A DNA stretch of 64,000 bases from Halopiger xanaduensis SH-6 (GTDB lineage: Archaea; Halobacteriota; Halobacteria; Halobacteriales; Natrialbaceae): positions 3,236,270-3,300,269 of the forward strand of contig NC_015666.1 of the NCBI RefSeq assembly GCF_000217715.1, given 5' to 3'. The notes under the pieces are model-generated. The model worked only from the letters and a program-made list of their open reading frames with translations, had not been told where the DNA came from and did not search any database. Below, one piece after another: positions 1 through 64,000 of the stretch (its first letter is position 1; each line of letters opens with the position of its first letter). A program made the position numbers and the translations under genes.

Positions 1-1
1 G

Positions 2-349
2 GTTCGCGAAACCACGCTCGAGACGGTCGATAGCGTGGAGGCGACCAACGAAGAGATCGGGAGCGTCGTCACCGACATCGAGACCGTCGTAGAGAACCAG
101 CGGGAGATTCTCGACGCCATCGAGGACACCGATCAGGGTATCGCCGAGATCGCGACCGCGACCGACCAACAGGCCGCGAGTGCGGAGGAGATCGCGACGA
201 TGGTCGATTCGGTCGCCGAGCGCGGGGACGAGGTGGCGGACTCGGTGCAGGACGTCGCCGCCGCGACCGAACAGCAGACGGCGATGGTCGAAAACATCGA
301 AGCGAGCATCGAGTCCCTCGAGCGGGACATCGAGGACGTCCTCGACTGA
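2..349 (+). CDS. Methyl-accepting transducer (Htr/MCP), C-terminal fragment
   Basis: The gene enters from the left edge; only the last 115 residues are visible. They form an uninterrupted, Ala/Glu/Asp/Gln-rich amphipathic helix with stretches such as ATDQQAASAEEI and ATEQQTAMVENI. These resemble the methylation-helix part of archaeal chemotaxis or phototaxis transducers, where Glu/Gln pairs are methylated by CheR and deamidated by CheB. Sensor, membrane and HAMP parts lie outside the window, so ligand and localisation are unknown. The frame is open from base 2, and the internal GTG at 35 is not taken as a start because the helix continues upstream of it. Confidence 0.85.
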   Translation, partial: VRETTLETVDSVEATNEEIGSVVTDIETVVENQREILDAIEDTDQGIAEIATATDQQAASAEEIATMVDSVAERGDEVADSVQDVAAATEQQTAMVENIEASIESLERDIEDVLD

Positions 350-393
350 CCTCGCTCGGCCTTTGAGGATCGCAGACCGCTGGCCGGAACCGG

Positions 394-1254
394 TCAGTCG
401 AGGTAGTCGCCGGCCAGCAGGTCGACGCGCTCTCGGGTCTCTTCCGGGATCGCGTCCGCAGGCGTGTTGATCGTCCCTTCGAGGGCCGACCAGGCCTTAC
501 TTTCGAAGTCCTCGGGCATCGTTCGGATGGCGTGCTCGACGACCTCGTTGATCGCGTCCTGGTTCGCTTCGGCGTTCGCGAGGACTTCCTCGAGCGTGAC
601 CTCGTTGTCCTCTTTCCAGACGTCGTAGTCGGTAACGCCGGCGACGGTGGCGTAGCTCAGTTCGGCCTCGCGGGCGAGTTTGGCCTCCGGGATGGCGGTC
701 ATGCCGACGATGTCCCAGCCCTGATCGCGGTAGAATTCGCTCTCCGCGCGGGTGGAGTACTGCGGCCCCTCGATGCAGACGTAGGTGCCGCCCTCCTCGG
801 TCTTCGTGCCGTCGTCGGTGGCCTCGGCCGCGGCGTTCGAGAGGTGATCGACCATCGCAGGACAGTAGGGGTCGGCAAAGCCCATGTGGACGACCATGCC
901 GTCGCCGAAGAACGACGGCGAGCGGTGTTTGGTGCGGTCGAAGATCTGGTCGGGGACGACCAGCGTCCGCGGGGGCAGGTCCTCGCGGAGGCTGCCGACC
1001 GCGTTCGTCGCGATGACGCGGTCGACGCCGACGGACTTGAGCGCGTAGATGTTCGCTCGGTACGAGGCGTCGGTCGGCGCGTGCTGGTGGTCCTCGCCGT
1101 GGCGCGGCAGGAAGGCGACCTCCTTCCCGGCGAGTTCGCCGAGCGTCACCGCGTCGCTGGGTTCGCCGTAGGGCGTCGATACCTCCTCTTTCCGGGTGTT
1201 CTCGAGGGGCAGCGCTTCGTAGATGCCGCTGCCGCCGATGACTCCGATCGTCAT
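394..1254 (-). CDS. mtnP: S-methyl-5'-thioadenosine phosphorylase
   Basis: This 286-aa protein is a trimeric nucleoside phosphorylase of the MTAP type. It would cleave methylthioadenosine with phosphate to adenine and methylthioribose-1-phosphate in methionine and purine salvage. Supporting motifs are the N-terminal phosphate loop GVIGGSGIY, LPRHG followed by HAPTDASYRANIYAL, and the late base-site segment MTAIPEAKLAREAELSYA, with TDYDVW after it. Length matches the family. The ATG at 1254 is followed directly by the phosphate loop. A TATA-like GATATTTGA lies about 25 nt upstream, suggesting a leaderless transcript. It is divergent from the MATE gene. A broader purine nucleoside phosphorylase activity cannot be excluded from sequence. 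Confidence 0.93.
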   Translation of the reverse strand: MTIGVIGGSGIYEALPLENTRKEEVSTPYGEPSDAVTLGELAGKEVAFLPRHGEDHQHAPTDASYRANIYALKSVGVDRVIATNAVGSLREDLPPRTLVVPDQIFDRTKHRSPSFFGDGMVVHMGFADPYCPAMVDHLSNAAAEATDDGTKTEEGGTYVCIEGPQYSTRAESEFYRDQGWDIVGMTAIPEAKLAREAELSYATVAGVTDYDVWKEDNEVTLEEVLANAEANQDAINEVVEHAIRTMPEDFESKAWSALEGTINTPADAIPEETRERVDLLAGDYLD

Positions 1255-1397
1255 GCTTGCTAGTGGGTCGGCCGGGATTCAAATATCGGCCGATTCGAAC
1301 GCCGTTCTCGAGTGGCGACTGTCGATTCCTCCTTATTATTGTGCATCGATACCACATCTCACGAGCGGTCAAGTGCTCGGCTCGAGAGGATACGGGT

Positions 1398-2864
1398 ATG
1401 TCGTCCGGTGGAGTATCGGACGAGGGAAATCTGACCGACGGCTCCCTCGTCCGACCGATGTTCGAGTTGGCGTGGCCGCTGGTCGTCATTCAGTTGTTGC
1501 AGGTCGCGTACAACGTCGGCGACACCTTCTGGCTCGGCGCGCTGTCGCCCGACGCCGTCGGCGCGATCAGCCTCGCCTTTCCCCTCCTCTTCTTGCTGAT
1601 CGCGGTCGGGGGCGGCTTCACGACCGCCGGTGCGATCCTGGTCGCTCAGCACACCGGCGCCGAAAGCGGCGAGGGCGGGCTGATCGCCGGACAGACGATC
1701 TCGTTCGTCTCGCTGGTCGCGATCGGACTCGGCCTGCTCGGCTATATTGCGACCGAGCCGATGCTCTCGGTCCTGCCCGCGGACGCCGATACGCAGGCCG
1801 AGATCATCCCGCTGGCCGCGGAGTACCTGCAGATCTTCTTCCTCGGCCTGCCGTTCGTCTTCGGCTTCTTCGTGTTCGTCTCGCTCATGCGGGGCTACGG
1901 CAACACGTACGCGCCGATGCGCGTGATGTTCGTCAGCGTCCTGATCAACGTCGTCATCGACCCGCTGCTTATCTTCGGCGTCGGCCCGCTGCCGCACCTC
2001 GGAATGGCCGGCGCCGCGCTGGCGACCGCCTTCTCGAGAGCGATCGCGACGGCGATCGGCTTCTACTTGCTGTACTACACCGACGTTGGGCCCGACATTC
2101 GGGCCGAACACCTCCGGCCGCGACTGGAGTACGTCCGCAAGATCATCCGGCTGGGCGTGCCCACGTCGCTCGAGCAGTCGATGACGGCGCTGGCGCTGAC
2201 GGGGATGACGGCGATGGTCGTCACGTTCCCGCCGCCGGTCGTCGGAGCCTACGGGCTGGGGAACCGGCTGATCTCGCTGGCCTTTCTCCCCGCGCTAGGG
2301 ATGGGACAGGCGATGGACTCGATCGTCGGGCAGAACTTGGGCGCCGACCGACCCGACCGAGCGGAGCGAGCGGTCTGGCTCGGCGCCGGCGTCGTCGCGG
2401 CGATCATGGCCGTCGCCGGACTGTTCGCGTACCTCTTCCCGGAGCCGTTCGTCTCCGTGTTCGTCACCGCCGAGGAGGAGGGACGCGAAGCGACGATCGC
2501 GTACGGGTCGACCTACCTCCAGTTCGCCGCGTTCGCCTTCGTCTTCATGGGTGTGATGCAGGTGATTCAGGGGGCGTTCCGCGGCGCTGGGAACACGAAA
2601 ACGGCGCTTGCCTTCGCCATCCTCGGTCTCTGGATCGTCCGCATCCCGGTCGCCTACTACCTGATCTTCGTCGCCGGCTGGGGGACGACCGGCATCTGGA
2701 CGGCCGTCGTCCTCGGCGACGTCGCCGGCGCGACCGCGGCCGTCGCGTGGTTCACTCGCGGCACCTGGAAGGAAGCGATCGTCGACGAGGAGGGGGTCGA
2801 TTCGGATCCGGAGTCCGAGGCCCCGGAGCCGACCGAGGCCGACGGCGAACCCGTCGCCGAGTGA
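1398..2864 (+). CDS. MATE family efflux transporter
   Basis: A 488-aa integral membrane protein with about twelve hydrophobic helices in two similar halves, as expected for MATE cation-coupled multidrug/toxin exporters. Typical family segments are ELAWPLVVIQLLQVAYNVGD in helix 1, ISLAFPLLFLLIAVGGG, a GLGNRLISLAFLPALGMGQA stretch opening the second half, and GAFRGAGNTK late in that half. The frame is open back to 1257, but ATG 1398 puts the protein start just before helix 1 and is preferred. The last 40 residues are an acidic cytosolic tail typical of halophiles. The substrate cannot be told from sequence. It is divergent from mtnP. Confidence 0.9.
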   Translation: MSSGGVSDEGNLTDGSLVRPMFELAWPLVVIQLLQVAYNVGDTFWLGALSPDAVGAISLAFPLLFLLIAVGGGFTTAGAILVAQHTGAESGEGGLIAGQTISFVSLVAIGLGLLGYIATEPMLSVLPADADTQAEIIPLAAEYLQIFFLGLPFVFGFFVFVSLMRGYGNTYAPMRVMFVSVLINVVIDPLLIFGVGPLPHLGMAGAALATAFSRAIATAIGFYLLYYTDVGPDIRAEHLRPRLEYVRKIIRLGVPTSLEQSMTALALTGMTAMVVTFPPPVVGAYGLGNRLISLAFLPALGMGQAMDSIVGQNLGADRPDRAERAVWLGAGVVAAIMAVAGLFAYLFPEPFVSVFVTAEEEGREATIAYGSTYLQFAAFAFVFMGVMQVIQGAFRGAGNTKTALAFAILGLWIVRIPVAYYLIFVAGWGTTGIWTAVVLGDVAGATAAVAWFTRGTWKEAIVDEEGVDSDPESEAPEPTEADGEPVAE

Positions 2865-2948
2865 TCTTCGTGCTTCCAACGGACCGTACCGTCACGCCAA
2901 CCGACGGATGTCGACTACCGTTATTGTCCTCGAGCGCGCACTCCCGGT

Positions 2949-5492
2949 GTGGCATCGTCATCGGACGTGCGAGCCGACGAGCCGCGGTGTCCGCTGTGCG
3001 GGCGTCCGCTTCCGGAAACGGTCGTCGCTGCCGAACCGGACGCCGACGAGGTGGACGCGAGCGCGGCGACGGATGGCGACACGTACTGCTCGAGCGGCTG
3101 TCGGGAGATCGATGTGGCGCTCGAGGCGCCCGCAGAGGCCGACGCCGGCGATGCAGTCCGTAGCGACGAGCGACACGGCGACGAGAGCGAGGCGCTCGAG
3201 AACGAAGACGACCTCGAGCGAACGTACTTCCGCGTCGACGGCATGCACTCGGCGACCTGCGAGTCGTTCCTCGAGTCGGTCGCCGAGAAGCGGGAGGGGG
3301 TCGCCGACGCCGCGGCGAGTTACGTCACCGAGGCCGTCCGGGTGGACTACGATCCCGATCGCATCTCCAAGTCGGACTTGCGAGGTGCGCTGAGTACGCT
3401 CGGCTACACGGCCTACCTCCGGGAGGAGGCGACGGCCGACGACGACGCGGGCGCCACCCGTCGCGCGCGAGAGATGAGCGGGCTGCGAAAGCGTCGCAGC
3501 GAGGACTTCCTCGAGATTCAGTACGTCGCCGGCATCGTCTTCGGCTCCTTCCTGTTGGTTCCCTACGCCGCCGTCTTCTACCCGATGTTCCTCGCAGCCT
3601 ACTCCGATTGGGGACCGCTGCGCTACTACGATACCGCGTTCACGGGTTTCGACAACCTCCTCTTCCTGCCGCTGTTTTCCGTCGTTACGGGCGTCGTCCT
3701 CTACCTGACCGGGCTCCCGCTGTTGCGCGGCGCGTACGTCAGTCTGAAACTGCGCCGACCGAACACGCAACTGCTCGCCGCGCTCACGATCGTCAGCGCG
3801 TACGTCTACGGAACCGCGTCTTTCTTCCTCGGCCGGACTGACCTCTACTACGACCTCACGATCGTCGTCGCCGCCCTCGTCATGGGTGCGATCTTCGCCG
3901 AGGCGACGGTCAAGCGTCGAGCGACTGAGCGGCTCACCGACCTCACCGTCTCGCAGGTCGATACGGCCCGCGTGCTCGAGTCCGACGGCGGAACGACCGA
4001 CGTTTCGGTCGCGGACCTCGAGCCCGACGACCGCGTGCTCGTCCGGGAGGGCGAGCGCGTGCCCGTCGACGGCGTACTGGTCGACGGCACCTGCACGGTC
4101 GACGAGGCGGTCGTCACCGGCGAGTCGCTCCCGGTCGCGAAGGAGTCGGGCGACGAGGTGATCGGCGGCTCGGTCGTCACCGACGGCGCGGCGGTCGTCG
4201 ACGTCGGCCCGGCGACGGAAAGCAGCATCGAGCACCTGACGGAGGTCGTCTGGAACCTCCAGAGCGCCGCCCACGGTGTGCAGCGCCACGCCGACGCGCT
4301 CGCGGTGCGGGTCGCACCGCTGGTCCTCGGCGCCGCGGTCGCCGTCGGCGCCGTACAGTTCCTCCAGATCGGCGACCCCGCGACCGCCGCACTGGCCGCG
4401 CTCCTGACGATCATGGTCGCGAGCCCGTGGGCGCTCGGCCTCGCGACGCCGGCCTCCGTCGCCGCCAACATCCGGGACGCGATGGAGCAGGGAATCGTCG
4501 TCTTCGATGAAACCGTCTTCGAGCGGCTCCGCGACGTCGACACCGTCGTTTTCGACAAAACCGGGACGCTCACGACCGGCGAGATGACGGTTCTCGAGGC
4601 CGACGCGCCCGACGACCTCCTGGCTGCCGCCGCGGCGCTCGAACGTCGAGCATCTCACCCGGCGGCGACGGCAATCGCGGCGGCGTTCGGTGACGCCGGC
4701 GGTTCCGATACTGACGGCGACGAGGCGGTTCGTCCCGACGGCGGTTCGAGCCTCTCCGTTCGGGACTTCGAGAACCACGGCACCGGCGTCTCCGGGCGTA
4801 TCGATGGCGATCGGCTACTCGTCGGCCATCCCGACCTCTTTCGGGAGCGCGGGTGGGAACTCGAGGACGATTTCGAGCGGCGACTCGAGGGCGCCCGCAG
4901 CGCCGGCAATCTGCCGATCGTCGTCGGGCGAAACGGCCGCGCGGACGGGCTCGTCGTGGTCGGCGACGAACCCAGGGACGACTGGGCGAAGACGGTCTCG
5001 AGCCTCCACGAGAACGGGATCGAGGTCGTCGTCCTGACGGGCGACGAGCGGGCGGCGACCGAGTTCTTCAGCGGTCACGACGCCGTCGACCGCGTGTTCG
5101 CGGGCGTCCCTCCTGAAGGGAAAACCGAAGCGGTCCGGCGCCTCGAGCGGGAGGGGTGCGTCGCGATGGTCGGCGACGGGACGAACGACGCGCCCGCGCT
5201 GGCCGAGGCCGACCTGGGTATCTCGCTCGGGAGCGGCACGGCGTTAGCCTCGGACGCGTCGGATCTCGCGATCGTCGAGGACGACCTGTCCGCGGTCGAA
5301 CGGGCCTTTCGGCTGGCCGCAGCGGCGCGTCGGCGCGTCAGGCGCAACCTCGCGCTGGCGCTCGTCTACAACGCGATCGCGATTCCGGTCGCCGCGCTCG
5401 GGTTGTTGAACCCGCTGTTCGCGACTGCTGCCGTCGCCGTGGGTGCGCTCTGTATCGGGGCGAACGTCTCGTGGCCCCTGCTCGAGGAGTGA
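2949..5492 (+). CDS. P1B-type heavy-metal ATPase with altered SPW membrane motif
   Basis: An 847-aa P-type ATPase. In order: a CPLCG..LP and CSSGC module (Cys14, 17, 47, 51) like the extra N-terminal metal-binding domain of CcoI/FixI copper ATPases; an HMA-like domain (about 92-160) whose motif reads GMHSATC, keeping one Cys (104); helices from about 190; TGES; the phosphorylation motif DKTGT (Asp536); SHP (His570) in the nucleotide domain; and GDGTND (742-747). The intramembrane motif, normally CPC, SPC or TPC before ALGLATP, is SPW (492-494). Catalysis therefore looks intact, but metal coordination in the membrane must differ. The start is GTG 2949; there is no ATG nearby. The transported ion is unknown; export of Cu or another metal is the family default. 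Confidence 0.9.
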   Translation: MASSSDVRADEPRCPLCGRPLPETVVAAEPDADEVDASAATDGDTYCSSGCREIDVALEAPAEADAGDAVRSDERHGDESEALENEDDLERTYFRVDGMHSATCESFLESVAEKREGVADAAASYVTEAVRVDYDPDRISKSDLRGALSTLGYTAYLREEATADDDAGATRRAREMSGLRKRRSEDFLEIQYVAGIVFGSFLLVPYAAVFYPMFLAAYSDWGPLRYYDTAFTGFDNLLFLPLFSVVTGVVLYLTGLPLLRGAYVSLKLRRPNTQLLAALTIVSAYVYGTASFFLGRTDLYYDLTIVVAALVMGAIFAEATVKRRATERLTDLTVSQVDTARVLESDGGTTDVSVADLEPDDRVLVREGERVPVDGVLVDGTCTVDEAVVTGESLPVAKESGDEVIGGSVVTDGAAVVDVGPATESSIEHLTEVVWNLQSAAHGVQRHADALAVRVAPLVLGAAVAVGAVQFLQIGDPATAALAALLTIMVASPWALGLATPASVAANIRDAMEQGIVVFDETVFERLRDVDTVVFDKTGTLTTGEMTVLEADAPDDLLAAAAALERRASHPAATAIAAAFGDAGGSDTDGDEAVRPDGGSSLSVRDFENHGTGVSGRIDGDRLLVGHPDLFRERGWELEDDFERRLEGARSAGNLPIVVGRNGRADGLVVVGDEPRDDWAKTVSSLHENGIEVVVLTGDERAATEFFSGHDAVDRVFAGVPPEGKTEAVRRLEREGCVAMVGDGTNDAPALAEADLGISLGSGTALASDASDLAIVEDDLSAVERAFRLAAAARRRVRRNLALALVYNAIAIPVAALGLLNPLFATAAVAVGALCIGANVSWPLLEE

Positions 5493-5516
5493 CGGCAGAG
5501 CGGGTCGCCGACCGGC

Positions 5517-6212
5517 TTACTCGGCCAGCCGCCACTCGCCCGGACCGCTCCCCTCGATGACGTCCCGGCGCTCCATCTCGGAGATGACCTCCGGGATGCG
5601 ATTGGGCTGGGCAATCTCCATCTCGATGCGGTCGACGCCGTGGAACTCCGAGAGATAGTGTCGGATGTCCTCCTGCGTGAACGACTCCTGGTCGGCCTGG
5701 TCCATGACCCCCGAGATCAGGTCGACCATGTCCTCGATGAAGTTCCACGGGTAGACGATCCAGGTCCACTCCTCGAGCTGTTCGCCGACGTAGTCGGGTT
5801 CGAACTCGCTGGTCTGGAGCAGCTGCAGCGTCGCGGTGCGGACCTCGCCGGCCCCGCGGTCGTCGACGTACTCGTAGGCGCGCTTGATCGAGCCGCCGGT
5901 GTCGGCGATGTCGTCGATGATGAGCACGTCTTTGTCCTCGACGCTTCCCTCCGGCATCGGGTAGCGGACGGTCGGCTCCCCGGTCTTCTCGGCGGTGCCG
6001 ACGTAGTGTTCCATCTTCAGGCTCGTCAGGTCGTTCAGTCCGAGGAAGTCGCAGAGGCACCGGCCCGCGAACCAGCCGCCGCGGGCGAGCGCGACGATGA
6101 CGTCCGGTTCGAACTCGTCGCGGCGCACGTCGTCGCTGACGTCGCGACAGAGGCCGTAAATGTACTCCCAGTTCGTGATCGTACAGTCGAAATCGTCCGG
6201 TAAGTCGGACAT
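5517..6212 (-). CDS. Phosphoribosyltransferase with C-terminal winged-helix-like segment
   Basis: A 231-aa protein with a type I phosphoribosyltransferase core. The PRPP-binding loop reads VLIIDDIADTGGS (around residue 115-127) and an upstream strand-loop VIVALARGGWFAGR matches the PPi loop. It probably acts in purine salvage (hypoxanthine/xanthine/guanine class), but the base cannot be assigned. The last 70 residues (QESFTQEDIRHYL ... EVISEMERRDVIEG) look like a small winged helix or helical domain not present in minimal salvage enzymes. It is convergent with the ATPase gene 24 nt away and divergent from the protease-like gene, with a TATA-like CTTATGA about 40 nt before its ATG. Confidence 0.85.
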   Translation of the reverse strand: MSDLPDDFDCTITNWEYIYGLCRDVSDDVRRDEFEPDVIVALARGGWFAGRCLCDFLGLNDLTSLKMEHYVGTAEKTGEPTVRYPMPEGSVEDKDVLIIDDIADTGGSIKRAYEYVDDRGAGEVRTATLQLLQTSEFEPDYVGEQLEEWTWIVYPWNFIEDMVDLISGVMDQADQESFTQEDIRHYLSEFHGVDRIEMEIAQPNRIPEVISEMERRDVIEGSGPGEWRLAE

Positions 6213-6290
6213 CTGGTGGCCACCTACTCGAGTGAGCGGGCGGCATCCTCATAAGTGGGCTGAATACGGTCGGCCGATCGCAGTCGCACC

Positions 6291-6305
6291 TCATATAATA
6301 GTACC
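6291..6305 (+). promoter_or_regulatory. Probable TATA-box promoter of the protease-like gene
   Basis: The AT-rich run TCATATAATAGTACC stands out in GC-rich surroundings and contains ATATAAT, about 45-50 nt before ATG 6345. A start of transcription near 6322 would leave a leader of about 20 nt. No clear Shine-Dalgarno sequence is seen. Confidence 0.5.
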
Positions 6306-6344
6306 TAGCTATATCCGTTGGAAACACGAACGGTTTCGGTAGCG

Positions 6345-7709
6345 ATGCCCTCCACGCAGGACTACGAGTACCTCCTCGAGTGCGAGAACGTGATCGGCGT
6401 CGACTACGACGCGGACGAGCACCGCGTGACCGTCTTCGTCTCGCAGAAGCGTCCGAAGGACTGCCTCGCCGAGGAAGACGACGTCGAGAAGCGCGTCGCC
6501 GCCGCCGGCGACGACGTCGGCGTCTCGGTCGTCGACTCCGGCTACGACGAGGACCGAGAGGGGTTCGACGCCCTCTCGGTCCTCGAGCCGGTTCCCGAAG
6601 CCGCTCCGGGACGGACGGATCGTCACCGCCCGGTCCCCGCCGGCGTCAGCGAGATCAACGCGAACTCGACGGCCGGTACCGGCGGACCGTACCCGGCGCG
6701 AGTCGAAGAACCGGACGCCGGAAACGGAACCTGGCGCAACGACGTCGAGGCCGGCGACCTCGTGCGCCTCTCGAACAACCACGTCTACGCCCGCTCGAAC
6801 GCGGCCGACCTCGGCGAGGCGATCCTCCAACCCTCGCCGGAGGACGGCGGCGACCGCGACGACGAAGTCGGCGACCTCGTCGGCTACGTCCCCGTCGAGG
6901 ACGGCGTCCGCGTCGACGTCGCGGCCCGATCGGTCGACCCCGATCGGGAGTCGGCGTCGTACTTCGAACTCGAGGACGCGTGGCCGACCGGCGTCCGCCG
7001 CGAGGACTACGGCGGCCTCCGCGGCGAGACCGTGACGAAGACCGGCCGCACGACGGGCGTCTCGAGCGCCGATATCGAGGCGACCGGCGCGAGCGTCCGC
7101 GTCGACTTCGGCGAGCAGGGCGTGGTGACGCTGCGCGAACAGCTCGTGGCCGGGCCGATGTCCGAACCCGGCGACAGCGGCTCGGCGGTCTTCCTCGAGG
7201 ACGGTACCCTGGTCGGCCTCCTCTTTGCTGGTTCGGCCCGCCAGACGATCTGTAACCGGATCGCGAACGTCGAGGCCGAACTGGGCGTCGAGATCCTGAC
7301 CACGGAGCCTGACGGGACCGGCGGCGGGGGCGGCCGCGGAGGGGAGAACGAGGGCGACGAAGACACAGACGAAGGCAAAGGCGAAGACGACGGCGAAGAC
7401 GACGGCGTCCCCGTCTCCGTGACGACCCTCGATCGCACCGTCTCAGTCGACCTCGAGACCCCCGATCTGACGCTCGAGGCGCTCCACTTCGACGGCGAAC
7501 TGCGACCGGGTGCGACCGTCGACGCCACCGCGACGGTCGCCGGCGAGCCGGGCGAGTACTGGCTCGAGGTCGCCGCGGAACGGACGACGGCGACGATCGC
7601 CGCGGACGACGACCGAGCGGCGGCGACGCTGCCGATTTCGGTTCCCGAGGACGCGACGGAGTCGGTGACGATCCGGGTTCGCGGCGGGCCGATCGCGACG
7701 CTCGAGTAA
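6345..7709 (+). CDS. Trypsin-fold (NAL1-like) serine protease-related protein
   Basis: A 454-aa protein without a visible signal peptide. Residues 1-80 form a small alpha/beta segment (EYLLECENVIGVDYD...). The middle has hallmarks of a chymotrypsin/trypsin fold of the plant-NAL1-like type: LSNNHVYA with candidate catalytic His146, KTGRTTG near 236, and GDSGSAV with nucleophile Ser278. An acidic Gly-rich linker (about 325-350) leads to an Ig/E-set-like beta domain of about 90 residues. A TTG at 6318 is in frame, but ATG 6345 fits the promoter spacing. Function is unknown; it may be a processing peptidase, or a degenerate one if the Asp of the triad is missing. Confidence 0.7.
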   Translation: MPSTQDYEYLLECENVIGVDYDADEHRVTVFVSQKRPKDCLAEEDDVEKRVAAAGDDVGVSVVDSGYDEDREGFDALSVLEPVPEAAPGRTDRHRPVPAGVSEINANSTAGTGGPYPARVEEPDAGNGTWRNDVEAGDLVRLSNNHVYARSNAADLGEAILQPSPEDGGDRDDEVGDLVGYVPVEDGVRVDVAARSVDPDRESASYFELEDAWPTGVRREDYGGLRGETVTKTGRTTGVSSADIEATGASVRVDFGEQGVVTLREQLVAGPMSEPGDSGSAVFLEDGTLVGLLFAGSARQTICNRIANVEAELGVEILTTEPDGTGGGGGRGGENEGDEDTDEGKGEDDGEDDGVPVSVTTLDRTVSVDLETPDLTLEALHFDGELRPGATVDATATVAGEPGEYWLEVAAERTTATIAADDDRAAATLPISVPEDATESVTIRVRGGPIATLE

Positions 7710-7963
7710 TCTCGATCGTTACCGGTCGGGTCTGTCCGACTCGTCCGAACCGAACACGTGACCCCGCCCGACTACTGGGGGTCACACAACTAGTCCCCGA
7801 TAACCAGTAGGCCGGCACTCGAGGCGCAGAGGCAGGTCCTCGCAATCGCGTTCTATCCGAAAGCTAACCGTCGTCGAGAGACGTCCCGGACACTCCTACC
7901 GCCAATTGTTTCGTTTTCGAACGACTCGAGAGCGATACGCCCGTTCGAGGTGACGGGACAACT

Positions 7964-7995
7964 ATTTATAACTAGATCATACAACCTAGTTATCG
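7964..7995 (+). promoter_or_regulatory. thiC promoter with overlapping inverted-repeat operator
   Basis: A TATA box ATTTATA (7964-7970) sits 26-32 nt before the thiC ATG, so the transcript should be leaderless or nearly so. Overlapping and following it is a perfect 8-bp inverted repeat, ATAACTAG (7968-7975) and CTAGTTAT (7986-7993), with a 10-nt spacer. This fills the space between TATA box and start codon, where a repressor would block transcription. Archaeal thiamine genes are known to be controlled by HTH-ThiN (ThiR) repressors, and this site is a natural candidate for one. Confidence 0.65.
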
Positions 7996-9438
7996 ATGGC
8001 GAACACCCAAATTGCCGCCGCCCGAAACGGCACGGTCACCGAGGAGATGGAGCGCGTCGCCGAGCGCGAGAACTGCGACCCCGAATTCGTCCGGGAGCAG
8101 GTCGCCGAGGGACAGGCTGTCATCCCAGCCAACCGAAACCACGACGCCCTCGACGCGATGGTCATCGGCCGCGAGTTCGCGACCAAGGTCAACGCCAACA
8201 TCGGCAACAGCGAGACGACCAGCGACATAGAGACGGAACTCGAGAAGCTCCACACCGCGGTCCACTACGGCGCGGATACGGTGATGGACCTCGGCACTGG
8301 GGCGAATCTGGACGAGATCCGCGAGACCCACGTCGAACACTCGCCGGTACCGATCGGGACGGTGCCGCTGTACGAGGCGGTCAAGCAGGCGGGGAGTCCC
8401 GAAGAGATTACGACGGACCTGCTGCTCGAGATCATCGAAAAGCAGGCCGAGCAGGGCGTCGACTACATGACGATCCACGCCGGCATCCTCGCCGAGCACC
8501 TGCCGCTGACCGACGGCCGGAAGACCGGCATCGTCTCGCGGGGCGGCTCGATCATGGCCTCGTGGATGGAGGCACGCGGCGAGCAGAACCCGCTCTTTCA
8601 GGTCTACGACGAAATCTGCGAGATCTTCGCCGAGCACGACGTCACGTTCAGCCTCGGGGACAGCCTCCGACCGGGCTCGCTGGCCGACGCCTGCGACGAG
8701 GCCCAGTACGCAGAACTCGACACGCTCGGGGAACTCACCCGCCGCGCCTGGGAGCACGATGTCCAGGTGATGGTCGAGGGGCCGGGTCACGTCCCGATGC
8801 ACAAGGTCGCCGAGAACGTCGAACGCCAGCAGGAGGTCTGCGACGGTGCGCCGTTTTACGTGCTCGGGCCGCTCGTGACCGACATCGCACCCGGCTACGA
8901 CCACATTACCAGCGCTATCGGGGCCGCGATGGCCGCCCAGGCCGGCGCGGCGATGCTCTGTTACGTCACGCCCAAGGAGCACCTCGGCCTCCCCGAGGAG
9001 GAAGACGTCCGCGACGGCCTCGCGGCCTACCGGATCGCCGCCCACGCGGGCGACGTCGGGAGCGAGCGGCCCGGCGCGCGCGACTGGGACGACGCCCTCT
9101 CGGAGGCGCGCTACGACTTCGACTGGCGCGAGCAGTTCCGCCTGGCGCTCGATCCCGACCGCGCTCGAGACTACCACGACCAGACGCTGCCGGAGGACAA
9201 CTACAAGGAAGCGCGCTTCTGCTCGATGTGCGGCGCCGAATTCTGTTCGATGCGGATCGACCAGGACGCACGGGACGGCGGTGAAATGGAACGACTGGAC
9301 ACGGAGACCGATCTCGAGTCGTCGGCGGCGGCGGACGTGAACCTGCCGCCGACCGGCACTCACCGTTCCGGTTCGGACGCGTTGCCGGAGGTCGACGCGT
9401 GTGAGGAATCGTCCGTCGAACACGCGGGAGACGACTGA
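7996..9438 (+). CDS. thiC: Phosphomethylpyrimidine synthase
   Basis: A 480-aa radical-SAM-type ThiC that converts aminoimidazole ribotide (AIR) to the HMP-phosphate moiety of thiamine. The diagnostic C-terminal cluster motif CX2CX4C is present as CSMCGAEFC (Cys409, 412, 417). Other conserved stretches are [33 protein letters not shown] and [14 protein letters not shown]. After the cluster there is a poorly conserved tail of about 60 residues, longer than in most bacterial enzymes. The gene stands alone, without other thi genes beside it. The inverted repeat at its promoter suggests repression when thiamine is sufficient. Confidence 0.97.
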
Positions 9439-9607
9439 TACGGGTCTGCTGTTCCGATGCATCGGTGTAACCGCACCCCTCCTGCGGTTCGCCGGGACCG
9501 ACGTTTAACAGTCCGTACGACGACCGGCTCCGACCCGGAACGATCGAGGGCGATTCCTGACGGGTTCAGCAGGTGGATTATTGGACCTCTGCCACGTAGG
9601 GTACCCG

Positions 9608-10273
9608 ATGCGATTCGTCGACGTTACCGTCGAACGAGCACCGTCGGAACAGTCTCCCCTGAATCGACGGCTCGCCGCCGACGACGAGGTCGTCCGCGAG
9701 GAACTGCTCAACTGGCGTATGAGTCGAAACGAGGTCCTCAACCAGCTTATTTTTGCGATCGGAAATCGGGACGCGTACGAGGCGGCGCTCGAGGACGTCG
9801 CCGAAATCGTCGCCTACGAGATTCGGGCGATCGACGAGGACCGATTTTACGTGTACCTTCAGGAGGAGCGAACGCAGGAGACCGTTTCGTGGTGGACCGT
9901 CTTTCTGGCTCACGACTTCATTCACGTGCCGCCGGTCGTCATCGAGGACGGGAGCAGTCGTCTCACGCTGCTCGGGGAGTTCGACGACCTCCGTACCGTC
10001 GTCGACGAACTGTCGGACGAAGTGACGATCGAGATCGAGGAGATCGGGGACTACCGCGGGCACGGCCACCGGCTCACGGGCCGATTGACGGCACGGCAGT
10101 ATCGAGCCGTCCGGATCGCACTCGAGCGCGGGTATTACGAAATCCCGCGTGAGACGTCGCTCGCGGCTATCGCCGCGGCGCTCGAGTGTACCGAAAGCAC
10201 TGCATCCGACATTCTTCGACGGGCGGAGCGGGAGCTAGTGCGGGCGATCGTTCCGTCGGTTCACCGCTGCTGA
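9608..10273 (+). CDS. HTH-10 (Bat-type) transcriptional regulator
   Basis: A 221-aa regulator of the haloarchaeal Bat/HTH-10 family. The N-terminal about 150 residues are a poorly conserved sensor-like alpha/beta domain. The C-terminal 55 residues carry the family HTH, beginning LTARQYRAVRIALERGYYEIP and continuing with LAAIAAALECTESTASDILRRAE. In this family the HTH binds promoter DNA while the N-terminal part responds to signals or partners. ATG 9608 is chosen over the in-frame start at 9581 because a TATA-like GGATTATTGG at about 9572-9581 would lie 27-36 nt upstream. The target genes are unknown. Confidence 0.88.
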   Translation: MRFVDVTVERAPSEQSPLNRRLAADDEVVREELLNWRMSRNEVLNQLIFAIGNRDAYEAALEDVAEIVAYEIRAIDEDRFYVYLQEERTQETVSWWTVFLAHDFIHVPPVVIEDGSSRLTLLGEFDDLRTVVDELSDEVTIEIEEIGDYRGHGHRLTGRLTARQYRAVRIALERGYYEIPRETSLAAIAAALECTESTASDILRRAERELVRAIVPSVHRC

Positions 10274-10303
10274 GTGGTGAAACCGTCGTGGACCGTTCGC
10301 AAC

Positions 10304-11047
10304 TCAGACTAGAACTGCAGTCACGATCACGTACGCGAAAATATTATTACACAGGTGCAAGAGCCAGGCGCCGGTCAGGTTGTCGAACCGGAGTCGGAGC
10401 ACCGTCGGGAAGACGCTCCACGCCGCGATGGCGGCGACGCCCGCCACACCGAGGGCGAACACGTGATAGCCGGCGAAGACGACGATCGATCCCGCGCTGG
10501 CGGTGAGCAGCGACCAGCCCCGTCCGAGGAGCGCGCCGACGAGCGCACCTCGGAACAGCAACTCTTCGACGAGCGGGGCGACGAGAACGACGCCGAACGC
10601 GACGCCGGCTAGCGTCGCGGGATCGCCGAGGTCGTAGGTGTAGAACGGGGTGAGTTCGAACCCGAACAGCCCCGCGACCCACTCCCCGACGAGAAACGCA
10701 CCGATACCGAGCGGAACACAGACCGCCGTCCAGCCCAGTTCGGCGCGGCTCGGTCGCTGCAGCGGGAACGCGGCCAGTCGCTCCGGCTCGTCGAAGCGCC
10801 GCCACAGGAGCGCGAGTGCCGCCGAGAGTCCGATTCCGACAGCGCCGTAGATCACTCCCGGCGGGGGCTCGAGTCCGGGCTCGCCGATCGTCGCGACGTA
10901 CCCGGTGATCAGTGCGCTCGTCACGACGAGCACCAGCGCCGTCGCACCGAGGATGAGCCACACCCGGTTGCCAAGAGTCGTCTCGTCCGTTTGCGCCGTC
11001 GAGTCGATGCGAGCGTCGGTCGACGGCCACCGCGTTCGTATTGGCAT
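10304..11047 (-). CDS. CPBP family intramembrane glutamic endopeptidase
   Basis: A 247-aa protein with about seven membrane helices and the CPBP/Abi (PF02517-type) motifs: APLVEELLFRG with the paired catalytic glutamates, GYHVFAL, and HLCNN near the C-terminus. Related proteases cleave CAAX-type or other membrane substrates. The substrate here is unknown. An upstream extension to 11254 is open but looks non-coding; ATG 11047 precedes a short hydrophilic leader and the first helix. It is divergent from the PhzF gene. Confidence 0.88.
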   Translation of the reverse strand: MPIRTRWPSTDARIDSTAQTDETTLGNRVWLILGATALVLVVTSALITGYVATIGEPGLEPPPGVIYGAVGIGLSAALALLWRRFDEPERLAAFPLQRPSRAELGWTAVCVPLGIGAFLVGEWVAGLFGFELTPFYTYDLGDPATLAGVAFGVVLVAPLVEELLFRGALVGALLGRGWSLLTASAGSIVVFAGYHVFALGVAGVAAIAAWSVFPTVLRLRFDNLTGAWLLHLCNNIFAYVIVTAVLV

Positions 11048-11195
11048 CGTAACATAATACGCCCGAGCCCCCGATGGGTCTTCGCGCTGTGCAGTTAGAC
11101 TATTGAAGTCCCTACCCGAACGCTCGAGCGGCAACCGCCCTCCCGTTCGAATCGCTGTCAGAGCATTCATACCCCGCTCGACCGACCGATGGCGT

Positions 11196-12101
11196 ATGGA
11201 GACGACGCGAATCGTGCAGGTCGACGCCTTCACCGACGAACCGCTTTCCGGCAACCCCGCCGGCGTCGTGCCGGACGCGGACGGGCTCTCGGACGACCAG
11301 ATGCAGTCGATCGCCGCCGAGATGGCCGTCAGCGAGACGGCCTTCCTGCGCTCGAGCGACGACCCCGAGGCGGACCGCCGCGTGAGCTACTTCACGCCCA
11401 CGCAGGAGGTCGACCTCTGCGGCCACGCGACGATAGGCTCTTTCGCCCACCTCCACGACGAAGGGCTCGAGCCCGGAACGACCGCTCTCGAGACGAACGT
11501 CGGCGTCCTCGAGATCGAGGTCGGCGAGGACGGCACGGTCTGGATGACCCAGGACGAGCCCCGGATTCGCGAGGTCGACGTCGGCTACGACCGCGTCGCC
11601 GACGCGCTCGGGGTGAGTCAGGCCGCGCTCGAGGGGGCCAGCGACGACATTCCGCTCGCCGTTTCCTCGACCGGACTGCCGTTTCTGATCGTTCCGATTA
11701 CCTACCTCTCGGATCTCGGCGACGCCGATCCGGACATGAACGCCGTCGAGGAACTCGCCGACTCGGTCGATGCGACCGGCATCTACCTCTTCACCTTCGA
11801 CGCGCTCGGCCGCGACTCGACGCTGCACGGGCGGATGTTCGCACCCGGTGCGGGCGTCCCCGAGGATCCCGTCACGGGAACCGCCAGCGGCGCCGTCGCC
11901 GCCTATCTCGACCGGTTCGGTGCGTTCGACGACGACTTCCCCGAGGAACTTCGCCTCGAGCAGGGTCACTACGTCGACCGGCCGGGACTGGTGCGCGTTC
12001 GTCTCGAGAACGGCGTCCGGGTCGGCGGCCGCGGCGTGACCGCGCTGGACGGGACGATCGCCGTTCCCGACGACGAGGAAGACGAGATCCTCGAGGCCTG
12101 A
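11196..12101 (+). CDS. PhzF family phenazine-biosynthesis-like isomerase
   Basis: A 301-aa protein with the two pseudo-repeated halves of the PhzF/diaminopimelate-epimerase fold. Visible motifs are VDAFTDEPLSGNPAGVV at the N-terminus, FTPTQEVDLCGHATIGSF, and DPVTGTASGAVAAYL in the second half, which together build the active-site cleft. Most PhzF relatives outside phenazine producers have no known substrate, and no phenazine genes are present here. The frame is open upstream to 11103, but ATG 11196 starts directly at the conserved METTRIVQVDAF. Confidence 0.9.
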   Translation: METTRIVQVDAFTDEPLSGNPAGVVPDADGLSDDQMQSIAAEMAVSETAFLRSSDDPEADRRVSYFTPTQEVDLCGHATIGSFAHLHDEGLEPGTTALETNVGVLEIEVGEDGTVWMTQDEPRIREVDVGYDRVADALGVSQAALEGASDDIPLAVSSTGLPFLIVPITYLSDLGDADPDMNAVEELADSVDATGIYLFTFDALGRDSTLHGRMFAPGAGVPEDPVTGTASGAVAAYLDRFGAFDDDFPEELRLEQGHYVDRPGLVRVRLENGVRVGGRGVTALDGTIAVPDDEEDEILEA

Positions 12102-12216
12102 CGGCCGTTCGTTCGGCGGGAGCAGATCTCGCTATCCATACTGATATATTGCTTACATCGGCTATCGGATCCGGCAGTACTGGCCGGGCTGCGGCGTCGG
12201 TTCACTCGATTTCGAG

Positions 12217-12232
12217 TTGTTATCCATAACGA
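12217..12232 (+). promoter_or_regulatory. Putative ppsA promoter with short inverted repeat
   Basis: GTTATCCATAAC is a 5-bp inverted repeat (GTTAT/ATAAC) in an AT-richer patch 30-40 nt before the first ATG of ppsA, where a TATA box is expected. No TrmB-type TACT-N7/8-GAGTA site is visible in the 159-nt gap. Confidence 0.4.
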
Positions 12233-12260
12233 TCGTTCGCAACCTTCATTAGCCGTTCCG

Positions 12261-14627
12261 ATGACCACCGAGATACAGATGGCTGTACTCTGGCTGGACG
12301 AGATTGACGCCGGCGATCTCGAGCGGGTCGGCGGCAAAGGTGCTTCTCTCGGGGAACTCACGGGTGCGGGGCTCCCCGTCCCGTCGGGCTTCGTCGTCAC
12401 GGCGGGAACCTACCGCTCGTTCATCGAGGAAGCGGGCATCGACGAGGAGCTGTTCGCGGCCGTCGACGTCGACGTCGACGACTCGAGCGCCCTCGCCGAA
12501 GCCGCCAACCGCGCCCAGGAACTCATCCTCGAGACGCCGTTCCCGGACGACCTCCGCGAGGAGATCCTCGCCTCGTATCGGGAGGTCGGCGACGGGGAGG
12601 CGTTCGTCGCCGTGCGCTCGTCGGCGACGGCCGAGGACCTGCCCGACGCCTCCTTCGCGGGGCAGCAAGAGACCTTCTTGAACGTCACCGAGGCGGACCT
12701 GCTCGACCGCGTCCGGGAGTGTTGGGCGTCCCTCTTTACCCAGCGGGCGATCTACTACCGCCAGGAGCAGGGGTTCGACCACTCCGCCGTGAACATCGCC
12801 GTGGTCGTCCAGCAGATGGTCGACGCCGAGAAGTCGGGCGTCATGTTCACCAGCCACCCCTCGACCGGCGATCCGACGATGATCATCGAGGCCGCCTGGG
12901 GACTGGGCGAAGCGGTCGTCTCCGGGGCCGTCTCGCCGGATAACTACGCCGTGACGCGCGACGACCGCTCGGCCGACGTCACCGTCGCCGAGAAGAAGGT
13001 GATGCACGTCAAGGACGAGGAGACCGGCGAGACCGTCGAACGACCGGTCCCCGACGAGAAACAGACCGCACGCGTCATCGGCGACGAGGAGATCGACGCC
13101 TTGGTCGACCTCGGCGAGCGCGTCGAGGACCACTACGGCGAGCCGCAGGACGTCGAGTGGGCGATCGTCGAGGGCGACGTCTACATGCTCCAGTCCCGTC
13201 CGATCACGACCATCGACGACAGTAGCGGCGAGGCCGCGGATCCGATCGAGGACACCGTCGACGCCGCCGAAGCGAAGGGTGTCACCGACGGCAGCGGCGG
13301 CGTCCAGACCGCCGACTCCGGCGGGAACGCAGGCACCGATACCGCGGAGGCCGGCGAGGTCGTCGTCGACGGGCTCGGCTCGAGTCCGGGCACCGTCAGC
13401 GGGGCCGCGCGGATCGTCACGAAACTCGACGACCTGGACAAGGTCAAGGAAGGCGACGTCATCGTCACCGAGATGACGATGCCCGACATGGTGCCCGCGA
13501 TGAAACGCGCTTCGGGCATCATCACCGACGAGGGCGGCATGACCAGCCACGCCGCCATCGTCTCGCGCGAACTCGGCGTCCCCGCCGTCGTCGGCACGAC
13601 CAACGCCACTTCGATCTTAGAGGACGGTCAGGTCGTCACGCTCGACGGCGACAAGGGGCAGGTCCTCGAGGGGCAGAACGTCGAACCCGAGGAGGAGACC
13701 GAACCCGTCGAGGAGGTGCGCCCGCAGTCGCCGGTCAAGCCGATGACCGCGACCGAGGTGAAGGTCAACGTCTCCATCCCCGAAGCCGCCGAGCGCGCGG
13801 CCGCGACCGGCGCCGACGGCGTCGGCCTGCTCCGGATGGAGCACATGATCCTCTCGCTGAACCAGACGCCTGCGAAGTTCATCGCGGAGAACGGCGAGGA
13901 CGCCTACATCAACGAACTCGTTCAGGGCATCCGCCACGTCGCCGACGAGTTCTACCCCCGCCCCGTCCGCACCCGCACCCTCGACGCGCCGACCGACGAG
14001 TTCCGCCAGCTCGAGGGCGGCGAGGACGAACCCCAGGAGCACAACCCGATGCTGGGCTACCGGGGCATTCGGCGCTCGCTCGACCGGCCCGACGTGTTCG
14101 CCCACGAACTCGAGGCGTTCCGCCGGCTCTACGAGATGGGCTACGACAACGTCGAGATGATGTTCCCGCTGGTCAACGACGCCGAGGACGTCTACCGGGT
14201 CAAGCAACTCATGCAGGAGGCAGGTATCGACCCGGACAAGCGCAAGTGGGGCGTGATGATCGAGACGCCGGCCGCGGCACTGTCGGTCGAGGAGATGGCC
14301 GAGACGGGGATCGACTTCGCCTCCTTCGGCACGAACGACCTCACCCAGTACACGCTCGCGGTCGACCGCAACAACGAGCACGTCGCCGACCGGTTCGACG
14401 AACTCCACCCCTCGGTGCTGCGCCTGATCGGCGACGTCATCGAGACCTGCCGCGAACACGACGTCGCCACGAGCATCTGCGGCCAGGCGGGGTCGAAGCC
14501 CGAGATGGTCCAGTTCCTCGTCAACGAGGGCGTCAGTTCCATCTCGGCGAACATCGACGCCGTCCGCGACGTCCAGCACGAGGTCAAGCGCGTCGAGCAG
14601 AAACTGCTGCTCGAGTCGGTGCGCTGA
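12261..14627 (+). CDS. ppsA: Phosphoenolpyruvate synthase (pyruvate, water dikinase)
   Basis: A 788-aa PEP synthase that makes PEP from pyruvate, ATP and water, the entry into gluconeogenesis. Domain order is as expected. The N-terminal ATP-binding domain carries VGGKGASLGEL and VRSSATAEDLPDASFAGQQE. An acidic linker (about 320-365) leads to the swivelling phospho-His domain (GGMTSHAAIVSRELG, His430). The C-terminal PEP/pyruvate TIM barrel has GADGVGLLRMEHM and FGTNDLTQYTLAVDRN. ATG 12261 and ATG 12279 (MAVLWLDE) are both possible starts. A hairpin plus T-run follows the stop codon. Confidence 0.95.
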   Translation: MTTEIQMAVLWLDEIDAGDLERVGGKGASLGELTGAGLPVPSGFVVTAGTYRSFIEEAGIDEELFAAVDVDVDDSSALAEAANRAQELILETPFPDDLREEILASYREVGDGEAFVAVRSSATAEDLPDASFAGQQETFLNVTEADLLDRVRECWASLFTQRAIYYRQEQGFDHSAVNIAVVVQQMVDAEKSGVMFTSHPSTGDPTMIIEAAWGLGEAVVSGAVSPDNYAVTRDDRSADVTVAEKKVMHVKDEETGETVERPVPDEKQTARVIGDEEIDALVDLGERVEDHYGEPQDVEWAIVEGDVYMLQSRPITTIDDSSGEAADPIEDTVDAAEAKGVTDGSGGVQTADSGGNAGTDTAEAGEVVVDGLGSSPGTVSGAARIVTKLDDLDKVKEGDVIVTEMTMPDMVPAMKRASGIITDEGGMTSHAAIVSRELGVPAVVGTTNATSILEDGQVVTLDGDKGQVLEGQNVEPEEETEPVEEVRPQSPVKPMTATEVKVNVSIPEAAERAAATGADGVGLLRMEHMILSLNQTPAKFIAENGEDAYINELVQGIRHVADEFYPRPVRTRTLDAPTDEFRQLEGGEDEPQEHNPMLGYRGIRRSLDRPDVFAHELEAFRRLYEMGYDNVEMMFPLVNDAEDVYRVKQLMQEAGIDPDKRKWGVMIETPAAALSVEEMAETGIDFASFGTNDLTQYTLAVDRNNEHVADRFDELHPSVLRLIGDVIETCREHDVATSICGQAGSKPEMVQFLVNEGVSSISANIDAVRDVQHEVKRVEQKLLLESVR

Positions 14628-14648
14628 CCGAATCCGAAATTTCCAGAC

Positions 14649-14678
14649 GAGCTGCCGATCAGCTCGGCGCTCATTTTT
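14649..14678 (+). terminator. Putative ppsA terminator
   Basis: GAGCTG (14649-14654) and CAGCTC (14660-14665) form a 6-bp stem with a 5-nt loop, followed by the T-run ATTTTTG at 14673-14679, 21 nt after the ppsA stop codon. Archaeal termination depends mainly on the T-run; the stem may be incidental. Confidence 0.5.
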
Positions 14679-14820
14679 GTCGACCACTCGAGTCGCAGTC
14701 GTCGCCTGCGGCCGAGTCACTCAACAGTACGGACGTCCTATCGGTCGGTGTGAGCGGGCGGAGCGGGACGATGTTCGGTGAGGCGCCGCGACCCGCCGCT
14801 CTGCACGATAGGATTACCAC

Positions 14821-15672
14821 ATGAACACAGCAAATACGACCGCGCTCCCGGACGGAACGCACCTCGGACGAACCGCGCTTCGCGTCTCGGCGCTCGAGGA
14901 CCTCGTCGAGTTCTACCGAGACGTCGTCGGACTCTCCGTCCTGCGGCGCGACGAGACGACGGCCGTCCTCGGCGTCGACGACGCGCCGCTGCTCGTCTTA
15001 GAGCGCGACGAGAACGCGCCCGAGCGAGCGCGATCGGAGACCGGGCTCTACCACAACGCGTTCAGGGTGCCGTCGCGCGCCGCGCTCGGCGCCGCGCTGG
15101 CGCGGATACGGGATCGCTGGCGGCTCGACGGCGCCGCGGACCACCTCGTGAGCGAGGCGCTTTACCTGTCCGATCCGGCGGGCAACGGCGTCGAAATCTA
15201 CCGCGACCGGCCGCGCGAGGAGTGGCCGACGACCGACGACGGTCGCGTTCGGATGGCGACCGATCCCCTGGATTTCGCCGGCATCGAAGCCGCCGCCGCG
15301 AGCGACGACCGCGCGCCGTCGGGCACCGACGTCGGTCACGTCCACCTCGAGGTGTCCTCGCTCGAGGCGTTCGCGGAGTTCTACGCGGACGCGCTCGGGT
15401 TCGACGTGCGGGCGGACCTCTCCGGCGCGCTGTTCGTGGCGGCCGACGGCTACCACCACCACGTCGGGGCGAACACGTGGAACCGGCGGACGGAGCCGGC
15501 CGAGGGGCGGGGGCTGGCCTGGTTCGAGGTCGTCGTCCCGGATTCGCGGGATTTCGAGGCGTTAGAGGAGCGACTCTCGGATCGGGGAAAAGCGCTCACC
15601 GAAACGGAGGACGGATTCGCCGTCGCCGATCCGGACGGTATCGAACTCCGGTTCCGGACCGCGACACCGTAG
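14821..15672 (+). CDS. Two-domain VOC (glyoxalase/catechol-dioxygenase-like) protein
   Basis: A 283-aa protein with two vicinal-oxygen-chelate modules. The first runs from HLGRTALRVSALEDLVEFYRD to GNGVEIYRDRPREEW. The second runs from DVGHVHLEVSSLEAFAEFY through GYHHHVGANTW to PDGIELRF. Layout and length resemble CatE/YfiE-type catechol-2,3-dioxygenase-like proteins, which use a metal held by His and Glu residues. The substrate is unknown, and no aromatic-degradation genes are adjacent. ATG 14821 follows the intergenic gap after ppsA directly. Confidence 0.87.
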   Translation: MNTANTTALPDGTHLGRTALRVSALEDLVEFYRDVVGLSVLRRDETTAVLGVDDAPLLVLERDENAPERARSETGLYHNAFRVPSRAALGAALARIRDRWRLDGAADHLVSEALYLSDPAGNGVEIYRDRPREEWPTTDDGRVRMATDPLDFAGIEAAAASDDRAPSGTDVGHVHLEVSSLEAFAEFYADALGFDVRADLSGALFVAADGYHHHVGANTWNRRTEPAEGRGLAWFEVVVPDSRDFEALEERLSDRGKALTETEDGFAVADPDGIELRFRTATP

Positions 15673-15726
15673 CCGTCGGCGACGCGTCCGAATCCGTTTC
15701 GACCGGTCCGACGAACGCCCCGCCGA

Positions 15727-17019
15727 TCAGGAGCCGGTCTTTTCGACCCGGTACCAGCGTCCGTCCCAGCTCAGACAGTACTCGAGTAGCGATCGAAGCG
15801 TGAGCACGCCGAACGCGGGATAGAGCAGCGGCGCGAACAGCACGCTCCAGCCGAGGTCGTCGATGCGGCCGTCGCGCGCGTCGCGCCAGGCGACCAGCCC
15901 GATCGTCGCGAGCAGGGCCGCGGCCGGCACGAGAAACGCCGATTCGACGCCGAGCACGAGCAACAGGAGCAGCTTCGAGACGAGCACGAGCGTGACGAGA
16001 CACCCGAACAGGCTCGAGCACATGCGCCCGACGGAGATGAGGCCACGCCGGCCGGCTCGACCGCGCAGGAAGTCGACGAGCGTCGCGTGCAACACTTCAA
16101 CCTGGCCGACGCGCCAGCGCTTGCGCTGGCCCCACAGGTCTCGCAGCGTGTGGGGCGCTTCCATCGTGTTGGTGCAGTGGCGGGCCTGCCTGACGTCGAG
16201 TCCCTCGCGGTAGCAGGCGTGGGCGAAGGCCAGATCCTCGGTGAGCACGTCGTCGTAGCCGCCGACCCGTTCGATCGCCTCGCGGGTGAAGGCGGTCGAG
16301 GAACTCCGGCAGTTCGTGAAACCGAACAGTTCGACCATCTTGTAGCTGGCGTGGAAGACGATCCGCTCGCAGTAGGCGACCGTCTCGACGGGGCCGGTCG
16401 GGCGCGGCACTCGGCGCCCTTGGAAGACGTCCACGCCCTCGAGCAGTTGGCCCATCGCCGTCGGCAGGAACTCGGGGGCGATCCACTCGTCGGCGTCGAA
16501 GACCGCGAAGTGATCGGAATCGCGCTCGCGGACCGCGTAGTTGATCGCGCCCGCCTTCGATCCCGACTCGCCGTTGATCAGTACCTCGACGGGGTCGTAC
16601 TCGGCCGCCAGTTCGCGCGCCCGCTCTACGGTCGCCTCGTCGTTGGGCTCGGCGACGATCACGACCTCGAGGTTCTCGTAGGCGCTTGCGGCGAGGCTCT
16701 CGACGCTGACGTCCATCACCGCGTGATCCCGGTAGACGGGGACGACGGCGGTCAGTCGCGGGCCGTCCGTCACGCTCTCGAGGGGCTCGCGGGACTGCCA
16801 GACTTCGCGGATCAACAGCAGGCCCGTCAGGCTGACGAAGAACGTAAAGACGGCCATCGCCGACAGCGCCTCGAGGACGACGAACTGGACGGTTACGACG
16901 AGCAGGTCGAGCGTGAGCGTTTGTATTTCGGTTCCCTGGAGCAGCCCGAACGCTAAGAGGACGGCGGCGCCGCACGCGGTGCCGCCGTGCTCGAGCAACC
17001 GCGACGGGACGAATTGCAT
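15727..17019 (-). CDS. Membrane-bound family 2 glycosyltransferase
   Basis: A 430-aa processive-type GT2 enzyme. Two or three N-terminal helices precede the catalytic domain, which starts at about 90 (LTAVVPVYRDHAVMDVSVESL) and has the metal-binding FDADEW, the TEDLAFA acidic motif and QRKRWRVGQ (a QxxRW-like motif). Four to five C-terminal helices follow. Such enzymes polymerise or transfer sugars across the membrane, for example for exopolysaccharide or glycolipid. Donor and acceptor are unknown. An in-frame GTG lies immediately before ATG 17019. It is divergent from mfnA and has no polysaccharide cluster around it. Confidence 0.88.
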   Translation of the reverse strand: MQFVPSRLLEHGGTACGAAVLLAFGLLQGTEIQTLTLDLLVVTVQFVVLEALSAMAVFTFFVSLTGLLLIREVWQSREPLESVTDGPRLTAVVPVYRDHAVMDVSVESLAASAYENLEVVIVAEPNDEATVERARELAAEYDPVEVLINGESGSKAGAINYAVRERDSDHFAVFDADEWIAPEFLPTAMGQLLEGVDVFQGRRVPRPTGPVETVAYCERIVFHASYKMVELFGFTNCRSSSTAFTREAIERVGGYDDVLTEDLAFAHACYREGLDVRQARHCTNTMEAPHTLRDLWGQRKRWRVGQVEVLHATLVDFLRGRAGRRGLISVGRMCSSLFGCLVTLVLVSKLLLLLVLGVESAFLVPAAALLATIGLVAWRDARDGRIDDLGWSVLFAPLLYPAFGVLTLRSLLEYCLSWDGRWYRVEKTGS

Positions 17020-17218
17020 CACCCGGACGTTTTGATCGATCCGGCATCAATATTCTCCCTTGGAGACCATCGCTTCGAGTGAAGCCGGTGATCGTCGGTC
17101 GGCGATCGAAGCGGTACCGGCAGAATCACCGTCCGAAACCGCCGTAAACGTCCACCGCGCACCGCCGAACGAGCCGATAAACGCAACGCATAAACGATCG
17201 AACGTCCACATACGTGAT

Positions 17219-18304
17219 ATGCAGACCGAGCCGCAGGCGTTCGACCGGGTGCTCTCCTCGATGTGTACCGAGCCCCACCCGGTAGCGCGCGAGGCGGCCG
17301 AACGGTTTCTCGCGACGAACCCCGGCGACCCCGGCACCTACCCGACCGTCTCGGCGCTCGAGGACGAGGCGATCGCGATGCTCGGCGAGATCGCCGGCCT
17401 CGAGGAGCCGTCGGGGTACATCGCCGGCGGCGGTACCGAGGCCAACATTCAGGCGGTCCGGATCGCCCGCGAGCGGGCCGACGCGACGCGGCCGAACGTC
17501 GTCATGCCCGAGTCGGCCCACTTCAGCTTCCGGAAGGCCGCCGACCTGCTGGGCGTCGACCTGCGGGTCGTCCCCACCGACGACCGCTACCGAGCCGACC
17601 TCGGGGCGGTCCGGGCCGCCGTCGACGACGATACCGCGGCGGTGATCGGCGTCGCCGGCTCGACCGAGTACGGCCGCGTCGACCCGATCCCGGAACTGGG
17701 CGAGATCGCCCGCTCGGTCGACGCCACGCTCCACGTCGACGCCGCCTGGGGCGGCTTCGTCCTGCCCTTCACGGACTACGAGTGGAACTTCTCCCACGCG
17801 CCCGTCGACACGATGGCGATCGATCCGCACAAGATGGGGCAGGCGGCCGTCCCCGCGGGCGGGCTCCTCGTCCGCGATTCCGCACTGTTGGACGAACTCG
17901 CCGTCGACACCCCCTACCTCGAGTCGACCTCGCAGGCGACCCTGACCGGGACCCGATCGGGTGCCGGCGTCGCAAGCGCTGTCGCCGCAATGGAGGAGCT
18001 GTGGCCAAGTGGCTACCGTAGCCAGTACGTCCGCTCGCGGAACAACGCCGAGTGGCTCGCCGACGCCCTCGAGAAACGGGGCTACGACGTCGTCGACCCG
18101 ACGCTGCCGCTGGTCGCGGCCGACGTCCCCCGGTCGACGTTCGATGCGCTCCGCGCGAAGGGGTGGCGGATCTCCCGCACCGCGACCGACGAACTCCGAA
18201 TCGTCTGTATGCCCCACGTCACCCGCGAGATGCTCGCCTCCTTCGTCGGCGATCTGGACCGGCTCGAGGTGCGCGCGAGCGTGCCGGTTGCCTGCGACGA
18301 CTGA
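17219..18304 (+). CDS. mfnA: PLP-dependent L-aspartate/L-tyrosine decarboxylase (MfnA family)
   Basis: A 361-aa group II PLP decarboxylase. Key motifs are [42 protein letters not shown], and [10 protein letters not shown] with the PLP lysine. In methanogens MfnA makes tyramine for methanofuran. In archaea without methanofuran the homolog is known to act as aspartate decarboxylase, giving beta-alanine for coenzyme A, which is the likelier role here; coaBC lies 39 kb away. ATG 17219 sits about 28 nt after the TATA-like GCATAAACG, so the leader is short or absent. The longer upstream frame lacks coding character. Confidence 0.92.
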
Positions 18305-18381
18305 CGCCGGTCGTACTGCCTCCTTCGGTCCGTTCACGCCGTATCGATACCCGTTTCACGCTCCCCGCTCGAGCCCCTCGC

Positions 18382-18723
18382 ATGGCGATGGATCGGATCG
18401 ACGCCGCCGCGCTCGTCGGCTTCGCGCTGGTAGCGGCGTCGGCGCTGGCGTTCGACCTCGATCAGCTCGTCGTTGCCACGGGTGTCGCCGGCTTCCTGCT
18501 CTCGTTGGCGGTCTGGCGGCTGTACGGCGGGCGCGTGTGGGAGGCGCTGGGCTGGCTCGCCTGGGTCGGCGCCGCGGGCACGCTGGCGTTCGGCTTCAGC
18601 GGCGCGGTCTCGATGACGGCGTTTCTCGGCTTCGGCCTCGTCGGCGCCTTCCTCCTGATCGGCGGTCGATCCGGCTATCTGCGGGACGTCTGGCGCGTCG
18701 AGTCACCCGCTCGAGAGGGGTGA
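18382..18723 (+). CDS. Small four-helix membrane protein
   Basis: A 113-aa protein made almost entirely of four hydrophobic helices: AALVGFALVAASALAF, VVATGVAGFLLSLAVW, WLAWVGAAGTLAFGF and FLGFGLVGAFLLIG. A short charged C-terminus follows. No catalytic motif is recognisable. It lies 77 nt after mfnA in the same direction, possibly cotranscribed. The start ATG 18382 (MAMDRIDAAAL) is the first in frame before helix 1. Function is unknown. Confidence 0.75.
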   Translation: MAMDRIDAAALVGFALVAASALAFDLDQLVVATGVAGFLLSLAVWRLYGGRVWEALGWLAWVGAAGTLAFGFSGAVSMTAFLGFGLVGAFLLIGGRSGYLRDVWRVESPAREG

Positions 18724-19061
18724 CGCCTCGAGGTCGCGGTCGGCGGGCGATCGTCAACAGTTATCCCGCCGGAACGAGTAGCCGTGCGTGAGTATGTCGA
18801 CGCGCGCTGTCGCCTCCGTCGATTCTCGCGGTCGCATGCCTCGCGGTATGCGAACGTGCATGTAGTGACGGCGCCGTCACCGGGGGAACGCGCCGCGATG
18901 CGACCGGTCATACGGTCTTGTTCGCGGCGTCGAAACTCGGACGCGAACGATCCGATACAGCAGCGACGCGTATCGTTCGGCCCTCGATCGGCCGATACCG
19001 AACCGACCGACTCGCGATCGAAACCGGCGGGTTTTACGCCCGCGACCGACAGACCACGAAT
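18724..19061 (+). other. Gene-free region upstream of metG
   Basis: This 338-nt stretch holds no convincing gene. It contains a perfect 16-bp palindrome GTGACGGCGCCGTCAC at 18865-18880. At its right end is the metG promoter: TTTTACG at about 19032-19038 lies 24-30 nt before the metG ATG, consistent with a leaderless transcript. Confidence 0.6.
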
Positions 19062-21173
19062 ATGAGCACGCACAACGACGACTTTCCGACGGACGATCCC
19101 GCCGTCGTGACCTGCGGGCTCCCCTACGCGAACGGGGACCTTCACATCGGTCACCTGCGGGGCTACATCGGCGCAGACGCCTTCAACCGCGCACTGCAGA
19201 CGCTCGGCCAGGAGACGGCCTACGTCTGCGGCTCGGACATGCACGGCACTCCGGTCGCCGTCAACGCCGAGCAGGAGGGCGTCAACCCCGAGGACTTCGC
19301 CCTCGAGTGGCACGACCAGTACGCCGAAACGTTCCCGCAGTTCAACGTCGAGTTCGACAACTACGGCCACACCCACGACGAGACGAACACCGAACTGACC
19401 CAGGAGATCGTCCGCACGCTCGACGAGCAGGGGTACATCTACGAGAAGGAGATCCAGGTGGCGTACGATCCCGACGCCGACCAGTACCTTCCCGACCGCT
19501 ACGTCGAGGGCACCTGTCCCTACTGCGGCGAGAAGGCCCGCGGCGACGAGTGCGACGAGGGCTGCCAGCGCCACTTGGAGCCCGGCGAGGTCGAGGACCC
19601 GACGAGCACGATCACCGGCAACCCGGCGGAGTACCGCGAGCGCACCCACAAGTTCTTCGAGGTCTCGGAGTTCGCCGACTTCCTGACGGAGTTCCTTGAC
19701 GGCCTCGAGGGCACCTCGAACGCGCGCAACCAGCCCCGGCAGTGGATCGAGGACGGGCTGCAGGACTGGTGTATCACCCGCGACATGGACTGGGGGATCG
19801 ACTACCCCACCGCCGAGGGCGAAGACGAGAGCGACCTCGTCCTCTACGTCTGGGTCGACGCGCCCATCGAGTACATCGCCTCGACCAAACAGTACTCCGA
19901 GCGCGTCGGAACCGACGAGTACGACTGGGAGCAGGTCTGGAAGGGCGAGGGCGAGATCGTCCACATCATCGGCCGCGACATCATCCAGCACCACACCATC
20001 TTCTGGCCCGCGATGCTCGAGGGCGCCGACTACAACAAGCCCCGCGGGATCGCCGCGACCGGCTTCATCACCATCAACGGCAAGGGGCTCTCGACGAGCC
20101 GGAACCGCGCGATCTGGGCCAAGGAGTACCTCGACGAGGGCTTCCATCCCGACCTGCTGCGGTACTACCTCACCACGACCGGCGGCCTCCAGCAGGACGT
20201 CGACTTCTCCTGGGACGCCTTCCAGGAGAAGGTCAACGGCGAACTCGTGGGTACCGTCGGCAACTTCTGGTACCGCTCGCTGCTGTTCGCCTACCGCAAC
20301 TACGAGGGAACGCCCGACGCGGACGTCTCCGAGGAGGTCCACGAGCGCATCCAGGACGCCATCGCCGACGCCCGCGCAGCCGTCAACGACTACGACCTCC
20401 GCGGAATCGGCCAGTCCGCCGTCGAACTCGCCCAGTTCGGCAACGAGTACATCCAGCGCAACGAGCCCTGGAAGCTCACCGACGAGGAGCCCGAGACGGC
20501 AGCGCAGGTCATCCGCGACTGCGTCCAGATCGCCAAGGCCGTCGGCGTCCTCATAGAGCCGATCGCGCCCGACAAGGCCCGGCGCCTCTGGGAGCAACTC
20601 GGCGAGGACGGCGAGGTCGCCGACGCCCTCCTCGAGGACGCGCTCGAGGCCCCGCCGCGGAACTTCGAGGAACCCGGCGAACTGTTCGAGAAGATCGAGG
20701 ACGACCGCGTCGCGGAACTGAACGAGAAACTCGAGGAACGCGTCGCCGAGGCCGAAGACGACGAGGACGAGGAAACCGAAAGCGACGATACCGCGGCTGA
20801 CGAAGCCGACGATATGGCAGACGCAGACGTCGACGACCTCGAGCCGCTCGCCGACGACCGCATCAGCTTCGACGACTTCCAGGAACTGGACATCCGCGTC
20901 GGCCGCATCGAATCGGCCGAGGGCATCGAGGGCGCGGACGATCTCGCGCGCCTCGAGGTCGACATCGGCTTCGAGACCCGACAGATCGTCGCCGGCATCA
21001 AGCAACTGCACGACCTCGACGAGTTGCCCGGCGAGAAGTGCGTCCTGCTGGCGAACATGGAGCAGGCCGAACTGTTCGGCGTCGAGTCCAACGGCATGAT
21101 CCTCGCGGCCGGCGAGGAGGCCGACCTGCTGACGACCCACGGCGACGCCGAAGTCGGCGAGAAGATTCGGTAA
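19062..21173 (+). CDS. metG: Methionyl-tRNA synthetase
   Basis: A 703-aa class I synthetase charging tRNA-Met. It has HIGH (28-31) in GLPYANGDLHIGHLRGY, a zinc knuckle CPYCG...CDEGC, and the KMSKS counterpart GKGLSTSRN. The C-terminus carries a fused tRNA-binding (EMAP/Trbp111-like) domain, FDDFQELDIRVGRIES to the end, joined through an acidic linker of about 60 residues. Some archaea encode this domain separately; here it is fused. ATG 19062 is chosen because it lies just before the Rossmann strand and 24-30 nt after a TATA-like box. An open frame upstream to 18918 is rejected. Confidence 0.97.
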   Translation: MSTHNDDFPTDDPAVVTCGLPYANGDLHIGHLRGYIGADAFNRALQTLGQETAYVCGSDMHGTPVAVNAEQEGVNPEDFALEWHDQYAETFPQFNVEFDNYGHTHDETNTELTQEIVRTLDEQGYIYEKEIQVAYDPDADQYLPDRYVEGTCPYCGEKARGDECDEGCQRHLEPGEVEDPTSTITGNPAEYRERTHKFFEVSEFADFLTEFLDGLEGTSNARNQPRQWIEDGLQDWCITRDMDWGIDYPTAEGEDESDLVLYVWVDAPIEYIASTKQYSERVGTDEYDWEQVWKGEGEIVHIIGRDIIQHHTIFWPAMLEGADYNKPRGIAATGFITINGKGLSTSRNRAIWAKEYLDEGFHPDLLRYYLTTTGGLQQDVDFSWDAFQEKVNGELVGTVGNFWYRSLLFAYRNYEGTPDADVSEEVHERIQDAIADARAAVNDYDLRGIGQSAVELAQFGNEYIQRNEPWKLTDEEPETAAQVIRDCVQIAKAVGVLIEPIAPDKARRLWEQLGEDGEVADALLEDALEAPPRNFEEPGELFEKIEDDRVAELNEKLEERVAEAEDDEDEETESDDTAADEADDMADADVDDLEPLADDRISFDDFQELDIRVGRIESAEGIEGADDLARLEVDIGFETRQIVAGIKQLHDLDELPGEKCVLLANMEQAELFGVESNGMILAAGEEADLLTTHGDAEVGEKIR

Positions 21174-21176
21174 TCG

Positions 21177-21212
21177 TCGACCGTCACCCGCTGCAGCGGT
21201 CGATGTTTTCTT
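21177..21212 (+). terminator. metG terminator
   Basis: TCGACCG (21177-21183) pairs perfectly with CGGTCGA (21197-21203). The T-rich TGTTTTCTT (21204-21212) follows directly, 4 nt after the metG stop codon. The loop itself contains half of a CCGCTGCAGCGG palindrome. Confidence 0.65.
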
Positions 21213-21275
21213 ATCCTGTTGGTGGAATCGAATAGAGCGAGACGATTGACGAAGCGTCGTACCGCGGACGGATCG

Positions 21276-23438
21276 TCAGAGCGGGAGTCGCAGGAAGTTC
21301 CAGTAATACAGCAGCCAGCAGAACGCGACCGCGCTGGCGACAACCAGCGTGTAGTGGACGCGCCAGAACCGGCCCCAGTATCCCTCGCGCCACGCGACGA
21401 CAGTGCAACCGATCGACGCGAGCGTCCCGAGCGCCCCGAGGATCGGCAGGAGGGACACGAGGTCGTACGCGAGCGGCGGATCGCTCAACAGCGTCGGCTG
21501 GAAAACGACGCCCAGCACGACGAAACCGACGACGAACCCGAACAGACACGCGATCGCACCCCCGACGATCCACCGGGCGCGGGATTCGGACAGCGCGCTC
21601 GTCACCGCGTCGCCCTCGAGCGTCGACAGCGACCCCCTCTCCGACATCGAGTTCGAGCCGGTAGCCGACGCACCGCCGTCGACTGATGTCGGTCGGTCGT
21701 CGGATCGAGCCTTCTGTGAGGCCGACGCTGCTTTCGTCTCCGTTTCCGTCTCGGCATCTGAACCGCCGACGAGTCGCCGTTTCGCTCGAGCGAGCGGCCA
21801 GCCGACCGCGCCGGAGAGCATTCCGAGTGCGGAGAGGCCTGCCACGCGTCCGTGAACGGAGAGCGACTCGTGCCAGGAAACCCGTTCGAACGCGTGAAAG
21901 CCGAGAAAGAGGTGCGTGATCTCCCCGGCGCGCTCGCGGAACGCCAGCGTCTCGTCCCCGTCGACCGCGTCGAAGACGAGCGGGTCGTCCGCCCGCTCGA
22001 CCCAGCGTTCCGGCCCGCCGCCGAAGTCGGTCACGAGGAAGCCGGCCTCGTCGACGGACACCTCGACTGACCCCGCCTGTAGCGTCGTCGCCAGTCGCGA
22101 GTGCGTCGTTTCCGCGATCCGAACGCCGCGATAGGTCCCCTCGAGCGCGTCGGCATGCGCCGGTGGGCCAGTCGGTTCGGACGCCGAGTCGTCGGACTCC
22201 GATTCTGGTTCAGGGAGGTATTCTTCAAGGAAGGCGTCGACGAACTCGCCCGTCGCAGTCCGGCCACTGTCGGTATTGGTCGCGAGAAATAGTCCGAGAT
22301 CGTACTCGGGAACCAGCACCAGATAGCCGTTGGACGAGCCGGGAATGGCCCCATCGTGCTCGAGGATGCGGACGCCGTCGCGCTCGTCTTCGACGAATCC
22401 GAACGCGATTCCGGGAAGCGTCTCGTGGTGCGTGAACCACTGCTCGTGCATCCGGTCGACCGCCTCGGACGCGAGGATCCGCTCGCCGTCAGCGGCGCCG
22501 CCCTCGAGGTGGGCGCGCATGAACCGCGCCATATCGGACGCCGTGGCCGTCGCGGCGCCGGCGGGGGCGATCTCGAGGAATAACTCCGAGGAATCCCGGA
22601 CCGATCCCGTCGCCATCGTGTAGCCGGACGCGACGTCGATATCCTCCGGAGCCGGCTGCTCGAAGGTCGTGTGGTCCATCCCCAGCGGGTCGAAGAGGTG
22701 CTCGCTGACGTACTCCTGAAACGACGTGCTGGTCACGTCGGCAACGACTTGAGCTGCAAGCGCCGCCCCGTAGTTCGAGTACGACGCGATCTCCCCCGGC
22801 GGTCGAACGCGCTCGGGTTGCTCCTCGCGCAGGACGTTGGGGAGCGACCGGAGGTCGTCGGGGTCGTCGACCCACGTTCCCTGGGATCGATCCTCGAAGC
22901 CGGCCGTGTGCGTCGCGAGGTGGGCCATCGTGATCGGCTCGTCGTACGTGTCCGGAATCGAAACGGACTCGAGAGACGGCTCGACGGGCTCGTCGGGATC
23001 GAGCCGGCCGTCCTCGATCAGTTGCATCGCAGCCGTCCAGACGAGCGGCTTCGAAACCGAGCCGATCCGAAACGCCGTCTCGTCGGCGTCGACCGGCGTT
23101 CCGGCCTCGCGGTCGCTCTCGCCGTAGCCCTTCGCGAGTTCGACCGCCCCGTCGTGAACGACGGCGACCGATGCGCCGACGACGTCGTGGGTCTCGAGCA
23201 GCGAGCCCAGCCGGTCGTCGACGAACGATTCGACTCCCTCGAGATCGACGGCGTCGGATTGTCCCGTCCGCGACGACGGCTCGGACACCGTCGCCGGATC
23301 GGTCGGGGGCTCCGGTTGCGTGGCCGTCTCGGCCGCGGGCTCGCGACCCGCGATTCGCGCCGGACTGCCGGCGAGTGCGGTCGCGCCGAGCGCCGCCGAC
23401 CCCGTGAGTATCCGCCTGCGCGGCATTCGTTTCGACAT
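21276..23438 (-). CDS. Exported serine beta-lactamase-fold hydrolase with C-terminal membrane domain
   Basis: A 720-aa protein. The N-terminus has a twin-arginine-type signal (RRRILTG then a hydrophobic stretch, about 7-30). A Pro/Glu/Thr-rich spacer leads to a class C beta-lactamase/D-peptidase-like domain (about 65-420) with SVSK (Ser127, Lys130), YSN (220-222) and HDG (361-363), the three active-site elements. A beta-rich region (about 430-540) precedes a membrane-associated part with several helices, the last three at about 630-720. Archaea lack murein, so an esterase or D-peptide hydrolase role is more likely than antibiotic resistance. The start MSKRMPRRR has both arginine clusters. Confidence 0.87.
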   Translation of the reverse strand: MSKRMPRRRILTGSAALGATALAGSPARIAGREPAAETATQPEPPTDPATVSEPSSRTGQSDAVDLEGVESFVDDRLGSLLETHDVVGASVAVVHDGAVELAKGYGESDREAGTPVDADETAFRIGSVSKPLVWTAAMQLIEDGRLDPDEPVEPSLESVSIPDTYDEPITMAHLATHTAGFEDRSQGTWVDDPDDLRSLPNVLREEQPERVRPPGEIASYSNYGAALAAQVVADVTSTSFQEYVSEHLFDPLGMDHTTFEQPAPEDIDVASGYTMATGSVRDSSELFLEIAPAGAATATASDMARFMRAHLEGGAADGERILASEAVDRMHEQWFTHHETLPGIAFGFVEDERDGVRILEHDGAIPGSSNGYLVLVPEYDLGLFLATNTDSGRTATGEFVDAFLEEYLPEPESESDDSASEPTGPPAHADALEGTYRGVRIAETTHSRLATTLQAGSVEVSVDEAGFLVTDFGGGPERWVERADDPLVFDAVDGDETLAFRERAGEITHLFLGFHAFERVSWHESLSVHGRVAGLSALGMLSGAVGWPLARAKRRLVGGSDAETETETKAASASQKARSDDRPTSVDGGASATGSNSMSERGSLSTLEGDAVTSALSESRARWIVGGAIACLFGFVVGFVVLGVVFQPTLLSDPPLAYDLVSLLPILGALGTLASIGCTVVAWREGYWGRFWRVHYTLVVASAVAFCWLLYYWNFLRLPL

Positions 23439-23612
23439 CGATAGTGGCTACCGGTTCTGCGAGAAGCGGGATATGTATTTGGAGAAATATTTTTCACCGA
23501 CTCGGCGGGAGTCCGGCGAACTCGAGCCAACCCGGTGGTTTCGGTCGAACAGTCGCCGTTCACCGCCTCGAGACTCGTCGTTGACGAGGCGTTTGCAAAA
23601 CTGGATCGGGGT

Positions 23613-23900
23613 TCAGATTTCGTCGACAAGTTCCGAGAAGTCGTCGGTATCGACGAGCTCCATCGTCTGGCCCTGCAGGCCGTGGCGGCGGAGCGTCAGC
23701 GCCGACTTGAACCCGGATTCGTGGTCCGCGGCCTCGAAAATGATAATAAAGTCGTGTTCGCCGAGCGCGGCGTAGGAATCGATGAGTTCGGCGTCGTGGC
23801 TCTCGAATTCCGTGCGAATTTCTCCCCAGATCGACGCGAGCTCCTGGGCGTTCTGGGCGTCTCGATCGTCGAGATCGATGAGGGAGGCGTAGGTTGGCAT
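23613..23900 (-). CDS. GYD domain protein
   Basis: A 95-aa protein beginning MPTYASLIDLDDRDAQNAQE, with GEHDFIIIFEAADHESGFKSAL in the middle. This matches the small GYD family (ferredoxin-like alpha/beta fold; the GYD motif reads GEHD here). The biochemical role of the family is unknown. ATG 23900 is preferred to the in-frame ATG five codons upstream, since homologs begin MPTY. It is transcribed divergently from pyruvate kinase across a 123-nt gap that holds a palindromic operator. Confidence 0.78.
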   Translation of the reverse strand: MPTYASLIDLDDRDAQNAQELASIWGEIRTEFESHDAELIDSYAALGEHDFIIIFEAADHESGFKSALTLRRHGLQGQTMELVDTDDFSELVDEI

Positions 23901-23961
23901 GCGTGAGACGTCCACGAACGACCGGAAAACGATTGCCGTGGCACAGGACGGCAGGAACTCG

Positions 23962-23977
23962 AACTCGGATCCGAGTA
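23962..23977 (+). promoter_or_regulatory. TrmB-like palindromic operator before pyruvate kinase
   Basis: ACTCGGATCCGAGT (23963-23976) is a perfect 14-bp palindrome. Read as AACT-N7-GAGTA it differs by one base from TACT-N7/8-GAGTA, the motif reported for the sugar-responsive regulator TrmB in Halobacterium, where pyruvate kinase and PEP synthase are targets. It lies upstream of the TATA-like GCTTTTTTG (23992-24000), which is about 25-30 nt before the pyk ATG. Confidence 0.5.
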
Positions 23978-24023
23978 AGTCAAAGCACGTGGCTTTTTTG
24001 CCGTGCCCCCGCTAGCTCGGGGC

Positions 24024-25781
24024 ATGAGAAACGCGAAGATCGTCTGTACCCTCGGTCCGGCCTCGAGCGACCGCCGGACCATCCGCGAGCTGGCCGACGC
24101 CGGCATGTCCGTCGCGCGGCTGAACGCCAGCCACGGCAGCCCCGAAGACCGAGCCGAACTCGTCGACCGCGTCCGCGACGTCGACGAGGAGCGCGACGAG
24201 CCGGTCGCCGTCATGCTCGACACGCAGGGCCCCGAGATCCGAACCGCTCCCCTGCCGGACGGCGAAACCGTCACCCTCGAGACGGGCTCGGAGATCGAGT
24301 TCGTCGAGGGCGACGAGGCCTCGTCCGACCGCGTCGGCCTCTCCCTGCCGATCGACGAGGTCGAGGAAGGCGACCGCATCCTGCTCGACGACGGCCTCAT
24401 CGAGACCACCGTCCTCGAGCGCGACGGCGGCGCGATCCGAGCCCGAGTCGACACCGGCGGCGAACTGGCCGGCCGGAAAGGCGTCAACGTCCCCGGCGTC
24501 GATCTGGATCTGGACGTCGTCACCGAGAAGGATCGGCAGGATCTCGAGCTGGCCGCCGAGAAGGAGGTCGACTTCGTCGCGGCGAGTTTCGTCCGCGACG
24601 CCGAGGACGTCTACGAGGTCAGCGAGGTCCTCGAGGAGTTCGACGCCGAGATTCCGATCATCTCGAAGATCGAACGCGCCGGCGCCGTGGAGAACCTCGA
24701 CGAAATCATGGAAGCCTCCTACGGCATCATGGTCGCGCGCGGCGACTTGGGCGTCGAGTGTCCCATGGAGGACGTCCCGATGATTCAAAAGCGGATCATC
24801 CGACAGTGCCGCGAGGCCGGGCTCCCGGTCATCACCGCGACGGAGATGCTCGACTCGATGGTCCACGCCCGCCGACCCACCCGCGCGGAGGCCTCGGACG
24901 TGGCCAACGCCGTCCTCGACGGCACCGACGCCGTGATGCTCTCGGCGGAGACGGCCGTCGGCGACCACCCCGCCGAGGTCGTCGACGCGATGGACAGCAT
25001 CATCCGCGAGGTCGAGGCGTCCGGCGAGTACGCCGAACTCTTGGAGCAGCGCGTGCCCGCTGCCGGCGAGGCCCGAACCGACGCGCTTGCCCGCTCCGCC
25101 CGGTTCCTCGCGCGCGACATCAGCGCGGACGCGGTCGTGGCCGCGACCGAGTCGGGTTACACGGCGCTGAAGACCGCGAAGTACCGGCCCGGCGTCCCGG
25201 TCGTCGCCTCGACGCCGAGCCACGAGGTTCGCCGTCGACTCGCGCTCTCGTGGGGCGTGACGCCGCTGTACGCCCGCGTCTCCGATCAGGGGGCCGGCGC
25301 CGTCGTCGAGCGCGCCGTCCAGGCAGCCCTCAACGCCGGCGTCGCGGAGAGCGGCGACACCGTCGTCGTCCTCTGCGGCATGATGACCGAACTCGAGGGC
25401 GCGAACACGACGAACATGCTGAAGGTCCACGTCGCCGCGGAGGCGCTGACGACGGGCCGGGTCGTCGTCGAAGGTCGCGCGACGGGGCCGCTCGTCCACC
25501 TGACCGACGGCGACCTCTCGGACGTCCCGGACGGCGCGATCGTCGCCGTCCCCTCCGATTTCGACGAGGAGTTCGAGGGCGACCTCGAGAAGATTGCCGG
25601 TATCATCGACGCCCAGCGGGGCATGACCGGCTATCCGTCGCTGGTGGCCCGCGAGATGGATCTCCCGATGATCAGCGGCGCGGACGTCTCCGAGGAGGCC
25701 GAGGGGGAGACCGTGACGATCGACGCCGAACGCGGCGTCGTCTACGGCGGCGATATCGGCGACCAAGCGGTGCGAGAGTAA
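24024..25781 (+). CDS. pyk: Pyruvate kinase
   Basis: A 585-aa pyruvate kinase converting PEP and ADP to pyruvate and ATP. Motifs in order: AKIVCTLGPASSD, ARLNASHGS, MLDTQGPEIRT, ISKIERAGAVENLDEI with the catalytic lysine, MVARGDLGVE, ITATEMLDSM. A C-terminal allosteric-type domain follows, then an extra PEP-utiliser-like swivel domain of about 110 residues (TGRVVVEGRATG to the end), as known in Bacillus-type enzymes. ATG 24024 starts directly at MRNAKIVCTLG. The transcript is probably leaderless. A TrmB-like operator lies upstream. Confidence 0.97.
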   Translation: MRNAKIVCTLGPASSDRRTIRELADAGMSVARLNASHGSPEDRAELVDRVRDVDEERDEPVAVMLDTQGPEIRTAPLPDGETVTLETGSEIEFVEGDEASSDRVGLSLPIDEVEEGDRILLDDGLIETTVLERDGGAIRARVDTGGELAGRKGVNVPGVDLDLDVVTEKDRQDLELAAEKEVDFVAASFVRDAEDVYEVSEVLEEFDAEIPIISKIERAGAVENLDEIMEASYGIMVARGDLGVECPMEDVPMIQKRIIRQCREAGLPVITATEMLDSMVHARRPTRAEASDVANAVLDGTDAVMLSAETAVGDHPAEVVDAMDSIIREVEASGEYAELLEQRVPAAGEARTDALARSARFLARDISADAVVAATESGYTALKTAKYRPGVPVVASTPSHEVRRRLALSWGVTPLYARVSDQGAGAVVERAVQAALNAGVAESGDTVVVLCGMMTELEGANTTNMLKVHVAAEALTTGRVVVEGRATGPLVHLTDGDLSDVPDGAIVAVPSDFDEEFEGDLEKIAGIIDAQRGMTGYPSLVAREMDLPMISGADVSEEAEGETVTIDAERGVVYGGDIGDQAVRE

Positions 25782-25896
25782 GCCGGTCCGCTCGCGTCGT
25801 CGCACCGACTCGAGGCGGCGCGGTGGAGGGACGACCCTACGCAACGTCGCCGCTCGTGACCGCGGCTTTTTGACGGGGGCGCCCCTACCCGGGCGT

Positions 25897-26301
25897 ATGG
25901 CTGACGATGACTCCGGCGATCGCGACGCGTCCGGAGGCGACGACGCCCAGTGGGACCGCTCGAGCGCGTGGGACGATGCGGACGCGTGGGGCGGCACAGA
26001 CAGCGGCGAGTGGTCTGACTCCGATACTGATGCCGACGCGAACCTCGAAGGCGAGCGTGTAGACGAACCTGCGGAGGAATCGGACGACCGAATCCCGCTC
26101 GATCTCTCCCGCGACGGCGACGACGCCGACGCTGATACCGCTACTGAAGCGGCCGCTGACGCGGACGATTCCTACGAACCGGAGCCCAATTCGACGCCGA
26201 TCGAACCCGGCGATCCGGACCTCGAGAACGTGGTGTTCGTCGTCATCGGCGCAATCGCGATGCTCCTCGTGATTGCTCGACTCGCCTCCCTACCGCTGTA
26301 A
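25897..26301 (+). CDS. Acidic protein with one C-terminal membrane helix
   Basis: A 134-aa protein. Residues 1-110 are very rich in Asp, Glu, Ser, Ala and Trp (repeated DDADAW/WSDSD-like stretches) and look disordered. The C-terminus is a single hydrophobic helix, NVVFVVIGAIAMLLVIARLASL, so it is probably a tail-anchored protein with a cytosolic acidic domain. The promoter-like GCTTTTTGA lies about 28-35 nt upstream of ATG 25897. It follows pyk in the same direction after 115 nt. Function is unknown. Confidence 0.72.
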   Translation: MADDDSGDRDASGGDDAQWDRSSAWDDADAWGGTDSGEWSDSDTDADANLEGERVDEPAEESDDRIPLDLSRDGDDADADTATEAAADADDSYEPEPNSTPIEPGDPDLENVVFVVIGAIAMLLVIARLASLPL

Positions 26302-26453
26302 CGCGTTTCGGCCGCGACTCTCGAGAAGGGTCCGACCGCTATCTTTCGATTCCGACTGTCGGTTCCGGCCGTCGATTCCGGCTCAGGCAGCCGCCGTCAA
26401 CTCCTCTGGACCAAAAACCGCTCGTTCACTTCGTTCGCTCGCGGTACAGGACC

Positions 26454-27191
26454 TTACTCCAATTTGGCATTCGTAATCCGCAACCGCCCGTGCGTCCCCT
26501 CCCACTTGCGCTCGTACTCGAGGTCGATCCGTCGGTCCATGTGCGGCCCGTCGACGACCAGCGTCTCGAACTCGCCGCCTTCACCCAGGATGTGGACGCC
26601 GTACTCCTCGTTGAGTTCCTCGAGGTCGGCGAGTGCCGCTTCGTCGAGGGTCCGACCGAGCCAGGACTCGTCCAGTCCGTGCGCTGCGACTTGGATGATC
26701 TTGATCTCGAAGCCGGCCTCGAGCATCGCGTCGGCGAGTTCTCGCGGATCCTCCTGCCACAGCGGGGCGAAGAGGTCACAGCCCAGTCGGTCGCACATCG
26801 CCTGAATCCGATTCGTCTGGTACTCGCTCTCGACGGCGCCGGCCGTGACGCCGGCGATGCCGCCCTCGCCCCCCTCGCGGAGGGCGTCGTCTAGCTCCTC
26901 GAGCGCGGCCTCCAGCGGCTCGAGTTCGTCGTCGCCCTGGGCGCTCGAGTCGGCGACCGTCTCGGCCTCGAGGTCGCCGGGATCGACGTCGACGAGTTCG
27001 ATGCCGATGCTCTCGGCGGCCAGCGAGGCGAGGTCGGTTGCCGGGACGTGATACATGTACGAGTCCTCGGAGGGGTGGACGGTGACGAGCCGTCGGACGT
27101 CGAGCCCCTCCTCGAGGGCGCGGTACACTGCCCACGAGGAGTCTTTCCCGCCGGAGAAGAGCCCGACCCACGCGCCGTTTGCGTCGCTCAT
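26454..27191 (-). CDS. dph6: Diphthine--ammonia ligase-like ATP pyrophosphatase
   Basis: A 245-aa N-type ATP pyrophosphatase with the P-loop FSGGKDSSW (around residue 12-20). Family segments include ITGV/VTAGAVESEYQTNRIQAMC and APLWQEDPRELADAMLEAGFE. It would amidate diphthine on elongation factor 2 using ATP and ammonia, the last step of diphthamide synthesis, as known for Dph6. Between about residues 75 and 105 it has an acidic loop (DSSAQGDDELEPLEAALEELDD). Start ATG 27191 is immediately before the P-loop strand. Confidence 0.87.
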   Translation of the reverse strand: MSDANGAWVGLFSGGKDSSWAVYRALEEGLDVRRLVTVHPSEDSYMYHVPATDLASLAAESIGIELVDVDPGDLEAETVADSSAQGDDELEPLEAALEELDDALREGGEGGIAGVTAGAVESEYQTNRIQAMCDRLGCDLFAPLWQEDPRELADAMLEAGFEIKIIQVAAHGLDESWLGRTLDEAALADLEELNEEYGVHILGEGGEFETLVVDGPHMDRRIDLEYERKWEGTHGRLRITNAKLE

Positions 27192-27262
27192 GATCGATAC
27201 TTGCGACAGGGGTGTAAATGAGTGACGAGTTCGGCGAGGCGATCAGGAGTCTGTGGCCCACT

Positions 27263-28618
27263 CTACGTGTCTGCGTTGCTGTCCGTCTCCGAGTCCGCAT
27301 CAGCCTCGGCACCAGCATCCGCCTCGGTGTCCGAGTTCGGCTCCCGCTCGGTCTCGTGGTCGTCTTCACCATCGGTGACCGTATCGGGTTCCGGCGTCGG
27401 TACGGGAGCCGACGACGGCCCGCCGTCGGGGACTTCCGAGTCCGGTTCGGTTCCGGTCCCGGTCCCGCCCCCGCCGTTGGGAACCGCCGGTTCGCCGTCG
27501 TCCTCGGCTCCGCCAAAGTAGGAGGCGACGCGGGCGCCGACGAGGCTCACAACGATCGCGGTTACGACGTACAGCGCGAGCCGCTGTCCGGCCTCGACCG
27601 TGAACTGCTCGATCGAGAGGACGCCGAGCTCGATCGGCGGGATGTCGACCGCCCGGATCACGTTCTGTTGCTGCAGGAAGTACGCGGCGAAGCCCCTGAT
27701 TACGAGTCCGACGGCGACGACGATGAAGGGGAGGTTCAGGAAGGAACTGCGGATCGGTTCCTCGCCGATCACCTCGTCGAGCAGCCGCCCGGCGCTGGCG
27801 GTCAGCGCGGCGACCGCGAGCCACGGAATGCTGTCGTAGGCGAACCGGACCGCCGGAACGACCACCCCCTGCGTCTCGCCGAGACTCGAGACGCCGAGCG
27901 CGCCGACGAACAGCCCGACGAAGGTCAAGCCGGCGGCGACGACGTAGGTGACGACCGACACCTGACCGGAGTACAGCGACTCCCGGATCTGGTGGGCGAG
28001 GCCGGTCACGATCTCGTCGACGTTGAATCCCTTGTAGAGCAGAAACAGCCCGATCACGGTCGTGATCGCGGCGGCGCCCTCCGCGGCGCCGATCCGCATC
28101 GCGAGGACCGGGAAGACCAGCAGCGTCAGTCCCAACGGGACGAGTACCGTCTGGCGGAGCTCCTCGTCCGCCAGAAACTGCTTCATGAGGTAGTAGGTCG
28201 ACTCGATGTCCCGCGCTTGCCGGACGACGACGCGATCGACGGAATCGACTCGCACGCGGCTCTCGACGATCGGCACCAGCCGCTCGTCCTCCGCGCTGTC
28301 GAGGACGACGATCGCCGAATCGGGATCGTACTCCGCGATGAGGTCGTCGAGTTGCCGGGCGACCGCCCGATCGGCCGAAACCATCGACTCGCGGTCGCCC
28401 GAGACGACCGCGACGATAGCCTCCTCGTCGTCGTCGCGAAGGTCCTGCGCGACCCGCAGCGTCTCGAGCAACGTGTTGACTCCCGAGTCTTCGGGATCCG
28501 CGAGCCCGATGTCGGTTACGAGCGCGCGAACCGCCTCCCAGCCGACGATCGGCGACTGGAGTCCGGTCCGGCGACCGACGTCGTCGGTCCGGTCGAGGCA
28601 GACGACCAGCGTTGTCAC
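27263..28618 (-). CDS. DUF373 family membrane protein
   Basis: A 451-aa archaeal DUF373 protein. The N-terminal cytosolic domain (about 1-145) begins TTLVVCLDRTDDVGRRTG and includes AIVAVVSGD. About eight membrane helices follow (145-375), then a Gly/Pro/Asp/Glu-rich tail. Start: the frame is open to GTG 28657, but the sequence between contains TTTTATC, a TATA-like element about 25-30 nt before GTG 28618. GTG 28618 places the conserved TTLVVCLDR right at the N-terminus, so I prefer it. No function is known for the family. Confidence 0.85.
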   Translation of the reverse strand: MTTLVVCLDRTDDVGRRTGLQSPIVGWEAVRALVTDIGLADPEDSGVNTLLETLRVAQDLRDDDEEAIVAVVSGDRESMVSADRAVARQLDDLIAEYDPDSAIVVLDSAEDERLVPIVESRVRVDSVDRVVVRQARDIESTYYLMKQFLADEELRQTVLVPLGLTLLVFPVLAMRIGAAEGAAAITTVIGLFLLYKGFNVDEIVTGLAHQIRESLYSGQVSVVTYVVAAGLTFVGLFVGALGVSSLGETQGVVVPAVRFAYDSIPWLAVAALTASAGRLLDEVIGEEPIRSSFLNLPFIVVAVGLVIRGFAAYFLQQQNVIRAVDIPPIELGVLSIEQFTVEAGQRLALYVVTAIVVSLVGARVASYFGGAEDDGEPAVPNGGGGTGTGTEPDSEVPDGGPSSAPVPTPEPDTVTDGEDDHETEREPNSDTEADAGAEADADSETDSNADT

Positions 28619-28729
28619 GGTAGTCGTTCCTTCCTGTGTGACGATAAAACCACTCACTCGGACGACGGATTCGCCGGGCGTAATCGTGGACGGTAACGGC
28701 GACGGAAACCGATCGGACCGCAGGCGCAG

Positions 28730-29725
28730 TCAGGTCCGCAGGCGGAACTCCCGCTCGTCCGCGAGACCGGCGATTCCGGCACCGAGGGCGTACGCACACT
28801 GCTGGGCGCCGGCGCCGACCCGAGCCATCAGCGGCCGCTCGGGTTCGAACTCTTGGACGGTCACGTCCTCGACCGCGAGCCGGTCGGCCAGTTCGTCCTC
28901 GATCTCGCGGCGCGTTCCGAGTTCGTCGACCAACCCGAGTTCGTGGGCCCGCTCGCCGAGGTAGATCCGCGCTTCCGTGTCGCGGACGAACTCCGCGTCC
29001 ATGTCGCGCCCGTCGCTGACCCGCTCGACAAACGTCTCGTAGTAGTCGTCGATGATCCCCTGCAAGTACTCGCGTTCGTCCGCCTCGAGTTCCTTCAGCG
29101 GGGTGCCGGCGTCCTTGTACTCGCCGGCGGCGAACCGCTCGTAGGAGAGCCCGACCTTCTCCGCGAGGTCGCTGGCGTTGACGCGGGAGCCGATGACGCC
29201 GATCGAACCGACGATCGAGCCCTCGCGAGCCCACAGTTCGTCGCAGCCGCTGGCGATCCAGTAGCCGCCGCTGGCGCAGGTGTCGGTCGCGTAGGCGACC
29301 GTCGGACCGTCGAACCGCTCGGCCGCGAGCCGGATGTCGTCGCTCGGGACGACTTCGCCGCCGGGCGTGTTGAGTTTCAAGAGGAGCGCGTCGACGTTGC
29401 CGTCCTCGTCCGCGCGATCGATCTGCTCGACGACCTCGTCAGCGGTCGTCCCTCGCGGACTCGGCGGGAACGAGCGTCCGCCGCCGTCGCGGGTAATCGG
29501 TCCTTCAACGGCGACCTCGGCAACGTTGTAACCGGGGAACAGCGACGACGCGATATTCCCGCCGACTCTGACGCCGACGCCGGCGATGACGAGTGCGATG
29601 AGCACGCCGAACAGCTCCGTCAGCGTCGTCGGATACACGACGAACAGTGCGACCCCGACTACTGCAAACGTCGCGAGGACGACCAGTACGATCGCGAGTC
29701 GTCCGAGTCCCTCCGTACTAACCAT
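28730..29725 (-). CDS. sppA: Signal peptide peptidase SppA (S49 family)
   Basis: A 331-aa membrane serine protease that degrades cleaved signal peptides. Two N-terminal helices (about 10-60) anchor it. The catalytic Ser lies in TDTCASGGYWIASG and the general-base Lys in GEYKDAGTPL, the Ser-Lys dyad of S49. LNTPGGEVVPSDDI matches the conserved strand before it. ATG 29725 (MVSTEGLG) is chosen over an in-frame start five codons upstream. Same strand as the DUF373 gene 111 nt downstream. Confidence 0.9.
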   Translation of the reverse strand: MVSTEGLGRLAIVLVVLATFAVVGVALFVVYPTTLTELFGVLIALVIAGVGVRVGGNIASSLFPGYNVAEVAVEGPITRDGGGRSFPPSPRGTTADEVVEQIDRADEDGNVDALLLKLNTPGGEVVPSDDIRLAAERFDGPTVAYATDTCASGGYWIASGCDELWAREGSIVGSIGVIGSRVNASDLAEKVGLSYERFAAGEYKDAGTPLKELEADEREYLQGIIDDYYETFVERVSDGRDMDAEFVRDTEARIYLGERAHELGLVDELGTRREIEDELADRLAVEDVTVQEFEPERPLMARVGAGAQQCAYALGAGIAGLADEREFRLRT

Positions 29726-30137
29726 CGCTCTCGAGAACACCTCGATCCATGCCCGACTCTGTGGGTGCCGACCTGTTAACCGTTACCGTCACGGACGGCA
29801 GCGCCGCTCGAGGGTCCGGTTCTGCTGCCGGCTCGTATCCGGCACTATCGTGGTACGAATCGCTCCGATGCGACACCCCGAGCGTCGGTGCGCAGTCATA
29901 CCGCAGTCACACCGCTCCGCGGCCGTACGCAACGCTCCCGAGAGCAGGTTGCGTTAGAAATCGGTTCCGCTACGCGTCGCCCGCTTGCGTCCCGTGTCCG
30001 TTTCGCGTGCTGCGTCGACGGCATCAGCACGTCAGCCCACACTCGATCGTAATGACTCGAGATCGGACGAACGACGCGCTCCCGCCGAAAACTGGAAACG
30101 CAGCCGCGACCGCGGGACGAATCGAACTGACGGACCT
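29726..30137 (-). other. Gene-free region between coiled-coil gene and sppA
   Basis: These 412 nt have no ORF with convincing codon character or motif on either strand. The part next to 29725 should hold the sppA promoter (GGTTAACAGG on the minus strand is the only AT-richer patch). I see no repeat or RNA gene. Confidence 0.45.
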
Positions 30138-31019
30138 CTAGAGCAGGCCGGTCTTCTGGAGCTTCATCAGGTCCTCGGTGTCGAGGGTTTCGCCTTCCTT
30201 GAACTTCTGATAGATCTCCTCGGCCTCTTCCTTGGCCGCTTCCTGCTTCTTGTCGCGCTCGGACTTGCGCTCCTCTTCTTCCTTCTTGTCCAGTTCGCGC
30301 AGGCGCTTCTGGACGCGGACGAAGTCCTCGTGGTGCTGGTCGGCGGCCTCCTGGGCCTCGACGAACTTCTCGTGCATCTCGTCGGCTTCGTCACGGATCT
30401 CGTCGGCCTCGCGGTAGGCCTCGATCATCTGGTTGTGATGTTCCTGGGCCTTGTCCGCCAGTTCCGTGACCTTCTGGTGGTGCTTGGAGGCTTCCGAGCG
30501 CACCTCTTCGGCTTCCTCGACGAGTTCCTCGAGGTCCTCGTTCTGGTCGAGCTTCTGCTTGCGCTCCTCGTACTCCTCGCGCTTGGACTCGATCTTCTCG
30601 ATGAGCTCCTGCTCTTCCTCGCTCGAGAGAACCTCGGTCTGCTGCTTGAACTCGAGCTGCTCGATCTCCTCCTCGAGTTCCTCGAGGTCCTTGCCCTCGT
30701 CGAGCTCCATGTCCGACTTGAGCTCCTCGACGCGGTCGAAGAGCTCGTTGGCTTCGGCGTTGAGCTCGTTGCGCTTTTCCTTGTGTTCCTGGACCTGCTC
30801 GTTGAGCTCGTCGCGCTGCTCGCGGTGCTCCTGGGCCTCGTCGACCTTCTCGCGCGTCTTCGCGTTCAGGTCATCGCGCTTGGAGGCGCGTTCGGAGGCC
30901 ATCTGGTTGAGCTCGTTGCGCCGATCTCGCAGTTGACCGGCCATCTTGATGAGCTCGCCTTTCGATTTGTTTTCGAGGTCGTCCTCTGTCAGTTCGATGT
31001 TTTTCGATTCGTCTACCAT
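30138..31019 (-). CDS. Long coiled-coil protein (COG1340-like)
   Basis: A 293-aa protein that is nearly all charged coiled coil from about residue 15 to 270, rich in Glu, Lys, Arg and Gln, with heptad-like runs (ELIKMAGQLRDRRNELNQ, EELVEEAEEVRSEASKHH). It resembles the uncharacterised archaeal coiled-coil family COG1340. Near the C-terminus EEIYQKFKEGETLDTEDLMKL is a conserved capping segment. No enzyme motif is present; a structural or scaffolding role is likely but unproven. The leader carries AGGTTTGACTAA 4 nt before the ATG, identical to a segment before dppA. Confidence 0.83.
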   Translation of the reverse strand: MVDESKNIELTEDDLENKSKGELIKMAGQLRDRRNELNQMASERASKRDDLNAKTREKVDEAQEHREQRDELNEQVQEHKEKRNELNAEANELFDRVEELKSDMELDEGKDLEELEEEIEQLEFKQQTEVLSSEEEQELIEKIESKREEYEERKQKLDQNEDLEELVEEAEEVRSEASKHHQKVTELADKAQEHHNQMIEAYREADEIRDEADEMHEKFVEAQEAADQHHEDFVRVQKRLRELDKKEEEERKSERDKKQEAAKEEAEEIYQKFKEGETLDTEDLMKLQKTGLL

Positions 31020-31441
31020 GTGTTAGTCAAACCTCTGTGCCATACCCGCACCGGAGCGACGGACGATCGCGACAGCACCGTCGCTCGAATAGTGAGCGTC
31101 GGTGTCGTCGCGGCCGCCCGTACAAAGCGTCCGCTCACGATCTGCGAAACCTCGGTGAATAAGATTTCCTGTCATCGATCGTCGAGCGATACGCGCCCCG
31201 GTGGCGTTCTGGTACCCGTAGCTACTGGCGCCTGTAATTTAAATGTACCGGTCGCAAAAACCGTGAAAACCGTTAGCAGGGGGCTGTCCGGGGCTGTTGA
31301 CCGGTCTCACGGTGGGGAAGTTGCACATAAACGACGAGCCATCGTCAGGGGGCGGCCCGGCGAAACCGGCACCGTCGTGTGATCTACCGCTGGCGCTGTT
31401 CGATCGTGGATTGCGGTGAAAATCTCCACCGCCGAGAAACG
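31020..31441 (-). other. Gene-free region upstream of the coiled-coil gene
   Basis: A 422-nt stretch without a credible gene. Next to the coiled-coil start codon is TTAGTCAAACCT (31023-31034, plus strand), the 12-mer shared with dppA. A second AT-rich patch, TAATTTAAATG (about 31233-31243), could be a distal promoter element. The right end is downstream of cetZ. Confidence 0.5.
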
Positions 31442-32524
31442 TCAGAAGAGGTTCTCGACGCGGTCGTCCGTAAGTTCTTCCGCGGGATCGGTCCGCTCTC
31501 GCTCTTCGGCCTCTTTGGCCTCGCGGGCCCGCGCCATGAACTGCTCGAGCCGCGCGGATCGTTCGGCTCCGCCTAACAGCACGAGCGCGCCGAGGCGGTC
31601 GCTCTCGAGCGGGAAGTCCCCGCCTCGGACCTGCATGCTACCGGTTTCGTCCTCGAGCCAGCGCCGGGCCTTCTCGACGCCCTTGCGCGGGATCGCCTCC
31701 GGCTTGCCGGCGATGACCAACAGTGCGGAGTCGGCCGTCGTCGCGTTCGGCAGGCTCGTCCCGGTCAGCAGCGCCTGTCTCGCGACGGTCATGACGGTGC
31801 GGATGTTGTCGGCGCTGTCCTCGCTGGCGACTTCGCTGGCGTAGCCCAGCGTCGCGATGCCGCCCGCGCGGAGGGTGTTGATGACCTCGCTCGAGTCGAC
31901 GACGCTCTCGCCGACGCCGTCGACGGCCTCGCCGGAGGCGAAGAGCAGGCCGACCCGTTGGGCGATCTTGTCGTTGATGCGATCGAACGCGCCTTCGACG
32001 CTCTCGCCCTGTTCGTGCCAGGAATCGTTGTCGATCAGCAGCGTCGCGTCGGCTTCCCGCGCGATCGTCTTCAGCGAGCGACCGGCGTTGGCCTGGTAGA
32101 GCGATCCCTCGTTTTGCCCGGGGAGGATGCCGAGCGCGTAGACGGGGATGTCGTAGATTTGCTGGAGGTTGTGGACCAGGACGGGCGCGCCGCCGCTGCC
32201 GGTGCCGCCACCGAGGCCGGCCACGACGAAGATGGCGTCGGCCCGCGAGGTGACGCGGCCGTCCAGCCCGCTTAACACCTGTTGGATGTCCGACTGCATG
32301 ATTTCGGTTCCCAACTCGTTGTCGCCGCCGACGCCGTGGCCGTTGACGCGGTCGGCACCGATCAGTTGCGTGTCGACGAATTCGAGGGACTGGAGGTCGG
32401 GTTTCGCGGAGTTGACGGCCAGTGCACCTTGAACGGCCTCGAAGCCCATGTCCGCGTCGAACCGGGCGAGCCGTTCGGTGACCTTCCCACCGGCCTGACC
32501 GACTCCGATCAGGGCTACCTTCAT
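31442..32524 (-). CDS. cetZ: CetZ tubulin/FtsZ-superfamily cytoskeletal GTPase
   Basis: A 360-aa tubulin-superfamily protein of the haloarchaeal CetZ type. CetZ proteins polymerise with GTP and affect cell shape and motility rather than division. Motifs are the N-terminal nucleotide loop GVGQAGGKV, the tubulin signature GGGTGSGG (105-112) and the NDSWHEQGESVEGAFDRIND region. The C-terminal acidic tail (EERERTDPAEELTDD) is typical. It differs from FtsZ1/FtsZ2 by its N-terminal VALIGVGQAGG and lack of an FtsZ N-terminal extension. Which CetZ paralog it is cannot be decided here. Confidence 0.93.
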   Translation of the reverse strand: MKVALIGVGQAGGKVTERLARFDADMGFEAVQGALAVNSAKPDLQSLEFVDTQLIGADRVNGHGVGGDNELGTEIMQSDIQQVLSGLDGRVTSRADAIFVVAGLGGGTGSGGAPVLVHNLQQIYDIPVYALGILPGQNEGSLYQANAGRSLKTIAREADATLLIDNDSWHEQGESVEGAFDRINDKIAQRVGLLFASGEAVDGVGESVVDSSEVINTLRAGGIATLGYASEVASEDSADNIRTVMTVARQALLTGTSLPNATTADSALLVIAGKPEAIPRKGVEKARRWLEDETGSMQVRGGDFPLESDRLGALVLLGGAERSARLEQFMARAREAKEAEERERTDPAEELTDDRVENLF

Positions 32525-32717
32525 AGCACCCGTATCGAAGGGATCCGTGTTGAACGTTCCGGTGAATGTACAGATTCGTTACTAAACGTCTCGGCGGCGA
32601 CTCGAGGCCGTACTCCGGCTGCAGTCACCGGACCGCCGGTTACGGAGAGTCCGGTCGGCGCGAGCCCTTCTCACCGGGACGGAAAGTTCTAACTCGATCT
32701 ATTGTGAACGTGACCCT

Positions 32718-33842
32718 ATGACGCTTCAAGTCGGCGTTCTCGGCTACCGATTCATGGGCAAGGCACACGCAAACGCGATGGCGCGACTGCCGATGTTCTT
32801 CCCGGACGCGCCCGATATCGAGCGTAGCGTGCTCGTTGGCCGCGACGAGGAGGCGCTGAACGAGGCCGCCGACCGGCTCGGCTTCGACTCGATTTCGACC
32901 GACTGGGAGAACGTCGTCGACGATGTCGACGTCTTCTACAACCTCGGTCCGAACCACGTCCACGCCGAACCCTCGATCGCCGCTCTCGAGGCCGGCACCC
33001 CCGTCTTCTGCGAGAAACCGCTCGCGCCGACGCTCGAGGACGCCGAGCGGATGGCCGAGACCGCTCGCGACGCCGGCGACGACGTGCCCGCCGGCTGTGC
33101 CTTCAACTACCGGTTCGTCCCCGCGATCCAGTACGCCAAGGGGCTGCTCGAGGCCGGCGAACTGGGCGAGATCCGCCACGTCCGCGGCCGCTACCTGCAG
33201 GACTGGCTGGTCGACCCCGAGGCGCCGTGGTCGTGGCGCAACGACGAGGAGATGGCCGGCTCCGGGGCGCTGGGCGACCTCGGCGCGCACACGGTCGACC
33301 TGCTCCGGTTCCTCGTCGGGGACGACGACCTCGCGGGCGACATCGAGCGTCTCAGCGGCCACCTGCAGACGTTCGTCGACGAGCGGCCCGCCGAAGGCGG
33401 CGACGAGACGCGGCCCGTCACCGTCGACGACGCCTACTCTGCCCAACTCGAGTTCGAGAACGGCGCGATGGGGACGCTGGAGGCCACGCGGAACGCGACC
33501 GGCCACAAGAACGACCACACGATCGAAATCCACGGCTCGAAGGGCAGCCTGAAGTTCTCGCTCGAGCGGCTGAACGAACTCGAACTGCTCCGGGAGGGCG
33601 ACCGCGGCTACGAGACGATTCTCGTGACCGACGAGGACGACCCCTACGTCGACCACTGGTGGCCGCCGGGCCACGTCATCGGCTGGGAGCACACCTTCGT
33701 CCACGAGAATTACGAGTTCCTCTCCGCAGTGGACGAGGGCGGCGAGTTCCACCCGAGCTTCGAGGACGGGCTGGCGGCCCAGCGCGTGCTCGCGGCTATC
33801 GAGGACAGCGACGAGCGCGGCGAGTGGGTCAGCCTCGAGTAA
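32718..33842 (+). CDS. Gfo/Idh/MocA family NAD(P)-dependent oxidoreductase
   Basis: A 374-aa dehydrogenase with an N-terminal Rossmann domain (VGVLGYRFMGKAHANAM, a variant of GxGxxG), the family motif CEKPLAPT near residue 100, and GSGALGDLGAHTVDLL. The second domain ends with HPSFEDGLAAQRVLAAIE. Members oxidise or reduce sugars, inositols and related polyols with NAD(P). The substrate is unknown, and no sugar transporter or kinase is adjacent. It is divergent from cetZ across 193 nt. Confidence 0.92.
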   Translation: MTLQVGVLGYRFMGKAHANAMARLPMFFPDAPDIERSVLVGRDEEALNEAADRLGFDSISTDWENVVDDVDVFYNLGPNHVHAEPSIAALEAGTPVFCEKPLAPTLEDAERMAETARDAGDDVPAGCAFNYRFVPAIQYAKGLLEAGELGEIRHVRGRYLQDWLVDPEAPWSWRNDEEMAGSGALGDLGAHTVDLLRFLVGDDDLAGDIERLSGHLQTFVDERPAEGGDETRPVTVDDAYSAQLEFENGAMGTLEATRNATGHKNDHTIEIHGSKGSLKFSLERLNELELLREGDRGYETILVTDEDDPYVDHWWPPGHVIGWEHTFVHENYEFLSAVDEGGEFHPSFEDGLAAQRVLAAIEDSDERGEWVSLE

Positions 33843-33894
33843 GCAAGCCCGCCGTCAAGCGTGATTTCCCGTCCGGATCGAAATCAACAGGTCG

Positions 33895-34488
33895 CTAGAA
33901 CGGTGACGTCCGCTGCTGTTCCTCTGCTTTCCCGTCTCCGCCGGCGTCCGGATCCGGAATCTCACCCGTTTCGCGAAACTCCGCCTCGAGGCGCTCGAGC
34001 GACTCGTTGAGCGGGTCGGCCTGGTGGTGGGAAGGGTGGACGCGCACGCGCACGAGGTCGTACTCGTGGCGGTCCCCCAGGCCGTTCCACGCGCGGAACG
34101 AGCCCGTGACCAGCGCCTCGGCCTGCGGGCAGAACTCCGTCGTCGGCGTGAACTCGGCCCGGAGCACGCTCGAATCGTCGGCGTCGACCGCGTACCGGAA
34201 GCCCGCCTCGGTGTGGCGCACGTCGAGGTTGAGCTTCGCGAGGTTGTAGCCGAAGGTGGCGTCGTAGACGCCCCGCTCCTCGAACAGTTCGCGGGTCAGT
34301 TCGTGGAACGCGACGTGCTCGTCGTCGGTGAGGACGTCGTGGGCCTCGAGGAACGGGCCCGGATCGGGGAGGTGCTCGGGGACGAACTCCGAGAAGTCGT
34401 CGAAGCCGTCGTCGTCGGGTCGGGCGCTCGAGAACGGGTTCATGAACGAAGGTAGCGTGCGCTCCGTCCAGTAGCTCGTCCCGAACAT
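33895..34488 (-). CDS. Uncharacterised haloarchaeal protein
   Basis: A 197-aa soluble acidic protein with no motif I recognise. It contains DEHVAFHELTRELFEERGVYDATFGYNLAKLNLDV in part, a predicted mixed alpha/beta core, and HEYDLVRVRVHPSHHQADPLNESLERLE near the C-terminus; no membrane helix or Cys cluster. Two starts fit: ATG 34488 and ATG 34443 (MNPFSSARPDD). GC-rich third positions between them favour the longer form slightly. Convergent with the Gfo/Idh gene and 71 nt downstream of a Usp gene on the same strand. Confidence 0.7.
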   Translation of the reverse strand: MFGTSYWTERTLPSFMNPFSSARPDDDGFDDFSEFVPEHLPDPGPFLEAHDVLTDDEHVAFHELTRELFEERGVYDATFGYNLAKLNLDVRHTEAGFRYAVDADDSSVLRAEFTPTTEFCPQAEALVTGSFRAWNGLGDRHEYDLVRVRVHPSHHQADPLNESLERLEAEFRETGEIPDPDAGGDGKAEEQQRTSPF

Positions 34489-34559
34489 GTCTGGTGGGGA
34501 GCGATGCGTACTCGACGGGATCGATCGTCGTCACCGCGACCGGCGGACTCGAGATTCGA

Positions 34560-35195
34560 CTACCGATTTCGGTTCCGGCTCCGGTTCGGACTCGCAACGC
34601 GCGTCTCGCGGGTCACGGCGTCGACGTGCACGTGGACGCGCTCGTCGTCAGTGTCGAACGGCACGATCCAGGAGGCGCTGGTCCGGTGGGGGTCCTCGGC
34701 GACGGTCGCGTCGCCGTCGTAGCCGTCGGCCTCGAGCGCGTCGCGGGCGAGCCGCTCGGCCTCGTCGGGGTCCTCGATCCGCAGCTCCTGGTTCAGTCGG
34801 ACGGTCACGACCGGAACGTCGGCCATGCGGACGATCCGCTCGGTGACGCTGCCCATCAGCACGCGGTCGAGGCCGGTCCGCCCCTGCGTCCCCATGACGA
34901 TCGCGTCGATGTCGTGCTCGTCGACGTAATCGAGGATCTCCTCGTGGGGAACGCCCTGTTCGACCGCCGTCACGACGTCGACCCCGGCCGCGTTGGCCTC
35001 GAGTTCGACGCGCTCGACGGCCCGGTGTGCCGCGGGCGTCGCCTCGTTAGCCTCGAACGTACCCAGCGGCCCCTCCGGGACGACCGAGAGGCCGTGGACG
35101 GTCGCGTCGAAGCGGTCCGCGATCGCCAGTCCGTGTTCGATCGAGCGTCGCGTTCCGTCGCTCCCGTCCGTCGGAATGAGGACGTGCTGGTACAT
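34560..35195 (-). CDS. Universal stress protein (UspA family)
   Basis: A 211-aa protein. The first 140 residues are a complete Usp domain, MYQHVLIPTDGSDGTRRSIEHGL to VPVVTVR, with the ATP-binding loop GTQGRTGLDRVLMGS. About 70 extra residues follow, acidic and then basic (RSRNRNR at the end), unusual for a single Usp domain. Usp proteins bind ATP or AMP and help stress survival; the target is unknown. A second Usp gene lies 0.9 kb to the right. Confidence 0.92.
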   Translation of the reverse strand: MYQHVLIPTDGSDGTRRSIEHGLAIADRFDATVHGLSVVPEGPLGTFEANEATPAAHRAVERVELEANAAGVDVVTAVEQGVPHEEILDYVDEHDIDAIVMGTQGRTGLDRVLMGSVTERIVRMADVPVVTVRLNQELRIEDPDEAERLARDALEADGYDGDATVAEDPHRTSASWIVPFDTDDERVHVHVDAVTRETRVASPNRSRNRNR

Positions 35196-35269
35196 GTCGA
35201 AACGTTAGGAACGGCGACGTAAATAGGCTCGAGTCCCTCTCACGCGCAAGCACCGTCGACAACGTCGCA

Positions 35270-35413
35270 CTAGGACGTGGTCGCGGCGAAGTCCTTCGCT
35301 CCGACCGCGGACCCGCAGAACGGACAGCCGCTTTCGACCGCGGCTTCGCGCCCCGGTTCCTCGAGTTCGATACGCTGCGCGCAGTCCGGGCACCTGAATC
35401 GGTAGGGGCTCAT
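35270..35413 (-). CDS. Zinc-ribbon microprotein
   Basis: A 47-aa protein, MSPYRFRCPDC...SGCPFCGSAVG, with two CxxC knuckles (CPDC and CPFC) forming a zinc ribbon, similar to many short haloarchaeal zinc-finger proteins. It is too short for many gene finders. The frame is open upstream to 35545, but ATG 35413 starts right before the first knuckle. It lies 75 nt upstream of the Usp gene on the same strand. No partner or DNA target is known. Confidence 0.75.
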   Translation of the reverse strand: MSPYRFRCPDCAQRIELEEPGREAAVESGCPFCGSAVGAKDFAATTS

Positions 35414-35592
35414 CACGATTCTATCTAGGGTAGCGACCCGCATAGGGTTCGTACCACGATATCGGGGACGTTTAAGTACGTCCGAGATCCGACGCCGGCT
35501 CGAGTCCGCTCGAGCGGGCTCCGAGTCCACGTCCCCCTCGAGCACTGGTCCGGGACTGTACCTTTATGCGGGCCGCGTGCGACGCGACGGGT

Positions 35593-35976
35593 ATGGAAGT
35601 CGATCACACTGCAGTTCGCGTCTCGGATCTGGAAGCGACCAAAGCGTTCTACGAGGACGGGTTAGGGCTGGAGTTCCACCAGGAGTTCCACACCGACGAC
35701 GGGATTCACAACTACTACGTCACCGGCGACGAACTCGAGACCTCGATCCAGTTCGCCCACGATCCCGACGGCGACGAGGAGATCGAGCCGTCGGGAATCG
35801 TCCACCTCGCGATTCTCGTCGACGACCTCGACGAAACGCTCGAGCGGCTCACCGAACGGACCGGCTGCGAGGTGCTCCGCGGACCGATAACGGTCGACGC
35901 GGTCGACGCCCGCGCGGCCTTCGTCGAGGATCCGGACGGGTACGAGGTCGAGATCTACGCGAATAGAGACGAGTAG
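35593..35976 (+). CDS. VOC family protein (lactoylglutathione-lyase-like)
   Basis: A 127-aa single VOC module, MEVDHTAVRVSDLEATKAFYEDGLGLEF to FVEDPDGYEVEIYANRDE. The metal ligands fit the family pattern (His near the N-terminus; Glu in VEI). A glyoxalase I or related isomerase/dioxygenase role is possible; halophilic archaea usually lack glutathione, so the substrate is unsettled. TTTATGC at about 35561-35567 is 26-32 nt upstream of ATG 35593, so the transcript is probably leaderless. Confidence 0.88.
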   Translation: MEVDHTAVRVSDLEATKAFYEDGLGLEFHQEFHTDDGIHNYYVTGDELETSIQFAHDPDGDEEIEPSGIVHLAILVDDLDETLERLTERTGCEVLRGPITVDAVDARAAFVEDPDGYEVEIYANRDE

Positions 35977-36074
35977 AATAGTCGCGACTCGCGTCGCAAC
36001 GCCGTTGGTGCGGCAAGAAAACGAGTCGTCGGCCCGCCTCGAGCAGTCCGGTTGCGAGCGGCCGCTCGCGACGC

Positions 36075-36533
36075 TTACTCTTCGCTGCTGCGGACGAACG
36101 TCGCCGGACACGGCGACGAGAGCAGCACTTCCTGCGCCGTCGAGCCGAACACCGCCTTGCCGGTCGGCGAGCGGCGGCGTCCGCCGACGAGGACGCGATC
36201 GGCGTCGACGTCGCCCGCGAGGTCGACGATCGTCGGCCCGTGGTCGCCGACGGCGCCGCGAACCTCGTAGTCGATGTCGTACTCGTCGAGCGCCGACTGC
36301 AGCTCCCGGATCGTCGAGTGGCGCATCGCGACCTCGTCGGGTTCGATCTCGTCGACGCTGCGGTCGAACTCGAGTCGGTCGAGCACTTCGTCGTACTCGC
36401 TGTCGGTGAAGACGTGTGCCAGGACGACGGTCGCGTCGGCCGGCGCCGCCACTTCGACGACGGCTTCGGCGAGTTCGTCGATCCGTTCGGAATCGCCGGG
36501 TCCGACTGCCAGTAATACAGTTTCTAACGTCAT
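36075..36533 (-). CDS. Universal stress protein (UspA family)
   Basis: A 152-aa single Usp domain, MTLETVLLAVGPGDSERIDEL to CPATFVRSSEE. The ATP-binding loop is VGGRRRSPTGKAVFGSTAQ, which keeps the GX2GX9GS-type spacing with a basic insert. ATG 36533 is preferred to an upstream in-frame start. It is independent of the larger Usp gene at 34560 and divergent from the SDR gene. Confidence 0.9.
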   Translation of the reverse strand: MTLETVLLAVGPGDSERIDELAEAVVEVAAPADATVVLAHVFTDSEYDEVLDRLEFDRSVDEIEPDEVAMRHSTIRELQSALDEYDIDYEVRGAVGDHGPTIVDLAGDVDADRVLVGGRRRSPTGKAVFGSTAQEVLLSSPCPATFVRSSEE

Positions 36534-36666
36534 ACCGGCAACTATCTCACTCCACCGATGTAAATCCATCCGACGGTTCGAGCCGTGAGTGACGTTGTCG
36601 GGCGTCGTCTCGTCCCGTCGTGTCGCAGTTCAAACGTTTTTTCCGCCCCGTCGTCGAGACTGGGGT

Positions 36667-37407
36667 ATGGACGGACCCGACCTCTCGAACCGAACGGTCC
36701 TCGTGACGGGCAGCGGGAAAGGCGTCGGCCGCGAACTCCTGCTCGCGACGGCCGACTGCGGCGCGACCGTCGTCGTCCACTACCACACGAGCGCCGACGC
36801 GGCGCGCGAAGTGGCCGACGAGGCGCTCGAGCGCGGCGCCGGCGACGCGATGACGGTCCAGGGGGACGTGACCGATCCCGAGAGCGTCGACGGGCTGTTT
36901 TCGGCCGTCGAGGCCGAGTTCGGCGGCGTCGACGTGCTCGTGAACAACGTCGGCGACTTCGCGCCCGCCCACTGGGCGGACCTCGACTTTGCCACCTGGA
37001 ACCGGGTGCTCGAGACGAACCTCAACGGGACTTATCTCTGCTCGAAACGCGCCCTGGCGCACATGCGCGAGGGCGACTACGGCCGGATCGTCAACATCGG
37101 CTACGCCTCGAGCGAGAAGGGGCTGGTGAGCCCGAAGAACTTCCCCTACTTCGTCGCGAAGGCGGGCGTCCTGATGTTCACGCGGATGCTCGCGGCCGAC
37201 ACGCAGGACGACGACGTCACGGTCAACGCCATCTCGCCGTACGTCGTCGAGAACTCCGACGAGTTCCCGGACGACCTCCCGCAAGATCGACCCGCGAGCT
37301 TCGAGGACCTGATTCAGCCGCTGCACTTCTTCCTTGATCCGGACAGCGGATACGTCAGCGGCGAGAACATCGAGGTCGACGGCGGGTGGCTGCCCGAGAC
37401 GGTCTAA
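36667..37407 (+). CDS. Short-chain dehydrogenase/reductase
   Basis: A 246-aa classical SDR. It has the cofactor motif TGSGKGVG (TGxxxGxG), NNVG after the fourth strand, the catalytic YFVAK (YxxxK) preceded by GYASSEKG, and a C-terminal GYVSGENIEVDGGWLP typical of FabG-like members. It probably reduces a keto group with NAD(P)H. FabG-like fatty acid synthesis is not expected in archaea, so the substrate is unknown. ATG 36667 lies just before the first strand; an upstream frame is open but rejected. Confidence 0.92.
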   Translation: MDGPDLSNRTVLVTGSGKGVGRELLLATADCGATVVVHYHTSADAAREVADEALERGAGDAMTVQGDVTDPESVDGLFSAVEAEFGGVDVLVNNVGDFAPAHWADLDFATWNRVLETNLNGTYLCSKRALAHMREGDYGRIVNIGYASSEKGLVSPKNFPYFVAKAGVLMFTRMLAADTQDDDVTVNAISPYVVENSDEFPDDLPQDRPASFEDLIQPLHFFLDPDSGYVSGENIEVDGGWLPETV

Positions 37408-37522
37408 CTCCCGTCTCGAGGGGATCGGACGTGAACGGACCGAACGCGGCGTGAGCGATCTAACGTGTCCGACACCGCGGCCGGAACCGCGAGTTTATCC
37501 CGCTTCCTATGGAACTGATTAC

Positions 37523-38185
37523 GTGAGTATCATCGCGGAGTTTTCGGTCAAATCGGACGACTTTGCCTTGAATTACGCCCTGACGGAGGCGCCGCAGATG
37601 GTCGTCGAGATCGAGCAGGTCGTGGCGACGATGGAAGATAGGGTGATGCCGTACTTCTGGGTGAGCGGCGGCGATCACGCGGAGTTCGAAGCGGCGTTTC
37701 ACGACGACGAGTCCGTGACGGGCGTCACACAGATTGATGAAGTCGACGAATCCCGATTGTACCGCGCCGAATGGACGGAAAACGTCGAAACGATCGTCTA
37801 CGCGTACACCGAACTCGGGTCAACGATCATGCAGGCGATCGGTCGCGCCGACAACTGGGAACTGCGAATGCGGTTCGACGATCGAGACGTGTTGACAGAG
37901 TTCCGCGAGTATTGTGCCGACAACGAGATCTCCTACGAGCTCAATCGGATTCAGGAGCAGGAACAGCCGATGGCGAGCGCCCAGTACGATCTCACGACGA
38001 AGCAACGCGAGACGCTGGTCACCGCGCTCGAGGAGGGATTCTACGAGGTACCGCAGTCGATCACGATGCGGGATCTGGCGGACCGGATGGACATCTCCCA
38101 GCAGGCGCTCTCGAAACGGTTTCACGCGGGTCACCGGAATCTCATCACGAGTACGTTAACGTTTACGCACCCGGACGACGAGTGA
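37523..38185 (+). CDS. HTH-10 (Bat-type) transcriptional regulator
   Basis: A 220-aa regulator. The N-terminal part (about 1-155) begins SIIAEFSVKSDDFAL, a haloarchaeal sensor/ligand-like domain common in this family. The C-terminal HTH-10 domain reads LTTKQRETLVTALEEGFYEVP followed by LADRMDISQQALSKRFHAGHRNL. The start is GTG 37523: it follows a TATA-like GTTTATCC by about 25 nt and matches the usual MSIIAEF-type N-terminus. The frame is open further upstream without coding character. A zinc microprotein gene follows after 94 nt. Confidence 0.88.
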   Translation: MSIIAEFSVKSDDFALNYALTEAPQMVVEIEQVVATMEDRVMPYFWVSGGDHAEFEAAFHDDESVTGVTQIDEVDESRLYRAEWTENVETIVYAYTELGSTIMQAIGRADNWELRMRFDDRDVLTEFREYCADNEISYELNRIQEQEQPMASAQYDLTTKQRETLVTALEEGFYEVPQSITMRDLADRMDISQQALSKRFHAGHRNLITSTLTFTHPDDE

Positions 38186-38279
38186 TTCGTCTGCGTCGGC
38201 CGCTCTGTGCACCAAGTGATGTCTCGAGGTGGTCTATACAACCCCCTACCTCTTGCCCAAAGACAGCCTTGCTATTGAT

Positions 38280-38471
38280 ATGACGAGCCCTCAACAGACG
38301 TACGAAACCAGCACCGAGACGACCGACGAGCGGCTGAAAGTCGCCGCTCGGTGTCGCGAATGCGGCGGAATCTACTCGGCGTGGTTATTCGCCGACGATA
38401 CCGTACAACCGATCGGCCGGAAGGACGGCTGTCGGTGCGGGGCGTCGGCGTTCGAAGCGATTTCGAAATAA
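38280..38471 (+). CDS. Cysteine-rich zinc-binding microprotein
   Basis: A 63-aa protein with CREC (CxxC) and, 24 residues later, GCRCGA (CxC), suggesting one bound zinc. The N-terminal 20 residues are polar and Thr/Ser-rich. ATG 38280 is the plausible start; an in-frame start at 38229 would add a segment covering the likely promoter. It sits immediately downstream of the HTH-10 regulator in the same direction and may be coexpressed. Function is unknown. Confidence 0.7.
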   Translation: MTSPQQTYETSTETTDERLKVAARCRECGGIYSAWLFADDTVQPIGRKDGCRCGASAFEAISK

Positions 38472-38528
38472 CTGCGCGGGTCGATGAGTGAACGAGTTCG
38501 GTTTGCAGGTATCACAACCACCGCTCCG

Positions 38529-39806
38529 TCAGCGATCGGCTCGAGCCGAAGTAGATCCCGATCCGGATCCACGATCCGTCGAAACGACGTCCGCGTCCGA
38601 TGGTCCACCGGCGTCGAACTCCGCGACGAACGCGTCGAGCCGCTCCGAATCGTCTGCACCCGGCAGACGGCGATCGGCCGTAACGCAGGGTTCGTCGACC
38701 CCCAGCCGCTCGCAGACCAGATCGGCCGTCGCCTCGGCCATCGCCCGGTAGGTCGTCAGTTTGCCGCCGACGATCGACGCGAAGTTCGCGACGCCGTCCG
38801 CGGCGTGGTCGAGGAGGAAAAAGCCTCGCGAGATGCCCCGCGACTCCCGGGTCGCTTCGTCGGGCGCGTAGAGCGGGCGCACCCCCCACCACGTGCGAAC
38901 GTCCTCGGCGTCCGCGACCGGCGGGAGCATCCGCGCACACTCCTCGCGGACGCGCTCGAGTTCCCACTCGGCCGTCTCGTACTCGTCGGGATCGTCCACG
39001 TCGACGCTCGTCGTCCCGAGGACGACCTCGTCCTCGTGAGGGACGACGATATCGCCGTCCGCGGGATCGCGACAGCGGTTGAGCACCGGCATCGTCGCGG
39101 GCTCGAGGGCGTCGTCCCGAACCGAGACCATGACGCCGCGATTTGGTTGCATCTCGACGTCGACCTCTGCCATCGCGGCGACGCGGCCCGCCCACGCGCC
39201 GGCGGCATTGACGACGAAGTCCGCTTCGACGGTATCGTCGACCTGCCCGCCGAGTTCTACCGCAGCGATCCGATCGCCCTCGAGGCGCATCCCTTCCACG
39301 GGCGCGTGCGTGAGAATTTGCGCCCCCTCGTTCCGGGCGGCCGCCGCGTTCGCGGCGACGATCCGCGAGGGGTAGATCACGGCGTCTGGAACCGACAGCG
39401 CCCGCTGCACGTTCGGCGAAAGGGCTGGCACCTCGGCGCGGGCCTTGCCGCCCTCGAGCACCGTCGTCGGAATCCCGACCTTCTCGCAGGCCTCGCGTTT
39501 GGCCGCGAAGTAGTCCGGATCGTCGGCCTCGAGTTCGAGGAACAGCCCGCCGGTGTCGCGAACGCACGCGCCGGCGACCTCGCCCAGAATCTGCCGTTCT
39601 TGAATACACTCCTCGGCGCCGGCCGGATCACTTTCCGCGTACCGCGCACCGCTGTGACAGAGGCCGTGCGAGCGACTCGAGGTGCCCGCCGACAGGCCGG
39701 CGCGGTCGACGAGCGCGACGTCGAGGCCCCGCAGCGCGAGGTCGCGCGCCGTTCCCGCACCCGTCGCCCCGCCGCCGACGACGAGCACGTCGGTTTCGAT
39801 TGGCAT
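38529..39806 (-). CDS. GlpA-like FAD-dependent glycerol-3-phosphate dehydrogenase, short form
   Basis: A 425-aa flavoprotein closely resembling the GlpA catalytic part. It has the FAD motif VVGGGATGAGTARDLALRGL, then RSHGLCHSGARY, NAAGAWAGRVA, CRDPADGDIVVPHEDEVVLGTTS and VGGKLTTYRAMAE. GlpA proteins normally continue with a C-terminal BFD-like [2Fe-2S] domain of about 120-150 residues; here the protein stops after LPGADDSERLD and an acidic/Ser tail. No glpB, glpC or glpK lies nearby. It may oxidise glycerol-3-phosphate or a related hydroxyacid, with a different electron acceptor. Confidence 0.85.
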   Translation of the reverse strand: MPIETDVLVVGGGATGAGTARDLALRGLDVALVDRAGLSAGTSSRSHGLCHSGARYAESDPAGAEECIQERQILGEVAGACVRDTGGLFLELEADDPDYFAAKREACEKVGIPTTVLEGGKARAEVPALSPNVQRALSVPDAVIYPSRIVAANAAAARNEGAQILTHAPVEGMRLEGDRIAAVELGGQVDDTVEADFVVNAAGAWAGRVAAMAEVDVEMQPNRGVMVSVRDDALEPATMPVLNRCRDPADGDIVVPHEDEVVLGTTSVDVDDPDEYETAEWELERVREECARMLPPVADAEDVRTWWGVRPLYAPDEATRESRGISRGFFLLDHAADGVANFASIVGGKLTTYRAMAEATADLVCERLGVDEPCVTADRRLPGADDSERLDAFVAEFDAGGPSDADVVSTDRGSGSGSTSARADR

Positions 39807-40007
39807 AGCGGAGCGAGGCGCTCGAGGGGGAAACGTCTGGTCCCAACGCGTTCGCTCTCCTGATTGTGTTCCTGTACTGGGGCTTGGACTATTCGTAGCC
39901 GCGGCGCTCGAGACTCGCGGTACGGCGAGTCGTCGGTGACGACGGACGGCGGCGAACGAGAATTAGCGGGCGGTCAGCGATCGAATCAACGGATGCACTC
40001 GAGTTAG

Positions 40008-41261
40008 TTACCGCAGCGGATTGAGCGAGCCGAAATCCAGATACTCCGTACCGAGCTGAGCGAGCAGCGGCAGGTCGCCCAGGTGGAGCAGCTTCGAGAT
40101 CGCGGCGACGTTGCCCTTGTTCGCCTGCGCCAGCGTGTCCTGGTCGAACCGGTTGAGATCCTGCATGAGTTTGTCGTACCGTTCGTTGTCCGCCAGATAG
40201 AGCAGCCGCGTCATCCAGAGGCGCTTTTGCATGTTCGGCGCCACCTCGCGGTGCCACAGCGTCTCGTACACCTCGAGGTTCTCCGCGGTCGGCTCGAGGT
40301 TCCCGTGCTTGAGACAGCTGTCGGCCGAGGCGGCGGCCATCCGACCCGATTGCATGCACTTGTTGATCCCTTCGCCCCAGAGCGGGTCGACCGTCGGCAC
40401 GGTGTCGCCGATGGCCATGAACCGGTCGGTGTGCATCTTGCCCGGCATCTGGATGTGCGCCGAACCGCGGTGTTGCTTCCCTTCGATGCGCTCGGCGTCC
40501 GCAAAGCGCGGATCGGTATCGAGCCAGTGCTGGAGGTGGTCGTCGATGCTCCTGCCGTTATCGCCGAACTGCTGGTACCGCTCGTTCTGGATGTAACAGA
40601 GGCCGACCTTGGCGGTGTCGCCCCCGGTGTGGAAGATCCACGAGTAGCCGCCCGGCGCGATGTCGTGGTCCAGCCGCAGCATCATCGCGTCCCGCAGGTC
40701 CGCGAAGCCGGGCCGGTCGATGTCGATCCCCTCGAGTTCGTACTCGATGCCGATGGCGTGGTTCTTCCGCTCCAAGTTGCTGACGCCGAGTTTCTTCGCG
40801 ATCGGCGCGGCCGGGCCGGTCGCGTCGATGACGATCTCGCCGTAGACTTCCTCGTCGCCGTTGTAGGTGACGCCGACGATCTCGCCGTTCTCCATGATCG
40901 GCGCGGTGGCGCGCGCGTCGAACCGGTACTCGGCACCCTTCTCGCGGCCGTCTTCGACGAGGTAGCGCTTGAAGTCGCCGAACTCGAGGACGGCGCCGGG
41001 CTGTTCCTGCACGAAGTACTCGTGGGGCGACTCCAGAACCACGCTGTCGGTGTACTGCATGACGACGTCGTCCGGAATCCCGAAGGAGGCCATCATCGAC
41101 GGGAAGGTGCCGGCCGTCGACTTGTTGCTCTGGCGCGGGAACTCGTCCTCGGATTCGGTCTCGAGGACGACGACGTCGTAGTCCCTCGCGGCGAGATCCC
41201 GCGCACACTGCGCTCCTGCGGGACCGGCGCCGGCAATCACCACGTCGTAGCGATCGTTCAT
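40008..41261 (-). CDS. Digeranylgeranylglycerophospholipid reductase family protein
   Basis: A 417-aa flavoprotein of the archaeal geranylgeranyl reductase family, which saturates the isoprenoid chains of membrane lipids. Features are the FAD motif VVIAGAGPAGAQCARDLA, an IDATGPAAPIAKKLG stretch, GGYSWIFHTGGDTAKVGL in the substrate cavity, and GDTVPTVDPLWGEGINKCMQSG binding FAD. Haloarchaea carry several paralogs, so lipid reduction is likely but not certain. A minus-strand TATA-like CATATAAG lies about 60 nt upstream of ATG 41261, leaving a leader of roughly 35 nt. Confidence 0.88.
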   Translation of the reverse strand: MNDRYDVVIAGAGPAGAQCARDLAARDYDVVVLETESEDEFPRQSNKSTAGTFPSMMASFGIPDDVVMQYTDSVVLESPHEYFVQEQPGAVLEFGDFKRYLVEDGREKGAEYRFDARATAPIMENGEIVGVTYNGDEEVYGEIVIDATGPAAPIAKKLGVSNLERKNHAIGIEYELEGIDIDRPGFADLRDAMMLRLDHDIAPGGYSWIFHTGGDTAKVGLCYIQNERYQQFGDNGRSIDDHLQHWLDTDPRFADAERIEGKQHRGSAHIQMPGKMHTDRFMAIGDTVPTVDPLWGEGINKCMQSGRMAAASADSCLKHGNLEPTAENLEVYETLWHREVAPNMQKRLWMTRLLYLADNERYDKLMQDLNRFDQDTLAQANKGNVAAISKLLHLGDLPLLAQLGTEYLDFGSLNPLR

Positions 41262-41567
41262 GTAATCGTGATTTGCTCGGATCCTAATGAGTTTGTCCAG
41301 TTGCGTTCCCGTACCATATTTCTTATATGTCCGTGATGTCCGGTCAGAATCCGGTTTCGACGCCGGTTCCTCGGGTTTACTACCGGTAACTGAAGGGCCG
41401 GAGCTACTTCTGTGTTGGCGGGACGAGGGCCGGCAAGCGACGCTCGAGGAGCCGTTCGCTCATTGAGTGGGAGAAATGGGGTGGGAAAGCCCACCCAGCC
41501 CCGTTCGACCTCCGTTTGATTCGTCAGGACCGCGCATCTTTTTGGTACGCTCACGTAAGAATCCGGT
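41262..41567 (+). other. Gene-free divergent region with a strong hairpin
   Basis: This 306-nt gap separates the lipid reductase (leftward) from a regulator (rightward). It holds the reductase TATA-like box near 41325. It also holds a perfect 7-bp hairpin: GGGTGGG (41479-41485), loop AAAG, CCCACCC (41490-41496), 72 nt before the regulator ATG. No T-run follows, so it is not a typical terminator for rightward transcription. Confidence 0.55.
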
Positions 41568-42347
41568 ATGGTCGACGTCCTCGACAACAAGCGGGCCGCG
41601 ACGCGGTTTCGGATCCTCGTCCAGATCGCCGAGCGCCAGCCCGCGGTCAGCCAGGGTGAGATCGCCGAGGAAGTCGGCGTGACGAGTCAGGCCGTCAGCG
41701 AGTACATCCGCGAACTCGTCGACGACGGCCTCGTCGAGAAGGAAGGCCGGTCGCGCTACCGCGTCACGAGAGAGGGCGTCGACTGGCTCTTCCGCGCCGC
41801 CGACGACGTTCGGCGGTTCGCGGACCACGTCACGGGCGACGTTCTCGGCGCCATGAGCGAGGACGCCTACATCGCCGCCGAAGACATCGAAGAGGGCGAG
41901 ACCGTCTCGCTGTTCGTAGAGGACGGACTGCTCCACGCCGAGCCGGGCAGCGAAGGGCCCGCGACCGGCATCGCGACGACCGACGCCGAAGCCGGCACCG
42001 ACGTCGGCGTCACGAGCTTCGAGGGCGTCATGGACTTAGAGCCCGGCTCCGTGACGGTCCTGCAGGTTCCCAGCGTTCGGACCGGCGGCAGCCGCGCGAT
42101 CGACGACGAAATCGTCACCGACGCCTGCGGGGACGCGGATCAGGTCGTCGCCACCGGCATCGAGGCGATCGTCGCCTGCCGGCAGGCCGACATCGAGCCG
42201 GCCGTCACGTTCGCCGTCGGCGAGGTCGCCGCCGACGCCGCGGAACACGGCCTCGCAGTGACCGTCGTCGCGACCACCCACGCCGTCGGCCGCGTCACGG
42301 ACGCGCTGCGGGATGCGGACGTCTCGTACGAGGTTCTCGAGGGGTAA
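41568..42347 (+). CDS. MarR-like winged-helix transcriptional regulator (COG1497-type)
   Basis: A 259-aa protein. The N-terminal winged helix (about 8-75) includes RFRILVQIAERQPAVSQGEIAEEVGV, TSQAVSEYIRELVDDGLVEK and the wing GRSRYRVTREGV. The C-terminal 170 residues form an alpha/beta domain (VTVLQVPSVRTGGSRA, ATGIEAIVACRQADIEPAVTF in part) shared with the archaeal COG1497 regulators, perhaps for ligand binding. Its targets are unknown; autoregulation through the upstream hairpin region is possible. ATG 41568 begins the conserved MVDVLDNKRAATRFRIL. Confidence 0.85.
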   Translation: MVDVLDNKRAATRFRILVQIAERQPAVSQGEIAEEVGVTSQAVSEYIRELVDDGLVEKEGRSRYRVTREGVDWLFRAADDVRRFADHVTGDVLGAMSEDAYIAAEDIEEGETVSLFVEDGLLHAEPGSEGPATGIATTDAEAGTDVGVTSFEGVMDLEPGSVTVLQVPSVRTGGSRAIDDEIVTDACGDADQVVATGIEAIVACRQADIEPAVTFAVGEVAADAAEHGLAVTVVATTHAVGRVTDALRDADVSYEVLEG

Positions 42348-42457
42348 GAAGGAGCGAGCGACGACGGATCACACCGAACTAAAAGACCGGACGACCGTGC
42401 TGGGACGCCGATGGCGAGCCAGTCCGCCAAACGTCCGTCGCCGGCGAGACGAGCCGA

Positions 42458-43228
42458 TTACCCGATGTACCGCAGATCGTCGTCCGTCGGCACCTGCTGT
42501 TGCTGCTGTTGCTGTTCCATCTCCTGGATCTTGCCCATGACTTCCTCCATCTCGTCGGCCCGCTCGTCTAAGGTCTCGTAGTCGAGTTCGAACCCGAGCA
42601 GCGCCTCGAGCACCTCGAGCACCGCGCGGGCGCTCTTGGGGTCGACGAGGTAGCCGCTGGTCTCGCCCATCAGGCAACTCGCCTCGAAGCCGCGGCGTTC
42701 GCCGAGGCCGAGCAGGAGACCGGAGACGCCGATGATCCCGCCCGCGGGCTCGTCCTCGCGGAACTCGACGCCGGCGTCCTCGAGTTCCTCGCGCAGCGAC
42801 TCGTCGCTGACGGCCCCGACGACCGCGTACTCCTCGATGAGTTCGCCGGTCGGCACGCCGCCGAGCGCGTACGCCTCGCTGGCGCCGAACTCCTCGGCAA
42901 TGTCGAGGAAGGCGCTGGTCAGCACGTAGTGGCCCGCGTTGGTCTGGGCCTGGTGGTCCCCGGTCAGCAGAAGGAGATCGCGTCCGTCGGCCACCGAGAC
43001 CGCGTACATCTCGGCACAGGTCAACTCGGCGACGCCGTCTTCGACGCTTACCTGCGGCGGGAACTCCTGCGAGTAGACGCGGCGCACGAGGGTGCTCTCG
43101 CCCTCGAGTTCCTCGAGCAGGTGGTCGACCGCGAGCTTTCCGACGTGGCCGACGCCCGGCAGCCCCTCGACGAGCACCGGGTCGTCCAGTTCGACGTCGT
43201 CGACTGCGTCGATCTCGAGTTCGTCCAT
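42458..43228 (-). CDS. PAC2 family (proteasome assembly chaperone-like) protein
   Basis: A 256-aa PAC2-family protein with VEGLPGVGHVGKLAVDHLLEEL, LLLTGDHQAQTNAGHYVL, and ALGGVPTGELIEEYAVVG. Archaeal members related to PbaA/PbaB are linked to proteasome assembly, though several do not bind the proteasome. The C-terminus carries seven consecutive glutamines coded by mixed CAG/CAA. ATG 43228 (MDELEID) lies 7 nt after the nop10 stop codon; an in-frame upstream extension would overlap nop10 and is rejected. It is the last gene of the translation operon. Confidence 0.88.
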   Translation of the reverse strand: MDELEIDAVDDVELDDPVLVEGLPGVGHVGKLAVDHLLEELEGESTLVRRVYSQEFPPQVSVEDGVAELTCAEMYAVSVADGRDLLLLTGDHQAQTNAGHYVLTSAFLDIAEEFGASEAYALGGVPTGELIEEYAVVGAVSDESLREELEDAGVEFREDEPAGGIIGVSGLLLGLGERRGFEASCLMGETSGYLVDPKSARAVLEVLEALLGFELDYETLDERADEMEEVMGKIQEMEQQQQQQQVPTDDDLRYIG

Positions 43229-43235
43229 ACCCGAA

Positions 43236-43415
43236 TCAGCGATTGCGACGCTTAAGAGACCGTCGGTACTCGCCGTAGGAGTCTTCGGGATCGAACGGCG
43301 CCGGCGCGCTGTTTTCGGCGTCGGCACCGCACTCGGGACACTCGGTAGAAAGGGTATAGACCGGGCGGTCGTGTCGCTCGCGCCACGCCGAACACACCCG
43401 GATGTCGGATTTCAT
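43236..43415 (-). CDS. nop10: Ribosome biogenesis protein Nop10
   Basis: A 59-aa gene found by reading the gap between aIF2-alpha and PAC2. It begins MKSDIRVCSAWRERHDR, has CPECG (Cys26, Cys29) and ends in FDPEDSYGEYRRSLKRRNR, the strongly conserved C-terminal helix of Nop10. Nop10 is the small subunit of H/ACA ribonucleoproteins with Cbf5, Gar1 and L7Ae, guiding rRNA pseudouridylation. The first zinc knuckle keeps only Cys8. The ATG at 43415 directly abuts the aIF2-alpha stop codon, so the two are translationally coupled. The operon position matches other archaea. Confidence 0.95.
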   Translation of the reverse strand: MKSDIRVCSAWRERHDRPVYTLSTECPECGADAENSAPAPFDPEDSYGEYRRSLKRRNR

Positions 43416-44216
43416 CTATTCGTCGTCGGTGCGGCGCTCGCGGTGGTACTCGCCGGAGCCGCCCTCGTCCTCGATGGCGGCGATGGCGCGTTCGGCGCTT
43501 TCCTCGAGTTGGGATTCGGCGGTCTTGTAGTTGGGCGCCTGCACCTCGATCCGGTACTCGGGTGCGCCGACGTAGCTCACGTCGAGGTCGACCTCGTCGG
43601 GGACCTCGCCGTTGCCTTCGGCCGCTCCGAGCGCCTCGCGGATGCCGTCGACCCCGCTGGGCGAGGGGTTCTCGAGGTCGACGTAACCGGTGACGTTGAC
43701 GTACGGCACCGAGACGTTTTCGCGGGCGGTCTCGACGATCGAATCGACTTCGTCGGCCGAGAGGTCGGTGTCCTCGAGGGCCTCGTCGCCGTGGATCGCG
43801 GCCTGCTTGAAGCCGTCGTAGAGGCTGCCGTGGGCCCCGATCAGTTCGTTCGCGATCGCGGTGTAGGTCTCGTCGTCGGTGTCCTCACCGAGCGCGAGAT
43901 CCATCCAGTTGTCGGCCTTCTGCTCGTTTTTCCACTCCTGAATCTTGTCGGAGCGCTGGTGGTCGTTGACATCTTTCAGCGAGAGGTCGATCTGCTGCGA
44001 ACTCTCGTCGATGTCGAGGACCTTACAGACGACGATCTGGCCCTCTCGGACGTGGTCGCGGACGTTCTTGATCCACCCGCTGGCGACTTCGGAGATGTGG
44101 ATCAGGCCGCGCTTGTCCTCGTACTCCTCGAGATCGACGAAGACGCCGAAGTCCTCGATCTCGTCGATTTTCCCGACGACGAGTTCGCCGGTGTCGGGCC
44201 AGCCGCTGAACTTCAT
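43416..44216 (-). CDS. eif2a: Translation initiation factor aIF2 alpha subunit
   Basis: A 266-aa aIF2-alpha, part of the heterotrimer that brings initiator Met-tRNA to the ribosome. Domain 1 is an S1-type OB fold ([43 protein letters not shown]). A helical domain 2 and an alpha/beta domain 3 ([42 protein letters not shown]) follow. The ATG at 44216 overlaps the rps27e stop codon (ATGA). Neighbours rpl44e, rps27e and nop10 are the standard archaeal arrangement. Confidence 0.97.
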
Positions 44217-44386
44217 CGTGACTCGACGGTCTCGATGATCTCGTGTTCGATCTCGGCTTTGCCGCCGGTCGGTCGCGCCAGCGTCGTTCCACAGACTGCA
44301 CAGGCGACCTCCGTGGAGGCCTTGCCGAAGACGGTCTGTTCGTTCTCGCAGTCACTGCATCGAACCTGGTAGAAGCTTCCTGCCAT
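44213..44386 (-). CDS. rps27e: 30S ribosomal protein S27e
   Basis: A 57-aa zinc-ribbon ribosomal protein with Cys10, Cys13, Cys29 and Cys32 (CSDC...CAVC) and the family stretch [22 protein letters not shown] 44386 lies 5 nt after the rpl44e stop. GGAGTGAT, complementary to much of the 16S rRNA 3' end, overlaps that stop and serves as its ribosome binding site. The 3' end overlaps the aIF2-alpha start by 4 nt. Confidence 0.96.
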
Positions 44387-44391
44387 ACTAA

Positions 44392-44673
44392 TCACTCCTG
44401 GAACTCGAGTCGGCCGGCGCGCCATCCTTCGCGGAGGTGGGCCTTGCCACACTCGCTGCAGCGGTACTTGAGGTCGGTCTTCTTGGTCGGCTTCTCGCCG
44501 GCGGGCACCTTCGAGAAGCGACCGGAGTTACCGATGCTCGAGGAGTTGCGCTTGGTTCGGCGAGCGTCCCACTTCATGCCGCTGGAACGGCCGGTGCGGG
44601 CCTTCTCGACTTCGTGTTCGTGGTGTTCGTTACAGTGCGGGCAGTACGTATTGAATCGGCGTGGCATCTGCAT
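44392..44673 (-). CDS. rpl44e: 50S ribosomal protein L44e
   Basis: A 93-aa ribosomal protein starting [22 protein letters not shown] and ending [17 protein letters not shown]..., with zinc cysteines 11, 14, 72 and 75. The N-terminus matches the known haloarchaeal L44e, so ATG 44673 is taken rather than the second ATG two codons later. It is the first gene of the leftward cluster rpl44e-rps27e-aIF2alpha-nop10-PAC2, and is divergent from the 88-aa protein gene. Confidence 0.97.
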
Positions 44674-44834
44674 GGTTATCTCACTTGCTGTGGGCTAAGA
44701 CACGGCTGTTTAAAACCCGTTTGGTTCGCCGTCGGCGGGTTGGGGCTCCGTTCGCGGACCCGGTCGTCGAGCGACGAACTCAGTCGGTAGACGCGTTCGA
44801 AGCGTTTAATCGTCTTTCCTGCGAACGCTGCCGT

Positions 44835-45101
44835 ATGAAGCAGCTCATCATCCACGGGGACCCGGGTATCCGAAAGGGGGCTATCGTCGAGTACGACGGC
44901 GAGGAAGTGGTCTGTTTCGGCATCAACCGCAACGGCGAGTGGCACGGCCCCGACGAGGTGCAGCTCTGGTGTACCGTCGGCGACCGGTCCGAGTACGAGG
45001 ACTACGAGAAGCGCAACTTCGTTCCCCACTTCCTCGACGTCGACCGCGTCGACGCCGACGACGTCGACGTCGTGCGCGCGAAGGGCGACCTCGCGCTGTA
45101 A
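44835..45101 (+). CDS. Conserved haloarchaeal 88-aa protein (HAH_0734-type)
   Basis: An 88-aa protein starting MKQLIIHGDPGIRKGAIVEY and containing INRNGEWHGPDEVQLWCTVG. I recognise it as a short family common in haloarchaea next to rpl44e, without known function. Predicted as a small beta-rich fold with an acidic end (VDADDVDVVRAKGDL). ATG 44835 is the natural start; longer in-frame starts would run into the rpl44e promoter. It is divergent from the ribosomal protein cluster. Confidence 0.8.
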   Translation: MKQLIIHGDPGIRKGAIVEYDGEEVVCFGINRNGEWHGPDEVQLWCTVGDRSEYEDYEKRNFVPHFLDVDRVDADDVDVVRAKGDLAL

Positions 45102-45404
45102 TCTCGCGGTCCGTTATCCGTTGTCCGTAGTCCGTAGTCCGTTCCGCGATCCATCGCCGGCTTCCGCTTCCAGTACGCTTTTGCCCTGCACCAACCCACG
45201 CTCGGGCAAACGCGACACAAATGAGCCGTTCAGTGGGTTTCGGGTTCCCGGCAGGCGGCCTCGAGACGCGGCTACACCGCGTTGAATCGGCTCGTCGCTA
45301 TTTCTCTCCCCGTTGGTCTCTCCCCCGCGCTTTCATCCTCGAGTTTCAGGCACCACATTCACCATCGTCGACGACGGTACTCCAACTCTCGCAGGTCCGA
45401 AACG
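45102..45404 (+). other. Gene-free region with heptamer tandem repeat and inverted repeat
   Basis: A 303-nt stretch between the 88-aa protein and the GtrA gene. It holds a 5 x 7-bp tandem repeat (45110-45144) and a perfect inverted repeat TTTGCCC (45180-45186) / GGGCAAA (45204-45210) with a 17-nt spacer. The rest is unremarkable; no credible ORF. Confidence 0.55.
45110..45144 (+). repeat. Tandem heptamer repeat, 5 copies of TCCGTNN
   Basis: Five adjacent 7-bp units: TCCGTTA, TCCGTTG, TCCGTAG, TCCGTAG, TCCGTTC. It begins 9 nt after a stop codon. Read on the other strand the unit is NNACGGA, close to the NNACGGG units of a second array at 61645-61679. Confidence 0.85.
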
Positions 45405-45851
45405 ATGCTTGATTCGGTACTCGAGGCGTGCCGGATGCGACTCCGAGCGTTGCTCTCGACCGCCCGATTTAGCCTGTTCGCAGGCGTCGGCCTCGTCGGC
45501 GCCACCGTCGATCTCCTCGTGCTCTTTCTGCTCGTCGAGCTGACGCCGTTCGGTCCCACGCCAGCGAAGGTCGTCTCGTGGGAACTCTCGATCGTCGTCA
45601 TCTTCGTCATCAACGAGTGGTGGACCTTCGCGAACTACGGCCGGATGGGGCCTCGAGCGATCGGAAAGCGATTTCTCCGCTCCAACGCGGTTCGGTTCGC
45701 CGGCTTCCTCGTGACGTTAGGCGTGCTCGTGGGGCTGGTTCGCTGGTTCGGCGTCTGGTATCTCGCGGCGAACGCGATCGGACTCGCCGTCGGCTTCTTC
45801 GTCAACTACACCTGTGAGAGTCTCTACACGTGGCGCGTGCACCGGGACTAA
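45405..45851 (+). CDS. GtrA family membrane protein
   Basis: A 148-aa protein with four membrane helices and the GtrA pattern. Helix 1 (RFSLFAGVGLVGATVDLLVLFLL) leads into helix 2 with IVVIFVINEWWTF. The C-terminal helix ends GFFVNYTCESLYTWRVHRD. GtrA-type proteins are thought to flip or handle polyprenyl-linked sugars, often beside a glycosyltransferase; none is adjacent here. ATG 45405 is chosen; a longer in-frame start has no coding character. Confidence 0.88.
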   Translation: MLDSVLEACRMRLRALLSTARFSLFAGVGLVGATVDLLVLFLLVELTPFGPTPAKVVSWELSIVVIFVINEWWTFANYGRMGPRAIGKRFLRSNAVRFAGFLVTLGVLVGLVRWFGVWYLAANAIGLAVGFFVNYTCESLYTWRVHRD

Positions 45852-45917
45852 CGGTAGAAATCCCCATACGGCACCCGAATCACAACCCTTAACTAATTCA
45901 CCCGGTTACGAGGAAGT

Positions 45918-45992
45918 AGCGGGATGGGATAGCCAGGAGATTCCGGCGGGCTCATAACCCGCAGATCGGTAGTTCAAATCTACCTCCCGCTA
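45918..45992 (+). tRNA. Initiator tRNA-Met (anticodon CAT)
   Basis: A 75-nt tRNA without intron. The acceptor arm AGCGGGA (45918-45924) pairs with TCCCGCT (45985-45991), with discriminator A at 45992. The anticodon stem GCGGG/CCCGC encloses loop CTCATAA with CAT at 45953-45955. The T arm contains GTTCAAATC. The A1:U72 end pair and three consecutive G:C pairs in the anticodon stem are marks of archaeal initiator tRNA, distinguishing it from elongator Met and Ile2. CCA is not encoded. Confidence 0.95.
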
Positions 45993-46075
45993 TGTTTTGT
46001 CGCGAGCAAATTCGCGAGCGGCGATTATCGTATAGGGGTGTTTGAAGGAGAGAAGAGCGTGAGCGGAGCGCTTCT

Positions 46076-46105
46076 GGTTGTTCAGATCTCCCTCTCGCTA
46101 CGTTT
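46076..46105 (+). repeat. Degenerate duplicate of tRNA-Met 3' end (att-like)
   Basis: This 30-bp segment matches the last 25 nt of the tRNA gene plus 5 nt of flank (45968-45997) at 25 of 30 positions without gaps, 108 bp downstream. Shared cores include GTTCA, ATCT and CGCTA. A direct repeat of a tRNA 3' end is what integration at a tRNA attachment site leaves, but no integrase gene is present. Confidence 0.6.
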
Positions 46106-46230
46106 CCTACGTTTACGAACTCACCGAAAAACCTTGGATAGTATCGGTGTGAACCGATTCTGAAATCCGCGTCGTGTGGCTCCACGGAAGGGAGTTACCT
46201 CGAGAAATAAGTACTGTCTCGTAGACCGGA

Positions 46231-46267
46231 GAGCATCACCCGAATGCAGTGATGCTCGAGCATTCGG
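46231..46267. repeat. Interleaved inverted repeats (a-b-a'-b' order)
   Basis: GAGCATCAC (46231-46239) is perfectly complementary to GTGATGCTC (46249-46257). The loop between them, CCGAATGC (46240-46247), is perfectly complementary to GCATTCGG (46260-46267). The two stems, 9 and 8 bp, cannot both form fully, because the connecting loops are only 0-2 nt. It lies 46 nt beyond the stop codon of the leftward gene at 46313. Confidence 0.85.
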
Positions 46268-46312
46268 AGAACGTAGTCGGCAGGAGTGTAAACCAAACGC
46301 GTGCGCGTACGA

Positions 46313-46831
46313 CTACGCGTGCGGCGGCGAGATCAGCGGCTCGTACTCTTCGTGTTCGAACGTGCCGAGGATCGTCCCGTCGATCGTTCTAACGTGGGTG
46401 TAGAGGACGCCCTCGTCCTCCGCAGACGTGACCATGCCGTCGGCGAAGGTCATGTCGTACCGGCTGGCGATCAGGATCGAGCGGTCGCCGTCCGGATCGA
46501 TGAGCTCCGTCACGACGAACATGAAGCCGTCGATCATGGTGCCGTACGCCAGATACTCGGTGTACTCGTCGCTGTCGTATGCGTCGGTGAACTTATCCGC
46601 GTAGTTGTTGGGGACGACGTGGAAGAGGCCGAACGTATCCTCTTCGCCCATGTCGCGGCTCACGGTGTCGGTGTGGGCGGCCATGATGGTGACGACATCC
46701 CAGCCGTCGTCCCGGCGTTCTTCGGCGATCGCTTCCATGTCCTCGAGGGTTTGCTTCCAGGCTTCGCTCTGTACGCCCTCCGGATCGTACTGTCGTCGGT
46801 CTCGCGGATCGGCGGGGCTGTCGTGGACCAT
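46313..46831 (-). CDS. Uncharacterised haloarchaeal protein, 172 aa
   Basis: A soluble acidic 172-aa protein with no signal peptide or membrane helix. Recognisable features are only compositional: a helix LEDMEAIAEERRDDGWD followed by a strand VVTIMAAHTDTVSR, and alternating strands DGFMFVVTELIDPDGDRSILIASRYD in part. I know of similar haloarchaeal proteins of unknown function but cannot name a fold. ATG 46831 (MVHDSPADPRDRR) is the start. It lies 99 nt downstream of the small membrane protein ending the dpp operon. Confidence 0.72.
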   Translation of the reverse strand: MVHDSPADPRDRRQYDPEGVQSEAWKQTLEDMEAIAEERRDDGWDVVTIMAAHTDTVSRDMGEEDTFGLFHVVPNNYADKFTDAYDSDEYTEYLAYGTMIDGFMFVVTELIDPDGDRSILIASRYDMTFADGMVTSAEDEGVLYTHVRTIDGTILGTFEHEEYEPLISPPHA

Positions 46832-46930
46832 AGTCTACCGTCTGGAAGGGGAGCGGTTAACAATTTTCGGAGCACCCCGACTTCGACCGCGCGATAGACG
46901 GTGAAACCGTCATCCGGGCCGTCGCCCGGA

Positions 46931-47467
46931 TCAGACGACACCGAAGACGGTCTCGAGCAGGAACGACAACAGCAAAATCAGGAGGCTACTGACGAGGACC
47001 TTGCCCGGCGGCGTCAGTCGGTGCTCGGGCGCCGGCGGCTGCACCCAGCGGACGGGTGGTAGCGACTGTACGAACGACTGAAATCGCGTCGATGGCATCC
47101 GTTCGCCGACTGCGCTGCCGCGTGGACGGGGTGCGGTCGCGGCTCCGGATTCGGGACTCGAGTCGGATCCGGCTCTAGATTCGGATTCGGACCGCGATCT
47201 GGACCGGAGACCGGACCCGGATCCGGAACTCGAGCCGACTTCCGCAGGTGAGGACGGCCACAGTCGCACCGTCGCGTACGCGAGGAGGAGCCAGCCGGCG
47301 ACGAAGAGCAACTCTTTGGCACGGACGGCCCCGCCGCCGGTCACGAATCCGAGGGCGAAACAGCCGACGCCGACGATCGTCGTCAGGGCGAGCGCGTACG
47401 TAAGTGCGTCCGCCCAGACGCGGAGTCGGCGTCGGAACTGCACGCGCTCGAGTGCCGGCATCGTCAC
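46931..47467 (-). CDS. Small membrane protein coupled to the dpp operon
   Basis: A 178-aa protein with two N-terminal helices ([21 protein letters not shown] and [16 protein letters not shown]), a Ser/Gly/Arg-rich low-complexity middle (about 75-115), and one C-terminal helix ([20 protein letters not shown]). GTG 47467 overlaps the dppF stop codon (GTGA), indicating translational coupling; ATG 47461 two codons later is the alternative. No family is recognised. Being last in the operon, it may assist the transporter or just be cotranscribed. Confidence 0.75.
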
Positions 47468-48810
47468 CGGTGGCGTCGATCGAGGACGTCGTCGGGCGAT
47501 CGGAAGTCCTCGTCGTCGGCGTGGCGGTGACAGAGGCTCTTGCGCTCGCTGTCACCGGACGTCCGATGGTACGACGGAGCCTTCGCCTCACAGACGCTGC
47601 CGAACTCCTCGTGGAACACGGCGATCGCTTCGCCCTCGTCGTAGTTACGCATGTGGGTTGCGATCTCGTCTAAGACGGACTGGACCGTCGAGGGAACCTC
47701 GAGATCGCCGAACAGTTCGTCGTAGATCTCCTCGACGGTCCCGAATCGGGTGCTCCGTCCCATCGCGGCGCGGAGGCGCTCGCGGACCGAGAGATCCGCG
47801 CGCTGGCGCTCGTGGAGCGTGCTCCGGAGCGTGTTCAGCCGCGTCCACAGTTCGTCGTCGAGATCGCGGTACTCCTCGGGCCGGATACGGGCCGGACAGC
47901 GCGTGCTGAACGGACAGCCCGACGGCGGATAGCGGGGGTTCGGCGGCGTCCCGTGGAGGGTGATCCGCTCTCGAGTGCTCGTCGGATCGGGTTCGGGAAT
48001 CGCCGACAGCAGCGAGTGGGTGTACGGGTTCGACGGGTTCGCGAACAGTTCCTCCGTCGGCCCGATCTCCATGATGTTCCCGAGGTACATCACCGCGACC
48101 CGGTCGCAGATGTGCCGGACGACGGAGAGGTCGTGGGCGATGAACAGGTACGTCAGGCCGAACTCCTCCTGGAGGTCCTCGAGCAGGTTGATGATCTCGG
48201 CCTGCACCGAGACGTCCAGCGCCGAGACGGGCTCGTCGAGGACGACGAAGTCCGGCTCGAGGGCCAGCGTACGGGCGATGCTGATCCGCTGGCGCTGCCC
48301 GCCGGAGAACTGGTGTGGGTACCGGTAGTAGTGCTCGCGTTGGAGGCCGACCGTCGCGAGCAGTTCCTTGACCCGCTGGCGTCGTTCGCGCGGCGTCTCC
48401 CAGTCGTGGACGTCCAGCGGTTCGCGGACGATCTCGCCGACCGTCATGCGGTCGTTGAGACTCGATTGGGGATCCTGGAACACCATCTGTGCGTTGCGAC
48501 GCCACTCGTGAAGCTCGTCGCCGTCGAGTTCCGTAATATCGACGCCGTCGAACGCGACGGTGCCGTCGGTCGCCTCCTCGAGCTGGAGGAGCGTTCGACC
48601 GAGCGTCGTCTTCCCGCAGCCGGATTCGCCGACGAGGCCGAGCGTCTCGCCGCGACGGATATCGAAGCTGACGCCGTCGACGGCCTTGACCGGGGTTCCG
48701 CCGAAGAGGCCGCCGTTGTCGTAGTACGTTTTCAGGTCCCGGACCTCGATCATCGCGTCGTCGCTTCGCGACGGTACCTCGGCGTCTGATTGGATAGCTT
48801 GCTGACTCAT
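47464..48810 (-). CDS. dppF: Oligopeptide/dipeptide ABC transporter ATP-binding protein DppF
   Basis: A 448-aa ATPase of the OppF/DppF type. It has Walker A GESGCGKT (61-68), Q-loop FQDP (Gln112), signature FSGGQRQR, Walker B VVLDEP, and the oligo_HPY zinc/cluster-like end CPFSTRC. After this it continues about 120 residues ([23 protein letters not shown]...), longer than usual. ATG 48810 overlaps the dppD stop (ATGA). It pairs with DppD to power peptide import through DppBC. Confidence 0.93.
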
Positions 48811-50180
48811 TCGGAGCTCCCTCCGGATCGGTTCTGGCTCTGGGTCTGGTTCTCGTTTCGCCGTCGGTGTTCGGCGACCGCTGCCGTCTTCGATTGCTGT
48901 TCGGGGTAGAGCAGACAGGCTGCGGTGTGGTCCGGTGCGTCGTCGTCGACCGGGACGTGTTCGGGATGGACCGCGTCGCACTCGCCGAAGGCCTTGGGAC
49001 ACCGCGGCGCGAACCGACAGTAGGTCGCAGGCTCGTTCGGCGTCGGGACGTTCCCTTCGATCGTCTGGAGGCGATCGCCGTCCTGCTGTCCCGGAATCGA
49101 CTGCAACAGCCCCTGCGTGTAGGGGTGTTTCGGGTTCGCGAACAGGTCCTCGACGTCGGCTCGCTCGACGACTTCGCCGGCGTACATGACGTTGACCCGA
49201 TCGCTGATCTCCGCGATGACGCCCATGTCGTGGGTGATGAACATCGTCGCGAGGTCGCGCTCTTCCTGTATCTCCGTGAGCAGGTCGAGGATCTGCGCCT
49301 GAATCGTCACGTCGAGCGCGGTCGTCGGCTCGTCGCAGATCAGCACCTCCGGCTCGCAGGCCAGCGCCATCGCGATGACGGCCCGCTGGCGCATCCCGCC
49401 GGAGAACTGGTGGGGGTACTCGTCGACCCGTCGCCGAGCGTCGGGAATCCCGACGTCCTCGAGCAGTTGAATCGCCTCCTGGGTCGCTTCCTCGCCGCGC
49501 AGTCCCTGGTGCAAGCGCAGTGCTTCCTTGATCTGGTTCCCGACCGTGTAGACGGGGTTGAGGCTCGTCAGCGGATCCTGGAACACCATCGCGATCCGAC
49601 CGCCGCGCATGAGCCGCTGGGACTCGCCGCTGAGGCGAGTGAGTTCGACGAACCCGTCCCTGATCTCGCTCGGCGAGTCGGTCGATCCGTCGGTGACGAA
49701 CACGCAGGCGTTCGGATCCACACCGACCTCGTCGCCGTAGCCGGCGGTGACGAGATCCGCCAGCGGAACGTCGGCGGCCCTCTCGTATCCGAGATCGGCC
49801 GGCGTCACGTCGACGCCGCGCCGACCGAACAGGTCGACGGGATCGTACTGGGCGTCCAGCGACTCGAGATCGACCGTTCGGTCGGGGAACCGCTCGGCGT
49901 ACTCCCGGACGGTCTCGAGGTGGCTGAAGCGGATGCTACTGCCCTCGAGGATCCGGCCGGGCGAGTCGACGAGGCCCATGATCGATCGGGCGGTAACGCT
50001 CTTGCCCGAGCCGCTCTCGCCGACGATACCGACCGTTTCGCCGGGACGGATGTCGAACGAGACGTCGTCGACGGCGCGGATAGTCTCCTTGTCGGTGAAG
50101 AAAGCCGTCTGGAGGTTCCGGACCTCGATGATCGGCTCCGTCTCGCTGGCCGCCTCGTCGGGCGACGTTTCCAGCGACAT
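48807..50180 (-). CDS. dppD: Oligopeptide/dipeptide ABC transporter ATP-binding protein DppD with insertion
   Basis: A 457-aa ATPase of the OppD/DppD type. Walker A is GESGSGKS (54-61), the Q-loop FQDP has Gln201, the signature is FSGGMRQR (259-266), Walker B is LICDEP, and the C-terminal CRFAPRCP motif matches oligo_HPY. In OppD proteins Walker A and Q-loop lie about 50 residues apart; here they are about 140 apart because of an insertion at roughly 85-185 that includes [17 protein letters not shown]. The start ATG 50180 overlaps the dppC stop by one base; a GTG precedes it. Confidence 0.92.
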
Positions 50181-51919
50181 CACCCACCACCTCCGGCTGC
50201 CGCGGCACCGGCATCGTCGCCGCCGTCACCGCCGGTGTCGGCTTCGGGATCGATCGCGTCGCGGAGTCCGTCGCCGAGCGCGTTGAACGCGGTGACGACG
50301 AGGACGATCATCAGTCCGGGAATGGTCGCGACGTGCCACGACGTCGTCGAGAGGTACGCGCGACCGTCGCTGATGAGGCGTCCCCACTCGGGCGTCGGCG
50401 CCTGGATACCCAGGCCGAGGAACGACAGCGCCGCCGTAGAGATGATGATGCCGCCGAGCAGCAGAGAGCCGTAGATCATGATATAGCCCGCAATATACGG
50501 GGCCATGTGTTTACGCATTGTGTTCGCCGGCGACTGGCCGTAACTGCGCGCGGCGTCGACCCACTCCTCTTCGACGACCTGTAACGACGGGCCGCGGATC
50601 GTCCGCCACATCCCCGGCCAGTAGGCGAACGCGAAGATCAGGCCGAGGAGGATGCCGCCGTCGAGCGGCTCCGCGATCGGGTGGTTCCCGTCTTGGAAGA
50701 TCACGGACAGCATCATGACCAGCAGGAACGCCGGAATCGAGATGATCGTGTCGCTGGTGATCACCGTCAGGACGTCGACGAGTCCCTTGTAGTAGGCGGT
50801 CAACAGCGACATGACCACGGCGATCATCCCGCCGAGACCGATCGAGAGTAAGCCGATTACGAGCGACGTCTGTGCGCCGTAGGCGATGTGTGTCAACATG
50901 TTCTGTCCGCTCGGCGTCGTGCCGAGCGGCGCCCAGCGGTCGTAGTCGTCGTAACTCAGCAGCCCGATATTGTTCTGCCCGTCAGAGCCGCTGTTGAGAT
51001 TCGCCTGTCCGGGCGTGATCGTACTGACGTCGCCGCCGTCGTCGAGATACTGTATCTCGTACGCGTAGGGCGTGTAGATGTTCTGCTCCGCCGTAACCGT
51101 ACTGACGGCCGGCGCCCACAGCGCCGTCACGATGAACAGGAACACGACGACGAAGCCGAATATTCCCCAGAGGTGGTTGCTGAACCGGTTCAGCGTGTCG
51201 TCTCGAGGCGTCCAGTCCGCCTGCCGGTAGTGGTCGCGGAAGACGTTGTAGCCCTTCCAGAGCCAGGCTAACATGGCGAGCGCGTAGCCGTAGACGAGGA
51301 GGACGCGAATCCCCCACGCGACGGCCGGCGAGAGGCCGAGGAACGTCCCTTCCCAGCCGCCGCCGGGCGTCCGATAGCCCTGGTTCGGAATGACCTCGCG
51401 GCTGGTGAGCGTCGGAATCGAGGAGAGCGCGTCGAACGCGCCGTTGATCGCGCCGTTGACGATCCCGCCGACCGGCGTGAACGCGAACAGCACGACGACG
51501 ACGGCGAGCACGACGGTCAGGAGGACACGCTCGAGATAGCGCAGCGTCCGCTCCGGTAGGTCGGGACCGAATCGGCCGGTCACCTGCCAGGGAAGGACGT
51601 TCGTGAGAACCACGGCGACGCCGAACAGGATGAGCAGCGAGACGCCGTCGGAGACGAAGTAGCCGACGATCGGCGTCGTCGCCGCGCCGACGGAGTCGCC
51701 GATCCAGTCCGGGAGCAGCCGGATCATATCGACGACGTACATGATCGCGTCGATCAGCCCGTGGGTCCAGCTCATATAGCGGCCGAACTCGAGGGCGATC
51801 AATACGGCGAACCCGGCCAGCCAGAGCAGCGCCGGCCGCGGGTTCGCGTCGATGCGTTCGCGGAGCACGGTGTCGTCGGGCTCCGGTTCGGTCGTGGTAG
51901 CTGAATCCAGTGTACTCAT
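50180..51919 (-). CDS. dppC: Dipeptide ABC transporter permease DppC, long form
   Basis: A 579-aa permease, almost twice the length of typical DppC (about 300). The C-terminal half is canonical: SNHLWGIFGFVVVFLFIVTALWAP, an extracellular loop containing APLGTTPSGQNM, and the EAA-type ATPase contact EEEWVDAARSYGQSP. The N-terminal 240 residues add about five more helices (for example LLWLAGFAVLIALEFGR) and a short loop. ATG 51919 overlaps the dppB stop (ATGA), so the long form is real in this frame. Confidence 0.9.
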   Translation of the reverse strand: MSTLDSATTTEPEPDDTVLRERIDANPRPALLWLAGFAVLIALEFGRYMSWTHGLIDAIMYVVDMIRLLPDWIGDSVGAATTPIVGYFVSDGVSLLILFGVAVVLTNVLPWQVTGRFGPDLPERTLRYLERVLLTVVLAVVVVLFAFTPVGGIVNGAINGAFDALSSIPTLTSREVIPNQGYRTPGGGWEGTFLGLSPAVAWGIRVLLVYGYALAMLAWLWKGYNVFRDHYRQADWTPRDDTLNRFSNHLWGIFGFVVVFLFIVTALWAPAVSTVTAEQNIYTPYAYEIQYLDDGGDVSTITPGQANLNSGSDGQNNIGLLSYDDYDRWAPLGTTPSGQNMLTHIAYGAQTSLVIGLLSIGLGGMIAVVMSLLTAYYKGLVDVLTVITSDTIISIPAFLLVMMLSVIFQDGNHPIAEPLDGGILLGLIFAFAYWPGMWRTIRGPSLQVVEEEWVDAARSYGQSPANTMRKHMAPYIAGYIMIYGSLLLGGIIISTAALSFLGLGIQAPTPEWGRLISDGRAYLSTTSWHVATIPGLMIVLVVTAFNALGDGLRDAIDPEADTGGDGGDDAGAAAAGGGG

Positions 51920-52983
51920 CGTTCGTACCCCACTCGTGGATCGATGATCGTGTACAGGAAGTCCTGTAAGACGTTCAGGAAGATGATGATCAGCGTGAAG
52001 ATGAACAACAGCGCACCCGCAAGCGGCAGGTCTCCCTGTACCGACGCGAGGAAGAAGATCCTGCCGAGGCCGTTGATGTTGAAGATCGATTCGACGATAA
52101 CCGAACCGCCGATCAACAGCGTCGCCTCGTTAGTGATGACCGGCACCAGCGGGATCAGCGCGTTCCTGAAGACGTGTTTCCAGACGACGACGCGGTTCGT
52201 CAGCCCCTTCGCCTTGGCCGTCTCGACGTAGTTCGAGTTGATCGTCTCGAGGACGGCCGTGCGACCGATTCGCAGCTCCGCCGCCATCGAGGCGGAGCCG
52301 AGGACCAGGGCCGGCGGGAGGATGAACTTGATGTCGGTCGCGAGCGCCCCCCAGTCGATACCGGTCACGAGCGGGACGGCGGCCGCGCCGAGGTCGATCC
52401 AGTTCACCGAGAAGAACGCCAGGTCGGGCGTTCCGGTGATGCTACCGAGCTCCGGCCCGAACGTGTACCAGTCGAAGTCGAGCCAGCCGCCGCCTTTCGT
52501 CTGTCGCAGAATCGCCAGCAGGATGATGCTCAGCCAGAAGTTCGGCATCGCCTGCCAGAGGATCCCGCCGACGGAGGCCAGATAATCGCTCCGGCTGTTC
52601 GGATTCAGCCCGGCGTAGAAGCCGAGCGGGATGCCGATGAACAGCGGGAGGAGGATCGCCCAAAAGCCGAGCCAGAGAGTCGGCGGGGCTGCGAATTTGA
52701 GAATGGATACTACTTCCCAGTCCCCGTAAATGACCCAGGACTGTCCCAGATCGAGCGTCAGGAAGTCCGTGACGAAGTCGAGGTACTGTTCCCAGAGGGG
52801 ATCGTTCAACCCGAGCCGCTCGCGCATCCGTTGGGCCTCGGCGCCGGACGCTTCCGGGCCGAGTCGCGCGGCGACGGGGTCGACCGGTCCCATCCGGAGC
52901 AGTGCGAAGACGAACGTGAGCACTAAAAAGAGGACCGGGATCGATAACAGGAGCCGCTTGATGAAGTATCGCCACCTACTCAT
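51916..52983 (-). CDS. dppB: Dipeptide ABC transporter permease DppB
   Basis: A 355-aa permease with six or more helices: MSRWRYFIKRLLLSIPVLFL at the N-terminus, typical of DppB/OppB, the lipid-facing FGDP-like LDLGQSWV region, and the ATPase coupling motif NYVETAKAKGLTNRVVVWKHVFRNA. It makes the membrane pore with DppC. It lies 147 nt downstream of dppA; the gap may hold a processing or attenuation site that lets dppA be expressed more strongly. Confidence 0.94.
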   Translation of the reverse strand: MSRWRYFIKRLLLSIPVLFLVLTFVFALLRMGPVDPVAARLGPEASGAEAQRMRERLGLNDPLWEQYLDFVTDFLTLDLGQSWVIYGDWEVVSILKFAAPPTLWLGFWAILLPLFIGIPLGFYAGLNPNSRSDYLASVGGILWQAMPNFWLSIILLAILRQTKGGGWLDFDWYTFGPELGSITGTPDLAFFSVNWIDLGAAAVPLVTGIDWGALATDIKFILPPALVLGSASMAAELRIGRTAVLETINSNYVETAKAKGLTNRVVVWKHVFRNALIPLVPVITNEATLLIGGSVIVESIFNINGLGRIFFLASVQGDLPLAGALLFIFTLIIIFLNVLQDFLYTIIDPRVGYER

Positions 52984-53130
52984 GGCTGAGAGCCTATAAT
53001 TCGGTGGGCATTCTGCGAGCTAACTTGCATACGTACACAATGGTTGACTTTACTAGGCGTACGTAAATATTGCGTTTTCCCGCACTAAGAAATGGAATAG
53101 AATCGACCGGCTACGCGCCTGTTGCGCCCG

Positions 53131-55008
53131 TTACTCCTCTTCGTCCAGGTTGACCTGCCAGTCGAGGTAGTAGCCGGTCGCCTCGTTCGGCATGCGGGAC
53201 GTGTCGGTGTTCTTCGGCTCGAAGCCGAAGTGACCGTACGCCGGGTCCGGCCAGCTCCAGATCCATCCCAGCGAGTACATCTCGAGGTCGCCGTCTTCGC
53301 CGCGGTCCTGCAGCGTCGAGAACTGCGTCGACTGGTTCTGGATGTCGACGCCGAGGTCGGCGAGCTTCTGGCGGATGATCTCGGCCATCTCGGCGTACTC
53401 GGGTCCGGATTCGTAGGTCGAGGCCGTCAGCTCGAACGGATCGTCCGCGGTGAAGCCGGCCTCCTCGAGGACCTGTTGGGCGCTCTCGATGTCAGTCTCG
53501 TTGACGCCGTACTGCCACTCGTCGACCCACTGATCGTAGCCGTCGTCACCGGTCGGCCACATGCGCGGCGGCGTGAAGCTGAACGCTTCGAACCCGCGTT
53601 GCTTGAGGACGTCCTCGAGGAACTCCTGGTGATCCGTTACGTACGCGATAGCCTGTCGAACGGGGCGCGGAACGTTGCTGACGTTAAAGGCGAAGTAGTA
53701 CGTGCCGAGTTCGGGAACCCCGAGGTAGTTGACGGTTTCGTCGTTCTCGAGTGGACCGTACGTGCCGACCTCCCGGCCCATGTCGTCTTCCTCGGCGTCG
53801 ATCAGGCTCGGGTCGTACTGCGGGGTCGGAACCTGGCTGTCGCGGAAGATGTCCGCGTTCCCCTCCATGACGTAGGTGAAGATCGATTCGGAGTCCTCGT
53901 TGATCTCCCAGTGGATCGACTCGAGGTTCGCGGTGCTGCCGTGGTAGTCGTCGAAGCGGACGACGCGCACCTCCTCGCCGGGGCTGAACTCGTCGAACTG
54001 GAAGGGACCGGTCCCGTTGGCCATCCCGGTCGCGAACTCGTTGTGGTCGACCTCGCCGTCGTAACCTTCGATGTCGCCGACGATTCCTTCGGGGACGACC
54101 GCGAACGCGGTGTAAGTGAGAATGTCCAGCGCCGCCGGCTGCGGCGTGGTAAGGGTCAGTTCGACCGTTCGGTCGTCGACCGCTTCGATGCCGATGGACT
54201 CGGGAGCGATGCCGCCGTCCTCGGTTTCCTCGTGCTCGAGGCCGAGACCGAGCGGCGTGTCCACGAGGAAGTTCGCGCGTTCGCTGTACTCGGATTCCGC
54301 GAGGCGGCGGAACGAGTAGACGACGTCGTCAGCCGTCAGTTCCTCGCCGCCGTGGAACGTGACGCCCTCCTTGAGTGTGAACGTCCAGGTGAGGCCGTCC
54401 TCGGAGGTCTCGAACGACTCGACGAGCTTGTTTTCGATCTCGTTGACCCCGTTCGGATAGTGCGTGAGGGTCTCGTACATCTGGTTGATGACCTCGCTGG
54501 ACGCCGTGTCGGTCGACATGATCGGGTCCAGCTCGTCGAAGGAAGAGGTGACCAGATTCAGTTCCGTGTCGCCTTCGATCTGCGTCTCGTTGTGCGTCTG
54601 CTGGTGGGGACCCAGCGCTCCCACTTTCGGGACGTCGACGCGGTCGTACCAGAAGTGTTCGCCCTTGCTGTGATACAGCGGGAGCATGACCATGTCGTCC
54701 CGCACGGCCTCTTCGATCTCGACGTAGGCCTGCGTGCGAGCTTCCTCGCCGTCGGGGCCGGCGTTCTCCTGGACGGTCTCCCAGGCGGCCTGAGCCTTGT
54801 CGGCGTGTTCGCTGACTTCGTAGTCGTTGTCGTCGCCGTTACCGTTCCCGTTGCCGCTGGAGTTACCGTTCCCGTTTCCGTCGCCGTTCCCGTCGCCTTC
54901 GAGGAGGGCCGAACAGCCGGCGAGCCCGGCCGTTGCGCTCCCACCCAAGAGAGCGAGCATTTGACGTCGCGATTTTCCAGCACCCTTCCGATTCGAACTA
55001 TCGGACAT
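53131..55008 (-). CDS. dppA: Dipeptide/oligopeptide ABC transporter substrate-binding lipoprotein
   Basis: A 625-aa solute-binding protein of the SBP_bac_5 family. The N-terminus has a Tat signal (SRRQMLALLGG) ending in the lipobox LAGC, so it is exported folded and anchored by lipid. A Gly/Asn/Asp linker (about 36-58) follows. The binding domain begins at about 70, with TWTFTLKEGVTFHGGEELTADDVVYSFRR and, near the end, TASTYESGPEYAEMAEIIRQKLADLGVDI in part. The ligand could be di- or oligopeptides or another compound of this family. It is the first gene of the operon. Confidence 0.93.
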   Translation of the reverse strand: MSDSSNRKGAGKSRRQMLALLGGSATAGLAGCSALLEGDGNGDGNGNGNSSGNGNGNGDDNDYEVSEHADKAQAAWETVQENAGPDGEEARTQAYVEIEEAVRDDMVMLPLYHSKGEHFWYDRVDVPKVGALGPHQQTHNETQIEGDTELNLVTSSFDELDPIMSTDTASSEVINQMYETLTHYPNGVNEIENKLVESFETSEDGLTWTFTLKEGVTFHGGEELTADDVVYSFRRLAESEYSERANFLVDTPLGLGLEHEETEDGGIAPESIGIEAVDDRTVELTLTTPQPAALDILTYTAFAVVPEGIVGDIEGYDGEVDHNEFATGMANGTGPFQFDEFSPGEEVRVVRFDDYHGSTANLESIHWEINEDSESIFTYVMEGNADIFRDSQVPTPQYDPSLIDAEEDDMGREVGTYGPLENDETVNYLGVPELGTYYFAFNVSNVPRPVRQAIAYVTDHQEFLEDVLKQRGFEAFSFTPPRMWPTGDDGYDQWVDEWQYGVNETDIESAQQVLEEAGFTADDPFELTASTYESGPEYAEMAEIIRQKLADLGVDIQNQSTQFSTLQDRGEDGDLEMYSLGWIWSWPDPAYGHFGFEPKNTDTSRMPNEATGYYLDWQVNLDEEE

Positions 55009-55312
55009 AGCAGTGCCTTAGTCAAACCTACGATATAAACTTAACGTCAGCCGGTAAGATCACGACCGTTGATTCCACCACAATTTAGGAAAACGAACAA
55101 ATAGTTTATTCTGGTATAGGAGTATAAGTGGGCTATTTATTCCGGTTGTTCCGAACGCCGTCTTTCCAGCGTGGCTGGTCCTGCTCCCCGCATACGACGG
55201 GCCGGCTATCCCGGTACGTATCGCTTACACTCCGGCCGCGTTCCGTCGTCGGGAGCCGACACCGTTGCCGGTCCGATGCGGCGGCTCGCCGTATCGAATC
55301 GATCGGCGCCGA
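55009..55312 (-). other. Gene-free dppA upstream region
   Basis: A 304-nt gap, notably AT-rich at 55060-55140, between dppA and hpt. It holds the dppA promoter and probably its control sites. No credible ORF is seen. Confidence 0.55.
55018..55040 (-). promoter_or_regulatory. dppA promoter and shared leader 12-mer
   Basis: On the minus strand GTTTATATC (55032-55040) is a TATA box 24-32 nt before the dppA ATG. Directly after it AGGTTTGACTAA (55018-55029) is identical to a segment 4 nt before the coiled-coil gene start at 31019. Transcription should begin very near the start codon. Confidence 0.6.
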
Positions 55313-55882
55313 TCAGTCGTCGCCCGATTCGTCGACGATGACGACCTCGCCGTCGACGACGTCGACGTTGATCAGCGTCTTCACGTCGTAGCCGGCGTCG
55401 TCGACCTTGTTCTCGCCGCCGACCTTCTTGATGACCGCGACCGTGTCGATGACCTCGGCGCCGATCTCGTCGAGCGCGTCGAGGACCGCCGCAAGCGTGC
55501 CGCCGGTCGAGAGCACGTCGTCGAGGACGAGCACGCGCTCGCCCTCGCGCACGTCGTTGATGTACATCTCGTTCTCCGAGTAGCCGGTCTGCTGGGAGAT
55601 CGCGACCTCGTCCGCGAGGCCGTACTGGCGCTTCCGGATCACGGTCAGCGGGATGTCGGTCATCAGGGAGACGGCCGTCGAGATGTGAATGCCCATCGCC
55701 GCGGGCGTGACGATCCGGTCGACGTTCTCGAGTTCGGCCTTCCGGATGATTCGGATGACGATCTCCCGCAGGAGCGTCGGATCGAGCTTCGGGACGCCGT
55801 CGCTGATCGGGTGGACGAAGTAGTGATAGCCGTTCTTCTCGATGATCGGCGCCTCGAGGAGCGACTGCTTGAGTTGATCCAT
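55313..55882 (-). CDS. hpt: Hypoxanthine/guanine phosphoribosyltransferase (archaeal HGPRTase-like)
   Basis: A 189-aa type I PRTase with the PRPP loop [14 protein letters not shown] and, earlier, [18 protein letters not shown] as the PPi-loop region. Length and sequence match the archaeal HGPRTase-like/apt family of purine salvage enzymes. ATG 55882 ([12 protein letters not shown]) is preferred; an upstream in-frame extension is basic and unlike the family. It is distinct from the winged-helix PRTase at 5517-6212. Exact base specificity is not visible. Confidence 0.9.
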
Positions 55883-56041
55883 GTCGTCGGTCGGGCGGTA
55901 GCGGAGTAAAAGTTGACGATCCGTCCGAACGCGTCGGATGCGAACGCTCGACACGCGACGCGGGGACGGCGCTCCGTCGCCGTTTCGGTTCGCGTCTGGA
56001 CCGCCGACATCGAGTACGGCCGCTCCGACCCGACACCGCGG

Positions 56042-56674
56042 TCAGTCGTCCGATCGGTAACTGAGTTCCGGCGGCTGCTCGCTCGCGCCGAGCCGCATGT
56101 TCCGTTCGTGATAGATTTGGACGATCGCGGTCACCGTCACCGTCACGGCGATCACGCCGGCCCACGTCAGTTCCGACAGCAGCGTCAGCGGATAGATCTC
56201 GAGCCAGAGCGCGGCGACCAGCGCGCAACTGACCGCCCCCAGCGAGAGGTACAGCTCCCGCCACGCGAACTCGTGGCCGGGTACGATCTCGAGGTAGACG
56301 CTGATGTCCCGGGTCCGCTCGGTCGATTCGATGACGCCCCGATCCGAATCGAACGCGAGGATCTCGGCCTTGTCCATCTTCGGGAGATGGGTCTGCTGGA
56401 GCGTCGTGTAGACGCGCTTTCGTTGCTCGGGAGTGACTCGGTCGGGGGTCGTGTCGTACTCCCAGGCGGCGACCTGCTGGGCGAGGTCGCCGAGCTCGAC
56501 GGGGCGCCCGTCCTGTTTCAGGAAGTGGACGACGTAGCGCCGCCGCTGGTTCCGGAGGAGTTCGAAGATTTCGCCCTTCGAGAGCGTCGGGGAGCTAGTG
56601 TCGGTCTCAGTTTCCGGCTCCGTCTCGGCTTCGGTCTCGATCTCGAGTGCGTCGGTCCGTTGGTTCTGTCCCAC
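56042..56674 (-). CDS. Winged-helix protein with two membrane helices
   Basis: A 210-aa protein. An acidic N-terminus (about 1-30) precedes a winged-helix-like domain (about 32-130: LSKGEIFELLRNQRRRYVVHFL, RVYTTLQQTHLPKMDKAEIL), common in haloarchaeal regulators. Two helices follow (YLSLGAVSCALVAALWL and WAGVIAVTVTVTAIVQIY). It may be a membrane-tethered regulator. Start: the gene begins GTG GTG. GAGGTGAT (56680-56687), a perfect Shine-Dalgarno, ends 2 nt before the first GTG but 5 nt before the second, so GTG 56674 is preferred. A TATA box TTATATAG lies near 56755. Confidence 0.78.
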   Translation of the reverse strand: MGQNQRTDALEIETEAETEPETETDTSSPTLSKGEIFELLRNQRRRYVVHFLKQDGRPVELGDLAQQVAAWEYDTTPDRVTPEQRKRVYTTLQQTHLPKMDKAEILAFDSDRGVIESTERTRDISVYLEIVPGHEFAWRELYLSLGAVSCALVAALWLEIYPLTLLSELTWAGVIAVTVTVTAIVQIYHERNMRLGASEQPPELSYRSDD

Positions 56675-56679
56675 CACAA

Positions 56680-56687
56680 ATCACCTC
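56680..56687 (-). promoter_or_regulatory. Shine-Dalgarno deciding the start at 56674
   Basis: GAGGTGAT on the minus strand is complementary to the archaeal 16S rRNA 3' end. It is one of the few strong Shine-Dalgarno sequences in the window, where short or absent leaders dominate. Confidence 0.65.
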
Positions 56688-56809
56688 TACCGATGGTTCC
56701 CAACCCCACTGCACCGTCCTCCACCCCATTAATTCGCAGGTGGAACGCCACCTATATAATTCTCCTGCCCCGGGTCGTTCGGTACTCGCGTCGGCGCGTC
56801 GGCGCCGGT

Positions 56810-57985
56810 TCACTCGCCGTCCGGATCGCGTCCCAGTACTGCCGCAATCGAAGCGGCGATCTCGCCGCCGAGCCCGGTTTTCGTCCCCTCGTAGCGGGCG
56901 ACGTCGCCCTCGTGAACCAGCAGCGCCCGCGTCCGGTCCGAACCCATGACGCTTGCGTCGTTGGCGACGACGAACGCGAGCCCCGCCCGCTCCAAGGTTT
57001 CGCGCGCCCGCCCGACCATCGCCGCCTCGCCGCCCGACGTTTCGGTCTTGAAGCCGACGATCGGCAGGTCGGGACGGGCCGCGCGGATCTCGTCGATGAG
57101 CTTCGGCGTCGGCTCGAGTTCGAGCGTCAGGTCGTCCTGTCCGGAGCGGATCTTCTCGCCGCTCGTCTGGACGGTGTAGTCGCCGATCGCGGCCGCCGAA
57201 ACCAGCGCGTCGGCGTCTTCGCAGGCCTCGCGGGTCGCCGCGAGCATCTCGGCGGCACTCTCAACCTCCCGTACGTCGGCGTAGGGAACGTCCTCGCCGT
57301 TCTGGACGAGCGTCACGTCGGCGCCGCGGACGTAGCAGGCCTTCGCGACGGCTCGGCCCATCTTCCCCGACGAGCGGTTCGTGATCACGCGGACGGGATC
57401 GATCGACTCGCTGGTCGCGCCCGCGGTGACGACGACGTGCTCTCCCTCGAGCGAGCGGTTCCCGGCCGCCCGCGCCACGTCGCAGACGATCGCCTCCTCG
57501 GTGGCGATCTTGGCTTTCCCCTCCTCGACGCGCGGGTCCACGAAGTCGACGCCCCACTCGGCGACGGTGTCGATGGCCTCGAGCACGCCTGGGTGGTCGT
57601 ACATCGGTTCGTGCATCGCTGGCGCGATGACGACCGGCGTCCCCGCGCCGAGCGCAGTCGTGGCGCAGGTCGTGACCGGCGTGTCGTCGACGGCGCCGGC
57701 GATCTTGCCGACCGTGTTCGCGGTCGCGGGCGCGATGAGGAATACGTCGGCCCAGCCGTCCGAGCCGCAGAGTTCGACGTGCTCGACGCTACCCGTGATC
57801 TCGGTGACGACCTCGTTGTCCGTGGCGAACTCGACGGCCCAGGGGTGGACGATCCCCCGCGCGCTGTCGGTCATCACGCCCCGCACGTCGGCGCCCCGCC
57901 GTCGCAGCTCGTGGGCCAGTTCGACCGTCTTGACGGCCGCGATCGACCCCGTCACCCCGAGCGCGACGTTGACTCCCTCGAGCAT
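56810..57985 (-). CDS. coaBC: Phosphopantothenoylcysteine decarboxylase / phosphopantothenate--cysteine ligase
   Basis: A 391-aa bifunctional coenzyme A enzyme. The N-terminal flavin decarboxylase (CoaC, about 1-185) has GVTGSIAAVKTVELAHELRR, His in SVEHVELC, and PAMHEPMY in place of the classical PxMNxxMW. The CoaB ligase (about 188-391) starts VVVTAGATSESIDPVRVITN with NRSSGKMG and later ALVSAAAIGDY and LEPTPKLIDEI. ATG 57985 (MLEGVNVALG) is the start. Haloarchaeal forms share the EGKAK segment seen here (about 150). Confidence 0.94.
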   Translation of the reverse strand: MLEGVNVALGVTGSIAAVKTVELAHELRRRGADVRGVMTDSARGIVHPWAVEFATDNEVVTEITGSVEHVELCGSDGWADVFLIAPATANTVGKIAGAVDDTPVTTCATTALGAGTPVVIAPAMHEPMYDHPGVLEAIDTVAEWGVDFVDPRVEEGKAKIATEEAIVCDVARAAGNRSLEGEHVVVTAGATSESIDPVRVITNRSSGKMGRAVAKACYVRGADVTLVQNGEDVPYADVREVESAAEMLAATREACEDADALVSAAAIGDYTVQTSGEKIRSGQDDLTLELEPTPKLIDEIRAARPDLPIVGFKTETSGGEAAMVGRARETLERAGLAFVVANDASVMGSDRTRALLVHEGDVARYEGTKTGLGGEIAASIAAVLGRDPDGE

Positions 57986-58056
57986 TTGTCCAGTGTTCTC
58001 GCGGGGTCGTGTTAAGGATAGCGAGCGATGAGCGGGGACCGCGGTCCGAACCCCCG

Positions 58057-58593
58057 CTACAGGTCGCCCAGATCGATCCGCATCCGGTGGCGGAACGGCT
58101 CGAACCCGACTTTCTCGTAGAAAGCGAGCGCGCGCTCGTTGTCCGCGCCGACCTCGAGCGCGAGTTCCGCGCAGCCTCCGTCCCGTGCGCGGGCCGCGGC
58201 GCGGTCGATCAGGTCGCGGGCGAGACCGGTCCCGCGGTAGGGCTCGCGGACGAAGATATCGCCGATGACCAGCCGATCCGGCCGGTCGAAGACGCTCGGC
58301 GCCGCGTCGATCTCGGTGCCGACGAAGCCGGCGAGGGTGCCGTCGCGGGCGAGGCCGACGTCGTCACTTGCGGCCGCATCGCGATCAATCTCGTCGACGG
58401 CAACCCACAGCCGATAGTCCTCGTCTTCGAGACGCTCGCGCCGGAACGAAACCTCCTCGGCGACGAGGTCGACGTCCTCGGCGAGGTCGTGGGTTTCGAC
58501 GGTCGCCTCGAGTTCGCGGTGGTACGGCAGCCACAACTCCTCGACGTACCGGCGGACGGCGGCCTCGTCGGCCGGAAGCGGGCGGATTTCCAT
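58057..58593 (-). CDS. GNAT family N-acetyltransferase
   Basis: A 178-aa acetyltransferase with the acetyl-CoA loop EPYRGTGLARDLIDRAAARA (motif A) and ALAFYEKVGFEPFRHRM (motif B). The N-terminal 60 residues vary. The substrate (a small molecule or protein N-terminus) is not visible from sequence. ATG 58593 (MEIRPLPADEAAV) is the start. It lies 71 nt downstream-side of coaBC's start on the same strand. Confidence 0.9.
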   Translation of the reverse strand: MEIRPLPADEAAVRRYVEELWLPYHRELEATVETHDLAEDVDLVAEEVSFRRERLEDEDYRLWVAVDEIDRDAAASDDVGLARDGTLAGFVGTEIDAAPSVFDRPDRLVIGDIFVREPYRGTGLARDLIDRAAARARDGGCAELALEVGADNERALAFYEKVGFEPFRHRMRIDLGDL

Positions 58594-58672
58594 GGTTCTC
58601 TATTGGTTGCCTGTCGGACATAACAATTCTGCCCCTGAATCGAACGCTGCGCCGAGATAGGGCAGTGGCCAC

Positions 58673-59344
58673 TCACTCGTCGGGCTTCGTGAAAACGAGA
58701 CAGTAGGAGTGATCGTATCCGTAGCCGAACGTTCCCGCTCGATCGTCGGGACTTCCGTCGCCCGTCCACGGGATGACGACCTCGCCGTCGAAGTAGAAGA
58801 CGTTCGCGACGCGGTCCGCGACGTCCCACGCCAGCGGCGTGACCCGCCCCTCGTGTTTCATGTTCGCGATATCGACGACGACCGTTCCGCCGGGCGCGAT
58901 CACCGACTCGAGGCGGGCGAAGGTCGTTTCGATGTCGTCGAGGTAGTCCGCGTAGGTACTCTCACCCGCATAGTTCCGAAACGGGTTTCGGTCGTCCGTC
59001 CACTCCATGAACGGCGGCGACGTGAAACAGCAGTCACAAGCCGGGAACCACGACGGCTCGAGCTCGAGGACGGAGCCCTGCCGAACGTGGTCCGGCGTCT
59101 CGATTCGGTCGCGAATGTACGCGACGCGGTCTGGCTCGTACTCGAGGCCGAAGGGGATCCGCTCGAGTCGCTCGGCGACCGTAAGCGTCGTTCCGAACCC
59201 CGCAAAGACGTCGATCACTCTATCGCCCGGTTCGGTGTGCTCTTGCAGGAAGTGCTCGACGAGCGCGTCCGGCGTCCGCACTTCGTCGTACTCCGACGGA
59301 AGATCGTCGTCGTGTTCGTACTCGAAGCAGCGGTACGTAGTCAT
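58673..59344 (-). CDS. Orphan SAM-dependent DNA-methyltransferase-like protein
   Basis: A 223-aa methyltransferase. Motif I, DVFAGFGTT, binds S-adenosylmethionine, and the catalytic motif IV is TSPPF, the pattern of N4-cytosine and N6-adenine (amino) methylases, in the order I then IV. HFLQEHTEPGDRVI precedes motif I. The C-terminus ends YSYCLVF-like HSYCLVFTKPDE. No restriction endonuclease or specificity gene is adjacent. RNA as substrate is also possible. ATG 59344 (MTTYRCFEYEHDD) is preferred to an in-frame start 8 codons upstream. Confidence 0.8.
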   Translation of the reverse strand: MTTYRCFEYEHDDDLPSEYDEVRTPDALVEHFLQEHTEPGDRVIDVFAGFGTTLTVAERLERIPFGLEYEPDRVAYIRDRIETPDHVRQGSVLELEPSWFPACDCCFTSPPFMEWTDDRNPFRNYAGESTYADYLDDIETTFARLESVIAPGGTVVVDIANMKHEGRVTPLAWDVADRVANVFYFDGEVVIPWTGDGSPDDRAGTFGYGYDHSYCLVFTKPDE

Positions 59345-59421
59345 GGGAACCGTTCCGTTCGCCGACACAATCGTCGTTCCGGTTCGACGACCCCGCCGGG
59401 CGTCTCAGACTAGCGGACGTA

Positions 59422-60159
59422 TCAGTCTTCGGCGACGCTCGGGTGCATCGTCGGCTCGTCGTCGAGCGGTTCCTCGAACGCCCCGAGCATACGCTCTCGC
59501 GCCCGCTCGTCGCGCTCGCGGCGTTCCTCGTCGTCGATTTCCTCGCAGCCCGGCGGCACGTCCCGACCGCGGCCGGTGAAGTAGCCCTCCGGCGCGACCC
59601 AGTCGTGGTAGAAGTTGGCGTCCGAATCGTGGATTACGGCCAGTCCGACCTTCGCCCCGTGGCCGGCCGCGACGATCGCTTGGTGGGGCTCGTTGGCGAG
59701 CCGTCCCGCCGCGTAGACGCCGTCGACGGCCGTCCGGCCGCCCTCGTCGACCGAGACGAAGTGCTTGCTCCCGCGTTGCGTTCGTCCGACGTCGAGGGGC
59801 ACGAGGTACTCGCTGTCGGACCACGAGGCCGCGATCACGCGCCGGGTCTCGAGCGGTTCGTCGCCTTCGGTTTCGAGGACGAACCCCCGATCGAGGTCCC
59901 CCTCGTCGACCGGTTCGGCTCGCGTGACGCGTCCGAGTTCGAACTCGGCGCCCGCGTTGCGCGCCTGCTCGCGGACCAACTCGAGGTACCGCCGGGCGTC
60001 GACGCCGTCGGGGAAGCCGGGGTAGTTCTCGAGGCTGGCGTTGCGCGCGAGGATCGATTCCCCGCCGTCGACGACGAGGGTGTCCAGGCCCGCGCGGGCG
60101 GTGAAGATCGATGCGGCCGTGCCGGCGACGCCGCCGCCGACGATACAGACGTCTCGCAT
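59422..60159 (-). CDS. Minimal thioredoxin-reductase-like FAD protein
   Basis: A 245-aa flavoprotein. It starts MRDVCIVGGGVAGTAASIFTA, the FAD-binding motif, has LENYPGFPDG as in thioredoxin reductases, and ends with DGVYAAGRLANEPHQAIVAAGHGAKVGLAV, the second FAD motif. The NADPH domain with its CxxC, normally inserted between the two, is absent: only about 90 residues separate the halves. The last 60 residues are acidic. It may bind FAD without disulfide reductase activity. ATG 60159 is chosen; an upstream frame is basic and rejected. Confidence 0.85.
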   Translation of the reverse strand: MRDVCIVGGGVAGTAASIFTARAGLDTLVVDGGESILARNASLENYPGFPDGVDARRYLELVREQARNAGAEFELGRVTRAEPVDEGDLDRGFVLETEGDEPLETRRVIAASWSDSEYLVPLDVGRTQRGSKHFVSVDEGGRTAVDGVYAAGRLANEPHQAIVAAGHGAKVGLAVIHDSDANFYHDWVAPEGYFTGRGRDVPPGCEEIDDEERRERDERARERMLGAFEEPLDDEPTMHPSVAED

Positions 60160-60378
60160 GGGGCGTCGTTGCCGTCCGCGGCTATAGAAGGTTGCCGTCT
60201 GAGCCGGTATTTGCCGTTCGTGCCGGTGTAGCGCGATCACACCGTCTCGGCATCGATATCCGCGAATCACTCCCTCGATCCGGCGCTACAGCCGGTTCCG
60301 ATCGCGGCTGTTTACAGCCATCCGCAGCCATTCGTGTTCAATCCTATGAGTGTAACGACAGGAATTTGAGGCGTAACG

Positions 60379-61632
60379 GTGATAGTTCGACCGATGTTCG
60401 CGATCGTCGCGTTCGTTCTCGCGCTCGCCGTCGGTCCGTTCGCCGCCTTCCGCGCGTACGCTCGTCGAGTCGCGACGACAGACGCTCCGGTCGAAGACCG
60501 CCTCCACCGGCTCCAGCGGGTCCAGCAGGTCGCCGGGTTCGTCCTCCCGATCGTCGCCGTGGTCGGTCTCCACCTGCTCGAACTGGTCGACCGAACGACC
60601 GCCGTCCTCCCGTCTGGCCCGCGACTGTTCGGAATCGGCGTCCTCGAGTTCGCGGCGATCATGTTCGTTTCGTTCGGACTCGTCGCCGTCCCCCTCGTCT
60701 CGATGGCGCTGGGTACCTACCCCACGATCCGCTCGCTGCGCGATACCGAGGCCTCGTCGTGGAAGGTCGTGAAGGGCGTTCTCGCGGTGCTGGCGATCGT
60801 CAGCGTGACGGTCGCGATCTCGATCGGCGGCCTCCTCGCGGTCATCTCGACCGTTGGATCGTCGCTCCCCGTTCTCCTGGCCGCGTTCGGCACGATCGTC
60901 GCTGCCAGCTACGGGCTCTCTCCCTATCTGATCGCGCTCTTTCAGGACCGGGTTCCGCTCGAGGGGGCGGACCGCGAGCGCGTCGAACGGCTCTGTGCGG
61001 AACTGGAGTACCGCCCTCGCGGACTGTATTTGCTCGAGGGCGAGTCGACCAAAACCGCCAACGCCCTCGTGGCCGGGACGATCCCCGGTTTCCGGTACGT
61101 CTTCCTCACCGACTACCTCCTCTCGGAGTGCGACGACGACGAACTGCAAGCGATCCTCGCCCACGAGTTCGGCCATATTGCCGGCCGGCACCTCTGGCAG
61201 CGCGGCCTCCTGACGGTAGCCGTCTTCGGCGCCTGGATCGCCGGCGCCGACGCGATCGGCGTCGGCGCGCTCAAGGACCGGTTCGGCTTCCTCGGCTTTT
61301 TCCTGCCGTTTATGGGCCTGTACGCGCTGTACCACGTCGGGCTGCTCGGCGGCCTCGCGTACCGGCAGGAGTTCCGCGCCGACGCCTACGCGGCTCGCCG
61401 AGTCGGCGTCGAGGCCGCCGTCGACGCCCTCGAGGTGCTCGCGTCAGCCAACGACATGACGCGGGAGTCCGGGTTGCTCTACGCGCTCGCGACCCATCAC
61501 CCGCCGATCGCGGATCGAATCGACTCCGTTCGGGACGTCGACGACGAGGTTCGCACGGATTCCGATCTCGACGCCGACGGCGAACTCGACTCGGACTCGG
61601 ACCCGGACTCTCGTTCGACGGCCGGCGACTGA
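60379..61632 (+). CDS. M48 family membrane zinc metalloprotease
   Basis: A 417-aa protease of the HtpX/Ste24 group. Four to five N-terminal helices precede the zinc site HEFGHIAGRHL (HEXXH), two more helices follow, and EFRADAYAARR supplies the third zinc ligand. Such proteases act in membrane protein quality control. A Ser/Asp-rich tail of about 30 residues ends it. GTG 60379 and ATG 60394 are both possible starts; GTG gives MIVRPMFAIV, ATG gives MFAIVAFVL. Confidence 0.9.
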   Translation: MIVRPMFAIVAFVLALAVGPFAAFRAYARRVATTDAPVEDRLHRLQRVQQVAGFVLPIVAVVGLHLLELVDRTTAVLPSGPRLFGIGVLEFAAIMFVSFGLVAVPLVSMALGTYPTIRSLRDTEASSWKVVKGVLAVLAIVSVTVAISIGGLLAVISTVGSSLPVLLAAFGTIVAASYGLSPYLIALFQDRVPLEGADRERVERLCAELEYRPRGLYLLEGESTKTANALVAGTIPGFRYVFLTDYLLSECDDDELQAILAHEFGHIAGRHLWQRGLLTVAVFGAWIAGADAIGVGALKDRFGFLGFFLPFMGLYALYHVGLLGGLAYRQEFRADAYAARRVGVEAAVDALEVLASANDMTRESGLLYALATHHPPIADRIDSVRDVDDEVRTDSDLDADGELDSDSDPDSRSTAGD

Positions 61633-61644
61633 GCCGGTCAGTTC

Positions 61645-61679
61645 GGCGACCGGTGACGGGTGACGGGCAACGGGCGACG
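61645..61679 (+). repeat. Tandem heptamer repeat, 5 copies of GGYRACS
   Basis: Five adjacent 7-bp units: GGCGACC, GGTGACG, GGTGACG, GGCAACG, GGCGACG. It starts 12 nt after the M48 stop codon and ends just before ATG 61680. In register NNACGGG it resembles the reverse strand (NNACGGA) of the array at 45110-45144. Confidence 0.85.
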
Positions 61680-61745
61680 ATGCACTCGCTTTGCGGCCTG
61701 AAGACGATAGCAATCCTTACTTTCGAACCGCTCGTACGGCCCGTC

Positions 61746-62285
61746 GTGGACCGAATTCTCCTCAGTACCGTCGCCTACCGTTCGCCCGAGGAGGTTTTTC
61801 CGTACGTGCGCTCGTTTACCGACTACCCCCGGTACACGGAACACCTGAAGGAGGTCACGGTACACGGCGACGGCGGCGTCGGCTCCGTCTACGACCTGCG
61901 ACTCGCCTGGTGGAAGCTCAGCTACACCGCCCGCTCGAAGGTGACGGCCATCTCGGCGCCGAACTCCCTCGAGTGGCGGCTGATCAACGACATCGACGCG
62001 CGCGGCGAGTGGCGCGTCGAGGCGGAACCCGAGGCGCTCCCCGCCGACGCCGATACGGACGCGGAGACCGCGAGTCGGATCTACTTCGAGGCCGTCTACG
62101 ATCCCTACTCCGCGAACGAGAACGCCATCTCGCTCCCGCGGTTCGTCTCGCTGGACTGGGTGATCGAGAAGGTCGAACCGCGACTGCTCGGCGAGGCCGA
62201 GGCGGTCGTCGAACGACTGGTCGCGGACATCGAGCAGCGGTCGACCCCTCGAGACGTGGAGCTGACGGTTCACGAGGTTCCCTGA
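61746..62285 (+). CDS. SRPBCC (polyketide cyclase/lipid-transfer fold) protein
   Basis: A 179-aa SRPBCC protein. It starts VDRILLSTVAYRSPEEVFPYV, then FTDYPRYTEHLKEV, VYDLRLAWWKLSYTARSKVTA, and ends VVERLVADIEQRSTPRDV. Related haloarchaeal proteins begin at the same place, so GTG 61746 is taken over ATG 61680, which would add 22 residues directly after the tandem repeat. These proteins bind hydrophobic ligands, possibly lipids or quinones; the function is unknown. trkA follows 128 nt later. Confidence 0.83.
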   Translation: MDRILLSTVAYRSPEEVFPYVRSFTDYPRYTEHLKEVTVHGDGGVGSVYDLRLAWWKLSYTARSKVTAISAPNSLEWRLINDIDARGEWRVEAEPEALPADADTDAETASRIYFEAVYDPYSANENAISLPRFVSLDWVIEKVEPRLLGEAEAVVERLVADIEQRSTPRDVELTVHEVP

Positions 62286-62413
62286 CCGCTGACTGCGCCC
62301 GTCGAAGCGAGTTGCAGGGGGCGGCTCGCTGTCGCCGTCGACGGTGCCGGGCGAACCCACTTACACGTCGCCGGTGAACGCCCGGCCATGGCCGCCGTTT
62401 GGGGTGAGCGTCC

Positions 62414-63751
62414 GTGCGCGTGATCGTCGTCGGCGCGGGCGAGGTCGGCTCGAGCATCGCCGAGAGCCTCGCAACCGAACACGGGGTCGTCGTCATCGAC
62501 CGGGACGAGGACCGCGTCGAGTCGGTGACCTACGCCCACGACGTGCTGGCGATCGAGGGCGACGGGACCTCGATCGAGGTCCTCGAGGAGGCGGGCATCG
62601 AGCGGGCGGATCTGGTGATCGCGAGCACCGACGGCGACGAGACGAACATCGTCGTCTGCGGCGCGGCGAAGGCCGTCACGGAATCGTTCACCATCGCCCG
62701 CGTCAAGCGGACGAACCTGCTGCGGACGTGGGAACGCTCTCAGAGCGCGTTCGGCGTCGATTTCATGGTTTCGACCGACCTCTACACCGCGGAGGAGATC
62801 GTCAACATCGCGGGCCTGCCGGGCGCGGCCGACGTCGACGCCTTCGCCGACGGCCTCGTTCAGATGGCCGAGTTCGAGGTCACGTCCGACAGCCCCGTCG
62901 CGAACGAGACCGTCTCCGAGGCCGACCGCTTCGAGTCGCTGACCTTCGCGGCGATCATCCGCGGCGACGAGGTCATCATTCCGCAGGGTGACACGGTTAT
63001 CCGCCCCGAGGACGGCGTCGTCGTCATCGGGTCCTCGGAGAGCGTCCGCGAGTTCGCCGGCGCGGTGACGCCCGCTCCGACGCTCGAGGACGCGAACGAG
63101 ATCGTCGTCATCGGCGGCAGCGAGATCGGCTACCAGACGGCGCGGCTCTTCGAGGTGGAGGGGTTCGAGCCGCGACTGCTCGAGCGCGACCCGGAGCGGG
63201 CCCGCGAACTGGCCGAGCAGTTGCCCGATACCGTCGTACTGGAGAGCGACGCGACCGACGTCGAGTTCCTCGGCCGCGAGCACATCGGGGAGGCCGACAT
63301 CGTCGTCGCCGCACTCGAGAACGACGAAAAGAACTTACTCGTCTCCTTGCTCGCGAGGCACGCCGGTGCCCAACGTACGATCGCCGTCGTCGAGGAGCCC
63401 GAGTACGTCGACCTCTTCGAGACGGTCGGCATCGACGTCGCGATCAACCCCCGCGCGGTCACGGCCGAGGAGATCACGCGATTCACTCGCGAGTTCCGAA
63501 CGGAAAACGTCGCGATGCTCGAGTCGGACCGCGCGGAGGTGTTAGAGATCGAGATCGACGACGACAGCTTGCTACTCGAGAATCGGATCAGCGACGTCGT
63601 GCGGGAATTGCCCGACGGCGTCGTCATCGGCGCGATCACCCGCGACGGACGGTTGATCACGCCGCGCGGGGACACCGTCCTCGAGCGCGGCGATCACGTG
63701 GTCGTCTTCGCCGATACGCGGGTGCTCGACGAGGTTGCGGCGGCGCTGTAG
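62414..63751 (+). CDS. trkA: Trk potassium uptake regulatory subunit TrkA
   Basis: A 445-aa protein with two NAD-binding RCK domains: VIVVGAGEVGSSIAESL at the N-terminus (GAGEVG 7-12) and VIGGSEIGYQTARLFE in the second half (about residue 232), each followed by a TrkA-C domain (EVTSDSPVANETVSEAD..., EIEIDDDSLLLENRISD). TrkA binds NAD(H) and gates the TrkH potassium channel, vital for a salt-in halophile. No trkH lies within the window. The start is GTG 62414 with GGGGTGA 7-13 nt before it as the ribosome binding site. Confidence 0.94.
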   Translation: MRVIVVGAGEVGSSIAESLATEHGVVVIDRDEDRVESVTYAHDVLAIEGDGTSIEVLEEAGIERADLVIASTDGDETNIVVCGAAKAVTESFTIARVKRTNLLRTWERSQSAFGVDFMVSTDLYTAEEIVNIAGLPGAADVDAFADGLVQMAEFEVTSDSPVANETVSEADRFESLTFAAIIRGDEVIIPQGDTVIRPEDGVVVIGSSESVREFAGAVTPAPTLEDANEIVVIGGSEIGYQTARLFEVEGFEPRLLERDPERARELAEQLPDTVVLESDATDVEFLGREHIGEADIVVAALENDEKNLLVSLLARHAGAQRTIAVVEEPEYVDLFETVGIDVAINPRAVTAEEITRFTREFRTENVAMLESDRAEVLEIEIDDDSLLLENRISDVVRELPDGVVIGAITRDGRLITPRGDTVLERGDHVVVFADTRVLDEVAAAL

Positions 63752-63784
63752 CGGTTTCGATAGTTCTCGACGCCTCGGCGACGA

Positions 63785-64000
63785 TTACAGCGTGTACTCG
63801 TGACCCCCGTCCTCGCTCGCGAGGAACGCCTCGAGCAGGTCGATCGTCGCCGCCACGTCGTCGACGTGGGCGGTTTCGGTGACGGTGTGGAGGTACCGCG
63901 TCGGGATCGAGATCGCGCCGACGGGTTTCGCGCCCGCGACGTTCTGGAAGCCGGCCGTGTCGGTGCCGCCGGCCGGCAGGATCTCGAGTTGGTAGTCGAT
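63785..64000 (-). CDS. M42 family metallopeptidase, C-terminal fragment
   Basis: The last 71 residues of a gene running off the right edge: IDYQLEILPAGGTDTAGF, the zinc-ligand region, then IPTRYLHTVTETAHVDDVAATIDLLEAFLA. This matches the M42 (glutamyl aminopeptidase/TET/FrvX) family, where AGGTD and IPTRYxH are diagnostic. M42 enzymes trim peptides, complementing peptide import by the dpp operon. It is convergent with trkA. Confidence 0.9.
   Translation of the reverse strand: MDYQLEILPAGGTDTAGFQNVAGAKPVGAISIPTRYLHTVTETAHVDDVAATIDLLEAFLASEDGGHEYTL

Follow-up and report, generated by a model that had tools for sequence, protein, structure and literature searches.

A clade of haloarchaeal P1B-type ATPases with tryptophan in place of the second cysteine of the membrane CPC motif

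What a metal-transporting P-type ATPase may still do when a tryptophan occupies the place of a cysteine in its transmembrane metal site is the question raised by a gene of Halopiger xanaduensis SH-6, which lies in the 64,000-nucleotide stretch of DNA analyzed here as a whole (the window). Variation of the motif in helix M4 distinguishes the P1B classes, and a serine or threonine before its proline is also found in the SPC and TPC motifs. To our knowledge, the classes P1B-2 and P1B-4 to P1B-7 (CPC, SPC, TPC, CSC) all keep a cysteine after the proline, unlike the window protein and its closest relatives (xPW proteins, where x is a variable residue), which carry a tryptophan there. The M4 cysteines are held to be essential players in transport by P1B ATPases, and the xPW proteins thus offer a natural experiment on a P1B ATPase without its metal site. 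Literature searches gave no description of SPW or CPW in P1B ATPases, which does not prove their absence from the literature, and the xPW branch of the haloarchaea has apparently gone undescribed so far.

The window gene and its encoded protein

The gene (positions 2949..5492 of the window, on the + strand, as are all the features located below) has a GTG start and encodes a protein of 847 amino acids. This protein scores 418 bits against TIGR01525, the general heavy-metal model of NCBIfam (cut-off 346), and 363 bits against TIGR01511, the copper-translocating model, which is below the cut-off of 397, and it matches the Pfam families E1-E2_ATPase (PF00122), Hydrolase (PF00702) and HMA (PF00403). 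The motifs reported by the initial annotation were all recovered in the translation: SPW at residues 492-494 (4422..4430, codons AGC CCG TGG), TGES of the A domain at 390 (4116..4127), the phosphorylation motif DKTGT at 536 (4554..4568), SHP of the N domain at 569 (4653..4661) and the hinge motif GDGTND at 742 (5172..5189). The HMA domain (3228..3410; PF00403, 43.6 bits) contains GMHSATC at 98-104, with a single cysteine, C104, and S101 in place of the other.

An AlphaFold model of the protein (pLDDT 86.6, pTM 0.85) places helices at 179-333, 443-513 and 781-841, which correspond to the P1B helices, and the M4 helix (TM6) is predicted to be broken at 492-495, where copper pumps have CPC. The top match of VIA-align was LpCopA in its E2P state (4bbj; Z 29.1, rmsd 4.2 over 631 residues), further top structure matches being a zinc and a cadmium ATPase, and the sequence also matched 3j09 (E 2.5e-81). 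The fold is therefore like that of the CopA exporters (AfCopA, LpCopA, E. coli CopA, ATP7B), whereas the sulphur ligands of the copper path differ. A structure match was also found to KdpB (7nnl_B, Z 24.4), another P-type motor, but one that drives transport through a partner subunit, whereas no conserved partner gene was found next to xPW genes and the xPW proteins are P1B by sequence.

The TGE, DKTGT, TGD and GDGxND motifs and the fold place the protein in the P-type superfamily, and TIGR01525, the HMA domain, eight transmembrane helices with MA and MB, and the HP motif place it among the P1B ATPases. Of the features of the Cu(I) class P1B-1, it has the YN pair of M5, but neither CPC in M4, nor MxxSS in M6, nor a score at the TIGR01511 cut-off. 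The classes P1B-2, -4, -5, -6 and -7, with their cysteine after the proline of M4, do not accommodate any of 100 xPW proteins. The window protein is thus a P1B ATPase by fold and lineage, yet it lacks the M4 and M6 motifs by which the Cu(I) class is defined, which calls for caution with annotation pipelines that label xPW proteins as "heavy metal translocating" or "cation-translocating" ATPases.

Distribution and descent of the xPW proteins

According to the initial annotation, its reading would be refuted by SPW occurring in this genome only, or by resequencing that showed CPC or SPC. Haloarchaeal relatives with SPW, CPW, TPW or APW numbered about three dozen in a first scan of public genomes, which also gave relatives with CPC that share 41-51% identity. 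A nucleotide pattern, CCNTGG-N123-GAYAARACNGGNAC, was used to tie Pro-Trp to DKTGT at a fixed distance; it matched once in the window and not at all in 100 shuffles, and separated xPW from CPC kinds without error among the fetched loci. With this pattern, xPW was found in 127 of 392 haloarchaeal genomes (one order), of which 84 are among the 96 of the window's family, the Natrialbaceae, and 43 among the 296 from elsewhere. The genome scan covered the archaeal phylum; none of 124 genomes outside the haloarchaeal order contained xPW, and all seven matches among 148 genomes across the phylum fall inside that order. Matches of the pattern in 2.9 million viral contigs were due to chance, with no ATPase among them. 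The single-genome refutation thus fails. SPW is real, but it is one state of a wider motif in which only proline and tryptophan are invariant: 100 distinct xPW proteins comprise 70 SPW, 18 CPW, 6 TPW, 5 APW and 1 NPW.

The alignment of haloarchaeal P1B ATPases proposed at the outset placed SPW within an xPW clade. Exclusion of the trait columns left all 61 non-redundant xPW rows united in this clade (SH-aLRT 100, stem 0.34), which is nested inside the haloarchaeal CcoI/FixI-like CPC ATPases in a tree built without bacterial CcoI sequences. Within this clade residue 492 has changed to or from Cys at least six times, and Trp 494 never changes. The most divergent xPW protein (locus L155 of genome G010, from another family) has an end branch of 1.39 and an HMA motif, GMHSSISE, without cysteine.

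The nearest relatives in the tree, the haloarchaeal CPC ATPases of the CcoI/FixI kind (CopA2-type, P1B-1), share with the xPW proteins the same order of Cys-rich module, HMA, MA, MB, M1-M6, and A, P and N domains. CPC-type ATPases are also present in all 121 genomes sampled from the window's family, and the CPC paralogue encoded in the same genome as the window gene is 50% identical to it. On the other hand, xPW is absent from every sampled genome of two genera of this family (g20 and g23), and is therefore not indispensable.

The gene could be a functionless, decaying paralogue, which the loss of several ligands might resemble, or the product of a sequencing error. However, another species of the genus carries the same SPW at 92% protein identity, which rules out the error, the motif recurs in 127 genomes, and the motor is intact throughout. 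Moreover, the xPW genes of the two species of the genus give a dN/dS of 0.16, similar to the 0.17 of the CPC paralogue in this genome pair, and other close xPW pairs give 0.10-0.29, so that substitution patterns show the protein to be maintained by ordinary purifying selection. A functionless gene is thus very improbable.

The copper path and the catalytic core of the xPW clade

Set against 53 relatives of the CPC kind, the 100 distinct xPW proteins have Trp at residue 494 in 100/100 cases, where the relatives have Cys in 53/53, so that no xPW protein has a cysteine after the proline. The changes extend along the copper path. T273 (3765..3767) occupies the place of the entry-site methionine (M158 of AfCopA, M252 of E. 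coli CopA), which is found in 0% of xPW proteins vs 94% of CPC relatives. In M6 (TM8), V829 and G832-A833 (5433..5447) occupy the place of MxxSS: the methionine, equivalent to M711 of AfCopA, is present in 0/99 xPW vs 53/53 CPC proteins (0% vs 100%), and xPW has lost the SS pair that all CPC relatives share. In AfCopA, Cu(I) is proposed to move from M158 and the CPC cysteines to a site with M711, and mutating residues of CPC, YN and MxxSS impairs copper binding (PMC9433437).

Other elements of the path are kept. These are the acidic D302 of M2 (3852..3854; E287 of E. coli CopA), conserved in 99/99 xPW and 53/53 CPC proteins, the entry-region glutamate E318 (3900..3902; E205 of AfCopA, E303 of E. 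coli CopA) in 98/99 xPW proteins, D449 (Asp in 86/99), and Y807-N808 of M5 (TM7; 5367..5372), with Tyr in 96% and Asn in 99%. The motor is likewise complete: among 35 xPW members recovered independently of the DKTGT-based pattern, TGE, DKTGT, HP, TGD, GDG and ND are intact in 35/35. As judged from the alignment, the clade has thus been shown to combine a tryptophan at the second CPC cysteine and the loss of both path methionines (entry site and M6) and of the SS pair with a motor, acidic entry residues, a YN pair and N-terminal Cys modules that are largely kept.

The extra N-terminal module of copper-oxidase ATPases, CxxCG...CxxxC, had been described as retained. Its four cysteines are indeed there (CPLCG at 14 and CSSGC at 47, that is, C14-x2-C17 and C47-x3-C51; 2988..3101), and are kept in 92-95% of xPW proteins, but the CCxGC of the CPC relatives reads CSxGC in the window protein. 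The second residue of this motif, C48, is Cys in 96% of CPC vs 12% of xPW proteins, with Ser in 84% of the latter. The corresponding Pfam model, PF12156, gives no score for the window protein, 17.7 bits for a CPW relative and 20.9-25.4 bits for CPC relatives, all of them below the cut-off of 27. As for the HMA domain, C101 is found in 14% of xPW vs 100% of CPC proteins, and C104 in 94% of xPW, with the full CxxC kept in 12 of the 18 CPW proteins.

The xPW clade has also gained residues: Y192, F201, H442 and, in the A domain, C382 (4092..4094), a new cysteine eight residues before TGES that is invariant in xPW (99/99, vs 1/53 CPC). Within the membrane helices, the newly invariant residues are hydrophobic or aromatic, and no acidic residue or His has been acquired there that would define a new ion site. 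Residues covarying with the tryptophan, which the initial annotation had suggested looking for, are present at 829, 832, 833, 803 and 382, but they all changed with it on one stem branch and are thus group-specific, which does not amount to independent covariation. Within the clade, covariation of C492 with the HMA C101 was not significant. A change of W803 to Leu as compensation for W494 was rejected, as E. coli CopA has Gly at that place.

The initial proposal was that a Trp at the metal site argues for a different ion, a different coordination or the loss of transport. This proposal is supported, and is strengthened by the concurrent loss of the SS pair and of the methionines at the entry site and in M6, by the retention of the motor and the acidic residues, and by the ordinary purifying selection; among its three options the sequence does not decide. 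In CcoI, the C417A/C419A protein neither transports copper nor supports oxidase activity (PMC8475189), and the xPW proteins can therefore be regarded as natural versions of a transport-dead CcoI with a complete motor.

Gene neighbourhoods and possible functions

The CPC relatives adjoin a gene for a SafE-like protein in 26 of 42 loci, and heme-copper oxidase subunits I and II in 11 and 13 loci, respectively, which supports their CcoI-like label. In contrast, a SafE-like gene was never seen beside xPW genes in the neighbourhoods compared. Within the window's family, the neighbours of xPW are sulfatase-like genes, in 10 of 17 loci, or MATE genes, and copper or oxidase genes were absent beside chromosomal xPW in 16 of 17 loci. 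No conserved partner gene was found, the chromosomal neighbours being sulfatase-like, MATE and other unrelated genes. In the window itself, a MATE family exporter (1257-2864) lies directly upstream on the same strand with a gap of 84 bp, an order repeated in three other loci (L040, L045 and L063).

With these data, the window gene may tentatively be taken, at somewhat short of an even likelihood, as an active, duplicated and repurposed ATPase of the CcoI/FixI type that would not transport Cu(I) through the canonical sulphur path and that most likely pumps a different cation. The protein would hydrolyse ATP and cycle, its N-terminal Cys4 module and HMA domain would continue to respond to metal or redox state and so adjust the activity, and the canonical relay of sulphur ligands would no longer hand Cu(I) across the membrane. 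A different cation, harder or bulkier, could instead be pumped via a site formed by W494, Y807, N808 and the conserved acidic residues, with the Cu(I) work left to the CPC paralogues of the same genome. Such a new-substrate pump with a retained sensory N-terminus is the most economical reading, although a little less than probable: the absence of any newly acquired acidic or His ligand from the membrane helices, the full HMA CxxC of 12 of the 18 CPW proteins and the frequent copper-island setting of xPW genes outside the window's family, which points to copper physiology, all count against it. The clade also allows a well-defined examination of the way in which P-type pumps evolve their choice of substrate. 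That xPW constitutes a separate P1B-derived functional class outside transition-metal transport, with a sensing N-terminus and a non-metal or hard-cation substrate moving past the invariant membrane Trp, is a bolder and somewhat unlikely proposal.

The sulphur ligands of the copper path being gone (the M4 cysteines in 82% of the proteins), with nothing in the membrane clearly replacing them, xPW could also be a non-transporting regulator, which would keep the sensor and the conformational cycle but move no ion, reporting the copper or redox state or controlling another membrane protein. The well-kept N-terminal Cys4 and the new C382 near TGES fit such a role, as does the extra N-terminal site of CcoI, which mainly regulates the ATPase (PMC8475189). 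However, a complete phosphorylation cycle, with catalytic motifs intact throughout, exceeds the needs of a pure sensor, and a conserved partner gene is missing, so that a regulator appears unlikely.

Outside the window's family, xPW genes are often found in copper islands together with a CPH-type Cu ATPase, a multicopper oxidase and plastocyanin, and in one case with cox genes. These islands, and those CPW proteins that keep the whole HMA CxxC, speak most strongly for a further alternative: the protein would remain a Cu(I) handler but use fewer or other ligands, such as W494 in a cation-pi contact combined with Cys/Ser 492 and YN, and would work at low turnover in cuproenzyme loading. Cation-pi contacts between Trp and Cu(I) are known in CusF, a precedent for this idea, and the CPW proteins keep one M4 cysteine. 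On the other hand, 82% of xPW proteins have Ser, Thr, Ala or Asn at residue 492, the entry and M6 methionines are lost in all of them, copper and oxidase neighbours are rare in the window's family, and CcoI without the CPC cysteines is dead (PMC8475189), all of which makes such a handler quite unlikely.

Some of the copper-island copies are borne on plasmids, such as pNG600 of Haloarcula marismortui and pHAR02 of Halorubrum salinarum. A CPW site of 80 bases is identical in nine genomes (G018, G162, G202, G275, G314, G352, G096, G124 and G211), haloarchaea of several families, which suggests a recent transfer or spread of the copper-island segment. The public annotation of the xPW gene of pNG600 (locus L194, 10001-12496) begins at 10124, which is downstream of where the homologous match starts, so that the annotated protein seems to lack the N-terminal Cys4 module. 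Finally, a membrane protein without Pfam match and with the sequence CTCGCCGP adjoins the mobile xPW genes (10797-12008 in locus L061, and nine other loci). This protein of the plasmid islands (C2) was rejected as an xPW partner, as the window's family has no listed match and many genomes that lack xPW also have the protein. Its apparent signal peptide is directly followed by AHG, an arrangement known from histidine-first copper proteins.
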